Assembly (NCBI GenBank): GCA_017979445.1
Contig: CM030713.1
Coordinates: 27,447,934 to 27,511,933, forward strand
DNA from: Akebia trifoliata
Lineage: Eukaryota > Streptophyta > Magnoliopsida > Ranunculales > Lardizabalaceae
Length of the DNA stretch: 64,000 nt
Direction of reading: 5' to 3'
A program made the translations under genes and the position numbers. The notes under the pieces are model-generated. The model had not been told where the DNA came from, searched no databases, and saw only the letters and a list, made by a program, of their open reading frames with translations. Shown piece after piece: positions 1-64,000 of this stretch. Position 1 is the first letter of the stretch; every line of letters begins with the position of its first letter.

Positions 1-1040
1 AATTCTTGATCGCCAATGGAGACTTTGACGTGACCTTTGAGAATATTTTTTAAATAATTGTCAAATAAAAGATGACTAGGAGCTAGTCCTCTTCTCGATA
101 GCAAAAACCTCTCAATCTTTCCAACATCTATGAAATGGTTTAGCCCAACACTTAGCGCCTCCCCCACCATTATTAACAGAATTGGTGATATAGGATGCCC
201 CTTGTCGAAGACCTCAAGTACCATAAAAAAAACATGAGGGCATCCATTGACTAGAACATAGTCAGAAACACTCAGCAGACTACCTCTAATCAACTTTAGA
301 AAATCATTCAAGAAGCCCATCTTAATCAAGACCGCCATCAAAAAAGGCCACTCAAACCTATCATAGGCTTTCTTCATGTCAATCTTCAACGCAGTGTTGC
401 TTCCTTTGGTATTCAGCTTCAGATCATCTATAACTTCATGAGCCAACACAATATTATCATATATGTTCTTTTGCCTTTACAAAAGCACCTTGTTCGGGGA
501 GATTAAAAAAGGAAGAAGTTCACTAATTCTAGATGCCAGAATTTTAGAAAAAAATTTATACATAAAGTTGCATAAACTTATGGCTCTAAATCTGAAAAGC
601 TAACAGGTACCTCGAGCTTGGGAATCAAGGTAATGGAAGTTGCATTGACAGCTTTTGGAATCTCTCTATCCTTCAAGAAATTTAAGACTCCTGCCAACAG
701 ATCATTCTTGATGCACATTATCCCAGCACTTGAGGTAAAAATGGTCTGAAAACCCATTCGGACATGTAACACCATGAGTATTCATCCCCTTTATAGCTTG
801 GAATACTTCTTTCAGGGTTGGAGTAGCACAAAGATGGGAATTTTGACTTGTAGTAATTTTACAGCTTATACCTTCAAGCAAATTACTAGAGGAGCTAGAG
901 CATGCTCACACTCTTGGACCTTAATTTCCGCTTATTTAAGCTTTTGATGGACTTTACCCACAACTTTCTTATTCCAGAACTTAAGATCAACTTTGAGCCT
1001 CTTTAAGTTTTGTGAAAAACTTATTTGGAAATTGCCCAAA
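1..1040 (-). pseudogene. LINE (L1-type) ORF2 remnant, reverse transcriptase region
   Basis: Read on the minus strand, this is a decayed non-LTR retrotransposon ORF2 cut by the left window edge. From right to left one can read the linker before the RT domain (KLKRLKVDLKFWNKKVVGKV near 1010-950), then IKNDLLAGVLNFLKDREIPK and SITLIPKLEVP (about 710-600), then LKIDMKKAYDRFEWPFLMAV (about 395-340) and GHPISPILLIM (about 200-160). These match RT blocks of plant L1 LINEs. The frame is broken by stops and shifts, and the position expected to hold the catalytic YADD box reads HLLFDN, so the copy is dead. Family assignment is firm; the boundaries are not visible. Confidence 0.85.
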
Positions 1041-1267
1041 TATCATCTAATAGCACCAATTATAAATGGGTTATTAATGGAATTCTTGTTGTTGGAATGC
1101 TAGGATTAGGTTCCTATGAATATTCTTAAGATATAGAAAAGTAAATGAATCTTCTCTATTAATGCAAGATCCTCTACTCCTTGCGTTAAGACTTAAGATT
1201 GCCAACTCAACATTTACATTTCTGCCAGAGGAATGTTGTTTTGGGCCCATTGTCCAATGAATTTGTG

Positions 1268-1713
1268 TAGGGCTGGCAATGGGTCGGATAATATTGGTTT
1301 ACCCGACTCATCCTACCGAAGAACTAGCTGAGTTATTCAGGTATGGGTACAATTTTTTTATCTAACTAACAATTCAGGTAAATTTATCCACAATTATTTT
1401 TATCAGAATATTTTTAGGGTTGGGTATGGATATATATGCGTCCTATCCAACCTTCACAGTAAAATATATGTTGGCCCAAAGTTAAGGTTTTTCCACCATC
1501 TTCCCAATGAAGTATATAGATCCACTTGGATATATGCTTGAAATTTGGGTAGAAGTCAGATATGGATATCTTTTGAAAAAGTTGATAAATAGTCAGATAT
1601 GGATATCCTTAACATAAGTGGGTAAAAAATTAGAAATGGATAAGCGGATACAGAGTTTGATAAGGATATGAAAATAGCTTCATCCATCCCACAACCGACC
1701 CGCTGTCAGCCTA
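1268..1713. mobile_element. hAT-like MITE, 446 bp
   Basis: The ends are imperfect inverted repeats: TAGGGCTGGCAATGGGTCGG on the left and, reverse-complemented, TAGGCTGACAGCGGGTCGG on the right. The flanks carry a near-identical 8-bp duplication, AATTTGTG (1260-1267) and AATGTGTG (1714-1721), which fits the 8-bp target duplication of hAT transposons. There is no coding capacity, so it is non-autonomous. Related GGTGTCAATGGGT-type termini occur near 6557, 31398 and 50873. Confidence 0.65.
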
Positions 1714-2320
1714 AATGTGTGCCCTCTCTTTCATTGACCTACACAACGAAATCAGACTGATGGTTGAAATTTCTCCTTTGGATTCGTGGGTTTTTTTTAT
1801 TCATGGGCTTTACAAACATTGAAGTGGTGGGTTTCAAGGCCTTGATCCATTAGCTAGAATTTACCAATTGAATTGATTTTTGGTTTGGAGATCTATCAAA
1901 GAAGCCACAAGCATTGATGAATCCGTGGGTCCAAAAGAGTATAACTCAGTGGCAAAATGCAGGCATAGAGTTAATTAATTAACCTTAATGCTAGGAGTAG
2001 ACGATCCACACACCGATGTTGAATATTTTTAAAGATAGAGAGAAATATCAAAATAATGATTGGTGTAGTGAAAGTAACATATATATAAATATTTTTAAAT
2101 TAAAAAAAATGCATGATTTAGACAAAAGTGAATGGAGGAGCAGGACTTGTTCAACCAACCTTAAACACTTAGAAGGGCTTAATTCGGTGATGATGAAGAG
2201 GTTAGCTCATGTCTGTTTCGAGTTTTATAAAACAATTCCGTTGCCCCATTTGACCAAACGATGAATTTGATCTTTGTTGTCTATTCTACTACGTATAACT
2301 TGTTTAGGAAAAATCATATA
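1714..2320. other. Intergenic, no gene recognised
   Basis: AT-rich sequence with only short open frames that lack homology or exon signals. Nothing further is supported here. Confidence 0.6.
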
Positions 2321-2324
2321 CGTT

Positions 2325-2400
2325 AAGGTGGATTTTGAACTCACCTTGTACTCATTGACTTTAACCAACTTAGCTAGTTGGCACCTTTTAAAAAAGGAAA
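2325..2400 (-). mobile_element. SINE-like fragment with tRNA-type internal promoter
   Basis: On the minus strand an A-box-like TAGCTAAGTTGGT (2376-2364) is followed 21 bp later by a B-box-like GAGTTCAAAATCC (2342-2330), preceded by the conserved lead GGTGCCAAC. Related sequence occurs at 9245-9330 (+) and 27850-27945 (-), which suggests a dispersed tRNA-derived SINE family. Ends and tail are not clear. Confidence 0.45.
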
Positions 2401-2811
2401 ATGATGAACTGACTATGTTGGACATTATGCTGACATGGCAGTGAGCAGAGAATCATAAATTTTTTCATCATTGTATCTCGAAGAGAATGATCTATGGTCC
2501 AATAACCACTACCACATCAATGCAGTGTCCAACGAAGTCAGTTTAGATCGACTTTTTAAAAAATATACCTACTAAACTTGATCATTGTTATGATAGCTAG
2601 TTGTTAGTGCTGGAGAAAGCAAAATCCAAATCGATTTTCCTACAAAATCTAGTTTAACGGGTTGGGCCTTCAGAGTGTCAGTGCTGCATAAAGTTGAGCC
2701 CAAATCAATTTTAATACAGAGTCCAGTACTGCAGTTGATCTTGAACCTGGTTGGATATTTGGAATTCTGTATGGTCTTTAAAACATTGTTGTCGAAAATT
2801 CTTTATGAGAG

Positions 2812-2936
2812 CTTCTATTAACACATCAATATTTACTTATATAACACACCAAATATATTTAAACAACCATTTAATTATTGAAGGATTGGTTTGTTGTAAG
2901 TAAAAGTTGGTGTGCCAATAGAATCTCTCTTATTTA
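2812..2936. mobile_element. Hairpin MITE, family A (GAGAGATTCTATTGGC ends)
   Basis: The left end, GAGAGCTTCTATTAACACA, pairs with the right end read in reverse, GAGAGATTCTATTGGCACAC. The arms continue through an AACTTTTACTTA block. Copies or half-copies lie at 30175-30280, 32480-32520, 51178-51278 and 55413-55514. This copy sits just downstream of the SAP stop codon and its right edge supplies a possible AATAAA poly(A) signal on the minus strand (2937-2932). Confidence 0.6.
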
Positions 2937-3091
2937 TTTAAAAACCCAAACTAACACCCAAAGCCAACTCTTCTATTTAATGTCTGCAAATGAACACATG
3001 TATCCATTGTGAGCTCATATGCACACCAAAAAAAAAAGACCCAACTCTCTCTCTCTCTCATCAATGAAAAGACAAAAGTACCCTTGATAGA

Positions 3092-3613
3092 TCAAAACCT
3101 ATCAACCATCTTATCAGGCTTCACCATCGGATTAGCCTTAGCGATGGCATCACGACCCACAGCTTTAAAATCGAACTTGCAAGCGTGCTCCTCCGGGTAT
3201 CGATGGGTGGAGCAGAAAGTACTCCCACACCTGCACTTGAACCCGGTCAACCCGACCCGCTTCTTACAGCTCCAGCACCGATTCTTCACACCCGAATCCG
3301 ATTCCAAATTCTCCCAATTTGCTGTCGATGGAGACGAAAACGAAGCTAAAGGTAAAGCCGTATCGACCGAAGTAGAGATAGAGATAGAGATAGATTGTTG
3401 TTGGTTGGTAGTTGTTGTTGATGGGAGAGATTTCTTCATTGTTGATGCTTCTTCTTCTTCTTTGATGCAGAAATCTCTGTAACATTTGGAGCAGAGATTC
3501 ATCGTTGCTGCAGAACCGAAGAACCCGCACCCGTTCGTGCAGAGTCTGTGAGTTTCGGGTGGTTCGCAAGAACCGCTTCCCTTGATTTGGTTCCAGCTCT
3601 CTTTAGAATCCAT
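3092..3613 (-). CDS. SAP: A20/AN1 zinc-finger stress-associated protein (SAP)
   Basis: Intronless 173-residue coding exon. The A20 finger lies at residues 22-49 (LCTNGCGFFGSAATMNLCSK, with Cys 25, 29, 41 and 44). A Ser/Thr/Gln-rich linker follows, then the AN1 finger at 111-149 with Cys 113, 116, 127, 129, 134, 145 and His 137, 143 all present. The C-terminal tail after the last ligand is typical of the family, and the 160-175 length is normal. SAPs are known ubiquitin-binding and E3-like regulators of abiotic stress responses. The ATG at 3613 gives the conserved MDSKE-type N-terminus. A non-coding leader exon probably lies at about 5154-5330, with intron donor AACGAG|GTAAAA at 5153 and an acceptor between 3620 and 3635. 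Which SAP paralogue it is cannot be decided by eye. Confidence 0.95.
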   Translation of the reverse strand: MDSKESWNQIKGSGSCEPPETHRLCTNGCGFFGSAATMNLCSKCYRDFCIKEEEEASTMKKSLPSTTTTNQQQSISISISTSVDTALPLASFSSPSTANWENLESDSGVKNRCWSCKKRVGLTGFKCRCGSTFCSTHRYPEEHACKFDFKAVGRDAIAKANPMVKPDKMVDRF

Positions 3614-3624
3614 CTTCGTCTCTC

Positions 3625-5153
3625 TCCGTCTCTGGTTTTCTTCAAATTTGATAAATAAACAAATAAAAGAATGAGAGTTAATTAGGTTAAGATCCTCTCT
3701 ATTTCTATCACTCTATCACATCATGATGACACATATGCTTAACACGTAGTTGACCGTTGAATGGATCTTTTAGTTTGACTAAAATACTCTTTTTTGACTT
3801 TCCAAAACTATTTTTAGAATGATTTAATTATCAATAAAAAAATTTACAATATTATAATAAAATTATTGAGCAATCATAAATATTTAAACTTAATTTAAAA
3901 AAATTACAATATAGATGTCAAACAACCATAAAAAAATAAAAATAAATAAATAAAAAATTTAAGATGTAATAAATTAAAAAATAAAATCCAACAAATATAT
4001 GAACATCCCTTTAGCTGAAATAGGAGGGAGAATGTGACAAGTGCCTAATCCTACTTTTAAAAGAAAGAAAAATAAAAAACGAAAAAAAAAATTCTAAAAA
4101 ATTGCATAGATCGATTTGATTTTAGATCATCTCTACGAATTTATAGAGATAGATTTGATTTCAAATTTACTTTTTCATTGTTTTCAAGTTTGATTTTTTT
4201 TAATTTCTTGTAATCAATTAACCAAAGAGAGGGTGAGAGAGATACTTGCATGAATGAGATGTTGGAAAGTGTAGATGATGGAGGATTGAGAAGTCCAACC
4301 GATGAAAGAGACTGGAGTTTCATTAATAACTTGGGTTAATTTCATTTCTTTTTATTAAATATTATAATATTCATAAATAAAAAATTCATTTGATTTGTTT
4401 TCTCTTAAAAATATGTGAAATTTTCAAATTATTCAAATATTCAAGAAAATAATACCTTTATTAAAAATATATATATAATAAATGAACTTTTCGCAAATAA
4501 AACGGTAGATTGCTAACAAGGATTACACCTCACACCATTGTAAATGAAGGGAGCTTTTTTTTTTTTTTTTTTAATAAACAGCATGTCAATAGTATTATAT
4601 ATTTTGTCCAATATCATTGGACGTTATAATTATCATTTTATAATCTAGGATGTCTTATCACTAAATTGAAAAGGCAAATTAAGGGTTTTGAGGAAATTGT
4701 TTCAACTTTCGGGAGGTTTGTGTAAATAGTGCTTGAGTTTGAGTACTAGCTCGTAAAAGACCTCTAATTTTAATTGTGTTGGACACCATAATTATTTTTT
4801 ATGTAGGGGTTTGTTTGTCATTTAAAACAAATTGTATTATAGAGAGGGACACAGAAAAAAAAAATTAATAGTTTGGGTCATTTTAAGTAAAACAAACAGA
4901 AAAAAAAAAATTTAGTTTCTTTTTTTATTCTTGTCTTCTAATCTTTCTAATTTCTAAATAGGAAGGCTTCACGTTTTAGCTGTACGATCGCTCCACATGA
5001 AAGTCGATCTGGACCGTCCATCAGATATTTATACCAACAATTGAAACAAACAGAGACCATGGGATTCGTAATTAATCTCTTAGATCACTCGCTTTTACAG
5101 AATATAAAGAGAAACAAAAACATATAGAAGTTATGGAGAGATTTGTTTTTACC
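3625..5153 (-). other. Probable 5'-UTR intron of the SAP gene
   Basis: AT-rich stretch without coding potential between the SAP coding exon and the CT-rich leader. On the minus strand it begins with the donor GTAAAA at 5153 and ends in a T-rich tract followed by AG candidates just upstream of the ATG. Introns in the 5' UTR are frequent in plant SAP genes, but this one is an inference. It also holds a poly-T run near 4555-4572. Confidence 0.5.
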
Positions 5154-5330
5154 TCGTTTTCTTGTCTAATCGAAATCTCTCTCTCTCTCTTTATCTTTCT
5201 CTCCACGATTGCTTGATCTCTCTCTGTCTCTCTCTACAGAAGAACTGAGATTCTCGAATCTAGATCGATTAAACTGAAAATAGAAAGAAATTCGGAGTAA
5301 AAATAAAAACACTTGTAAACAAAGTCGCGG
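5154..5330 (-). other. Probable 5'-leader exon of the SAP gene
   Basis: Minus-strand transcript leader inferred from a TATA element (CTATAAAAAG, 5360-5351) about 30 bp upstream, GA/CT-rich leader sequence around 5170-5240, and a good splice donor at the 5153/5154 boundary. It contains no coding frame that continues into the SAP ORF. RNA evidence would be needed to fix the start site. Confidence 0.5.
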
Positions 5331-5350
5331 AGGAAGAACTGGTTTTCTTG

Positions 5351-5360
5351 CTTTTTATAG
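5351..5360 (-). promoter_or_regulatory. TATA box of the SAP gene
   Basis: CTATAAAAAG on the minus strand, located directly upstream of the CT-rich leader, in an otherwise uninterrupted promoter region. Confidence 0.55.
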
Positions 5361-5659
5361 ACGCTTTTATTTTATTTGTTCTATTTTGGAATAAATTCTA
5401 GTATCAAACGTCTTTGGACAATTACCGTCCAACCAACCGTTGATATGGAAAGATATTTCCTAGAGTCCTTTATTGTAAAAATCTCTAGAAAATCTGTTTT
5501 ACCTTCCACCCAACAGCGTTGAACCCTAACAAGTCCTTTTATTTATTTATTTATTTATTTTGTTCTAAGGCGGCTATGACTCGGTTCACACAAGGCCGAA
5601 TCGGTCAGCTGAGTTAGATGGGACCCACACGACCAATTTACCCAATTGGATTGAGCTGT

Positions 5660-5840
5660 AAGATGACGTGGCACAAAACAACTGCTTCTCGAGGCGGCAA
5701 GTGATTCTGATTGGCGGCGCACACGAGGGTAGGTCCCATAATTACGTCATCATTGTGTTAAGGGTGACGTGGTAAATTCGGCGGAGTCCTCGTGAGTAGT
5801 GACGATGAAATTACGTGGCTGTTTTGTCACTGACGTTAGT
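5660..5840 (-). promoter_or_regulatory. Cluster of ACGT-core (ABRE/bZIP-type) elements
   Basis: Within 180 bp there are three ACGTGG(C) cores (5666-5672, 5767-5772, 5813-5819), a TTACGTCA (5742-5749) and a TGACGTTA (5831-5838). ACGTGGC is the abscisic-acid response core bound by plant bZIP factors, and TGACG is bound by TGA-type bZIPs. The cluster lies 300-500 bp upstream of the inferred SAP start, as expected for a stress-inducible gene. Response to ABA or stress is an inference. Confidence 0.5.
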
Positions 5841-5896
5841 CTCAAAATGTTACGGCCCGAGCTTTTTGACTGAAAATCGTCTGTCTAATCGTTTTA

Positions 5897-6463
5897 GGAC
5901 ATCTCCAACAATGCTCAATAAAATTGCATATTAGAGTGAAAATTGATAAATTTCCCTGATTTAAAATTTATTGAGTGTTTCTATAAATTTAATAAATCTT
6001 TTATTTATTCAAAATTTACTTAAATCTTATTGAGAGTTATGATCTCATATCTTAAAATTCAATAAATGATCGGATGTCACAAACTTTTAGAGAACGAAAT
6101 TCTAAATACTTTAAAAATAATAAAAAAAACAAATATTATTTTTCACTTTTGAATTTTAATTTTAATTTAGAAAGTTCGATATATATATATATTATGATAT
6201 GAGTTTTTCTATGAAAATTAAAAAGATGTTGTGTTGTATTCTTATTGTGATAATTCATGTGGGCCCAATAACCTTTAGTAAGATTTGAAATCTTACTAAT
6301 TATATTTTAATTAATAACGAGTTAAGGAAACTTCGTTACATGTGACGAGTCTTAGACTTGAATTGAATTCTGTGCTCGCTACTTTAACATGGGGTAGTAG
6401 AGATTATGTTAGACTCATTTTTCGTTATATGACTCTTTATAATAAAGAGTATGTTGGAGTTGC
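5897..6463. mobile_element. PIF/Harbinger-like (Tourist-type) MITE
   Basis: The left end GGACATCTCCAACAATGCTC and the right end read in reverse (GCAACTCCAACATACTC) form imperfect terminal inverted repeats with the CTCCAAC core common in such MITEs. Both sides carry the trinucleotide TTA (5894-5896 and 6464-6466), the usual Harbinger target duplication. It lies at the far end of the SAP promoter. Confidence 0.5.
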
Positions 6464-6556
6464 TTAACTTTACTTTAATTATAAGTTTTTAGCTTTTTGA
6501 GTATATAGATAAGCTCCCTGCAACGAATATTTTATGGGTTTTGTAAACGTGTAAAT

Positions 6557-7170
6557 TAGGGGTGTCAATGGGTACTCATTTACCTGGAATTGAACTTGAG
6601 CCAAAATCGAAATACTCTAATCTCGATTCTTTATTGAAACCAAGTAGAGTCGGGTTTAATATGGAACTAAATCGATAGAATCGGAACTAGGAACGGATTT
6701 AATATGGGTATCCTCAAGTACTAAGAACCGATTTATTTTGTCCTTTATTTTCATGGTATACATGAAGGTTTTCCTATATCTTAAAATTAACATATATTAT
6801 ATAAAAAATTTCACTTTTTTCATATAAATTAAATATTAGAGTTTAAAATGAGTCACCTCTTCTTAAAAGTTATTACTTGTAAAGAAGATGAATTTTAATA
6901 ATAAAAAAATTTAAAAGTCATTAATTATATTTTTAGTGGAACAAATTATTATTAGGTTGATACTTTGTAAATGATACGTAAATTTTAGAAGGAATTTTTT
7001 TCTATAACGATTTTGAAATATCTTTTTTTTTCATTCAATTCTTGAGAATCAAAACAACGAGTACCCATGATTTTGGGCAGTTCCGATTTCACTTATTTTA
7101 TAATCAAACCTAAGATTGAAAAATATAATAATTATGATTCTAATTTTCTTCGAAAGCAACCCATTGCTAA
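6557..7170. repeat. Degenerate dispersed repeat beginning TAGGGGTGTCAATGGG
   Basis: The start at 6557 matches the hAT-like terminus TAGGGGTGTCAATGGG, also seen at 31398 and (shortened) at 50873. A GAGTACCCAT motif occurs near 7060 and another ACCCATTG near 7160, but neither gives a convincing right end or target duplication. AT-rich, non-coding. Confidence 0.3.
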
Positions 7171-7694
7171 GCATTTGAGAGTATTTCTTTTGTAAAATAT
7201 TCTTTTGAAATTAATTTTTTGTAGAAAATTCAATTTCCAAGGTGTATTAATCTAAACGTATGACCTAAGAGCACATGTTAACAAAACCCATATTTTTTAT
7301 ACACCCTATTTTCAAACTGATGACATATATCTCGTTGACTGTAATCTTAGATATTAAATATATATATTAAAGAGTCCTTCCCTTCAGCTTCATTGTCATG
7401 GACCTAGTCCCTTGTTACCTACAGCCTTCATATGACTTTCAAACTGATCCCCATAATACTCAAGTCAACCCTATCCAAGTGTTCTCGGAATCCTTCTAAC
7501 TCAGTTAAACACATACTCTCAAAGTTAAGAGAATTCTCATACACACTTCCATGGAACTTGAACTCTAGCAAACTCGAAGAGTAAGTTTCCACTACTATTT
7601 GTCAAAGAGAGGACTGTTGAGTCCGACGAGTCAAAGCGGAGTTGTCCTGTAAGTTAGATGGAATGATAGAGAGATTTGGGAGTTTAGTTCCACA
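7171..7694. other. Intergenic, no gene recognised
   Basis: No exon-like frames or repeats with clear ends were found. Confidence 0.5.
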
Positions 7695-7922
7695 CATGGT
7701 TTTAAAACTCGACTTCGCGTCTCGTCTCATTCATGCTAGATACCGAGTCATCTTAGATGAGTTTTTCAATACATTTGAGACATCTCGTCCAAAAATTTAT
7801 AAAATGCACGTAAGATATTAAATCTCGTTTGAAAAATTGATTTGTCTGTCCATCTTGTTCATGTCATATACCGAGATGACTCGAACAATACACCTCAGTC
7901 TCGAACGAGTGTTAAAACCATG
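7695..7922. mobile_element. Family B MITE copy 1, 228 bp, 8-bp target duplication
   Basis: Left end CATGGTTTTAAAACTCG; right end read in reverse CATGGTTTTAACACTCG, 16 of 17 matching. It is flanked by a perfect direct repeat GTTCCACA (7687-7694 and 7923-7930). Inside are several GTCTCGTC/GACTCG motifs. Copies 2 and 3 lie at 50275-50742 and 63382-63588, also with 8-bp duplications, which points to hAT-type mobilisation. Confidence 0.75.
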
Positions 7923-8109
7923 GTTCCACATCAACTGTTTAGACGTTTAGAGCTAGGCTATAAGTCATTAAGACATGAATGCTACACCACAAAACACTTT
8001 GATCCCCCTCCCACTACGTCAAAATCTCAAATTTATATAAAAAAATTTGTTGGGCCTGGCCCGTCGAATTTTAAAATCCAAAATCCGCGGCCCGTGGACC
8101 ACGTTTTCA

Positions 8110-8580
8110 ATCGATCTCTTTCTCTCACGTTTTCAGCGATCTCGATCTCTTTCTGCTCTCTCTCTTTCTCCTTCTCTATCTCTCTGCCTCTCTCACTGTC
8201 ATCGATCTCACAGTCATCTATCGATCGATCCACTGTCATCGTCTCACAATCTCTGTCTCGGTCGACCTCGCCCTCTCTCTCTCTCTCTCTCTCGATAGAT
8301 CAACGTTTCCATCGCTTTCTCACAGTTGATATCTCGATCGATCGACCTCGCTTTTTCACTCTCTCTCGCGACCGATCGACCTCTTCATCCATCGACTGAC
8401 CTCTCCATCTCTCTTTCTCTCACAGTTTCTTTCTCGATCGATCTTTCTTTCGATCTGTCTCCCTCAATAGATCTCATCTCCCACTATTTGATTGATCGAT
8501 CTCGATCTAGATCTGATCCTCGTTCTCACCTGCTGCATCACCTCACGCGACAAACCAGGAATCTTTGCGAATTCGGGCCA
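8110..8580. repeat. CT-rich low-complexity tract with TCGATCGATC motifs
   Basis: Long stretch of CTCTCT and TCGATCGATC words. It keeps several frames open by composition alone. A sequence GGGCCAG|GTACTC at 8580 looks like a splice donor, so this may be a captured 5'-leader exon, but that is only a possibility. Confidence 0.6.
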
Positions 8581-8593
8581 GGTACTCTTTCTA

Positions 8594-8683
8594 ATCCGAT
8601 ATATTTAGATTTGGATTGAAGATTTAGGTTTTTTATCCGATATATTTAGATTTGGATTGAAGATTTAGGTTTTTTATCCGATG
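8594..8683. repeat. Tandem repeat, 41-bp period
   Basis: The unit starting ATCCGATATATTTAGATTTG begins at 8594 and again at 8635, and a third partial unit begins at 8676. The first two units are identical. Confidence 0.85.
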
Positions 8684-9237
8684 TATTTCGTATCAATCTT
8701 GATACCTATAGATTCCTATATTTTGAAGCATGTAATTTGATGCTTCTAGATAATATCTGAATGTGGAGAATTTATTGAGACTAATTACGACATTGTGAGA
8801 ATTTATTGAGACTAATTTATTTTGTTGGTCTTAGAATTAAAAAATTCCGATACAAATTGAAACATAATAAAATTAAAAGGAGGGGAGGAATTGAAACAAT
8901 GACCATTACAAGGGGAAACATATCCCTTCAACTTGGTCTTCTCTAAGAGACTAATTTAAATGACCTAAATGTCTTGAAAATTCTTGATTTTTCTCATCTA
9001 AAACCAATATATGGTGTGTGATAATAAAAGGTTGGCATGCAAAAATAATTGGTGTGCTATAAGAAAATATATAATCTGACAGTAGTTCTTTAATTAAAAA
9101 TTAATTGATTCTTTAAACGAAGTTCCAATTATGTTCAATAAGTACAAAAGCTTTTGATCTCTATTTTCTTTTTTTAATGATATTTTCGAGATACCCAATG
9201 ATCAATCCTCACTTGAGGATTTATGAGCAATATGTCG

Positions 9238-9330
9238 TAATGAAGGTGCCAACTTACTAACTTGATTAAAGTCTACATGTTTAGCACCATATGACCTTGG
9301 CTCAAAATCCACCTTCATATACCAATTAGT
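9238..9330 (+). mobile_element. SINE-like fragment (same family as 2325-2400)
   Basis: Plus strand GGTGCCAACTTACTAACTTG followed by GGCTCAAAATCCACC resembles the A-box and B-box arrangement of the copy at 2325-2400. The A box is degenerate. Confidence 0.35.
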
Positions 9331-10090
9331 ACCCACTAAACCGCTTGCTTATCGTGGGAGTAGATTAATTTTTCATCAATTTTGCCTTTTTATGCAATAG
9401 GTTGCACAAATTGGTGAGAGTATGTCATGTTTCATTTCTTTTATTAGTTTTAGTGATTTTTGGTGTCACCCTTCATATTTTGTGCAGGAGATGGCTAAGC
9501 TATGTTGATTCTTAGTCCACCACATTTTAGTAAGTTTAAATATTCCTAATTACGGATTGACCCATTTTATAAAGTGTGTGGATCATATTGGATTGTTGAT
9601 TTTATTCATTGAGTCCCATTCCTTGATAACAATATGTAGTTGCATTGGCGGTATGGTGCCATTAATGTTTAGAGATCATGTTCAGAGGCCACTGGTGGTT
9701 GCAAGCTACATATGCTCACCCAATTTGTATTAGGCAACTAGTGGCTGTAGCTAGAGATGCTCACCTAATTTTTATGAATAATGATGAATGCACGTGATAA
9801 ATCACACGTGACTGATATAGCAATGTCATAGAATAGTATATCTTTTTTCTTGTGTATCCCAAAAAAAAAAGATCTATGAAGGATTATCTTATACCCCACA
9901 GCCAAAGCAATTTAGCCATTCATTTTAGATCAAGCTTAGAATTGTAGACATTCATATTCATAGATTTGGGTTTTGCTTTTCTTTCCTTTATTCTGTTGTA
10001 GTATTGGGCCCTTTGATATATAGAGAGACAGATATGACATCTCACGTGTTGATTCGTACAGAAAAATTAATTATATATATGCTCTCATTG

Positions 10091-10116
10091 TAATAATAAT
10101 AATAATAATAATAATG
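10091..10116. repeat. (TAA)n microsatellite
   Basis: About eight uninterrupted TAA units inside the CACTA interior. Confidence 0.9.
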
Positions 10117-10547
10117 TATTAGTTTTGAGATAAACCTACGAGTAGGTCCAGTCTAAAATGAGGTCTCTTTTTTCTCTCCATAATGGAGTGTGGATTCTCT
10201 CTGAAAAAAGTGAAAAACATTCGATTTCACGTGAGTCCCACATTACAAAATCGAGGGAAGTATGGTGGCAAAAGAGCTAGAACTCATATTATTTCTTTAA
10301 ATATACCATACCAACTCAACATTTAGATAAATTTTAAAATAACAGAAACTATTAATTATAGAACAAATAACAACTTTCATTTCCTCTGATCTCATTACAT
10401 ATTCTGCATCTCACTCGCTTACTTTAAACTTTGTTAGATTGCCTTCTACCACCACAACTACAACTTCTATTCATCCTTTGGAGCTGACCCACCAGCTTCA
10501 ACAATCTGCTTAATCTGAATCTTCAGCTACAATCAATAAAGAGTTAT

Positions 10548-11043
10548 TATAGAGAAAAACAGATTTATTTACAAAGTTGGGTTTCAGTAATACCTTGATC
10601 TACTCACCGAGACTAGATATTTGTTTCATGTTTTCTCTTTACTTTTGTTTTTGTTTCTTTTGTTTTCTACTTCTTGCTTGATTATGTATAGAGAAAAACA
10701 GATTTATTTACAAAGTTGGGTTTCAGTAATACCTTGATCTACTCACCGAGACTAGATATTTGTTTCATGTTTTCTCTTTACTTTTGTTTTTGTTTCTTTT
10801 GTTTTCTACTTCTTGCTTGATTATGTATTTTATCTTTCCACATGAATGGGGGAACCCAATGAGGATGTGATGTATGGTAGCTTGAACTTTAAACAAAATA
10901 TTAGCCTGATTAGTAACTTTTTTGTTTTCTACTTCTTGCTTGATTATGTATTTTATCTTTCCATATGAATGGGGGAACCCAATGAGGATGTGATGTTTGG
11001 TAGCTTGAACTTTAAACAAAATATTAGCCTGATTAGTAACTTT
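10548..11043. repeat. Two overlapping tandem duplications (139 bp and 123 bp)
   Basis: A 139-bp unit (10548-10686) is repeated at 10687-10825. Its last part then starts a second unit of 123 bp (about 10798-10920) repeated at 10921-11043. The two units share a TTTGTTTTCTACTTCTTGCT segment, so the second duplication arose across the edge of the first. The copies are almost identical, which suggests recent events. Confidence 0.85.
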
Positions 11044-11577
11044 AAATAACCTATCACTCTGAGGGAGCCCTTGATTTTTTTCTCAAGGAACAATATTTTT
11101 AGTATTGTTGTTGTATATTATAATCTGATAGGTTTTATTTTAACCTAAATAAATCATGGTTTGATTAAGGGCCATTTGAGTTTGAGCGTCAATGGTACAC
11201 TAAAGGGGATATCAACTTGAACTTAAAGTATCCTCCCAGTATTTCAAATATTTTGTCCAATATAAACTATCACATCTTGCTTTATAGAGCACCCATTTGA
11301 ACATTACTAATTTAAAATCTTAATTTGGTTATCATTTACTTCTTTTAATTTAATTTTGCTAACATGAATGCTCCTGATTCAAGAGGCCAAATACCATTGC
11401 ACAATTGTATTCTCATCAGAAGCAGAACTTTGTTTGCCCAACTACGTTTCTCAAGGTGACCTTTATTATCCTTGCCCCATCGTGGTGGTTATACATTTAG
11501 TAATTTTGCTAGCACATCCCTTCCCGTCCCCCCCCAACCCCCGCTCCCCCCCCACCCTTTTTTTATTTTCTTTTAGT

Positions 11578-11665
11578 TGCGTAAGTTGGACTTCAACCCA
11601 TGACCTCAAAGTTGGTTTGCAAGATGTCAAACCAGCTGAGCTTATGGGTCTAAGCCCTACTCCAA
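11578..11665 (-). mobile_element. tRNA-derived SINE fragment, second family
   Basis: On the minus strand AAGCTCAGCTGGTTTGACA (A-box type) is followed by TTTGAGGTCATGGGTTGAAGTCC, whose GGGTTGAAGTCC is B-box-like. The block GGTTTGACA..CAACTTTGAG also occurs on the plus strand at 21865-21955, so the two are copies of one family. Confidence 0.5.
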
Positions 11666-12706
11666 ATTAGAATGTAAGAGACAAAAATTTAAGATTTTTG
11701 TCTGTAGAAAATGTAAGGATATACTTGGAACATGAATGCTTATCGACTAGGCACAATGTGATGGCCTAGAATTCAATAAAAAGAAATTACATTGAAACAG
11801 CAATAATTCATTAACCATCAGATTGGGTACTAAATGGCTGACTGATACAAAAACAAATATAAACTAAACTAAGTCTTTATCCCTAAGTGGCATCCCCCCA
11901 ACTTTCGGGTTCCTCCTGAAGTTCTTATTCATCATTATTATCCGTTGGACATGAAAAGTTCGTGAACGGTGAAGCCAAGAAAGTAAATAATCCATGAAAA
12001 CTATAATATGTAGGAAAATTGGGAGTTGGAATAAAATAAAATAAAAGGAAGACTTATGTCGTGATAATTTTCAATGTTTTCGAAGGTAATTTATATAGAT
12101 AACTATTATCACAATTCTGAGTGATTTATTTGTTGGTTGCCTAGTGTTGGGATCAACCTCTCTCGAGTGGTTTGTCACTCTCGTGGTATTTAGCCAATGT
12201 CCTGTCCTTAGACGGGAGTGATCCTACCTAGGATCAACCTCTCTTGAGATAGTATCTACCCCTCAAGCTATTTAGCCGGGTAGGATCAGGTAAGAGTATA
12301 CTAATTATTATTCTATAATGTTCGTCTCTTTTATATATTTATATTTATATATATAAAGATATAAAGTATGGCCCTAGGCCAGTTTTTATGAAATCATGAG
12401 TTTGCGATAACTAGGATATTTAGGTGGCATAGCCAGTCATTTGGAAGTAGCAAGTAGTTTTAAGAAAATAAAATAAAGAGAAGTTAGAATCAAACATTAC
12501 GTGGCTTGGTCGATCATCAACATGTAGTAAGAATAATTTAAAGATCATATTGATTTGATCTTTTCTCTTGTTTATCTCTCAAATTATAAAGAGTATTATG
12601 TAAGTGCTTTAATTAACAATTATTCTTAAGCAATTGAATGCTTAGGTAAGGTTTTATCAAAACTAGGATCTCATTTATACAATTATGCTTTACGTTTTCT
12701 AATCAG

Positions 12707-14077
12707 AGGTGTATGTTGCAAGAGAGAAGAATGGTATCTATATACCACGAGATCATTATCTACAAGAAGAAGCTGAAAAGAAGGTTTGATTCTTACCATG
12801 TAATTCATCTTTAATGTATTCTCTCTTGAAGTTCCTAATGAGAGGGACATTTCAACTTTGTTCTCCAGGCTATGTCATGGAACTTGATTCAGAGTCCAAG
12901 GACAAGGTACAATCCACAACCTATGTATTTGGTTTTTTTATTTGTCTTTTTGGTTACTATATGTATAGATTTAACCAGCTAATTGTATATCGTGAGCAGC
13001 AAGTAATGGGACTTCAAGAACTTTACAACTCTCAGCAACTGTTGACTGTAGAATTAAGTGAAAAACTTGAAAAGACTCAGGTGACTTGTTGTATAGTCAT
13101 TCTCCTGACCTTCTTTTAAGCTTTTTGCCTCAATGCAAGAAATTAAAGTCTTTGTTGTTGCCTGTATGTGTCCATAGAAAAAACTCGAGAACACTGAACA
13201 TGCGTTGTTCAATCTAGAGGATAGATATAGACAGGCCAACTCAACGATTAAAGAAAAGGAATTCTTAATCTTTAATCTCCTCAGATCAGGTGAGTAAAGT
13301 TCCATCACCTTCTTTCAGCACCCTTTCCTGATTGTTTTATGAAATGATGTTTCTTTTTTGTTTCCTTCGAGAACTTCCATGTTAGGCTTGAATTTTGGAA
13401 AAAAATATTTTGAGATGTTTTGGCATTGATATTTTTATCTGTCACTCATTATTTGGATTGGATGAAGGGTGCCTGAAAAGGTTGTAATCGATTGGAACAT
13501 TTAGTTAACAACTTAGTTTAGCTTTAAGTACATGTTGACCATTCCATTGGTTTTTCACACTCATCACATCTGTATCTACTTTACATAGTTTGAACCAGTA
13601 CCCTTAATTCAAATAGCTTCCATCTTGCTAGGGGTGTTGGACAGTTGCCATCTTGCTAGGGGTGTTGGACAGTTGCCATCTTGCATCAGTGACATTTATT
13701 GCTTATTTTTCAGAGAAAGCACTCATGGAACGAGCATTTGAGCTTCGATCAGAGCTAGAGAATGCAACATCTGATGTGTCTGGATTGTTTGCCGAAATTG
13801 GTTTGTGTCCATGTTTTGAAGTACACAATGTTGGGTATATCTTACTAAAAAACAAGGCATGAAGATTGCCTATAAACTTTTGCAATGTGATTGGTGTGTA
13901 GAACGCAAGGATAAAATAGAAGATGGAAACAGAACTCTTGTTCAGAAATTCCAGTCTCAATTGACTCAACAACTTGAGGTCTTGCATAAGACTGTTGCAG
14001 CTTCCATAATGCAGCAGGAACAAGAATTAAAAGAAATGGAAGAAGATATGCAGTCGTTCGTTTCCACAAAAGCAGAT
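12707..14077 (+). pseudogene. Kinesin-5 (BIMC/KIN-5) gene fragment, exons of the stalk
   Basis: Six exons with GT..AG borders read as the stalk of plant KIN-5, the spindle motor: 12707-12783 (VYVAREKNGIYIPRDHYLQ), 12869-12909 (ELDSESKDK), 13000-13080 (MGLQELYNSQQLLTVELSEK), 13178-13289 (KKLENTEHALFNLEDRYRQA), 13714-13800 (EKALMERAFELRSELENA) and 13902-14077 (QLTQQLEVLHKTVAASIMQQ). The exons from 13000 on keep phase. The second exon is shortened between its GCTATG start and ELDSES and shifts the frame, and both the motor domain and the tail are absent. It therefore cannot make a kinesin. Sequence continues at 14091 directly into a fragment of an unrelated gene. Position inside the probable CACTA element suggests transposon capture; a locally duplicated pseudogene is the alternative. 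Confidence 0.88.
13621..13686. repeat. 28-bp tandem duplication in a kinesin-fragment intron
   Basis: CATCTTGCTAGGGGTGTTGG begins at 13621 and again at 13649, with a third partial start at 13677. Confidence 0.9.
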
Positions 14078-14090
14078 GTAAGATGTAAAT

Positions 14091-15056
14091 TATGAAGCGG
14101 AGTACGTAGATGGTGTGATGAGGCTGTATGCTACGGTGGTGTTGCCGAAGAACATGGCGGGGGCGACGGTGAATCAAGTGTGGCAGGTGTTCGAAAGGAA
14201 CACTTGATTTAATGAGTGGGCAGAGCAATAGTACCCAAAGTAAAAGAGGAAATTCAAATCTCAAAAAGAGGAATGTAAGTTGTTTTTTTATGCTTAATTT
14301 TGTTTATTTGTGGTTTTTGTTACTTAGTGGTTTCCTTGTTATATGATCTTTAAAAAAAAAAAAGAAAAAAAAAAAACTAATTTGTATTGTTTTTTTTTTT
14401 GGCAGATTCATGGAATTCTGAATGCAGTGAGTTGGGGAATTTTGTTTCCAATTGGAGCCATATTTGCTAGGTATCTCAGGACATTCAAGTCAACAGATCC
14501 AGCTTGGTTTTATCTTCATATCTTTTGTCAGAGTTCTTCCTATGTTATTGGAGTTGCCGGATGGGCTACTGGTCTTCAGCTCGGGGCCAATTCAAAGGGT
14601 TTGGTATACAAATCTCATCGGAATATTGGGATCACTCTCTTTTGTTTCGCAACATTGCAGGTAATTATAATTGTTCCTAATTTGTTCATTGTTTCTTATT
14701 TTAGGCACATTTTCTTAATCAATCATAATGAGTTTATCGTTCTTTGTGTTGTGTAGATTTTCCCATTGTTCCTAAGGCCAAAGAAGGAGCACAAGTACAG
14801 GATTTACTGGAATTTTTTCCACCATATTGTTGGATACTCCATCCTTGTTCTTGGTATCGTCAACGTGTTTAAAGGTCTAGACATGTTGGATCCAGCTAAA
14901 ATGTGGAAAACAGCTTATATTGTGGTATTGTGTGTATTGGGTGGGATTGCATTAGTGTTGGAAGTTACGACATGGATCGTTGTTCTGAAAAGGAAATCCG
15001 AGGCATCCACCGAACCTTATGATGGGAATGGCAAGCAACAACCACTCACAGTTTGA
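14091..15056 (+). pseudogene. Cytochrome b561 and DOMON domain gene, 5'-truncated and frameshifted
   Basis: Three exons encode the C-terminal two thirds of a plant DOMON-cytochrome b561 protein, a transmembrane electron carrier family. Exon 14091-14274 holds the end of the DOMON domain (YEAEYVDGVMRLYATVVLPK, VNQVWQ) and then, in another frame from 14203, the linker LDLMSGQSNSTQSK. The loss between VNQVWQ and LDLMSG creates a stop at about 14207. Exons 14406-14660 ([32 protein letters not shown]) and 14757-15056 ([28 protein letters not shown]) give the b561 transmembrane core with its haem-ligand His residues and the usual basic tail, ending at TGA 15054-15056. Signal peptide and most of DOMON are missing, replaced by kinesin-5 sequence. 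AATAAA at 15296-15301 could still serve as a poly(A) signal. A truncated protein starting inside the b561 core is conceivable but not supported. Confidence 0.88.
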
Positions 15057-15295
15057 TCAACAACAAGATTGCAGGGCCACATATAGTATTGAGGAGAGTT
15101 GGTTCTCTTACAGTTTGTCTATAAAGTTACTTCTTCGGCTTTCTCTTAGGTATCTCTTAGAATCTATTATTGCTTCTTCAATTGTTTGTGTTTTGTGTTT
15201 TAAATTAAATCAGGAGTGTGACATAAATAGATGTATATATGTCATATACTACTTTATTGTCAGTTATTTGTAGTTTCGACAGAATTTTCGATCTT

Positions 15296-15301
15296 AATAA
15301 A
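15296..15301 (+). terminator. Candidate poly(A) signal AATAAA of the b561 fragment
   Basis: AATAAA lies 240 bp after the stop codon in T-rich sequence, as in an ordinary plant 3' UTR. It implies the captured segment includes the donor gene's 3' end. Confidence 0.45.
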
Positions 15302-15454
15302 GAGGTTTCATGTATATTAATTTTGGGTTATTTAATTTAGTTTGGAGCTTGTTTTATGATTTTTCTTTTGTTTTTTCTTTTTCTGATTTTTTTTTAAATA
15401 TTATTTCGGTCATTGTGATTGGTAAATTAGAGGACCGTGTTATTGTTTGTTAAA

Positions 15455-15647
15455 CCTCCAAATTTGACGGTCATACTCTATGGATTTTTTTTTTAAATCC
15501 ATTCTCCAATAATTTGATAGTTCAGGGTCGTCAAAAAAAAAATTCTACAAGAGAATATTTGACAGGCATATTTGACGGGAGGGTCCGTCAAATTTTGAGA
15601 AATTTGACGGGCTAAGACCGTCAAATATGAGCCTTTTTCACATAGTG
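15455..15647. repeat. Subterminal AAATTTGACGG repeats and right terminus of the CACTA element
   Basis: Five copies of TTTGACGG or its complement occur in both orientations within 190 bp of the terminus TTTTTCACATAGTG. Dense subterminal repeats, which serve as transposase binding sites in the CACTA superfamily, are the best single evidence for this end. Confidence 0.7.
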
Positions 15648-15650
15648 TCC

Positions 15651-17240
15651 CATGCTAAATTAGCTTATAAAAAATATTAATTTAAAAAAATTATTAAAAA
15701 TAATTTAAAACGATGGTTTCCTAAAATTGTTTGATTATCTAGTTATTTATATTTTCTTCTGTTTTTCAATCTAAAATGCCCATACTTTTTAATGTCTAGA
15801 GAGAATGTTGGATAGTCCATACTTCATCATTGGCCAACCTCAATTGGGCCTCAATGCATCATGGTGAGCTTAATCACAAAATATTCGTAACCTGGAGTAC
15901 GGAGATTGATCAAGTTGGTCTCAATCAATTAGGCTTGACCCAAATGAGGCCTCTTTTGAGCCAAGAAAGGAATGACTAAATTGGGCAAGCTTAGGTGTAC
16001 ATGCATGCTTGAGAAAAATTGCTGTCTTGCGGGCTTTGTTTTTACTTAAGCCCACATTAAAAAAAAATTAAGCCCAATACTTGTCAAAAAGGTGAAATGG
16101 GTTGGTTATCCAAACATTTCAAACTCTCCCCATGCCCCTATTGCACCCACAACTTTTTAATGCCTTGAACATCAATCCACCTCGTCTCAATTGTAAAAAC
16201 ATGATCTAATCCAAATTAACATAAAAAAATGATTTGGTATACTCTTTTCACCTTAATAAAATACAACATAAACTGATACTCTAATAATTTCATAGTAATG
16301 TTTATAATTTTGGAATTTGGATCGATCAAGTCAGCTGTTTATGAGTGGTATAATTGTATATTTTATTGGTTTTGGCTCATTTCCGAAGAACATTGAGCAT
16401 CCACTTGTTGGTAATTATTCTATAGTGTTACCCACTATGAGCTGATTGGATTTAGACGTTTTTCAGTTCACATAAACTTAGTTAGCCCTTGAATCAAATA
16501 GGTTACCCAATGGGGTTCACACCTTGTGCCAATTTTACAGTTTACTAGGAAGTTCCGTTCGTAAACTTTGTGGTAATTGAAAGCTATATGTGATCTTAAT
16601 CAATGTTTTAAAAATTGGACCAATAATCAATGTTTTAAGGAATTCTCAAAATTGTGCCCCTAAATTACCTTTTATTGTCATTGTTGATTTGAACTCAGTT
16701 GGACTATAAACTTTGTTAAGGCAACTAAGAGCCTTATAAATTTTAAATATTCTTGTGGGGGCAATAGTCGGGTATTTTTTTCCGTCGTTGTTATCAGTTG
16801 CAATAACATATAAATCCCTATATTTTTTATTTTTTATTTTTTTTAAATTGGGCAAGTGCTTCCATTTCTCCATTGTAAATTCTCCCCTCCATCCTTGGAG
16901 GAATTGGTTTCTCATTTTGAAGCCATTTCTTTCCATGGGTCCCACCGTCATCGAAATTCTAGAATGTGTCATCAAGAACTGTCCAAGATACTCCAACCCT
17001 TCTAATTCACATGGTAGGCCAGAGTGCTAATTTGGCCATTATTAAGGAATGTGTGGGCAATTATCGGATCAGAGACTAAACGAATAAAGGGATTGTAGTA
17101 TGAATTGGAATGGAAATGGTGATCAATGCCATGATGCAAGGTGAGGCTTTGGTGTTGGTGTTGGTGCTGGTGAAGTAATATTTGTTACTAGTAATCTTCG
17201 TAAAGCTGTCTGGTATTCTAGTGGCGATAGCCCCGAATTT
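15651..17240. other. Intergenic, no gene recognised
   Basis: AT-rich sequence. The open frames near 16650-17030 on both strands overlap each other, lack recognisable motifs and lack splice context, so no gene is called. Confidence 0.5.
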
Positions 17241-17244
17241 TTTA

Positions 17245-17576
17245 GGGTATTTTAGAAACGCCCTTGCTGTTAAATTGGTGGTATTAGGCTTACACCCTTG
17301 CAAGATGCATATTAGGTTAACCCCTTTTGACTGTAAGTCAACGTCGTGTTTTCTAGATGATTTAACCATGGGATTTTGATTTTTTTTCAAAATTCTCTTT
17401 AAATACGTAAATTACAAAATCAAAATATGGAAGAAAAAAAACTAAATTTTCACTTTTAAATTATCAAGAAAAACCAATGTTGACTTACGGTCAAGCGGGT
17501 AAGCCTAATCTTGCATTTTGCAAGGGCTAAGCCTAATATCACCAATTTCACGAGCAGGGTATCTATAAAATACCCC
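17245..17576. mobile_element. MITE with about 100-bp terminal inverted repeats
   Basis: The left arm (GGGTATTTTAGAAACGCCC, then AAATTGGTGGTATTAGGCTT and GACTGTAAGTCAAC) is matched in reverse by the right arm (GGGGTATTTTATAGATACCC, AAATTGGTGATATTAGGCTT, GACCGTAAGTCAAC). Arms of about 100 bp enclose an AT-rich centre. A second, partial copy lies at 50930-51172. No target duplication could be read with confidence, so the superfamily is left open. Confidence 0.65.
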
Positions 17577-17634
17577 TCTTTAAGTTACGAAAAAGACAAT
17601 TGTGCAGTATTTATTTAAGGGTTTTCTATTTTGG

Positions 17635-17812
17635 GGGGGTTCTATTTTTTGATATAGATACATTTTTCTCTACTCCCAATTTTCTTAAATAGAGATCTTT
17701 AGGGGTGTAAATTTTGGAAAAAAATAGTGATTATTATTTTTCTAATCCTTGGACATAGGCACATTGCCGAACCATGTAAATACATATGATTTTTGTGTGA
17801 AATTTATGTCAA
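17635..17812 (+). mobile_element. Degenerate LTR fragment related to the Copia LTR at 24643
   Basis: CTCCCAATTTTCTTAAATAG and, further on, TTGGACATAGGCACATTGCC followed by GAACCATGTAAAT match the Copia LTRs at 24643-25055 and 26712-27112. The middle of the LTR is missing. Confidence 0.5.
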
Positions 17813-17834
17813 CATAGGTCGGTTCCACCATGCC

Positions 17835-18185
17835 AATAGAACCGAACCAACCCAAACCAAACTAACGTTGGTTTGGTTCGGTTCAGTTCATAGGTTGCCA
17901 ACATCCTATAAACTTAGTTGGGAACGACATATTTTTAATAATAATAATAATAATAAACATAAATTTCATATAATAAATCATTAATTTATCTACGAAGAAG
18001 TCATTAATCAATCTCCTAACTCTTGAACTAATTAATAATAAATTAATATATTTATTAATTAATTATATAAGGTTGGGTTCTCAGTTTGGTTCAGTTATAT
18101 ACAAGTAGAACCGAACCGCAACTTATTCCAAACCAACCCAAAGCTGTCGGTTTGATTCGATTCTCGGTTTGAACCGGACCAAGTT
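17835..18185. repeat. Palindromic GAACCGAACC/GGTTTGGTTC repeats
   Basis: Around 17837-17890 the words GAACCGAACCAACCCAAACC and GGTTTGGTTCGGTTC form an inverted pair, and related words recur at 18066-18185. A (TAA)n run is present at 17936-17956. Probably the remains of a dispersed element; its class is unknown. Confidence 0.45.
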
Positions 18186-19590
18186 GGGTTTAAATTCTAT
18201 CTTCCTCTACTAATTATTGATCTGTAATCTCATTTTCATGGTGGAGAAAAGAGGAACTAAAATTATGTTTAAAATTTTCCCCAAGCCATAAAAAGGCCTA
18301 AATACATGTGGGCCAGGTTGGACATGGGAATTTTATTGGGTCCAATTTAACAGACCATTAGACGGGCTAGACTTAGGTTAGAAATTTAGGCCTAAATATA
18401 ATTGGGCCATGTATGACCCAGCCCATCTATAGCTTACACATGGCATCATGCCATTGGTTCACAGCTTACCGCAAAATTTTTAAATAGCAAATCTTTCCAT
18501 TTTCAATTGTTATTATCGCTTGCCTTCACAACTAAGGTAAGAAGACTTGAGTTTTGACTTTTGACCGCTTAAAATTCGGGTAAAGATTTGAAAATGAAAA
18601 ATATATAAAAATTGACGACGAAAATGCGGTTTTAACTTTTAAGGACGCTTCTACTCTTTTTATTTATTAATTATGACTATTGACTAAAGTGGGGGCCTCT
18701 TTTTTAATCATAAAATATTAGAAAAAGGTGAAGGGCATCTTATGAAAAAATAAAAAGAGAACTATCTCTTATCCATCACAAATTTTTTTGGAAAATTATA
18801 GTAACAAATTTTGGATTTTGTAGTTAATCGGTGAGGGTAAAATTCGAGTTATTCGAATGAATTAGAGAAAGTTCTGCAAAAAAATCAAATTTTTTTTTGA
18901 AATTATTCAAAATATTTTATTGGATTTCTTATCAGAACTTATCATCTTCAACTTCTTTCTAAATCCAATCTTCTTGATGTTTGAATGTTGAAAAAACTAA
19001 AATTTTGAAGGTGGAGGGTAAAAATATTGTCAAATTCCATGATTAATTGAGGGATCGTCGTTTAATTCATCAAATTAATTGGCTAACTCTTAATTCGACA
19101 ATTTTTTTTTAAATAATTTAGATAATTTTGTAATTATAAGGAGAATGTTAAAATAGAACCCTCTTACATTCTCCCTTTAATGAGATCAATAACTTAGAAA
19201 GAATCAAACTTATCCCAACGATTTTACTGAAAAATCGTATCGCAACAATAATATGCTTTGACCCACCCAAAAAAAAATATTGTAGCACACTAGTAATAAG
19301 CTCCGAAAAGATTAGGCTCTTCATACGCATAACAACTTGACGCGGTTCAAACCCCTAATCAGAATCATTTAAAACAAGATTAAAAAAAAAAATTCAAAAT
19401 CGATCCTTACTAATTGGCTTGAACTAGCACAAAGTTGGCCAATAAATGAATTTATATTTAAGTAGATTTGAGCAATATTTGTCTTAGCATTTAGAACTTA
19501 CTTATTTGTAAGACTATTGATTTAAAATACTTAGATCAAAAATCACCAATGAGATTACTTTTTGGCATGCACATCTACCTGGGTCACTAC
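18186..19590. other. Intergenic, no gene recognised
   Basis: AT-rich, stop-dense sequence without exon-like stretches. A GGTTCAAACCCC B-box-like word occurs near 19344 without a convincing A box. Confidence 0.5.
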
Positions 19591-19599
19591 CCCAAGTGG

Positions 19600-19772
19600 C
19601 ACACTCAATCTGACTCTCCTAACGTAACAAGTTATGGAACCGTAGTTCTGTATGCCTTGGGATACAAAGCTACACTTCCCCATAAAAAGTGTACCCCGTG
19701 GGAACCGTGTATCCCAAGGCATACAGATCTACGATTCTTGAACTTTTCACGTCAAGAGAGTCGATTGAGTGG
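19600..19772. mobile_element. Family C hairpin MITE, copy 1
   Basis: The left arm (ACTCAATCTGACTCTCCTAA .. TCTGTATGCCTTGGGATACA) pairs with the right arm (TGTATCCCAAGGCATACAGA .. GAGTCGATTGAGT). The central part of the stem is nearly perfect. Other copies lie at 21315-21512, 30399-30577, 55692-55912 and 61575-61738. Confidence 0.7.
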
Positions 19773-20357
19773 GTAATTACGGCATTTTTACCTAAAAATC
19801 TTTTTTAGACTAATATTTAATAAAAGAGTACTATAGAGTCAATGTTTTTTTAAAGGGACTTTTTGGTACATAATTTCAAAAATGAATCTTTGTGATCATT
19901 GTCCCTTTTCTATAGGGGCTAAGTGAATATTCAATGATCCTGCTTAATTAAAAAAACTCCAGAATTATAAATTAATAGAAAAAAAAAATGAAGAAAAAGA
20001 AAGCTAAATTATGCTCATGGGAGAGAATAAACTTCTCTGTTTTTTCCTTATTTTTATTCCTTAATCAGAATACTTAAACCTGTAAAATCTCAGTTAAAGA
20101 AAAAATAATATAATAATAACATGAAGAGGATAGAACTATAGAAGCTAAAAGAAAAGCAATCTGACCAAGAACAACTGCAAATAAAGGAACCCACTTCACC
20201 TTCTTGACCATTCTGAATGATTTCTAATCTTCTTTTTTTTTTTTTTTTGTAGAATTTTAGTAGATAAAATGATGTATTCTTCCTGGATCTTCAAAAGCTC
20301 TTGAAATTCATCTAGTCTCTAGCACTAATCTCTAAGAAATCCAAGGGTAAAGAAATC

Positions 20358-20754
20358 CTAGGGATGTGGGATTTTCTTATGGAGCTCATACATCAAAGCT
20401 TGATTCTCTTGATGAAGCAACATAGCTTTCATCCTCAACTTCTCATTCTCCTCTATGATGCTTCTGTTCTCCAAGTAAAGCTTCAAGTTCTTTAATTCCA
20501 AATTTGCCCTCACCACCATCACCATTTCTCCTTGTAATTTTCTTCTTCTCCTGTTGTATTAAACATCTTATTAATCCAATTTTTTTGTATTAAAATCATC
20601 AAATAATTGAAACCCAAATCATAAAAAAGAATAAAAAGTAGTTTAGGTACCTGGTGAGCCTCTGTACTCGAATTTTCGATCTTTTTGGTCGATTTGAACT
20701 AATGGGAGAGTAAGAAAGATGATATTGGTTCCACTCTGAGATCTTAATACACAT
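20358..20754 (-). CDS. ZPR: LITTLE ZIPPER (ZPR) microprotein
   Basis: Two coding exons, 20754-20651 and 20550-20358, joined by an intron with GT (20650-20649) and AG (20552-20551) borders; the split codon AG|G rejoins as Arg. The product has 98 residues. The N-terminus starts MCIKISEW, as in ZPR1/2-type proteins (MC...), followed by a basic stretch spanning the splice junction (LTRRRRKLQ). The zipper is NLELKNLKLYLENRSIIEEN, EKLRMKAMLLHQENQALMYE, LHKKIP. This is the ZPR signature: a leucine zipper like that of class III HD-ZIP factors without a homeodomain. ZPRs are known to form inactive heterodimers with HD-ZIP III proteins and to act in leaf polarity and meristem control. Role here is inferred from family. 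Start chosen because it follows the TATA-like element at 20885-20875 and gives the conserved MC start. Confidence 0.92.
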
Positions 20755-20874
20755 TTTTTTTTTCTCTCAAAAAATAAGATTAGTCTTCTAAAAATGAAAC
20801 CTTCTTGTTTGGTGTAGATAACATAAAGAAAGAGAGGAAATGGAGGGATTGGGGGAGAGTGTGGGACGTGAGAA

Positions 20875-20885
20875 GATATAAATAG
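20875..20885 (-). promoter_or_regulatory. TATA-like element of the ZPR gene
   Basis: CTATTTATATC on the minus strand, about 120 bp upstream of the ZPR start codon. Confidence 0.4.
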
Positions 20886-20890
20886 ATGGG

Positions 20891-20965
20891 TATGTGCGCA
20901 CGTGTGTGCGTGTGTGTATGTGTATATGTACGTGTATGTGTGTGTGTGTTTTGTGCGTGTGTGTG
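20891..20965. repeat. Compound (GT)n microsatellite in the ZPR promoter
   Basis: TGTG and CGTGTG words cover about 75 bp immediately upstream of the TATA-like element. On the minus strand this is a CA repeat. Length variation here could affect ZPR expression, which is an inference. Confidence 0.85.
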
Positions 20966-21314
20966 AAAGGTAGAAGAAGAGCTTAAGTTGGCAATGATGG
21001 CACGAGGACTCATCATTACAAGGGCCAGCACACCCATCTTGATTTATGAAAATGGGGCTCGATCTATGTAAATAGGGTGCGACGTTTAAATGACTGAAAT
21101 ACCCTAAGATGAACACGCGCCTTGTGCTATGAAAATAGGGTCATTTTCGTCAATTTATGGTTTTCAAGAAGGGGCCCGGATGTTTGTGGATAAAACCTTG
21201 CTAAAATGTCGCCATGCCGGGAAGACAGCTACTTTACAAGGTAGGAAAAACAATAGGGTCGTTGTGGGTAAGGGGAGTTTATATTTCCACACCATGTTTT
21301 TTTTTTCCGATAGA

Positions 21315-21512
21315 GTCGTGACTTCTTGACACCACCCTCTAACATATTCTCCCAATGTGGCATGTTATAGAATCATGGATTTTCTTTTCTTGGGATGCAC
21401 AATTGCACATCTCATAAAAAACATGTGTTGTTGTGTATCTTGAGAAATAAAATTTACGAGTCTGACACATACCACGTTAGGAAAATAGAGGGGAAAGTCA
21501 AAAAATCATTAT
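21315..21512. mobile_element. Family C hairpin MITE, copy 2
   Basis: Arms contain CCCAATGTGGCATGTTATAG with AATCATGGATTT on the left, and in reverse CCTAACGTGGTATGTGTCAG on the right. Lies about 560 bp upstream of the ZPR start. Confidence 0.6.
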
Positions 21513-21864
21513 TCTTCTGAATAATATGTTAGGTAATAAATTTTCTATATTACAAGACTAAATGTACTACTTGGAAACATGTTTGGAGAGTACACTCAAA
21601 AGTGTTTTTTGAGTTTAATTTTTTTTTTTATTATATAGGATATCTGATATTTCGAGTTATGGACTAATCTCCCAAAATGTATAAAAGGATAAGTCAAGAG
21701 GTCACTCAGTTTCGATCACATGACTAGAAAGAGCAAACCTCTGTTACTAATATTGCCACTAAGCCAACCTGTCAGAAGTATTTTTTTAGTTTAAATTATT
21801 TAATAACAGATTTAAATTTTTTTTTTTTTTTTGTCAAATGCATAAATTTAAAAATAGACAAACG

Positions 21865-21955
21865 TTTGGGCTTAGACTCATATCTTAGTCGGTTTGACAC
21901 ATTTCAAAACAACTTTGAGTATGTAGGTTCAATTCGAACAGAAATTACCTAAAAT
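21865..21955 (+). mobile_element. tRNA-derived SINE fragment, second family
   Basis: CTTAGTCGGTTTGACACATT (A-box type) is followed by AACTTTGAGTATGTAGGTTC and AATTCGAAC (B-box GGTTCAATTCGAAC). Matches the minus-strand copy at 11578-11665. Confidence 0.5.
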
Positions 21956-22615
21956 AACTTCTTGCTTCCAGTGTTCGCTAAGTAAACAAGTTCGAACTAT
22001 AATGCGATTATTTTTTTATTAATAACTAAAATATTTTTAAGATAATAAATTAATGATAAAAATTCAAGGTAACTTTTTTTTAATATAATTATAAAATATT
22101 CAAAAAATTAATTATTTTGATAAAACACACACGCTTTCTAAACATTCTTACCAAACAAGGCCATAATGAGGAACAATTTCTTTGGCCATTATTCTTTTCA
22201 AATGGAACTTTGTATAGTCTACCATTGCGTGCATGGCACGTGCTGATCACATGTGTATTCAATGTTGGCAAGCAGAAAGCCAAGAAGAAATGAGGATGAG
22301 TGAGAAAGTTGTGGTGGTGATTGTGGAGTGAGTCAATGTAGTTAGGTTTCTCCTTTTGTCCCTTTTCCTCATGTAATCGATTATTAAAGCCTCGTGGCTT
22401 TCATCTCTATCTCTAGAAGCTATGATGATGATGGTGGGCAGCTTCACATGGCCCTTGGTTTAGTGGGCCATGGATTAATACCATACTTCAACCCAGCCGA
22501 CCGATTCCTAGCTTTTCGCCTACTATTACCATTCTTTGATTTATGATAGACTATTGTAGATGCAAAAAAGTTGCTTTACCTCGTGACCTTCATTGATATA
22601 AGTACTCTTTTTTTT
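21956..22615. other. Intergenic, no gene recognised
   Basis: No exon-like frames, splice context or bounded repeats seen. Confidence 0.5.
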
Positions 22616-23300
22616 CTGTGTTCCTAGGAGGGCTTACAACAAAATCACTCCAATGCCCAAGTCAGAATTTCTAACACCAATAATATAGAGTATTTTCAGA
22701 GAGGGAATTTCTTATCTTTTTAGCATGTTGCACTTTTGTATTTATAGGGATTTCTTCCCTTAGATTTTCTCAAATTTTCTCCATGATTCTCGTCTGAGTA
22801 GTTATGCCTGGTTAGGGATTCACCTTGATTTCCGTGAAAGCAATTACATTTTTCCTATTTTACGGAATTTGTTTCGAGCTCCACACTTATGAAGTTTGGC
22901 AATCGACTTCACTAGTAGGTCGGATGATCAGTTAAGTTATTATGTAATTCGATCCCTCGACTAAAATTCCTCGAGATTGTCACGTGTCACTTATTCAAGA
23001 AATAGCCTCCAAAATTACGGTGATGATGATATAATCCCACAAGTCGGGAAACAAGAATCAAAGCCCAAGTCAAGGTGGCTGGGTTGAATCTGCACAGTCG
23101 AAACACACCACCTCTACCATCCCGAGTCATAGAGGTATCGTGAATCAATAACATTCATCACTAACTATCAGAGATGTCGGAGTACACGGGTGGATGATCA
23201 ATTGGCATGTTAAAAACTATCGATCAAACACCACCTTCATATGTCAACCCAATCATGGGGCCATGCACTCACAATAGATGAGATCACTCCACAAGAATAA
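22616..23300 (-). repeat. Possible LTR-retrotransposon remnant
   Basis: The minus-strand segment TTCTGACTTGGGCATTGGAG near 22670-22650 resembles a motif of plant Ty3/Gypsy LTR leaders. No LTR pair, PBS or coding domain is visible, so this is tentative. Confidence 0.25.
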
Positions 23301-23344
23301 AAAGTATTGTATCCCTGAAAAAGTGCATGCACCAATAAAATTAG

Positions 23345-23605
23345 GGATATTTACAAAAAAGTAATCAAACATTTGACAAATTTACGATGTGTTCATTTTA
23401 ATTATCAAAATGTGAACGATAATGATAATGAATTCGGAGGGTTTTTAAGTGACTATTTCGCAGGTTTAAAGTGACAAATTGGAAATAATCACTTTAAAAC
23501 TGTTGAATTTGTTACCATTCCGAATTTTTTATAACAAAAATGTAATCATTCTCGCTTTGGTAATTTAAATGAATAGTTAGCTTAATTGTAAATAACTCAT
23601 TTTCA
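23345..23605. repeat. Imperfect foldback repeat, about 260 bp
   Basis: The left half (GTTCATTTTAATTATC .. AATGATAATGAATTCGGA) is roughly the reverse complement of the right half (TTCCGAATTTTTTATAAC .. TTTAAATGAATAG). The centre is CTTTAAA/TTTAAAG with a short loop. Probably an old MITE. Confidence 0.45.
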
Positions 23606-24640
23606 ACTCACGAAATGGTAATTCACCTATAAAAGTAACACACGTCACAACATACAGAAGTAATCCCCGATACTTGACATTGTAATTTGTCTAAGAAACA
23701 CCAAAGTGTCATAACGTTGGGGTAGCACGAGGAACATAGATGACATCACAACATGATTAAAATCGAGTTGATACTTAAAGAAGACATACGAAGAAACAAT
23801 CTCAAAAGATGAGGTTTGATCACCAAAAAGATGTGTGATTCAACTAGACTAAATTTTGTTCCAAGTTTTTTCTAATTTGATTGTCAGAGTAGTTACAATT
23901 TAAGCATTGAAAAAATTTCTTATTTTACCCACAATGATTATAAAGAATAAAACGATCTATCGTAAATCATAACACTAAGATTCTGTTCTAACCCCACTTA
24001 CCATCAATTCTTGATCTGCATCAGATTTGCTCCAAGCGTTGCAGTGGACAATATTTCATATATGCGTGTTGTATCAGATCATCACCTTATCATCTTGGAC
24101 AAGTCCTTCACCGACGTGGGGTAACGAAAGTACAAAAAGAAACTTTATTTATAGATTAGAAATAAAAAATGTCAGCTCTTACCGTTAAGTATGACTCAAT
24201 GTTTAATGAAATTAGATATCTTGCACTGTACCTCAAGAATTTATCTATATTCAAAGCCTTAAATGTTTAATTGGTTGGCAACGTAGGTAAGCTTATTTTT
24301 TTGACTCACCTCCCTCATTAATATCTTTTATTAAATATACCTCCATGAACTCAAGAAAATTTGAGTTGCCTCACATAATTCAATCATTGGATGATGCCCC
24401 AACGACATAATAATTTGAGGGTCTATTTTCAGAAAAACTATAATTTTTTATTCCTTTTTCAATCTATACTCCATATTTTTCTTTTTCTTGTCTTTTTTTT
24501 CTAACATCCTATTAGTATCACCCCCTATTGTCGTAGCCACTATCATTACCATTGTTTTCACCACTATCACAACCATCACCATACTCTACAACAGCGAAAC
24601 CTTAGTCTAAAGATTTGGGATCGACTAAACAAATCTTATT
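23606..24640. other. Intergenic, no gene recognised
   Basis: Holds the phrase ACTCACGAAATGGTAATTCACC (20-bp core also at about 62326-62346), so a short dispersed repeat is present. At 24601-24630 GATTTGGGATCGACTA resembles the common 3' end of plant RTE LINEs. Confidence 0.4.
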
Positions 24641-24642
24641 TA

Positions 24643-25055
24643 TGTTGAGTAATTGTCTTATATTCTAATTTTGAAGGTTTCTATTTTTAGGATTATTAAA
24701 AAAGAAATTATGAAATATTTTTCTAAGTGATTTTGTCTATTTTGAGATTTTCTATTTTTTGGGAGATTAATGCATTTAACAACTCCCAAATTTATAAATA
24801 GAGATTTCCAAGTTGTAAAAACATAAGGGGTTTTCTTTTTCTAGGATTTGAGAGAGAAAGTGAGAGGGGTGTATAAAGATTTTAAAGTTTGGGATTAAAA
24901 TCTTAGGTGTTTTTATTGTACATTGCTTTCTTTTGATTTCTTAATGATGAAGATAGGTTCTAATGCGTGGAAGTAGGCACAATGTCGAACCACGTAAATC
25001 CTTGGATTTTTCGTGTGTGATTTTTTTGTTGTCTTTACTACATCTTGATTTCTCA
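24643..25055 (+). repeat. 5' LTR of the Copia element
   Basis: 413 bp, TG..CA. TATA-like TATAAATAG at 24794-24802 probably marks the LTR promoter. Confidence 0.85.
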
Positions 25056-25057
25056 AA

Positions 25058-25072
25058 TTGGTATCAGAGCCA
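25058..25072 (+). other. Primer-binding site (initiator tRNA-Met)
   Basis: TTGGTATCAGAGCC starts three bases after the LTR end, as in plant Copia elements. Confidence 0.85.
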
Positions 25073-26711
25073 ACAAGTTCATACAAATGGCAATGAAGAG
25101 TTCGAACACGAAGTTCAAAGTCGAAAGATTCAATGGGAATGACAGTTTCAATATGTGACAAAGAAGGGTGAAGGACATCCTAATTTAAATTGGATTGGCT
25201 TGGGCGTTGAAAGGGAGTTTGGTAAACTAGAGAATGTGACAGATGTAGATTTGGAAGACATTGATGTGAGAATGATTAGCACTATTTGACTTTGTCTTGT
25301 AGATAATGTTTTGTTTAATGTTATGAAAGAAGAATCGAGATCGAAAATGTGGGAAAAGTTGAAAAATCTCTATATGAGTGAGAGCTTGACCAGTAAATTA
25401 TTTCTAAAAAGGTAATTGTATGCCTTAAAAATGACAGAGAGTGTGAATCCCTTGGAGTACATGAATGTGCTCAATCAGATCTTAGATCAATGGTACAAAG
25501 TTGATGTTAATTTTGAAGAAGAAGACAAAGCCCTTATGCTTCTTACCTCATTTTCAGATTTCTAAGATAATTTGATGACTACGTTTCTGTATGGGAAACA
25601 TACGATGAAGTTTGAAGATGTCAAAGAAGCTTTCCTATCAAACAATATTAGAAAAAGACCTAATCTTAAAGTTAATGCTCAAGGGTTGATCATTCGTAGA
25701 GAAAATCAACGAGAAATGACTTAAGATAGAGGATCTGAAAATAATATGAGTAAATCCAAAATACAGGAGAGGGACAACATACAGTGCTAATACTACAATG
25801 AATATGATCACATCAAAAGGGATGGTTTGACTCGTGTGAAAAATAAATAGAATGAAAGTGGGGATAGTTTTGGCAACGCAATTGTTGCATTAGAAAGTGA
25901 TGATGACTATAGAAATGTTCTCATGATCTTCAAAGGTATGCACATTTTTTTTTATGATAAGTGGATATTAAATTCAGGTTATTATATCCATATACGCTTC
26001 AAAAAAATATTTTTATACGTTCCAAGAATGGAAGACAGGTGTGACTTCCTTGAGTGATGGATCTATTTGTGATATCCTGGGAGTTAGTACAATAAAAATC
26101 AAAATGTTCGATGGAGTGGTGCATACTTTAGGTGAATTGGCATTTGTCCTAAAGATCCGAAAAATTATAATATCACTTAGCAAGTTTGACTACAGTTATG
26201 AAAATCATGCGTAGTTGCATGGTCTTAATAAAGTGAGAAAAGTATGGTGAGTGTATCATTTAGTTAGAAATGCAGTGTTCCATGATATTTCCAAGACCTC
26301 GATGGGAAGTTGGAAACGAGGTATACAGAGTAGTAAACGTCTACGAAAAGTCTCTTTCGTAGATGGAGTAGAGATAGATTCGTATTTTCAAAATAATGAG
26401 TTTGTTCTTACATTTCAAGATGACAAGTTGAGGTCCTTCTTTGGAGTTGACTAGGCAGTTGGCTCGAGACAATTACACATGTGCATTGGTTATGTGATCA
26501 AGTTAAGGTGGACCAGAATGATTTGATAATGTGTGTAACCGGTGGTTTAAAATGTCAATGATTGTTTACAGTGTTAGCAGACAGGTGATTGAGTCTGGAT
26601 AATTCAGGTTTGAGTTGGAGTTGCATCCCTGACATAGGTGATGCAAAGTTCGTTGTGTGGAACACGTGTGATTTTTCTCCAAGGCGATAGTATACAAGTT
26701 AATGTGGAGAT

Positions 26712-27112
26712 TGTTGAGTAATTGTCTTGTATTTTAATTTCGAAAGTTTCTTTTTTTTAGGATTATAAAAAGGAAATTATGAAATATTTTCCTAAGTGAT
26801 TTTTTCTATTTTTATGGATATTGATGCATTTAACAACTCCCAATTTTATAAATAGAGATCTCTGAGTTGTAAAAACACAAGGGATTTTCTTCTTCTAAGA
26901 TTTGAGAGAGAAAGAGAGAAGGGTGTATAAGAGTTTCAGGGCTTGGGTTTAGAATTAAAATCTTATGTGTTTTTATTGTATTGTTATCATTTGATTTCTT
27001 AGTGAAAAAATTTATTCTGATCTGTGGACATAGGCACACTGCCGAACTACGTAAATCCTTGTGTTTTTCGTGTGTGATATTTTTATTCTCTTTACTACAT
27101 CCTAATTTCACA
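26712..27112 (+). repeat. 3' LTR of the Copia element
   Basis: 401 bp, clearly homologous to the 5' LTR, with many substitutions and small indels between the two. The divergence suggests an old insertion. Confidence 0.85.
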
Positions 27113-28520
27113 ATTCTTCTATTCCACTTTGTCCAAAGCTAAGTTTTATGTTATTGAGATTAAATTAAAGTTATTTATTTTCACTATATTTGTATTTTTT
27201 TTGAATTCTCTCATTCAATTAAGACCTTCAACATGAATATTTTTACTGAGACTGATTGATCTTCTTTAAATATGTTCAAACTATCTTAATTAACTTTCTC
27301 TTAGTTTATTTTTTTATGGAACTATTACCCTAGTAATAGGAAGCTTCCACCTAGTGTGTCACTTTCGCTTTGAAAACTCACTCTTGTTCTAATTTTAAGT
27401 CATAAAATACATTATTATTATTTTTACTTTTTTAAGGACTGTCTTGATTTCTAGGGCTTAGATATCCCTATATTTTTCAAAGGCGTTGTTTCTAATTTTA
27501 TTTTACATAGTCTATCTACTCATCTATAGTAACATCTCATCTCCAATATATCATAATGAAAAGATTGAAGAATAAATTATTCATACAATTAAAGTTACAT
27601 TGTCATAGTAGATGTATGTTTTTGGAGTATTATTGATAGACACACCCCAATCAAATTAAAAATAAAATTTTATGACTAAGACCAACTAGCCTTATGGAGT
27701 TGAAGGCATATTTGATATGCCAAATATTAGAGAGGTAAATGAAAAACATTGTAAATTTAGTGATACTTGATTAAAAAATTTAGTGTTAAAAGGTGAAATA
27801 AATATTTAATTATATATATATATATTTGCTAGGCAAGCAAAGGGTTAGTTATCGGTATGAAAGTGGGTTCAATAGGTTTTGAATGGATGCCATTGGATCA
27901 ACACTCCGCATGTCTTACCAACTTAGCTAAGTTGACACCTTTTTTAAGTTCTTATTAGAATTTATCAAAGTCAAAGGTCAAGGGAGGTAACTCTATCTTT
28001 AAAATCTAGGGATACCCTTTTTTCATATAAGCAATCTACTTAGTTAACTATGTAGATTTTTCAATTTTTTCACTTTTTATGAAAATCAAATCTCTGCTCT
28101 TTATGAAATGGACCCACGTGGCGCGTGGTGGCTGCAGCTGATGTAGAAACTTGGTCCAACGTACTCATTTCTGTTCTTTGAGAACATGGAGTGGCCTCTC
28201 TCTTCTTTCTTACATCACCATCACCTTTTCCATCCCTCTCTCTCATCATATTTAGTTTGAACGTAGAAAGTTAAGAGTCTCTGCTATCGATGATAATGAT
28301 GATGATGCCTGTTGGATGGTTAGGATTTATTGGATCTCACTCCCGTCATCATGCCCTTTTGAACATTGAAGCTTGAGCCCATTTTTGGAGGACTAGATCC
28401 ACTTACTCTCTTCCTCATTACTTCACCCACTATTACTATTTCTTCTTCTTCTACTACTTATTAGGGTGAAATGTGATAGTCAACAATGAAATGAGCTCTT
28501 TGGGTGATGATGCTTGTGAG
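27113..28520. other. Intergenic with a SINE-like fragment
   Basis: No gene recognised. On the minus strand about 27850-27945 carries GTCAACTTAGCTAAGTTGGT followed by GAGTGTTGATCC, related to the SINE-like copy at 2325-2400. Confidence 0.45.
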
Positions 28521-28880
28521 GGGTATTTAGATATACATCCCTCCATTTAGGAAAATATTTAAGATGCCCCCTTTATATATGTTTTCAAACCCATGAAATA
28601 TTGAATAATAACTATTAGAATTTGCTTATATTGTAATTATGAACATATTTTTTTAGGATCAAGGGAGTAAAAGATAAAAGACGATAAAGTTGAAGGAATA
28701 TTTAAATATACATCCCTCCATATAGGAAAATATTTAAGATGCCCCCTTTATATATGTTTTCAGACCTATGAAATATTGAATAATGAATATTAGAATTTGC
28801 TTATACTTTAATTATAAACATATTTTTTAGAGTTAAGGGAGTAAAAGATAAAAGACGATAAAGTTGAAGGAGTATTATTG
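28521..28880. repeat. Direct tandem duplication, about 175 bp
   Basis: CATCCCTCCAT begins at 28536 and again at 28711. The units share CCCCCTTTATATATGTTTTC and GATAAAAGACGATAAAGTTG with few differences. Confidence 0.85.
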
Positions 28881-30174
28881 AAAAGAAATGATAGAAGATG
28901 AAAGACAATAATAAGGGATAGAAGAAAAATAATATATAAAATTCAAAGACATTCTTGAAAAGGGGTAAAAGAGAAAAAATAATTAGGGATTATCTTGAAA
29001 GATGAAAGAAGAAAAAATATAATAAAATTCTCCTCTAGATACTTCATTTATGGGGGGTAAAGATTGAGATAAAGGGGATTGTGCTTTATTATATAGATTA
29101 GTATAAAATAACTCAATTGCCCTCATCTCTAACTTCTAATAAAAACTCTTGATTTTTCTATCCAAAATTTCTTATATTGAATCTTTACTATAAGTTATTT
29201 TCTTACCATCATCTTCATCCTTACGATTCTATCACCTTCAAAGCTCAAGAACAAAATTGAATTTCTAAGGAAATAGACGATGAATTTTTTGTTAGCAAAA
29301 TTAAGGTCGACAAAGAGACTAAAGATGAGGTCGAATAGGTTGAAAACAATTTACCAATGGAAGCATAATTTTAAAACTCATCAAGTCAAATCGATTGGGT
29401 TTCACTATGCTAGACCCCAAAACTTGATGGAACAATCGTAGAGTCAACATAGAAAATCGATTGAGTTAAGTAAAAAAGGCTTTGAATGGTAAAAAATTAA
29501 TTGATTTATGCGATTATATAAAATATTTTTTAAATGAACAAAAATAAAATATTTTTATTTTTTTTAAATATAAAAAAATATTTAAAAAATAATAATACAT
29601 TTACTTTCGCGTCAAACTTGTGAGGATTTTACTTGATGGACATCCACATCGAGTATTAAAACTATGAATTGAAGAATTTGAAGAGCAAAAGGATTTTTTT
29701 TTTTTTTTTAAAGAAAAAAAATGGGTTTTTAACTAATGATTGAAGTAGTATTTCAAAGTAGATCAAGGTCAAGGGGTGTATGTCATCAATTTGAAAACAT
29801 AGGGACACATCTCAAATATTAATAAAAAACAAATTAAATCACCAAAGTTTTTTTTTTTTTTTTTTTCTATTTGGGTGTAGTACAATTTTTATTTTTTTTA
29901 ATTATGAGTTCACATGTATTCATTGATGGTGGCTACAGGCTACAGCCTACAAATACAATACCTCATCAGGTGGTCCACGTCATCCACCCTTCTCAAGTAT
30001 CTATCTACCTCTGCCACAAAGTGGGCCCATTCCCTTGACATCATCATTACTTTTACTAACTTTGAGGGCACAAACGTACATGCATTAAGATCTATGTATA
30101 GGTGTCTGTGCATGGGATGTCAATTATGTGGTAGTCACACGTGTGGGATGACAAATTGTTGCGAGTCTCTTACT
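28881..30174. other. Intergenic, A-rich
   Basis: A-rich sequence related to the GATAAAAGA repeats next to it, then non-coding DNA. An open frame at 29914-30294 runs through a MITE and is not considered a gene. Confidence 0.5.
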
Positions 30175-30280
30175 GAGAGATTCTATGGCACACCAACTTT
30201 TACTAAGAGCACAATTGGATGTGTGCTAATTCTAGTATCATGTGTTATTAGTAAAAGCTGGTGTGGCAATAGAATCTCTC
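30175..30280. mobile_element. Hairpin MITE, family A
   Basis: GAGAGATTCTATGGCACACC with AACTTTTACTAA on the left is matched in reverse by TTAGTAAAAGCTGGTGTGGC with AATAGAATCTCTC on the right. This is the cleanest copy of the family. Confidence 0.75.
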
Positions 30281-30398
30281 TTATTTTAGATTAATGGATA
30301 TAGCTGAGTAAGAAGGTGGAGTTTTGATCCCAGATTCATGTTAGCTGGTTGGTAAATTTTTTAACATTAGAATTAGAGTGGTGATAATATGACTCCCC

Positions 30399-30577
30399 CA
30401 TGTGGCTTACTCAATCGACTCCCCTAATGTGGGGTATTCGAGAATCATAGATTTCATTTCATCAGGATACACAAATGCACAGATTTATGGGGATGTGTTG
30501 TTGTATATCTCGAGGCATAAAGTCTATGATTCCAATACATCCCACGTTAGGGAGTCGATTCAATATGCAACGTGAGT
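30399..30577. mobile_element. Family C hairpin MITE, copy 3
   Basis: Left arm ACTCAATCGACTCCCCTAAT with GAGAATCATAGA; right arm in reverse ATTGAATCGACTCCCTAACG with TGGAATCATAGA. Arms are about 60 bp. Confidence 0.75.
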
Positions 30578-31397
30578 TTGTGGGTGCCTCCGATGTAGGC
30601 ATTGTCTTTGGGATTAAGGGGGTAAAATAGGGAAGACAATAAAAATAGAGGAGTATACTAGAAAAAAAATATATTAAAGATAATATATAAAATTAAAAAG
30701 GTATTCTTGAAAAAAGAGACAATAAAATTGAAATTGTCAACAAGATATTTTCGTTACAAAGAATAAAGATTGGGACAAAGGAGAGGAAACAACAGTCTTT
30801 TTTTTATATATTATTATTATTGGGAATGCTAACATCCTGAAGACCATACGGGTATGTTAGCATCGTTGAATTCATTTTTAACAAGAAACATCATTTAAAG
30901 AGTTTTAACCAAAACCATCTTAATAGGCAATTTGATCTTTTTCAGAAAAAAGGGTCTCTCTCTCTCTCCTATTTGAAGGACAATTGTTTTGTTCACTGAA
31001 GAGCTATACTCCTATTTTCAATGACAAATCAAATACAAAGCCCATCCCTTGAAAGGGTTTAGATTCTCATTTAATAATCGAAATAGCTTCCGTTTGAGTT
31101 TAGATTTAATATGTTGATTTTCATTTCTTCTTTAAAGCACGGACATTTGAGAAGTAAAGTTTATGAAATTAAAGAAGAAAAGAAACTAGAGTAACATAAA
31201 ATGGGTTCTTGATTTTGGTGCAACAACATGAAATGTGGCTAATTTACTGTAAACTAATTAGTTTCGAATCGTTTGGTCGTTCAATCTAATTAAAATAATT
31301 TGGTAACACATGTTTAGATACTTTGCAAACCTCCAACTCAAAAATTAAATTTAATGTTTTATGTTCAATTTTTGGTTTATAAGTCCACAGACAGACA
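30578..31397. other. Intergenic, no gene recognised
   Basis: AT-rich, no coding signal. Confidence 0.5.
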
Positions 31398-32400
31398 TAG
31401 GGGTGTCAATGGGTCAGTTCTGATTCAATTCCTAAGGAACTTAGAATCCTAACCATCATATTTAGTTCAGTTTCTGAATCGTCAAAAATTATGGGTACCC
31501 ATCGGTTCTGATTCTCAATAATCGAATGAGAAAAAAAATATTTCAAATCATTATACTAATAATAAATTCTTTCAAAAATTAATATATTATCAACAAACTT
31601 TATTACTTCTAACTTAAAAGTAATAAATTTTTAGAAGAGAACTCATTTTAAGCCCCAATAAAAAATTTATATGAAAAATTGAAGAATATTTACTAACAGG
31701 CATTTATTTTGAAATAAAAAATTATCTTAAATCATCTATAGTATGAAAAGAAATGACAAAATAAATCGGTTCTACGAAACCCACAAGTATCCATTAGATA
31801 GAACCTAATAGTTCTAGTTCCTATTGGTTCGGTTCTATTTTAGATCAGGCTGCAATGGTTCTAATAAAAAGAGAACCGGAACCATGTTTTTCAGTTTCGG
31901 TCAAATGGTTTGAGTATCGTAGGGCTAAGGTTTAAAATGATATGGATTTTATCCAAAATTCAAATTTAACAAGTTTGATTTCATCAAGTATATCAAAATT
32001 AAAATATGGTTCAGATATGAATTTATGTCCCTTGACCTGAGTTGAATCTGGTTCGGATATGATTCCATCCCTATATTTATCAAAATCCAAATGATAAATT
32101 ATTTTACAAGATGTATTCTTATATTTTTTAAGTCATCTTTCATCAATTAACCATTATTGATTGTAATGGTCAAACCTCTCCAAAATAGGACAAGTCTTGA
32201 GTTCAAGTCATATTTTAGCAATTTTATTTAAAATAATCACAAACCAATCCGACCGACCCAAATCGATAAATTCGATGAATTGAATCTGGATATGATATGA
32301 TCCAAGCCAGATTCGAATCCGAATATGAATCCAGATAAAAAAAAAATTGGATATGAATATAGACAGTCACATCCAGCCCATATCCGACCCATTTTAAGCC
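31398..32400. repeat. Degenerate repeat beginning TAGGGGTGTCAATGGGT
   Basis: Same terminus as at 6557. The interior holds many GGTTC/GAACC and ATGGGTACCC words common to hAT-like derivatives in this window. No right terminus or target duplication is clear. Confidence 0.35.
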
Positions 32401-32621
32401 TTGGGCGATTTAGGAAGAGAACATCAATTTTGTAGCCAATTCCAACGTAAAATCACAAAAGAATTGCACATATGGTGCGGCGTTAGCAAAAGCTGGTGTG
32501 GCAATAGCAGCTTCCCAAAATATTTACAACTTCAGTATCCCCTCCCCTTCAACACACCACCCCCAAAACAAAAAAACAAAAAAAAGAAAGAAAGAAATGC
32601 TAGGGACCATTGATTATCATT

Positions 32622-32627
32622 TTTATT
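32622..32627 (-). terminator. Candidate poly(A) signal of the FHA gene
   Basis: AATAAA on the minus strand, 23 bp past the stop codon. It is close to the stop, so other signals downstream may be used instead. Confidence 0.3.
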
Positions 32628-32649
32628 ATACAATCTCTCACTGAAACTA

Positions 32650-35600
32650 CTATCCAAGGGAATCTTCTTGCCTAGCATCATCACTCTCATCCATTGCAAC
32701 ATCAACTTCATTATCATCGTCACCTTGATCACTACCCGCCTGGGTATCCGCATCTGAAGTGGACCCATCTTCAGCATCAACTACATTAGCATCACCATCA
32801 TCATGGTTACTACCCTCGGTATCTGAATCTGAGATAGAAGCCTCGTCATCGTCTCCTCCCTTACTCAAACTACCATCACCAAACTGCTCCTCCAAATCAG
32901 GAGCCACAATTTTAATCATCTCACTCAAAGCTAGTCGCTCTTTTCTCAATTTGTTTGCAGTATCGGCAGTATGGGCAATCTTACTCCCAGTAGCCCGACC
33001 TTCAGACACACACAGTTGGGCATTGGCAGCTTTGTCATCACTCGTTGGAGATTCATTCTCTCCATGGACGGATGGTGCAGTGCTGATAGCCCAGCTCCCA
33101 ACTACTTCAGAGGTCAAAAGATCTGCGGTTCTGATCGTGCCATCTGTATCTTCCATGGCTTTTGAAATGTCAAGCGGGTTATTTGATTGGGAACAACGCG
33201 CACTTTCTTCATGAACCCTCTCAATGTGTCCATTTTCTTGTATCTGTGTCTCATCATCGACCTGCATTGTGTCTCCAGCTAAGGCACTGGTCTTGTTCAA
33301 ATCAATATTCCGTTCACGAAAATAAACATCAATGGCAGGGCTTTCAGTTCCAAGCACTCGCTCAGTTCCAACAGGGTCTCCCTCTAATACTGGTGCCGTG
33401 CCAACACCATCAATGTCAGAACCAAAGCCAGCCTTAACGGAATGATCGGCACTTGTGTACTCCATGTCCTGGGTATGGTGGTCATCTTCTTGGCTTCTGA
33501 GATCACAATCATGTTTTTCAGTATCACTGGCTTCATCACTTGTACTTTCCACTTGTATTCTATCAATTTTTGGATTTGAAGTAGCAGACGAGTCCTTTAC
33601 ATTGTTGTTGCTTCGGTGAGCCATCATTTCTTTTTCTCTGACAGAGGCTTCGGTTGTGTTTCTGTTTGTTGTATGAAGGTCGATATCAACTGATGTATTC
33701 TCGTTGTTCTCCTCATCCTCAAGTGTCCTCTGCATCGCCCTCAGCTGCTCCTGCTGCTTCACAAATAAAGAAGATATTTCCTCCGTGGTGGAATAAAATG
33801 CTCGTAGTTGTGATTCCCTACAAGGCATCCATAAGTGAATAAAATCAGCCATTCGGTTGTTGGATCTGCAAAGATACAAAGAAACTTCGAATGCGAATTG
33901 AGCGACAACCATTCAAAATTTTATAACAAGCATTGCCACTACATGGGAACAGAAATGTACCATCAATACCTAAGATTTAACCGAAAAATACAAATAAATA
34001 AATAAAAATGAAGGTAGAAATAGTTTATGGTTTAGAGCACGAATATAATTTTTGCTCAAAAGGTTTCTGTACAGTCACAGCTCAAGTCAACAAGAAAAGG
34101 AGTACTTATAATCATTTCCCATTTTTTGTTTTAAGTTAATGGGATCGATGAATAACTTAATTATCTAATTAACATCATAAATTATATGAATATACCTAAT
34201 TTCTAACAATAACCACATCTTTTCAAAATACCTTGAGTCTCGTGCACAGTAGAAATGAACTAAAAAGGTGAATTGAGTGACAACAATTCAGAAATTTATA
34301 ACAAGCCGCAATGCCACTACAATAGAAATGTACCACCAATACCTAATATTTAAGGAAAAAGTAGAGAAAAAGACCTGAAGGTATACAAAATTTATGGGAT
34401 AAGCGCACGAATAGAAATTTTGATCAAAAAGTTTCTGTACAATCACAGCCCAAGTCAACGAGAAAAGGAGTATTTATCATCATTTATTCTTAGTCAACGG
34501 AATGGAGGAATAACTTATTTATCTAATTAACATCATAAATTCTATAAATATACCTAATTTCTAACAATAACCACATCTTTTCAAAATATCTTTAATCTTG
34601 TGCACATAGTAGCAATGAGTGAAAAAGAGGAGGGGGGGTGGCCAAAGTCCGATTCTGCAGTAGCAGCAGGTTGTCCAAGAAAGATATGAAAGATGTATCT
34701 ACCACCCCCCACCATGTCTGTGCAAAATGTTTGAGAATCCCCTCTCTGCAGTTCTCGGACTTACAAGCCCTTCTCACCCTATCCAGAGGCCCCTTACTCC
34801 ACACAACCTTACGACTTACTCCCACAGTCACCATGGATTGAGGATTATGTAACTGTTCTCATCAAATGGGGAAACTGCAGTCATAACTCAACTGAAAACA
34901 AAAGAATCTCCCTAGTATATTCCGAATAGCAAACTATGCTTATCAAACATACCTTTCCTATTAATCATTATTTTTTAGTTGCAATATAACACAGGCACAC
35001 CCAAATAGCGAAAGTTCTTAGCTTCTCAACCCACTAGAAAGTTATCTAAAAAAAAAAGGTGAAGAAGAATGGAAAACAAGAAAGCTGTAAAAGTTGCACT
35101 GGAAATGGAAGCATAAAAACCCATTATCTTCATTTTTCACCTTAAACCCCACAACTGCTCCATTTATTATTATGACGGTAAAACGTCAATTCCATTGGTT
35201 AATACTGGCCACAGATCTTCCCCAAAAGATTTTGGCCACTTGTTATTAGGAGAAAAAGATAAATTAGCCTTCTTCATACAAAATGACCACCTCCCCACTC
35301 TGCAATTAAAGGCATATAGAAGCATCAGCATCACAGATGCCTCTAGGATCAAAGTTACAATTCACCATTAGAAGTTCACCACAAACCAACTCTTCGACTC
35401 AAGTATACTTTTCACTAGTCAATCATCACTTCACCCAAGCCTTTCAGTACAGAGAGGATTGGAAGATGTATGGAAGGTTATGATTGAGCAGTAAATGGCG
35501 GCAATGTAAAATCGAGATGGATGGGGAACAACATAAAATAATAGATGAAAATGATGATACCATGATAGAACGAATGACTTCTTTTTTTCAAAACGTAACA

Positions 35601-38600
35601 CTAACCAATAATTATAAAGCTCACTGCCATACTTCAATATCAAGTATCCGGTACAAAGAATCTATAGTGCATTATCATTTCTTACCGGAGTATAATTCTT
35701 TCCCTGGCACCTTGAAACCTCTGTTTCTCCATAGAAAGATCCCTAAGTGCAGCGGCCATTTCAAGTTCAAGAGCAGAAACCTTGGCCCAAGCTTCTTCCC
35801 GAGCTACCTGCTAACAACAGAATGAAAGAATCTCAGCTTGAAAAATAGATGAAACTTCATGGAAGTAACTCCCAAGGAAATTATGTGCTAAGGGGCTCCC
35901 AGATCATTATCAAGTTAAACATAATCTGAAAAATCTATCACATCTAATGCTCAAGCATCAACTCTATAAAAGGCCAAGAAATTTAGATAACATCGTCAAA
36001 AAATGGAAATGCCTCCAGATTGGAAATGAGGACTTTGAGACAGTAAACGACAGTATAATATACTCAATATACTTACAGGATTAAAGCGTACAGCATTAAA
36101 AAATTTATTACAACTTACAAGAATGTGATATTGTGTGTTATATAGTGTGCCATTGTAACAATATTCCGTACTAAATAAGTTCAATTATATGCAAATCTCA
36201 TAGCATGAATTGCAAGGTGAGTGTATAATGTATTGTATCATCAAATTGTTTGATATGGGATTGTAATAATGCACACTGTATGTCCTGTCTTGTAAGTATT
36301 ATATTTATTTTTTTGCATGATTTGTGTTTGATCATATGTATGTGGCATGTCCTGCTTCTAGCTAATCTCTTCCAATGTGACCACCTTTTGGAACTCCACT
36401 ATCATATAAGTTCCCTTGTTCATTTACTCTAATGTTAAAACCTTCAACAACTCCTTTCTATCTAATAATGCGATTTCTTCTAAAAGCATTTTCTTTTGAG
36501 AAACCTCTCTACCAAATTCCTCCATCGGTCCTAACCTTAATCTTTTTTTCGAAGGCTTCTTTTGGTCACAAATGCCTGTCCATGCAGTGGTCATGCCAAT
36601 TGTTGTCATGTGGCACACAATTTCACCCCCAAAAATTTTGTCTCGCCCTTTGGTGGATCTTCACACTAAAAATCAGTCTGATTGATGGTATTGGATCTGA
36701 GCATTTTTCATCATGAACCAGAACTGCAGGTGAAAAAAATTAGGACTTCACGCCCTTGATGAAAATTGCTCTAAGGCAATTGCCAGAAATCATAAATTTG
36801 GATGATTTTTGGTGTGCAGGTCCACCAGGGATGGGGCAACAAGTTCATGGGTCAATGAACTGAAAGGGCGTGCCATATGGCAATATTTGGCACGACCAAC
36901 ACAAGGGAAAAGTATGTGACCAAACCTACAGGTTTCCTCTTGAAGAAAAATATCATGAACTAATGAAATGCTGATGGCTCATGTGACAGTTCAAATTCTT
37001 TACCTTTGATAAAGTTCATATATATTAAAAAACAATTTTCTACTTAGTGCGCTTGGGCAACGACAAGGCGCTGACTCATGCTGCCCACTTATTGCCCAAA
37101 GCTTCTCACAACACTATACGAGCTTGAATTAGCCAATGTGGTTTGAGCAAGGGATGCAGATCAATCAAAAATGGTCTTTCAATCACATGTACTCAAATGA
37201 GGGAATATTGAAAACAAGGTCTGCAGCAAGTCAAGCAGTTTACATACACACACAAACGCACTCACATGCACATGTGTAATGTTAAGTAGCAGACACAGTC
37301 GTTTATGTCCATCTACGATAGTTTCACATGCAGGAGGCAAACTAGAAAGCACCAAGCTGTGAGATGGAAAATGTTTTCCAAAGTTTTGTAGTAACTAGAT
37401 TAGTTGTAGCATCAATCCATCAAAATTCTTGCAAGTTCAGTAGAAAGAAATTCATCATCTCTACCTTTTCCTCTTCAAGCTTCTTCCTCAATCTCTTCAT
37501 TTCGCACTCTAGAGCTTCAACTTTCTATTCCAACGTGCAAGATAAAACAACGAACATCAGAATTGGCTTCACAAGATTTGACATAAAAAATGAAGGATGT
37601 TAAAATATCACGACAAAGACTACCCAGGCTAATGGAATCTTACAATTAGCTAGAAAGATTTTTTTTTTTTTTTTTTTTTTACATAATATTGGGATATAAA
37701 AGTATAAGATATGAAATATAAGAATGTAAATATGTAGTGGGAGTAGAGTCATCCATACTTTTCTGCCATTTGCAGACACTTGCAGCTCTTCTTGAATTTG
37801 GGCTTCTAGTAGGCGAACTTTCTTCTCAGATATAAACAAGCATTCCCTCGAGGAGTCCTATTAAAAAAAAGAAAGTAGGTAAAGCACAAGCTTCTATCTG
37901 TAGATCAAAGACAGATTTTATTTCTTTTGTTAAGTAAATTGAAAGAATTATAGCCATTTATACAGAGAATAGAAGGTGATGCAAGCCATACCAGTTTGGA
38001 CCTCAAATCTTCCACAAGTAGACGGCTTTCTTTATCTGATTCCTGTGAATAAGAAGAAAAGGAATTTATTTTCAACTAATCTTTCAGAATTACACGTTAA
38101 TAACATCCATAGCAATCAGAATGTTTTAGACCTGAAGTTTGTTAATAGCTTCTTTCAACTCTCTTTCCTGTCTTGAGGCAATATCAGACTGTCGCTTTAA
38201 TTCCTCCTGAGCTTCTGATTGAGCTCTTTGCAGAGCAGCTTTTTGATCTGCTAAAGCCTTTTTCCCTTCTTCCCTCCTCTGAGTCCGCTCTTCATCTAAT
38301 TGTCCCTCAAGTTCAGATATAGTTCCCTTCTGACTACAAGAGAAAAAAAAAAGTTCGCATTTTCTCCATATTCATTTATAGAGCAATTGATTGAGGTTGT
38401 GTGAGCATACTTTTTTAAGCAGTTTGGGATCTCTATCAGATCACCCATAAGGAAAATTGGTGGTGGAATATCTATCCAAAGGAAATGATGGAAGAACAAT
38501 GATGCTCAAGAGATCATTAAAGAAAAAATGATCTATTAGATATGGGCAATTAACTAAAAATGAAAAAAAAAAAAAACTTACAAAGATGCAAAAATACTAA

Positions 38601-41600
38601 TAAAAGAAACAAAGAAAGTAGTAACTAAAACTAAAAACAAGGCATGTGATGATCTATATTAATAGATTGGGGACAAGGATGATGAAAACAGATGTCTACA
38701 ATATGGCAAAAATTAGAGAAAGAAAACTAAATGCCTAGATCATGTATTCATGTTAGATGCATAAAGTGCAAAACGAGAGAACCCTCGTACATGATAAACA
38801 GATTAAGGAATGGTAACACGTAACGGAATAAATTCCAAAAATTATAAAATGGAGATGTACACAGGAGGATTAGGATTAAGAGGAGACATAGAAGATCAAA
38901 GAGTACATATACTTCCATAGAATTAGGGTATCATAAATGAAAACAGCTTGACCAAAGATGAAAATAGGTAGGAATTCAAGACCACGTGGTATTTTGACTA
39001 AAGTATTGGAATGTATAGGGTGTGTTGAATTGTCCAAAGTCGTTTAATAATACTTTAAAAACTAAAAGGGTGCCAGATGAATGGAGAAAAGATATTGTAG
39101 CACCTGTTGGGCTTTGTGGAGCCTAGTTATATTTTGATCCCGGTTGATGACCCGACCCGACCCGAATAATGTTTGCGTGGTATTTTGATAATACGTTTTG
39201 TAACCCATTGTGTATCTTGTGCGCAGTATATAGAAGCCGTTTTTGGTGATTAGGGTTTTTTAAGGTTTTGGTTGTCGTCTTTGAGACTTGAGCCGCACTT
39301 TTGTAATTCTTCTCGAAATAGTGAAATCTCTACAACTCCGTGGACGTAGGCAAATTGTCGAACCACGTAAATACTGTCTTGTGCGTGTGATTGTTTTCTT
39401 TTTTTCTTTTTCGACGTGTGTGTTTTTTCTCTATTTCTTGTTTCTCACAAGTTGGGAATTTCGGGTTGAATTCCTTACAGCACCTACCATAAGCGTAAAT
39501 AAGACATACCACGTGGCATCAAACTTATAAGACTACCATGGAATTGGAGGAATCTAGGAAAGGGTCCTGGAATAAAGAAACAAAAGAATATATATATATA
39601 TATACCAATATTGAAACAAAAGATGATAAAAAAAAACCAAAAAGAATATACTGATATAGAAAATTTAATTATATATATTAGAGAAATAATTTGGTTTTAT
39701 GCCAGATAGGTCATCTATCTAACTAGATAGATGACGGAGAAGATCAAGGAAAAGAAGCATATTCACGTGGTTAAGATCATATAAAAAAATTTATCTAAAG
39801 TTGCCACAAAACAAGTTGGCTATGAATTGTCCATACAAAGACAAAATTGCCTCTAGGGAGTTCAAGCCCCCTCATCGGCCCCACAGGGATTTTTCCCGAC
39901 TTACCTGGTATGTGTGGTTTGTAGGGTATTGTATGTACCCAGGGGATTTGGGCGAGATATGGTGCTCTAGAAGGCCAGTTGCCTTGCCCCTTACTCAGAC
40001 CGACAGGATCGAACACCCCCGTCATCAAAACAAAAATTTCCCCTAAGGAAAAGGTTACCAAGTTGTGAAAATGTTGCCCAAGTAAAATCGCTCTTTTTTG
40101 TACAATGCATTTTGTCGATACAAAGCTAACTCCAACAAAAGACAAGGAAAAAACATAACATTACAAAATTTAGTACAAAAGAAAAAATTTTCACTTACCC
40201 ATCAATTATCTCATCTGCATCAATACGTGATTGCATGGATGCACTAAGTCTTCTATTGAGGTCCTCTATGGCTTGTTGCCGTTCAGTCGATATTGTGCTG
40301 ACCTCAACAAGTTCCTTCTCTTTGACCTCCAATGTACATCTCAACTCTTTAATTTCATCAAGGAAAGACTGTGATATTGATTCTTTCAACTCTTTCATCT
40401 CCTACGAGATTAAATTCAATTATTTGTTAGCAAAAAAAGTAAACTCAATAATGGCAATTTTCTACCTAGCTACTGATCAGAAAACTATTTGATCATAGCT
40501 TGCCAACTCTCAAGTTGACTCCAGACTCGACTCCAAAGCTTAGGGAGTCAATGATGACCCCTTTGTAACATAGACTTGGGTGTTTGGTCCAGCATGCCAT
40601 GGACCAGCCTTTGAATACAACCCTTCGAGAGACCGAGTCCGCTCTCATCATCATTGTCTATCTCAGTCTATTCTTTTGCTTATTTCTCATTATTATCATT
40701 TGCTCGCTCTTGTTAGTTTTCTAAAAAACAATAAGGAATGTAGGTAGGATTGAACTACTTGATGATATTACATTAATCATGAATTATGTTTGGATCAGTA
40801 AATGGAGCTGCTTTTAAAAAAATGCTTTACCCCACATAAAGTTTTGACTTCTCTTATTCTTAATTATTTTCTATCATGTGCAAATTAAAATAGTATGAGA
40901 TGACACCCCAAATTAACTCCAATGATTCCCAAATCAAAATTGACTCATGTCGAATTTCCAAGTCCGCAAGAGATGATTTTGTGATGGATAGCATTCCATG
41001 AAGAACATAGGATTGCAAGTACTATTGAAGAAATGATAAAGATGTTATGATGTCCAAACCAGTAAATGATTCCTAATTCTATGCACATGTATTTTAACTT
41101 CACACTAGCATAATATCAAGCATGTTTTGCTAATAAGCAGGAAAGGCACAAAACCAAACACCCACAAAAACATGCATAGACCCCACAGTACCAAACAGTA
41201 CAGATATACAGATAAAATATGGAGAATAAGAATACACCAATAAAACATACATTTTCATGACGAGCAACGGCAGCCCGGTTTTCATTCTGCATAGTCTCAA
41301 TGCTGAGGACATGAGATTCCAATTGCTTCCTCAACTCCTGCAAAAGATATTGGAATTGTACAAGAAGATAAATCATTAAGCTTTCTAAGCAGCCTCTAAG
41401 GGAAAGATGTCTACGTTTGCAAAAATGGTCCAAATTCAAATCTGAAGATACCATGTTGGATCGTTGAAGGCTTCTAACATCAGAAAGAGTAATAGGACCT
41501 TCAGGTGCCCCAATGCCAATGCCTTTTAGTCTCTTGCTTTCAGAAACAAATTCATCTTCAAAGAAAGTTACGGAAGAGTACTATCAGAATATAAAACCAA

Positions 41601-44600
41601 GGCTCCCAAAGTCGTGTAAATTGAAAGTTAACTTAGACTACTAGGATAACAAAATTGGTAAGTACTCAAAAGCACAAGGACCTCAACATGTATTCAAGCT
41701 TTTCATATGGCATGTGCTTTATTTGATGAATAATTTTTTTCTAGAAATAAAGAAAATTCTAAAAATATAATGATAAAATTTACAAATTATAGACCTATTA
41801 TTTTTCCTTCTAGAAACTAGGCTAGTGAATGCCCTCTGGACACAACTTTACGACCAAAAAAAGTAACAGGAATTGAAATCTCCATCATAACTTAAATACC
41901 ATATACAAGTCTATAAGAATACAGTATAGCTACAAGTAATTGATGTCCATAGAATTACCCAATATCATTTTGTGTTTTCAGCTACCAAGTTCAATATTTA
42001 ACAAAGCAACCAAAGCTAATTTGATGAAGAAAAAAAATCTCAAAGCAATATGGGAGACAAAATGAATATAAAAAACCTATAAGCAATATTTATGATCTTC
42101 CACATTATCATTATACCTGCTTTTCTTTTGATGGTTGCACCATCCTTCGATGACACGGAATTAAGAACTTCTCGATACACGAATGCAATAGCAAGGTCTG
42201 TAAATCATGCACAAAGAAAAAGATAAGAAAATTTTGGCTGACTAGAATGTTCTGATCAATTTCAGTAAAATATAGTGGATTAACCCCCCCCCCCCCCCCC
42301 CCCCCCCAAGAAAAAAAAATTTGAAGTGGCAAAACCACAACTTTTCTGTGATTCATGGACATAAAAACCAAAAGATAATTTGATTCTCCCACAAACCACA
42401 AGTTATCTAACAAGTGTTTTGGAAAGAAGAAAAAGAACTATAGGTCATCAATTTCAGAATGATGGAAATTTTGACTCAAAAGAAAAATAAGGAACAGGAA
42501 AAAATAAATTTAAGAGGGGAAAATGATAGTGTGACTTCTTGGACAGCAGACTATGACATGGACTGAAGCAGTTGAACTACTTTTTATTTCGACAGACGAA
42601 AGTCTCTAAGTATCTGAAAATCCTAGTTGACACCTCAGAGACAATGAACCTCGGCCACAGATATAACAGCTAATGTTTGTTTGTATTTTTATCTTAACAT
42701 GTTTAGAGGATCATTTTTATTTTATCTTTTTGGAGGAAGGCTTACAGGACCATTCTAAGCAGCATTTCAGATAAATCACATTGGTTCCTCAAAAAGAAAA
42801 GGATAAAAAAAATAAAAGATCACAAGCTTGAATCATGCAAAAGCCAAGCATGAACATTACTATGCTGAGGAGCGGCTGCTAAAGATACAATATCTCCATG
42901 CTGAAGTTTAGCTTCAGTGCTAGTTTTCGTCAGCTTTTCCCAGTTAAGATACGTACCATTGGTGCTGCAAAAGGCAAGGTGTGATCAGAAAATTCACATA
43001 AAAATACATCAAACTAAAGAAAGTGTATTTAAACTACAGAACCTGGTGTCTTTCAAGAAGACAGAAGTAGAAAAGGAGGATTCCTGCTCCATATCTTCGG
43101 TGGTAATCCTCTTCCTATAAATTTTGCAATGATTACCACTGACTGCATTAGCTTCAACCCGGAAACACGTGTCCTCCACTAATCGGCCAATGCGGTGCTC
43201 ATCAGCGGTCAAAAGAATGTTCATACCCTGATTTACAACCTTTGCATTAGCTTAGGTACACGAATAATGAACAAATATTACCATATCAGTGACTTATGGA
43301 AATCGTTAGCATCAACAAGGATGCTAAGTTATGTAACCATGACACGGCACTTTTAAAAAATTTTGTGTCAGACACGTCTTGAAACACAGATACACTCCAA
43401 CACATATCCTAACAAATAAGGCTGTGTCACTCTTCCTAATAATTTTCTATAATGAAAAAATACTAATAATTTCTGAAGGAGGTTTGGTGCAATCCATCCT
43501 CAATAAAGCAATTTATTAAGTTGCTAAACACAAGCATGGTTTGGGATTTAATATAATCCATCCTACATATTATAAATTTACTTTACTAAGTTATATAGAA
43601 ATTCACTTTTTAGTTAAAAATCGGAGTAAATATGGCCAAAATATTATACTTTAACATATATGTACGATAAAAAACCTCATTTATGTATAATTATATTTGT
43701 GTGTGTGTGTGTGTGTGTGTGCATGTGTGTGTGTGCTTTAGTTATCACGTCCTTTCTATTTGTAGGCTTTACTAAAGTTACACTCCACATATTATGTCTT
43801 GGTCCGACTTATGTTACATCTTATTTTACATTCCTTGGACTCCAAAACAGTTCTGTATTTAATCCCTTTACAGTCTCACCAACTAACACTATGTGCTCTG
43901 TAAATAACATATGCTAAGATGCCCCATCTTGAACATAAGCAAGTACTTCATTTATAATTAGAGCAATAACATATAAGCTAATGATCAATCCCTAGTGTAA
44001 ACAAATTGTGATTGGAACTCATTTGTCTCATGCTAATCATGGCTGTCTCAACTCTCAAGAACGCATTTAATATCAATATATCCACTAGGAAATCCATTCT
44101 TTCCCAATACCCACTGAATTAACTCTCTAAGGGCAAAGGATCTTCACATTAAGAAATAATGACATTCCCAAATATGTTCCTTGCCAAAATTCTCCCTTAC
44201 CGACTCTCTAAGGGATCGGCGAATCCCGAGTTGGAACTCCTAATTTAGTTTGGGATCAGCCCTCAAGGAGTCAAAGTCCCAACTTGAATCGAGGTCGGAC
44301 TAGACACAACTTTATTTTGCACATGTTCCTTGACTTGACTCGATGTTGAGCGTGACTTAATTAGTCCATTGGGATCACACAAAATTGGGTTCGGATAAGT
44401 CAAATCAACAAGTTGACTCAAGAACAGTGTCAAACGATCCAATCTAAAACATTGTCCACTAAATCATTCCTCAACCAGTATCTACCCCCGATGCGTTTAA
44501 TGCATTCTTCAAGACATGTGAGAAGAAATACGCAGTCCTTAATATAACCAATATATTTCTCCCAGAAGAATGTAGACAACTATTTGTCCATATATTCTCA

Positions 44601-47600
44601 CAAAGGAATAATTTATCGACAATTATTTGATTGGGACAAAAGCGAAATAAGCAAGGACGACTTGCAAAAGCTCTCCACTCTATTATGTTCATCCTCTCAA
44701 AACAAATTCCCTCTCCATCCCCACCTTAACGCTATGTTACTAGATTCGTTACAAATATACCAAGCTGCAAACCAATTCACAGTTCGGTTCGTACAAGGTT
44801 CATGGAATACAACGAATCCAATACTAAAAGCATAACACAATCGATATTCCATCAGAAAATATTATAATATCATATAATATGAGGTTATTTAACAATACTA
44901 GAGTTCACCTGTGCCTGCAGCACGGACATCCTCTCTTGGGTAAGCAGATAAAAACGTAGAAACAAAGTTAGAAGGGCATTATTGAAAATTTGTAAGGTTA
45001 AAAGGGTAAAAGATGAAAAATAATAAAGTGGGTTAAAGGGGTAAAAAGGGTAAGAGAGAAAATATAGAAAAGTTACAGGGGGTAAAGTGTAAAGAAAATA
45101 AAATGGGTCCCATAAAACTATAGCTTAATGAGAGGGTTAACAGGGTAAAAGTGAAAAAAAAATAAAGTTGAAAGTATATTATTAAATAATTTAGAGGTTA
45201 AAAGGGTAAAAGATGAAAAACAATGAAGTAGGTTAAAAGGGGTAAAAGAGGAAATATAGTGAGTTAGAAGGAGTGAAGAGTAAAGGAAGTAAAATAGGTC
45301 CTGCCCTTGTTATTAAAATTTATTGAGGTTAAGAGGAAAAAAATAAAAAACAATAAAAAGGGTTAAATAGGAGATATAATAAAGTTAAATATTGAAGAGG
45401 AAAGACAAAAAAGTGTGTTGTAGGTTTAATGGGACATTTGTTCAACCACAAAACTGTAGTTGAGGGGGCATTTATCCCAACTCAAAATATACAAAATTGT
45501 AGTAACTTAGTTGTGTTTTATTATCTAGGTATTATAACATATATCACATTATATTATATTCTCTTTGTCTACACCCTACAAAATGGGTTCATTCTAGAGT
45601 GGCAAACCATGAACCCAAATTTGAATCAAACAAACCAGGCAACATAACCTTACGTATAAGAAGGTTGTATCTCCATTGAATCCCAATCCCCGATGTTTCA
45701 CACCATATTTATTCCCAATAATTTGTCTCCAAAACACTTGACTTTCCTTACTAAATCTCCACTACCAGTTCACAAGAATCATTTTGTTCAAAATATTCAA
45801 ACTTCTCAAGACAACTCCCCAACATTTTTTGGGGAAAATTTTCAACATGTGAAGTGTATTTTCTCCTCTTTTGGATTAGATCTTCTCAATGCGCTTCACA
45901 ATCAACACAAATATCTTGAAAAGAGAAATAATAGATTGGCCTACTAAAAAGGGTGTTTGTTAATCAAGATATATCTTTCCCTAAAATGAAAGATAGATCA
46001 TTTTCCAACAAGCTAACCTCATCTCTACCATCTCAATGACCAGATCCCAAATAATCTTAGAAAATGGATAAGCCCCCAAACAGAGTCCAACGTATGAGGT
46101 AGGAAAACAACAAGGTGAACGACCCAAACAAAAAACGCAATCAACAATTACTTGAACACCCACATCCCCAGCAGCAATAAGATGTTTTTCACCAAGGTCA
46201 CATCACTCAAAAGTGCACTTCAAAAAAAAATATTGGTCACCATTCAATCCAACATGTCTTTCAACTTCAATTGAATGGAATCACTCTTTAAAAAAATAAA
46301 AAATATAAATATAAATATCAGGCTTTTTGCAGGATATTTTGTTGTGTTCTTGAGTTGTATATGGGTGTCTTGTAAAACTTAGATTTATGTACAAAATCAA
46401 CGGTGAGAAAAAGGTCTTAAACCAAAATAAGATGTGTCGGGTTTCAATGTTTCCAAGAAATATGGTCAATGGAGTTCTTTTAAAGTGAAACCCCTTCACT
46501 TAACCCTATGAAGAGATATGACATATTGAGGTTAATATATCAAATATGGAGGGGATGTTCCCTACTCTCATCCTACCCTATCCTACTAGCCCCATCAAAA
46601 TATTAGGGCGTGTTTGATTGCAAAGAAAATATTACTCGGCAAATCCTTTTCTACTGTTTGAGCACAACATGGAAAATTTGTGGAAAATTGTTTTCGTTGT
46701 TAAAGTTGCATAAAAAAAAATTAATTTAAGTTTACTTATGTGATAACTATATAAAAAATCACAATAAAATAATTCTTTTGTGAAAAAATTGAATTATTAC
46801 ACCCCAATTTCTTAAATTATTTATCACACCCCAATTAAAGATTTAAACACAATCTTCAAAAATTACAAAGGTTTGGCACAAATTATAATCTCAACATTAT
46901 AACACTCATTCAAACAATTTTAGTAGTTGTTTACAATTATGATTAAACTCATATAAAATCCTAAACCAAAAAAATAGATAATAATCTAGCAAAAAACTGA
47001 GAGAATTCTAATTGGCACCACAACTTTTATTTATGCTTTTTTTGGGGGGGATGTAATCAATAAACTAATTATTTAATCAGAAATTAAAAAAAATGATTGA
47101 ATAAGCTAATTTTAAGTTTTTTACAATTTAAATATTGATTTTACAAATAAAACTATGATTTTTTTTTTTTTTTGTTTTTTGTTTGTAATCACCCAATTTA
47201 AATATTTATTTTACAAATAAAATTTAATTTTAAACAATTTAAAATAATTCATTATTTTAAAATTTTAATGCTACGTGTGATTTGCCGCTAACGAAGGAAA
47301 ATCACATGGGTTGGCAAATCATTTTCCCCGTAATTTTCTAATTTTTGATGCACCAAATACTTGAAAATAGTAATTTTCCACAGAATTACAATTTCCGCTT
47401 GATTTTCCATGCAATCAAATGTACCCTAATTAGAGAAAAAAGAGGTGAAAACTCCATCACACACAAGTCAAATAAGACACCTTAATTGCTTGATTTTGGA
47501 ATCATCATATCCATGTGGATATCTTCATGGCAGTTGTTACATGATTACTTCAATTGCTTGTCTTTTTGTATGCTATAGTACTAAAGGAACAATTTTATCA

Positions 47601-49219
47601 TTGTGAGTATGATTTGGTTATTTGGATCTCATCATGGGTTTCAAATTCATAGGTCCTGCACATGCCTAGCCCCAGAACATGGATGTGAGGTTTTACTCCA
47701 CTCTACAGCTTGATCTTCACTTCATATGTTATGCCTCTTCTCCTTCTCTTGATCTCAATCTTTTGCATTTATGGCTACTAGTCGAACCTGCAAGTTAGGA
47801 CTCCCATGATCAAGCCAATAACATAATAAGTATTTCCCATCTCCCACTGAAGAAGAAGAACGCTGCACCTAAGCATCTACTCCCCTTACACTAGATCAAG
47901 TGTGGCACAAAGCACCACAAACTTAGTGGGCACCATGCATTGTAATTACCATGTTAGATGTAAGGCAAGGAAGTCAAACATTGTCGTCTGTCCAATCAGA
48001 TATGTTGACTTATCGAAGAAAAGGTGTGAGCTCACTGCATTGGTTAGTCCGTGAGTATTGAGACCATGAACGGGGGCAGATCTTCTGTAGTGCTTGTTTC
48101 TTGTAGTAATATGTGGTACTTTTTAGACAGTTGAGAGAACGCCACATCATCGAAGCAGTTAAATCTAATCTTTCAAAATTGGGAAGGACAATGACCATCC
48201 ATTTTCAAAGCCTCTGATAAGTCCATGTTTTTTTTTCTTTTTTGGTGCTATATTTTATTTTGAAATCTGATCTAGATCATAATGTTAGACCTGATGTGTT
48301 ATTTTATTTCCAAAGAGGAAATATCTCAACCCTTCAAAAAGCACTACAGGGTACTACAGGAAATAACTGCTACAGATGATCCCCTCCCACCACGAATCGG
48401 GTTCAAAACCGGTCTTCACCTACTAATTACTGACCACTAATCTCACTCGTCTAGTGGGGAAAAAACCAGGAATTAGAACAGTGTCTATGTGGCACCATTT
48501 GTAGGAGTTTAAAATACATTGGGCTTCCAATCAAGCCGATTTCTACATGGCACACAGCCCAATGTGTCTAATCTCCAACCAAAAAGTGCCACGTGGAATG
48601 CAATAGGAACAGGACAGCATTCTGGATCGGGACTCACAAATGTTGGTACCTTCTGCCCCGCCTTGTACCAAATTTCTCGTCATGACGATCTCATTGGCTA
48701 ACTTTTACCCATTGAAGTAAATGAATCACTAAGGGACTGAAATGTGGGTGTTGATGATTTCGATAATTGGACAGACATTTTTACACGCAAATGAACACAA
48801 TCGATACGATTCATAGATATGGATTTTTACTTATTCCAACAATCTCGTTGGCATAATATCAATCTAAATTGTACGATCAGATGTTAAAAATAGAAATATC
48901 AAACACAGATTCAGAAAATTTAGGGTTTTGGGGATGATTGACTAATTTGTACCTGAGGGCGTTTGCGAGCAGTAGTTGAGATAGCAGTGAGGACGCCCCA
49001 AACATTGGGCTCAGAAATCTGCAAAGGTTGTGAGGATAATTTGCGAGCGACAGAGATGATGAAGTCTTTGGGATTAATTATAGTTTGTTTAGCTGAAGAT
49101 GTGTCATGTTGATCTGGCTGACAAATACTTTCTTGAGAGATTAGAGGAACCTCTCCTTTAGGGCTTGGGATCGGCTTCGTAGACAATGGGGTGCCCTCCT
49201 GCTCACCCTCTAACGCCAT
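32650..49219 (-). CDS. FHA-domain coiled-coil protein (13 exons)
   Basis: Exons in order: 49219-48953, 43227-43043, 42964-42861, 42197-42117, 41555-41452, 41337-41251, 40401-40199, 38333-38132, 38042-37992, 37857-37759, 37524-37465, 35807-35686, 33817-32650. All have GT..AG borders and phases agree, giving 2733 bp and 910 residues. Residues 1-89 form a Pro/Ser-rich lead. The FHA domain spans about 90-185 with the phosphopeptide-binding residues present: GR 103-104, Ser119 and His122 in SGNHCKI, and NG 153-154 in STNGTYLNW. Exons 5-12 encode a long Glu/Lys-rich coiled coil (about 240-560). The last exon encodes an acidic tail ending DESDDARQEDSLG. It resembles the plant SMAD/FHA protein typified by Arabidopsis At2g45460, of unclear function; FHA domains bind phosphothreonine, so nuclear phospho-signalling is an inference. 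ATG 49219 (MALEGEQ) is the first Met codon in frame. Introns contain a solo LTR, a SINE-like element and MITEs without disturbing exons. Confidence 0.93.
33893..34620. repeat. Direct tandem duplication, about 375 bp, in the last FHA intron
   Basis: GAATTGAG(C/T)GACAAC starts at about 33895 and again 375 bp later. Both copies run through ATAACAAGC, GTTTCTGTACA and TAACAATAACCACATCTTTT. It begins about 75 bp from the exon-13 acceptor. Confidence 0.85.
35808..37464. other. FHA intron 11 (between exons 11 and 12)
   Basis: 1.66 kb without coding exons. Short open frames near 36424-36716 overlap on both strands and show no family resemblance. Confidence 0.6.
39105..39479 (-). mobile_element. Solo LTR with 5-bp target duplication, in an FHA intron
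   Basis: 375 bp beginning TGTTGGGCTTTGTGGAGCC and ending CCTTACA, flanked by a perfect direct repeat GCACC (39100-39104 and 39480-39484). Inside, GTGGACGTAGGCAAATTGTC then GAACCACGTAAATACT matches the U5-like part of the Copia LTRs at 24643 and 26712 and of the fragment at 17635. It is a related family lacking any internal region. LTR orientation is plus, opposite to the host gene. Confidence 0.85.
39800..40050 (+). mobile_element. SINE-like element in an FHA intron
   Basis: A B-box-like GAGTTCAAGCCCCC at about 39859 is followed by GGCCCCACAGGG, CTTACCTGG, GGGGATTTGGGCGAGATA and a 3' end GTCATCAAAACAAAAATTTCC. This layout (B box, GC-rich body, short A-rich tail) resembles plant tRNA-derived SINEs. 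The A box and 5' end are unclear. Confidence 0.45.
42284..42307. repeat. 24-base poly(C) run
   Basis: Uninterrupted C24 in FHA intron 3, followed two bases later by an A-rich run. On the transcribed strand this is poly(G). Confidence 0.9.
43699..43735. repeat. (GT)n microsatellite in FHA intron 1
   Basis: About 18 GT units with a single CA interruption. Confidence 0.9.
44940..45410. repeat. Degenerate purine-rich repeat (AAAGGGTAAAAGATGAAAAA)
   Basis: Variants of GGTTAAAAGGGTAAAAGATG occur at least four times, with spacing near 130-190 bp. Similar GTAAAAGATAAAAGACGAT units occur at 28660-28880. Confidence 0.6.
46613..47430. mobile_element. Non-autonomous DNA transposon, hAT-like termini
   Basis: The left end TTAGGGCGTGTTTGATTGC and the right end in reverse TTAGGGTACATTTGATTGC are inverted repeats of the TAGGGTGTGTTTGGTTG type known from hAT MITEs. 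GGAAAATC-type words continue the arms. No 8-bp flanking duplication was found. The interior contains a segment (46880-47020) also found at 54050-54200, and a family A fragment at about 46999. Confidence 0.55.
48420..48700. repeat. Inverted-repeat element with ACGTGGCAC arms
   Basis: GTGTCTATGTGGCACC on the left and in reverse CACGTGGCACTTTTTGG on the right, with ACATTGGGCTT and AGCCCAATGT as inner arms. Similar to 54800-54960 (GATCCAGAACCGTGTCC .. CTACGTGGCACC). Confidence 0.4.
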
Positions 49220-49318
49220 TGAAGAGAGATAGAGATTTGGCGGGGATTTCAAACCCTAACCAACAGCTTCTCTCAGAAGGGAGGGTGAGAAAGCGAAAGG
49301 ATGGATATGGTTAAGAGG

Positions 49319-50262
49319 GGTGCTACTGCCACACATCCTGTTTGTTCCCCGCGCCCAAGTTTTTTTTTTTTTCTAACAAAACAAAAAAGAAAGAGAAAAT
49401 TACACTAATACCCTCATCTAATTACTTTCTGCACCCACCATCTTCTCCACAACCCATCAAATAAAAAACCCAATTCTCCGCCTCCATCTTCTTCTTCTTC
49501 TTCTTCTCTCTCTTCATATTTATCTCTTTTTAAGTATTGTGAGAGTTTGAATTAATGGAGATTAGGTTTAAGGATTTTTTACTTTTAAAAATATTTTATT
49601 TCTTCTACTTTTTTGTATTTAATCATAAAAAAAGATGGAAAAATCACCATTAAAAATCTTTAAAAATGAAAATTTCGAATCGAAGAGCTAGAATTTTTTT
49701 ATAGTTATGTTCGGTAGGTTCATACCGAACTTATTTTAGCAAATTCGGTAGGTACCTTTCGAACATAACTTTCTACTGATCATTGCAAAATCGTTTCGAT
49801 AGGTACCTACCAAAATTTTCTAAAATAAGTTCAGTCTGAACCTATCGAACAAAATTATAAATAAATAAAAATAAAAAAATCTTGAATTCTTCGATTCAAA
49901 ATCATCATTTTTGAAGGTTTTAATGGTGATTTTTCCATTTTTTTAATGATTAAATGTAAAAAAATAAAAGGGAAAAAAATATTTTTGAAATAAAAAAATC
50001 CTAAAATCTAATCTCCATTGATTTAATCCCTCACAAACTCAAAAAGAGATGAATTTGAATAACAAGAAGATTGAGGGGGAGAGAAGGATGGATTGTGGAA
50101 AAGAATGAGATAATAGATAGAAAATATGGTTTGGATTTTTCAATCGACAGATGGAGACGATGGTGGGTTTATGGAGAAGGGTAAAAATGTAACTTCTTAT
50201 TTTTCGTTTTATTTTTTAACTTAAGTAGGCATGAGGAGCAAACATGGTGGGCACCAGTATAG
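49319..50262. mobile_element. Large foldback element next to the FHA promoter
   Basis: Two arms of roughly 400 bp (about 49319-49775 and 49795-50262) are imperfect reverse complements. Shared words are AATGGAGATTAG, TGGAAAAATCACCATTAAAA, TCGAATCGAAGA against TTGAATCGAAGA, GTTCGGTAGGTTCA against GTTCGATAGGTTCA, and GGTAGGTACCT. The junction is short. The left end lies only 100 bp upstream of the FHA start codon, so it must lie in or just before the promoter. No coding potential or target duplication was seen. Confidence 0.75.
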
Positions 50263-50274
50263 TGAATTGGTAAT

Positions 50275-50742
50275 CATGGTTTTAAAACTCATTTTCACAT
50301 CTCATTTCGTCCATGCCCAATACCAAGTTGCCTTGGACGAATCATATCGTCCCATTCGACAATAAGACAATGGTTTTGAATCAGTCAAAAAAATCTGAAA
50401 TGATTCTAATTATTACTTATTTGAATGAGGAAAATGAAGCAAACCCTCTACAATTTAGTTTTGATTTAGAGGAGGAAAATGAAGTTTTTTTACCAAACTC
50501 CTTTGTTCTCTAATTCACTTAATTGAGAATAGGAGAAAAAATTGATTTGAGAGTGAAAGGATAAGGTTTAGAGATGAAAACAGAGGAGATCTCGTTTGTC
50601 CCGAAATTCTCGGACTAGATTTTCCATATCTCGTCCGATACGTCTCGTTTGTCTTGCAAGATGTTGCCAAACCCTAATACTTTGTTTGTCTGTCTCATTG
50701 TTGGGTCATACCAAGACGACTCGAACAAGTTTGAAAATCATG
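50275..50742. mobile_element. Family B MITE copy 2
   Basis: Left end CATGGTTTTAAAACTC, right end in reverse CATGATTTTCAAACTTG. Flanks TTGGTAAT and ATGGTAAT (7 of 8) form the target duplication. Inserted 13 bp from the right end of the foldback at 49319-50262. Confidence 0.7.
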
Positions 50743-50929
50743 ATGGTAATCGAAGCAACAGTGTAGTGGAGTCGATTTTTGATGTGATTTGGTTGTGCAA
50801 GAAATTATACAAGTTGTTTCATAATATATCGGCACATCATCAAATTATTGATTTCTTTGGCTACGCATGTATGGTGTCAATGGGTCGATTCTGGTTCCAA
50901 TTTGAAGGTATTTTGGTTTTAGAAGGGTA

Positions 50930-51172
50930 TTTTAGAAATAGCCCCTATTAAATTGGTGATACTAGATTTACCCATGACGAGTCAACGATGTGTGTGATGA
51001 TGAGTTAACGGTGAAATTTTGATTTTGATTTTTTTTTCAAAAATGCTCTTAAAATACTTAAATTATTAAATCAAAAATTGAAAAAAAAAAAATTCAAAAT
51101 TCCACCTTAAATCATCATGAAACACAACGTTGACTTAAGGTAAGGGGGTAAGCCTAATCTTGCATTAGAGAG
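50930..51172. mobile_element. Partial copy of the long-TIR MITE at 17245
   Basis: GGGTATTTTAGAAATAGCCC with TTAAATTGGTGATACTAG on the left and GTTGACTTAAGG..GGGGGTAAGCCTAATCTTGC on the right match the first copy. The outer half of the right arm is missing, where the family A MITE at 51178 begins. Confidence 0.6.
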
Positions 51173-51177
51173 ATTCT

Positions 51178-51278
51178 ATTTTCACGTCAACTTTTGCTAA
51201 CACCATCCCAATTCATATGTAAATCACCAAAGAATAAGAACACATCTCGAGGTGGTGTTAACAATGGAAGCTTTCTAT
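51178..51278. mobile_element. Hairpin MITE, family A
   Basis: GAGAGATTCTATTTTCACG and CAACTTTTGCTAACACC on the left; GGTGGTGTTAACAATGG and AAGCTTTCTAT on the right. Confidence 0.5.
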
Positions 51279-52324
51279 ATTTATTGGTTATGATTCCTGC
51301 TGGTTCTGATTTTGATTCTAAAATAAGTGAAGTTGAAATTGAAAACATTTAAGAAATGTGAGTGCACATCTTCTGGTTCTCAAGAATTAGATGAGAAAAA
51401 AAAATGAATCATTATAACAGAAAATCAAAATAAAAAAATTAGTAAACTACCATAAAAAGTATGAATTTAATTACAATTTGTTCTACTAAAAATAAGTGTA
51501 GTTATTTTCCTCAAAAATTAAAATGTATTCTCATCATAGGTAATAAATGTTTGAGTCGTGTTGGAGTCACCTCAAGCTTGTACTCGCACATCACGACTTG
51601 AAAGTGGATAGGAACCACAAATGCTTTTTCACTCGTATCTCGATTAAAAGCATCTATGATTCTTATTCGCTATCACTTCAAGATGTGCGATGTGAGATAC
51701 AATCTCGAGGCCACTTTACCATTATTCCAAATGCTTATAAGATATGACCAATATTAGGCCCAAATATATAATTTATATGGAAATTTGAAGGGAAAAAAAA
51801 GTATGTGAGATGTATTTATTTTAAAATGTTAAAAATCTTAACTTATCTATAATATAAAAAAATTAAAAAATCAATCAATTCCAAGTACTCAAGGGTACCC
51901 AGAAGTGTTTTATTTTGATTCCGGATAAATGAGTACCCATTCGCACGGTTGATATAATGATATTTCACTACCCATAACTTATAATCATTAAATTTGATAA
52001 TTATTCATTTATATAAGAAATTTAAAAAAAAAAATTGTAAATAGTTTGGGTACAAATTTTTCTTTGCTGCTAGTCCACTTCTTTTATCCTCCCAACTGGC
52101 TATTAAACTTCAATCGTGTTGAACAAATACATTGTGACAATCAAGTCATAATTTTTTTTGTCATCCAACCTATATCATTTTATAAATGACTATACTTCTC
52201 TATTTCAAAGTTTTATGTAAATTCTACTCCGGCTGATCATATGTTGGATTAATTGTATAGTATGTCTTTTTTATCATTATTATGTTTAGTTGAACTGATG
52301 AAGATATGGAAGAGAGTTATTATT
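51279..52324. other. Intergenic, decayed repeats
   Basis: Continues a degenerate TGGTGTCAATGGGTCGATTC element that starts at about 50873 and was interrupted by the two MITEs above. No gene recognised. Confidence 0.4.
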
Positions 52325-52682
52325 ATTATGGACAATGTTAGGTAAACAAAATTATAGACAATGTTCTAGACAAAGTTTTGCCTTATATGACTAAAAAAAT
52401 TCGGAATGGGATGATTTTTTGTGAGGAGGATTTTTATGATGAGGAGATTATCTTACAAAAAATCAGCTCATTCTGAAACCTCTAACCTCATCAAAATTGA
52501 TTCAAATTAACGGTAAAAATTGACGATCTACGATTTTTCAACTTGTAAATTAGGGTTAAAATTTCTAGAATGACCTGATATTTTGCGAGGGTGAGGAGAT
52601 CACCCTAACAAAAAATCAGGTCATTCTAAAACTTTTAGCCCATATAAGACAAACACTTTGCCTACCAAACCCGACCTTATTA
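52325..52682. repeat. Foldback with two internal hairpins
   Basis: Outer arms GGTAAACAAA..GACAAAGTTTTGCC and in reverse GGTAGGCAAAGTGTTTGTC. Inside, GGATGATTTTTTGT/ACAAAAAATCAGCTC and AATGACCTGATATTTTGC/AACAAAAAATCAGGTCATTC form separate hairpins. Non-coding. Confidence 0.5.
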
Positions 52683-52869
52683 TTATTTTGTTTTTAGGTA
52701 AGTACAGTCGCTTGAGAACATATAAAAAAAATGAGAAAATAATTTTATATAGGTATTAAATAGGAAAATATGTTCCTCAATAGAGAATATGTTCATTTTC
52801 TAAGAAAAATGATTTTTTCTACAAAAGTGTACCATTATTCACTTGGAAACAGTATGAGTTGTGATATTT

Positions 52870-52979
52870 GGACTCGATTTTTTCCACTCAATTGACGTGG
52901 TAAGGGCACATAACCATCTAGTTCTATGCCCTTGCCAAGCCAACCGAGTACAGACCAAGTGAAAAAAAAAAACGAGTCC
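52870..52979. repeat. 110-bp stem-loop
   Basis: GGACTCGATTTTTTCCACT pairs with AGTGAAAAAAAAAAACGAGT plus CC, and an inner GTGGTAAGGGCACATA pairs with TATGCCCTTGCCAAG. A small MITE or microRNA-like hairpin. Confidence 0.55.
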
Positions 52980-53184
52980 GAAAATCATTAGGCAAGAGTC
53001 TCAATTGATGGTAGTTTTATATTTTTGCATATGAGAGTTTCTTTTTTCATCATAACATAGGAAAAAAAAATAGTTTACAAATTTAATGGAAAAATAATCC
53101 AAGAACACACACATCATGTATAATCGCATCAGTAATATACTTATAGATTTTTTTCTAGTAAATATATGAGTTAAATTTTTGGCA

Positions 53185-53658
53185 GATTTACCAAAACATG
53201 CACAACTTTTCATTTATTTACCAAAACGGTTCACTGTAGTAATTAATTCCGAAAACGGTAAATTTATCGTTTTCGGAATTATTTTTTTTTACCAAAACGG
53301 TAAAAACAGTAAAATGTATTTTTTTAAACCGAAAATGCCCTTTTTTATTTTTTTACTAAAATTACAAAAATAAAATTGATTTCGGTAAAAAAAAATTATA
53401 AATTCATATGATTGTTGGATTACCGAAAGAGAGTGAATCTTTTGAGTTGAATTTTCATTTTTTTAAGGTTAAAATTGTAAATATATATGTAAAACAAAAA
53501 AAGGGTATTTTCGGTATAAAAAAAATATATTTTACTGTTTTTACCGTTTTGGTAAAAAATATTAATTCCGAAAACGGTAAATTTACCGTTTTCGGAATTA
53601 ATTGCTACAGTGTACCGTTTTCGGAATTAATTTCGAAAACTCTACCGTTTTGGTAAAT
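53185..53658. mobile_element. Foldback MITE with nested palindromes
   Basis: The arms begin GATTTACCAAAACATG and in reverse AATTTACCAAAACGGT. They contain ACACTGTAGCAATTAATTCC on one side and CACTGTAGTAATTAATTCC on the other, with CCAAAACGGTAAAAACAGTA in both. Two palindromes of ATTCCGAAAACGGTAAAT type lie in it, one with a mismatch (about 53241-53282) and one perfect over 40 bp (53562-53601). Confidence 0.8.
53562..53601. repeat. Perfect 40-bp palindrome
   Basis: Half-site TTAATTCCGAAAACGGTAAA followed immediately by its exact reverse complement; no loop. Confidence 0.95.
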
Positions 53659-54049
53659 TATTCTAAATTTTTTCCAAAAACTAAAATCAATATTTTTTAA
53701 ATAGTAAATTTACAACAAAGATGGATATTTTACTAAATTAGAATACATGATTTTATACAAGAACGTGATTTTTTTTTTACGTAATATCAATAAACTTTAG
53801 AAGGCACGAATGCCTTCAACCATTTATAATATGAAACAAAATGGTAAAATCAATCAATTTTAGATAATTGTGGATACTCGTCAAGTAGAATTGATCAGCT
53901 TCGATTTGATTCGTTTCCTTTTAGATTCAACTCTAATTCGATATTCAAAATAGGGATCCAGAATCGAAGGTTTTGGTTTTGGTTTAGTTCCAATTAAATA
54001 GGCACCTATTGACATCACCTAGTAAAAGATTAAAACACACCATTCAAAC

Positions 54050-54200
54050 ATTATAAAACTTGGTTTAAGTTATTATATTAACATTAGAAAGCATTATAAC
54101 ACATTCGAACAACTTTAACAGTGGCTCATATAAAATCCCAAATCTAACTAATAAAAATATAAACAAAAAATGAGAGAGAGTTTCTATTAGCTATTCTTAG
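54050..54200. repeat. Dispersed repeat also present at 46880-47020
   Basis: Shared words include GCATTATAACACATTC against ACATTATAACACTCATTC, AACAATTTTA-like sequence, GGCTCATATAAAATCCCAAA and TGAGAGAG. Probably remains of the same element as 46613-47430. Confidence 0.45.
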
Positions 54201-55128
54201 TCATTATTTTTTTATTTTTTATTTTTTTAATTAAGGTGTAATATGTTTAAAAAAAATATTCTTTTTGAATTTGATGGAAGGTGTTAAAAATGAATGGCTA
54301 CCACATCCCAAATTTAAAACTAAAATTCAATAATAACATTTGATGTATTAGGACTTAGGATCCACTCCAGGTACGTTGAATACCAAATTAACCCCATCAA
54401 TTTGAATTTTATGACGTAGACCTTACTCAATCCGAAGGTTCATTGGATAATAAACTTCATAAAGTAAGGTTCCCTTGAAGTTTAAGAGAGTTTTTTTAAA
54501 TAAAAATGCAACAGTTGGGTCTGATAAGGAATCTCTAAAAAAAAAAAAAAAAAAAATTTGTGTTAAATTATTAAAATACTTATTAAACTATAAATTTTTA
54601 GAAAGATATTTGTCATTAAATTAGATATTTTTTGAGAGTCTAACCAGGTCATTGACTACCGTGCAAGGCTGGACAGGCGACACGTATGCTTTCACTCCAC
54701 GGTCCAATTGCCTTAATTAAGAAGTCGGGTTTGATAATAGAGTCTCGGTAGCAAGTTAATATGATACAAACTCAGTATTGGACGCCATCCATCATTTTCT
54801 AGATGGGTAAAGATCCAGAACCGTGTCCCGTTTCTATAGACAAACGGTGTCTACGTGGCACCTTTTTTTGAAAAAAAATATATTGGACTGCATATTATGT
54901 AGAAAACAGCTTGTTTAAGAGCCCGATGTGTTTTAAAGTTCAACAAAAACGTAACTAGGTTATACGATATTAAGTTACTAGAAGAACTACTAAAACACCG
55001 AAAATGCCACGTCATACTAAAGTTAGAGTGAAGGTGCCTCCCGCATGAAATCGAATCTTGACGGCTGAGTTAAACCATCATGCCTCTCTGTGATCAATAT
55101 TCAATATTAGAGACACCCGTGTTTTCAA
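54201..55128. other. Intergenic, with an ACGTGGCACC repeat
   Basis: About 54800-54960 resembles the inverted-repeat element at 48420-48700. No gene recognised. Confidence 0.4.
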
Positions 55129-55514
55129 ACTAATTTCTATACCCCCGACTTAGGTCGTCTGTGTGAGACTAAATTGAATGATCTAAATAGCCTCATCATT
55201 TTTATAGAAAAAACCTCTTGGCATTACCCTAAAACCCAATCATCTATAATCTCCAGAGTTGCCATGGCCACAACAACTTTTGCTAACTAATTGCTATACC
55301 CTTGACATATGTCATTTGTGTGAGACTAAAGTAAATGACCTAAATGGCCTCTCATCATTTTTATAGTAGAAACCCCTTGATATTATCCTAAACCCAATCA
55401 TCATTAATCTCAAGAGCTGCTAGTGCAACACCAACTTTTGCTAATCCCACACCAATTCCTGTGTAAATCACCAAAGATTTGCATATAATTGGTGTGGCAA
55501 ATAGCAACTCTCTT
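55129..55514. repeat. 157-bp tandem duplication ending in a family A hairpin
   Basis: ACTAATTTCTATACCC (55129) recurs as ACTAATTGCTATACCC (55286), both followed by GTGTGAGACTAAA and CTCATCATTTTTATAG. The second unit ends in a family A MITE (55413-55514: CACCAACTTTTGCTAA .. TTGGTGTGGCAAATAGC). Similar sequence lies at about 8935-9065. Confidence 0.7.
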
Positions 55515-55691
55515 AATTTCATGATAATTTTTTTTTTTTTTTAACTATTGCCTTCAACCTTAAGAATCAACATCTGAGCCCAAAAGTAAGACGGGGTTTT
55601 GAATGAGTAGAATAGTTGATTCGAAAAAATTATCATTTCTACAAGTCATTAATTGCAAGTTGGATTTTGTTAAAAATAGTTTTAGAATAAT

Positions 55692-55912
55692 GATTTTATG
55701 ATTCCCCTCGCCTGACATATTCCCCCGTACTTTCCTGATGTAGCATGTGCTAGAACCATAGATTTTTTCCTCAGATACACAACTACACATATTTATAGGG
55801 ATGTGCAATTGTGCGTCCCAAAGGGAAAAAAAAAAAAAAAAACCTATGGTTCTAGAATATGCCATGTCAAGAGAGTATTGGGGAGTATGTTAAAAGGGGG
55901 AGTCAGAAAATC
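55692..55912. mobile_element. Family C hairpin MITE, copy 4
   Basis: GATTTTATGATTCCCCTC .. GCTAGAACCATAGATTTT on the left pairs with GATTTTCTGACTCCCCC .. TCTAGAACCATAGGTTTT from the right in reverse. This copy shows the outer ends of the family best. Confidence 0.75.
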
Positions 55913-56781
55913 ACGACTCATAGTTTTACTGTAGATGGTAACAACTTGAATAATATTTTAAGAAAAAGTTTCTTACTCTTATCTTTAACTTTGAAAATCT
56001 ATCACGTTTACCTTACAAATGTTATCAATAACAAGATAGGATTTTTGAAGAAATAAAAAGATAAATCTTTTTTATTTATAGAAATATCAAGGTTTTTCCG
56101 ACATAGAATATGTTGAAAAAGATCCACATAAGAGATTAACACATATTTTTCCCAAGAGGTTGAGGATGAGGGTGTTTATGTCATGTAAGATAGTCTCTAA
56201 GAGAAAACCGAGGTCAAGGGGTCCAGGCTATCATTTTGATTACAATGGGGGTATCTTTAATATTAATCAAAATGTCAAGGGGCACTTTTAAATCACCAAA
56301 CACGCAACTGATTTCCCCCACGGAATCTGTTTCACGGTTATCCACGTGTCAAGTTACATACCGAGCTCGTGCCACCTGTCATGATTCTCCTCCAAAACGC
56401 GGTTTAACAGGAGAGAGAGAGAGGGAGAGAGGTCGGGGGACAGAGCTCTAATGGCATATTCGTGATTCAAAAAATTTCGGCCGATATTTCTATGTTACAT
56501 TACAAAAATATCTCCTCTTTATCTACCAGTCTTGTCCGTTTGTCTTTGTTTGTCTTTTCTTCGCTAACATTCCAAAACATTAAAACCTCTCTGAATCAGA
56601 ATTATAATTCGATTTCTGGGGTTTCGAAGATGAATTTCATATCGATGTCGGATTTTATTAAATGAATTGAGCTCAGATTTCTAGGGTTTCTGTTCTCACG
56701 AAGAGAAATTGGGGTTTTAGAGTTTCTTTCTTGCATTTCGATTTTTCCATATTTAGTTTCGGTTCTGTATTAGGTTGAGGG
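55913..56781 (+). promoter_or_regulatory. Upstream region and probable 5' leader of the VTT gene
   Basis: Contains a G-box-like CCACGTGTCAAG at 56342-56353 and a (GA)n stretch at 56412-56430. The leader probably begins after about 56460. No TATA box is certain. Confidence 0.35.
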
Positions 56782-59700
56782 ATGACGTACGAAAATGATT
56801 ATGTGATTTCGGAGTCGAATCTGAGTATGGGGGATGAAAATGGGGATTATATGAGGTTGAAAAGCTCAAACAATAATGGGATCGAAGAATTTGGAGGAGA
56901 TGAGTCTCAATCTCCTCGAAATGAGAGATCTTTTTGGTGGTGGTTGAAGATGGGTTTATTATGCATCTGTGCGATTGCCATGGCTATAGTTTTTATAATC
57001 TGGGTCGGACCTTTCCTCTTGAATAAGGTAAATCATCTCAATTTTGATTTCTAAATACTTATGGGGTTTATAGTTTATGGAATTAAACTATATTTCTGAC
57101 AGTAATGTGGTTATGTAATTTTTTTTTTTGGATTAGCTTTTCAAGGATTTTATGATCAAAGGATGTGTTTGGTTGATATCGATTTTATGGTATTTTTGTT
57201 TAAATTGTTGTTAGTCAATATTAGTTCTTTACTGTTTTTATCATCTGAGCTGCTCCTTTCCTCTTGAATAAGGTTTTTATCTGTAAGTCATCTCAATTTT
57301 GATTTCAAAATACTTAAGGGGTTTGTAGTTTGTGGAATTATACAATATTTCTGACAGTAATGTAATGTGGATATTAAATTTATTTGGAATTAGCTTTTTC
57401 ACAGATTTTATGATCAAAGGATGTGTTTTACTTGATATAGATTTTATTGTATTTTTGTTTAAATTGTTTTTAGTTGATAATGGTTCTTTTATTGTTTTTA
57501 TCATCTGGGCCAGACCTTTCCTGTTGAGTAAGGTTGTTATCTGTAAATTATCTCAATTTTGATTCAGAAACAACTTATGGGGTTTGTAAACTTTGTAGTT
57601 CATGGTTTGTTTCACAGAGTATATATCTCATGGAATTATACCATATCTCTGAATGTCATGCGGCTATTGATTTTATTTGGTAGTTTATGGAATTATACTA
57701 TATTTTTGACAGTAATGTGGTGATTACTTTTATTTGGGATTAGCTTTTCAACGATTTTATGGTGTTTATATGAGTTGTCCTTTTTTTAAGACTACTTTGT
57801 ATATGATGTCAACTTTGTGAAATTATGTCTTACTTAGTCTGCCTCTTATATACTCACTATCACTTATTGATCACACAATCAGAAACATATGGAAACCCCA
57901 TGTTAGGTTCTACCATCTTCGTGCTTTTATCTTTAAAAGACTAGTGCTTAGAATGTTCTCTAGAATTGTAAGACTGAAACACCAAGACGGTTCATTCAAC
58001 ACCAACAAATCCTTATCCCAAAGATTTGGGGTCGGCTGTGTTGGTATTTTACCCTTGAAATCACCAATAAATCTACAATATCTAGAGTTTTACTTGAATC
58101 AAATCGAAACAATATTACATCGATGAGATGATTCAACAAGTATTCTGTTATTGCACGCGGAAATTAAATCTCCATATATCTTAGTTGCAAACAAGAATCC
58201 AACAATCGATCAGATAATCCTATTTTATACTTCCAATGCCCAATCTGATAACAATCACCAAAACCACAAAACTAAGTCTCTATACATCTTAGTTGCAAAC
58301 TATAATCCAACAATCGATGAGATGATCCTTTTTTATGCTTCCAACGCCCAATCTGATAACAATCACCAAAACCACAAAACTAAGTCTCCATACATCTTAG
58401 TTGCAAACTATAATCCAACAATCGATGAGATGATCCTTTTTTAGGCTTCCAACGCCCAATCTGATAACAATCACCAAAACCACAAAACTAAGTCTCCATA
58501 CATCTTAGTTGCAAACTATAATCCAACAATCGATGAGATGATCCTTTTTTATGCTTCCAACGCCCAATCTGATAACAATCACCAAAACCACAAAACAATG
58601 GAGAGAGAGAGAGAGTACTACCCCAATCGCTGCTATAAGAACAAGTTGATGGGAGCCAAAAGAATCACATTTGGGAGGGGAATGGCTACCAACTTTTTAT
58701 ATAGCTTTGATTTCCCTCTCTTCTACCCATTAATTAAGGTGGGTGTGACAGTTACTCACATAATATTAGGGGAAAGTGGGAAATCACTACCTACTTTTAT
58801 TGGGGAGACCATTTAGATTGCATTATGGTCTTCCGTTCCTACCCTTATTGAATCAAGTAATGAATTAATTACAAAACCACACATGTGTAGAGTAGGAGTT
58901 CAGCTGATAATATTTTATTTAACTAATGGCACGTGGAAAAGATTGGTTATGCGAAGTCACCCACCATCTTAGCTAGAGGAAGTTTATATGGAATTTTAGT
59001 GTCTTAAAAAAGTCCTTACAGGAACATATACTTCAGAATAACAATCCTAAGACACTTACAATTGATATTTATCCTGCTTCAATTCAAAGAGGGTGTTATG
59101 GGTATTTTATATATGGGCAGCTGGCCTACGGTTGGCATATTAATCAGTCTTTGTTCGAATGAATTCCACTAGGTAGTGATTGGTTCTTTTTGAATTAGAG
59201 TTGCTTTTTTTGTAATACACGGGGGTATCCAGATTTAGTCTGACTATTCCCATGGACACGTGAGTCACCCCTTCCAACACATAGAGTTGCTTGTTCTCCT
59301 TTTATGTATTTTGTCCATGATATGTGGCTTTTTCTTTGTCAGGGAGTTATCCCAATCTTGGACTGGGAGATGGCAACATTCAGCCCTAAGGAGCTCGCGG
59401 TTTTACTCTTAGCTTCTTTGATATTATTTCCTTCTCTACTGGTGCCATGTTCACCATCTATGTGGGTAGGTGGGATAAGTTTTGGTTATGGGTTTGGATT
59501 CCTGCTAATTCTTCCAGGTTTAAGTGTGGGCATGTCATTCCCATATTTAATTGGTTCCCCTTTTCGTCAGAAAATCCACGTGAGTACCTAATGCTATTTT
59601 GGTTTCCTTCCCTTCTTTCATCAAATTAAAAAGATTCTTTTCTCATGCTCATTTATAAACTGATATTTTATGCAGACGTGGTTGGAGAGATGGCCAAAGA

Positions 59701-60931
59701 AAGCTGCTATTATAAGGTTAGCTGGTGAAGGGAATTGGTTTCACCAGTTTCGAGCTGTTGTCTTACTAAGAATTTCACCCTTTCCATTTGTTATATTTAA
59801 TTATGCTGCCGTTGCAGCAAACATTAAGTATGTCCCTTATATAATCGGATCGATAGTCGGAGTGGTGCCTGACATTTTTATTTCGATCTACAGGTAGGGG
59901 ATCCTCATCCTTCTTTCTCGAAATGATTCTTAATGCAATATTTTCTATGAGCTTGCCATATATTTATTTGTAATTTCACCCCTATGTAAATTACCTGAGG
60001 CATACACATGTTTATGTATTATGATTGAGATGAGTTAGCTTGTTCACGTGTGTGAACAAGCTTTCACCAAACCATGTATTTAACACGTGAACAAGCTTTC
60101 ACCAAACCATGTATTTAAGCTCATATTTCAATGGAAAAGATACATATAGTAGCACAATGAAAATTTAAAATGTGAAAAAAAAAAACTCAAAATTAAGGGA
60201 TGTAGTTGCTAATGTGCAAAGGTGGCATATTTAATAGTTTGTTTGGAAAAAGTGCCTAAAGAAAAAATATATATAAGTAGAAAGAAAAACCACTAAGTCC
60301 AAATAAAAACCAAAATAAAATTTACTATGTTGCATAACTATTACAAGATGTGGTTTCAGAACTAATATAGACTGCTTCTTGAACACTCATGAGCATAAAA
60401 GGTAAATTAGAAAATATAAATCTGTAAATGAGAAAATCTCATTTATGAGTCACCAGCAAGCCTACATTAACATTGGCATCCTCTTGTTATTCCTTTTGGT
60501 CTCTTAGATTTTTTTCTTTTTGGTACCATTTTTTCAATGGGATTTTTTTTTTTTTTTTGGATAGATAATTGAAAGAGAAACAGGAACAGGGGAGGTCGAG
60601 ATGACCCGCCCCAAAAAGACAATAAAAAAAAACAAACAATAACCTAAATGGAAGAGAGATTACAAACATAGTCCCACCAGACCAAAAAATCCTCATAGAA
60701 CAACCCTCTTTAAACTTTGCCTAAATGTTCTCTTTAAACTTTTCTCTCAGCGGGATTCTGATACGGAGCTTGGCAGATGCAACACAAGGTAATCAGTCAC
60801 TCTCAACACCACAGTTTCTTTGCAATGCACTTGGGTTCTTCATAGCCCTGGCTGCGACAATAGCCATCACAATCTACGCTAAGAGGGCACTTAATAAACT
60901 ACAGAATGAAGAGGTGCCATTGCTGGAGTAG
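56782..60931 (+). CDS. TVP38/TMEM64 (VTT/SNARE-associated Golgi) family membrane protein
   Basis: Four exons, 56782-57027, 59343-59579, 59676-59893 and 60751-60931, all with GT..AG borders and agreeing phases; the last split codon AG|C is Ser. Product 293 residues, close to the usual length. An acidic Ser-rich N-terminus (1-50) is followed by a first membrane segment at about 51-79 ([20 protein letters not shown]). The VTT core spans about 100-245 and includes [36 protein letters not shown] and [21 protein letters not shown] last membrane segment is in [17 protein letters not shown] before the tail [16 protein letters not shown]. It resembles the Arabidopsis At2g02370-like branch. Members act in endomembranes; some relatives (VMP1, TMEM41B) are lipid scramblases, but the role of this branch is not established. 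The neighbours give no functional hint. Confidence 0.94.
56990..57560. repeat. Three tandem copies covering the end of VTT exon 1 and its donor
   Basis: The exon-1 end (CCTTTCCTCTTGAATAAGG at 57028) recurs at 57273 (same word) and 57533 (CCTTTCCTGTTGAGTAAGG), spacing 245 and 260 bp. Flanking words such as ATCTCAATTTTGATTTC and CTGACAGTAATG repeat as well. Only the first copy has the GTAAAT donor; the others read GGTTTTTA and GGTTGTTA. Confidence 0.85.
58165..58597. repeat. 108-bp minisatellite, four copies, in VTT intron 1
   Basis: Units start about 58165, 58273, 58381 and 58489 and contain ATCTTAGTTGCAAACTATAA, CCAACAATCGATGAGATGAT and GCCCAATCTGATAACAATCA. Units 2-4 are nearly identical; the first is diverged. 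The period is a multiple of three, which keeps one frame open across units, but there is no splice or start context. Confidence 0.9.
58598..59342. other. Remainder of VTT intron 1
   Basis: No exon recognised. It ends with the T-rich tract and TTTGTCAG acceptor used by exon 2. Confidence 0.6.
60046..60121. repeat. 35-bp direct repeat with a GTTCACGTGTGTGAAC inverted repeat
   Basis: GTGAACAAGCTTTCACCAAA with CCATGTATTTAA occurs at 60052 and 60087 in VTT intron 3. Confidence 0.9.
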
Positions 60932-61574
60932 GTTTGGTTTGATCCATAGAGGGAGAGAATCTATGCCGACAAGCTGGGTTGGTGGAAAATTTCCAAGTCA
61001 CCGAGCTCTGAAACATGACTGTTGCTAACATGGATAAGGTGATATATATGAATTGATCCACCAGAGTCATCCTTGGGAGAAGAGTATAGAGGCAAGTATG
61101 CATGTGTGATGGTGGTATCAATGTTGAGTAAATTGTACATGTTTATGGTGTGTGTGGTGGGGCCAAACTACATTTATTTTATTATTGTCTACTTATTTGA
61201 TTTTCTCTGAATATTTAAAGCAGCAATAGATTGTAATAGATTGTATAGTTTACATCGGGAATAAGTTATTTGGAATAGTAGTGGAAGACTAATTAGAATA
61301 AAAATATTAAACAAAAAAATAATAATAATAAATAACGTTCAAGTTATATGCCTTGATTAAGACATTTATAATCATATTTAATTTAATTTTAATAAAAATG
61401 TATGAGTTAATAACTTATATTAATATTGTGGCAGGTTGAGGAGAGATGAAATGAAGGTATAGGAGAGCATACACGGAAAATGGAGGGGAATTTTTCAAAG
61501 AGAAGAGACAAAATATGGAGAAAATGTTTTTTTATTTATTTATTGAATCATGATAATCTGACTACCTACGTGGT
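60932..61574. other. 3' UTR of the VTT gene and intergenic DNA
   Basis: The first few hundred bases probably include the 3' UTR. AATAAAAATATTAAAC near 61298 could be a poly(A) signal. Confidence 0.35.
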
Positions 61575-61738
61575 AAATCGACTATTTTGACATGACAAGT
61601 TTGAGAATCGTAGATCTGTGCTTCTAAGATACATGATTGTTTCCCCGTACAAATGTATTTCGAGGGAATTGTGTATCCCAAAGAGCATCGATTTATAGTT
61701 TTCAAATTTGTCACGTCAGGTGATCGATTGAGTTTGCC
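61575..61738. mobile_element. Family C hairpin MITE, copy 5
   Basis: Left ACATGACAAGTTTGAGAATC..GATCTGTGCTTCTAAGATAC; right in reverse ACGTGACAAATTTGAAAACT..GATGCTCTTTGGGATACA. Confidence 0.65.
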
Positions 61739-63381
61739 CCGTGTGTTAGTCAGGTTTTCACCACTCCTTCTATTATATTTTATAATATTATAGTACGAGG
61801 AATGAGTCCATTTCATCATGTGTGGGGTGTAGCTAAAGCATAAAACGCTTGTTGACTGGACATTTTACAAAAAAAAAAAAAAAAAAAACAGGTGTTTTAG
61901 TTTTGCTTTTACAAATTCCAATTTTTTTTTTTAATAAACTATTTATTTGTAATACTTTTTAATAATTTTCTGTTGGAAAAAAAAAAATAATAAACTAATG
62001 TTTTGAATTTTTTGAAAATCAACTAAATATGTGTAAGAACATGATAATATTGAGAAAAATCCATAAAAATTTAAATTTTGGAATTTTCCTAAAATGTTTC
62101 TTTTATGCATGGAATCCTAAAAATGAGAAAAATTATGAAAATTCTATGAAATGTATTATGCATGAAATAGTTATCAAAAATGATGTTTCATACTCAAAAA
62201 CCATATATTTGGAAAAAAAAAAATGTAGTTAAACATTATTCCAACATAAAAAATGATAAAAGTCATAAAAACAATTCTTCATGTTATGAACATTTGGGGA
62301 GCGGATCCTCTAGGTGTCATATTTAACTCACGAAATGGTAATTTACCCTTAAAATTATATTCCTTTAATTACAAATCTTGTTGAAGGGCTTTGTGGGAAT
62401 TTTCTTTCAAATCTTTTGTTGGTTGACCCACCAATTAAACTGATGAAGCCATAATAAACTTGCTTGAAAATTGGGATCCATGAGGCCTTGCCAAGTGGCA
62501 TAATTTTTGAGATAACAGAAGAAAGGGTACCATGCATCCCTTTGGAAAAAGGACAAATGACCCATGTGTTACGTTGGCATGATTTTGGGTTTTGCATGGA
62601 CTACGAAAAAAACAACTTCTCAACTCTAGTTTTGGGTCTTGCATTTTGACCATAGTCTTCTTGATTCTCAATTTTTTTTTTTATTGGACTCGTATATTTT
62701 GGGGTGTCTACAATCATCTCTACATCGATGAAAATCATGTACTCGAAAATATTATAGGAAAATCTGTCATTAGGAAAAAAATGGTTATGCTACTATCGTG
62801 AAGAGCTCATTCTTACTCAAGAGTAGTGGCTTTGAGCCTTATATCACATTCAAATCTATAAAAATAAGTGCTGCTCGAGATTTTGATTGGAAGGTAAACT
62901 TCAAGACATGCAAATCAAGGACTTGATCATCTGCATGTTCACGTAGAAGTTATGAATCAAGATCATAATGGAGTCAAGTGGATAGAATTGACCAAACTTG
63001 ACCAAATCAATCAACACTACACTCAAATAGGCCATCCTTAGTCAAACCAATATTCAGAGATATCACTATGATCAAATTAGACCTCTTGTCACCCCTTGCA
63101 ACCCGTATAAAGTCAAAAAACATGCTTCTTTTGAATCGTATTAACCAACCCAAGGTAGAAAATGTGTAAGGATTGAATTACAATTTGACGTGATTCCAAT
63201 CAAAATTGGGGTATGTAAGTAATTTGCTACGTTGAGAATTCAAAAGGGCGACTTAAGCAAAAGTTAAGAGTAATAAAAAATCCAAATCAGAACAATACCT
63301 AAGTGAGTGCAATGAGCAATTTCGGTGTGTGCAAATAGATCAACCCTTGTTTAAAAATTTGCATTCCCCTCTTCCCTAAAG
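61739..63381. other. Intergenic, no gene recognised
   Basis: AT-rich sequence. Overlapping open frames on both strands at 62355-62671 show no known motif. CTCACGAAATGGTAATTTACC at about 62326 is shared with 23606. Confidence 0.45.
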
Positions 63382-63588
63382 CATGATTTTAAATTTCTTC
63401 TGAGTTGTCTAGTATCGTCCACCAACGAGACAAGTTGATAAGTTGTCTTAAGGGCATGTTTTGTTCTAATTCTGAGTTTTTTTCCTTCTAAAATCTCGTT
63501 TGAGACGATTCAAATAAATCTGATATCTCATCCAAGACGACTCGGTCTTGTTCATGGATGAGACGTCATAACGAGTTTTAAAACCATA
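63382..63588. mobile_element. Family B MITE copy 3, 207 bp, perfect 8-bp target duplication
   Basis: Flanked by CCCTAAAG (63374-63381 and 63589-63596). The right end in reverse is TATGGTTTTAAAACTCG and the left CATGATTTTAAATTTC. The interior has GAGACGATTC and GACGACTCGG motifs, as in copy 1. Confidence 0.75.
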
Positions 63589-63599
63589 CCCTAAAGTCT

Positions 63600-64000
63600 A
63601 TGGACCTTGTTAACATGTGCTCGTTAAAGTGCAATAAATACACTTTGGAAATTGGATTTTGTATCGAAAACCGGAAGTCTATAGCCTTCTACAATTAAAA
63701 TGATGTCGATATCTCAATCCGAATAAATGAGGGAAGACGAAGGGGTGTTGAAAAAAGCGAGGGAACTTACGCTCTAGCACGGAAGTCTTCTCTTTTTAAT
63801 TTGCTCCTCTCTTCTCAAACCCCAAGCAGGGAACTTTCATCATTCTCTTTGTTCCATCTGAAAAATTCTAAAACATCTGAAGTGCGAGAAATACGAGATC
63901 TGCAGTTTCTTTTGATAGTCTCTCTATCTCTCTCTTCTCAATCGGTTTCATTTGTTCGAATTTTCAATTCTATTCTTAGATTCTCTGAAAATCGAGGAAA
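63600..64000 (+). promoter_or_regulatory. Possible promoter and leader of a gene beyond the right edge
   Basis: CT-rich leader-like sequence (CTCTCTATCTCTCTCTTCTC near 63918) runs to the window end. No coding start is seen, so this is tentative. Confidence 0.25.

Follow-up and report, generated by a model that had tools for sequence, protein, structure and literature searches.

The 64,000-nucleotide stretch of DNA analysed here (the window) contains, at 8012-15647 (7,636 bp), a non-autonomous CACTA (En/Spm) element flanked by TCC on both sides. This copy is a hybrid, in which a left half resembling that of another genomic element, L011, is joined to a cargo-bearing right half. Taken together, the evidence makes it very probable that we are dealing with one inserted copy of a multi-copy element of the Pack-CACTA type, with hybrid halves and a fused cargo of kinesin-5 and cytochrome b561/DOMON gene pieces. 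We infer that such an element would have been moved in trans by the tnp2 transposase of relatives with the same ends, that its new halves would have been joined during repair of a cut or gap in one element with another element as template, or alternatively by fusion of two neighbouring elements that then moved as one, and that the carried exons would be passenger DNA from which no selected protein is made.

Element ends and genomic copies

The inverted termini and the TCC on either side of them were present exactly as an earlier sequence-only reading of this DNA had described them (Table 1). The termini begin with CACTA and the target-site duplication is 3 bp long, both traits of the CACTA superfamily. 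Alone, the terminal 13-mers are not significant, CACTANNNNAAAA being seen twice against 1.8 expected from shuffles. Short direct and inverted subterminal repeats at both ends are another trait of the superfamily, and had also been claimed. The single motif AAATTTGACGGGC, at up to 3 mismatches, showed no excess across the window (25 against 19.4 expected), and local alignment of the two ends was matched in score by 39 of 6,343 background windows. Because both measures were weak, they were dropped as sole evidence and replaced by a test of the paired, palindromic unit, AAATTTGACGGGC followed after 3 nt by GCCCGTCAAATTT. This unit occurs at 8043-8071 with 3 mismatches in 26 and at 15600-15628 with 2 in 26. 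In 300 simulated windows no such site was present, even with up to 4 mismatches accepted and 14 spacings and orientations covered, which bears out the claim for both ends. The left end has two motif copies, forming only one unit, and the right end has six; the exact core TTTGACGG occurs 5 times against 1.1 expected, at the right end only. From 9 to 15 kb the window holds no copy of the motif at one mismatch or less, and hence no visible trace of internal ends.

Table 1. Features of the element, in window coordinates.
Feature	Position	Strand	Remark
Target-site duplication TCC, left	8009-8011		Same 3 bp at 15648-15650
Left terminal inverted repeat CACTACGTCAAAA	8012-8024	+	40 of 40 scored genome places start at 8012
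Left palindromic subterminal unit, 13 + 3 + 13 nt	8043-8071		3 of 26 mismatches
Left module, shared piecewise with L011, L009, L015, L018	8012-11733	+	Mosaic of repeated segments
Tandem duplications (139-nt and 123-nt units), left module	10548-11046	+	
Stretch between modules	11734-12549		No match of at least 50 nt in the 20 left-end or 11 cargo loci compared
Right module (kinesin, b561 and right end)	12550-15647	+	95.6% to L027 over 3.1 kb
Captured kinesin-5 (KIN-5) genomic fragment with introns	12550-14091	+	
KIN-5 exons	12707-12783, 12869-12906, 13000-13080, 13178-13289, 13714-13800, 13902-14077	+	
Captured cytochrome b561/DOMON fragment, introns and 3' UTR	14094-15222	+	
Family-conserved right end	15254-15647	+	L015, L018, L022 match from 15254
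Right subterminal array of six motif copies, with the palindromic unit at 15600-15628	15460-15628		
Right terminal inverted repeat CACTATGTGAAAA	15635-15647	-	Pairs with left terminus CACTACGTCAAAA
Target-site duplication TCC, right	15648-15650		Same 3 bp as 8009-8011

The sequence-only reading had also proposed a search for genome copies with the same termini. Across the 652-Mb genome that holds the element, 40 places were scored, one of them the window itself, and every one begins exactly at base 8012. Twenty of these left-end loci were fetched, and 12 of them have a matching right end within 10 kb, 11 with identical 3-bp flanks and one without; the other 8 showed no same-strand right end in the 10 kb read. 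Further cargo copies beyond this end-paired set had matching 3-bp flanks in 4 of 4 cases, and the right terminus was absent from its expected place in two cargo copies, C14a and C14b. All told, five other kinesin-cargo copies were read at both ends, each with its own matching duplication. Several insertions with separate duplications indicate mobilisation together with the cargo, as in Pack-CACTAs, and the recurrence of shared ends with matching flanks supports the earlier view of one 7.6-kb element. An empty site for the element, which lies at C10:27,455,945-27,463,580, was searched for in the same genome and was not found.

Comparison with autonomous relatives, likewise proposed there, rests on one relative: L019 shares the same ends, has matching TAA flanks, and carries the tnp2-type transposase characteristic of CACTA elements (Transposase_21, E 6e-33) together with Transpos_assoc, its tnp2 reading frame being interrupted. 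In the window element, none of the 50 ORFs of at least 38 aa in 8013-12811 matched a transposase, and the rest of the element consists of the kinesin piece, the b561 piece and the right end; the lack of a transposase of its own is a Pack-CACTA trait. A DUF5374 match in one of these 50 ORFs (E 1.6e-05) is probably compositional and was set aside, and an Rfam scan gave nothing at gathering scores.

Captured gene pieces and their fusion

Intron-bearing exons of a kinesin-5 and a cytochrome b561/DOMON gene in one orientation, as read from the sequence at the outset, were confirmed, the KIN-5 exons spanning 12707-14077 and the b561/DOMON exons extending to 15058. The kinesin identity follows from matching proteins named KIN-5D and kinesin family protein 11, and from the genome's own kinesin-5 genes on contigs C6 and C8; a PDB sequence search with this piece gave just two weak coiled-coil matches (E 0.065 and 0.6), and Pfam was uninformative. 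Both gene ends are missing from the piece and it carries small deletions; near 12875, the window copy lacks 16 nt that all 11 of the other aligned copies have. The piece occurs at 13 genomic places (the window and 12 others) that are 95-97% alike. No gene exceeding about 90% in exons turned up as a kinesin donor, and the C6 gene was ruled out as direct donor, its introns being only 67% alike and the stem being constrained, with 18 synonymous and 11 nonsynonymous substitutions.

The b561 piece derives from a gene on contig C5 that is 95-97% identical to the cargo. The piece lacks the 5' part of the gene and has small deletions, 58 nt of the donor being absent near 14189; the match to the C5 gene stops at 15222, and element sequence begins there. 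At 9 of the 12 other kinesin places b561 is present at full length, and at two more in part. The cargo is thus host coding DNA with counterparts elsewhere in the genome (b561 on C5, kinesin-5 on C6 and C8), as in Pack-CACTA elements. Of the earlier proposal that the element picked up genomic pieces, the captured origin of the DNA therefore stands. Capture by this very copy does not, because 12 other places have the kinesin piece too, 9 of them with the full b561 piece, and the left half of this copy is different.

Exchange of element halves

The left module, a mosaic of repeated segments, matches L011 at 92% over 8012-10689 and at 96-99% over later pieces. At 12550 there is a sharp break against 10 other cargo copies, and no part of the left interior of L027 (512-4226) matches the window element. 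Across the genome, the kinesin-bearing right half adjoins at least 5 upstream contexts. The junctions are sharp and staggered and cut the kinesin short: on protein P0173, its 5' edge falls, depending on the group, at residue 5 or before, at 13, at 35 or at 111. Three of the contexts (the window copy, the C8/L027 type and the C11c type) were read at both element ends; the left ends of C10b, C1, C4, C14a, C14b, C83 and C16 lie outside the sequence read, and C83 and C4/C14a/C14b, represented by upstream sequence only, are counted as contexts and not as element left halves. A 204-nt piece of element L022 is also found in C4 and C14a. C11b (L027) was rejected as an additional left context, as an insertion of about 500 bp is what sets it apart from C8, C12 and C11a across the 1.5 kb of sequence compared.

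These breakpoints are compatible with a family that diversifies mainly by left-half replacement, in which the cargo-bearing right half would repeatedly acquire a left half from a different element, each time at a new internal breakpoint, through template switching in gap repair rather than neighbour fusion. The kinesin 5' edges would then form a staircase of ever shorter pieces, with the window copy near the last step. We put this forward tentatively, with somewhat less than even confidence.

Coding potential and alternative explanations

In the window copy, no GT-AG site is missing and the kinesin exons are in phase with the b561 exons, giving an open 346-aa frame that joins a kinesin coiled coil to a b561 membrane core. 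This core keeps five histidines that are invariant or found in 101 of 105 homologues, plus a sixth (99 of 105). Such features, and the report of spliced chimeric transcripts from a soybean CACTA element (in the available part of PMC1947982), would suit a transposon-made chimeric gene with a function, but we regard that as extremely unlikely judging from the sequences. The frame requires a skipped DOMON piece and an internal start. Nine copies that have both pieces were aligned (C16 was not among them), and only in the window copy is the frame open. Seven of the nine share an early stop, six of these seven also share a 1-nt deletion, and C83 has one stop. Within the family, we counted 20 synonymous and 34 nonsynonymous changes in the kinesin exons and 10 and 29 in the b561 exons, where neutrality predicts 2.73 and 2.53 nonsynonymous per synonymous change, respectively; cargo substitutions are thus near neutral. 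The open chimeric frame was mostly rejected as the mark of a selected gene on the grounds of these stops and substitutions, and the cargo looks non-functional.

The same copies bear on whether there is an element at all. A resident, degenerate kinesin/b561 gene pair, flanked by chance by the ends of two unrelated and partly lost CACTA elements, would be in keeping with terminal 13-mers at chance frequency and with two ends that have diverged from each other. It is refuted by the recurrence of the kinesin piece at 12 other places, of the full fusion at 9 and of a partial one at two, by the matching duplications of the five other copies read at both ends, and by the identical flanks of 11 of the 12 end-paired loci, which leave it virtually no probability. 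It is conceivable, too, that the gene pieces were joined by a Helitron or Pack-MULE that later came to lie within a CACTA element. Both types carry gene pieces, according to the portion of PMC1947982 available, and the kinesin donor was not found, but the b561 3' edge (15222) lies about 30 bp from the conserved right end of the family (15254), which leaves little room for a foreign end, and the position of the upstream break varies from copy to copy; we consider this origin very unlikely.

Comparison with known systems

The sequence-only reading had called this a previously undescribed kind of element. That is not the case, as CACTA elements with several host-gene pieces have already been described (Pack-CACTA, Tgm-Express); the kind is known, and the present family shows half shuffling unusually clearly. 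Among the matches listed, a literature search on CACTA with kinesin or b561 gave no description of this element by title and start of abstract, and one on the terminal sequences gave none on transposons by title; a search on CACTA with palindromic subterminal repeats had no match.

Soybean Tgm-Express1 is, in the available part of its description, a 5.7-kb CACTA element with exons and introns of five unrelated host genes (PMC1947982). The window element is of similar size and likewise holds exons and introns of several unrelated host genes, other genes having been captured here; Tgm-Express1 lies within an intron of a gene, and chimeric transcripts from it are documented (PMC1947982), whereas the window element is known from sequence alone. 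By description, there is also a likeness to the Tpn1 family of morning glory, with its shared subterminal regions and wide range of captured gene pieces (as summarised in PMC8195511, citing Kawasaki and Nitasaka 2004). CACTA elements of Chenopodium also contain captured host-gene pieces, and others there have tandem repeats; in the accessible account, unlike here, their gene pieces lie upstream of a conserved element domain, TAD (PMC8978399), and the window copy is without a recognised element protein.

Pack-CACTA elements are reported from Arabidopsis, maize and rice, and multi-locus ones most of all from maize (excerpted text of PMC8903248). As in those elements, non-autonomous CACTA ends surround captured host coding DNA, and ends are conserved where interiors differ. 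There is still debate over the way in which DNA transposons gather and recombine host genes: the published Pack-CACTA model is a fusion of neighbouring insertions (same excerpt), and a 2026 review allows, in its available part, that an alternative, undiscovered capture mechanism may exist (PMC13317346). In contrast to the Pack-CACTAs as there described, one cargo-bearing right half here meets several contexts, with staggered breakpoints inside a captured gene. The family forms a readable series, with a known donor (b561, on C5), one fusion, a kinesin-bearing half beside at least 5 contexts, and mapped breakpoints, and therefore neighbour fusion and gap-repair template switching can be tested against each other by sequence comparison.

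Ends of the element and its relatives

Termini, flanking TCC triplets and exon blocks, which the sequence-only reading had reported for the window, were all found where it placed them. The terminal 13-mer CACTANNNNAAAA was not in excess by itself (2 matches against 1.8 expected), and neither was the subterminal motif counted singly, allowing up to 3 mismatches (25 against 19.4 expected); copies of this motif numbered six at the right end and two at the left. Both ends have in common a palindromic unit of 29 nt (13 + 3 + 13 nt), for which no site with up to 4 mismatches occurred in 300 simulated windows (14 arrangements). Thus it is this unit, and not the 13-mers alone, that pairs the two ends convincingly. 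Plain end-to-end alignment was weaker, 39 of 6,343 background windows being equally good.

Positions of the features discussed in the text (window coordinates unless a contig is given)
Feature	Position	Detail
CACTA (En/Spm) element, non-autonomous	8012-15647	window copy
Left palindromic unit	8043-8071	3/26 mismatches
Right palindromic unit	15600-15628	2/26 mismatches
Right module	12550-15647	cargo and right end
Kinesin-5 piece	12550-14091	cargo
b561/DOMON piece	14094-15222	cargo
Tandem duplication	10548-10825	139 nt
Tandem duplication	10797-11042	123 nt
Short inverted copies	11605-11657 and 21868-21919	81% alike
Dispersed repeat outside left end	7760-7923	about 163 bp
Locus L017	C2:33305383-33315370	second left end inside
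Locus L016	C4:37032550-37042539	inverted right end
Repeat with kinesin-5 exon, L062	C3:18384500-18386100	
Repeat with kinesin-5 exon, L063	C6:7443600-7445200	

The genome of the window itself (652.5 Mb, 878 contigs) was searched with the left 289 bases of the element, which gave 52 matching pieces; among the best 40 of 346 candidates scored, all 40 places, window included, started exactly at base 8012, and the remaining 12 pieces were extra ones at those same places. The left-end, b561, flank/empty-site and left-module mosaic searches scored the best 40 candidates only, so their counts are lower bounds. About 10 kb was taken from 20 of the 39 other left-end places (the top-scoring ones, three on small contigs omitted), and a window-type right end lay downstream on the same strand in 12 of them. 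Eleven of the 12 had the same 3 bases ahead of CACTA and following the right end (ATG, ACC, TAT, TAT, ATA, ACC, TAA, ATT, ATT, TAA and ACT), with element lengths of 5.6-9.8 kb. This recurrence of paired ends with identical flanks indicates a mobile family of which the window copy is a full-length member, and upholds the proposal of a single 7.6-kb element. No empty site for it was found in its own genome among the best 40 candidates scored.

L017, the end-paired locus without matching flanks, contains another left end 3.3 kb inward. At the other 8 of the 20 loci a same-strand right end was absent within the ~10 kb fetched, and one of them, L016, carries an inverted one; L017 and L016 are possible nested or rearranged elements. 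The dispersed repeat just outside the left end of the window copy, 79-84% alike at at least 38 other places, is possibly a SINE.

Captured gene pieces and their donors

The kinesin piece belongs to KIN-5, its database matches including proteins named KIN-5D and kinesin family protein 11, and the second piece is an At3g25290-like CYB561/DOMON. Introns are kept in both, which shows that they came from genomic DNA, as had been claimed. The kinesin query gave 28 genome matches (all 24 candidates scored), with the cargo at 13 places including the window, 95-97% alike, followed by matches on contigs C6, C8 and C2 and then by 8 single-exon matches (79-84% alike, that exon only). Both ends were read at 5 of the 12 other cargo places (L027 in full, four by short stretches), selected since their left ends stood among the scored left-end places, and all five had matching 3-bp flanks (ACT; CCC, TGA, ATA and TTA). 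The right terminus was seen in 9 of the 11 cargo right-end stretches fetched, and not in those at C14a and C14b. Loci L062 and L063, 91% alike across 1.39 kb, represent a separate dispersed repeat that carries the kinesin-5 exon of the single-exon matches; KIN-5 sequence may there have been captured or amplified a second time.

At 10 or more places including the window, the b561 query matched at full length from the kinesin junction. Cargo copies C4 and C14a lack window positions 14211-15184, and C14b has no b561 piece in the 1.5 kb read. At least seven further places have b561 without the junction (C13, C7 twice, C10:1.47M, C188, C11:42.2M and C6:26.3M), and there the donor match stops and the right-end sequence of the element continues. 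Six of these seven retain 58 nt missing from the cargo; at C13 no match was found upstream of the 58 nt. Where the DNA upstream of b561 was read, at four of the seven, L058 and L060 were of the same kind, L059 was different, and L061 joined the start of a b561 gene to its middle. The different gene piece upstream of b561 in L058 and L060 shows a possible resemblance to a plastid signal peptidase.

The b561 donor is a member of a tandem pair on C5 (all 14 candidates scored), and the copy read has open exons from signal peptide to stop. It is 96.9% identical to the cargo over 14094-14189 and 95.3% over 14189-15222, the 58 nt deleted in the cargo lying between these stretches. In this assembly, with all 24 candidates scored, no kinesin donor exceeding about 90% identity turned up; the nearest gene, on C6, reaches 89.7% in exons and 66.6% in introns, and exons of the C6 and C8 kinesin-5 genes are open over the stretch read. 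Changes on the stem of the kinesin cargo number 18 synonymous against 11 nonsynonymous, well below the unconstrained expectation of 2.73 nonsynonymous to 1 (p 7e-5). The cargo therefore came from a functional kinesin-5 gene, which may have been lost, be unassembled, or lie elsewhere or in another lineage.

Could the joined pieces form a gene? In the window copy a predicted splice from 14077 to 14406, with all GT-AG sites present, would open a frame of 346 aa. Of 79 columns with 95% conservation its b561 core departs from 3, and it keeps the conserved histidines; among the 105 homologues used, out of 120 listed proteins, 8 depart from as many columns or more. Among the 9 aligned copies with both pieces (a tenth, C16, left out) the frame is open in the window copy only; C83 has one stop in it, and seven copies have in common a stop at codon 22, six of these with a 1-nt deletion. 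Within the family, kinesin shows 20 synonymous and 34 nonsynonymous changes (p 0.09 against neutral; Fisher p 0.04 against the stem, a modest difference) and b561 shows 10 and 29, so that the cargo appears to change near neutrally. The single open frame, the common stops and these changes together disfavour a selected fusion gene.

Exchange of left halves

The window copy is a hybrid of two differently related halves. Over positions 8012-11733 it resembles L011 and, for some segments, also L009, L015 and L018; its right module is 95.6% identical to L027. Comparison with 31 loci gave no match of at least 50 nt for the 816 nt that separate these two parts. The window element and L027, both complete, are alike only over the right module and over the left end as far as about 8514, and nothing in the window element matched the L027 interior from 512 to 4226. 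When ten other cargo copies are set against the window copy, similarity breaks off abruptly at 12550; C83 switches near 12617. The two tandem duplications, exact or near-exact, are partly common to L011 and L009. The short inverted copies, one inside and one outside the element, are reminiscent of a tRNA-derived repeat.

The remaining cargo copies, grouped by 1.5 kb upstream only and with C16 left out, fell into C8/C12/C11a with C11b (the L027 copy, set apart by an insertion of about 500 bp), C11c/C10b/C1, and C4/C14a with C14b. The right module thus adjoins five or more different upstream contexts. For the window copy, four copies of C8 type and C11c, both ends were read and the flanks matched; C83 and the C4 group enter this count by upstream DNA, their left ends lying outside the stretch read. 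Element L022 shares a 204-nt piece with C4 and C14a. On the database protein P0173, kinesin starts at residue 5 or earlier in C4, C14a and C14b, at residue 13 in C11c, C10b and C1, at residue 35 in the C8 group including C11b, and at residue 111 in the window copy and C83, and the longest copies still match its motor-domain part. These staggered breaks, with progressively shorter kinesin, indicate that the capture predates the left half of the window copy.

These ends, duplications, cargo copies and staggered breakpoints are observed in the family, and new halves could have been joined to the module either through template switching while a gap was repaired or through the fusion of insertions lying next to each other, the latter being the model given in PMC8903248 and PMC13317346. 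No subterminal motif with up to 1 mismatch occurs between 9 and 15 kb of the window, so fusion receives no direct support, though it may still have occurred. That the family mainly replaces left halves by template switching, leaving the kinesin edges as a staircase, we put at somewhat below even chances, since complete elements showed no more than three of the five upstream contexts.

Comparison with known CACTA elements

In PMC8978399 and PMC8195511, CACTA elements are described as having a transposase that attaches to the termini and a second protein that attaches to subterminal repeats, the target duplication being of 3 bp. L019, a relative with the same ends, encodes Transposase_21, which is interrupted, and Transpos_assoc. 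Host-gene domains were found in other complete relatives, among them G6PD (L022), GAPDH (L020) and PP2A B56 (L019), in a tally of 54 ORFs of at least 85 aa from 9 elements, 20 of the 54 scanned singly. DUF4216 is a CACTA-associated domain. A predicted protein of 315 aa named from Pyrus (P0216) has a weak match to it (27.3 bits, below the cut-off of 30.6) followed by KIN-5 exons, hinting that in another plant a CACTA element captured KIN-5 independently. Among the papers listed for the element termini and for CACTA with kinesin or b561, mostly outside subscription journals, none dealt with this element by title. It belongs to an already known kind, and what may be new in detail is the staircase of left-half replacement.
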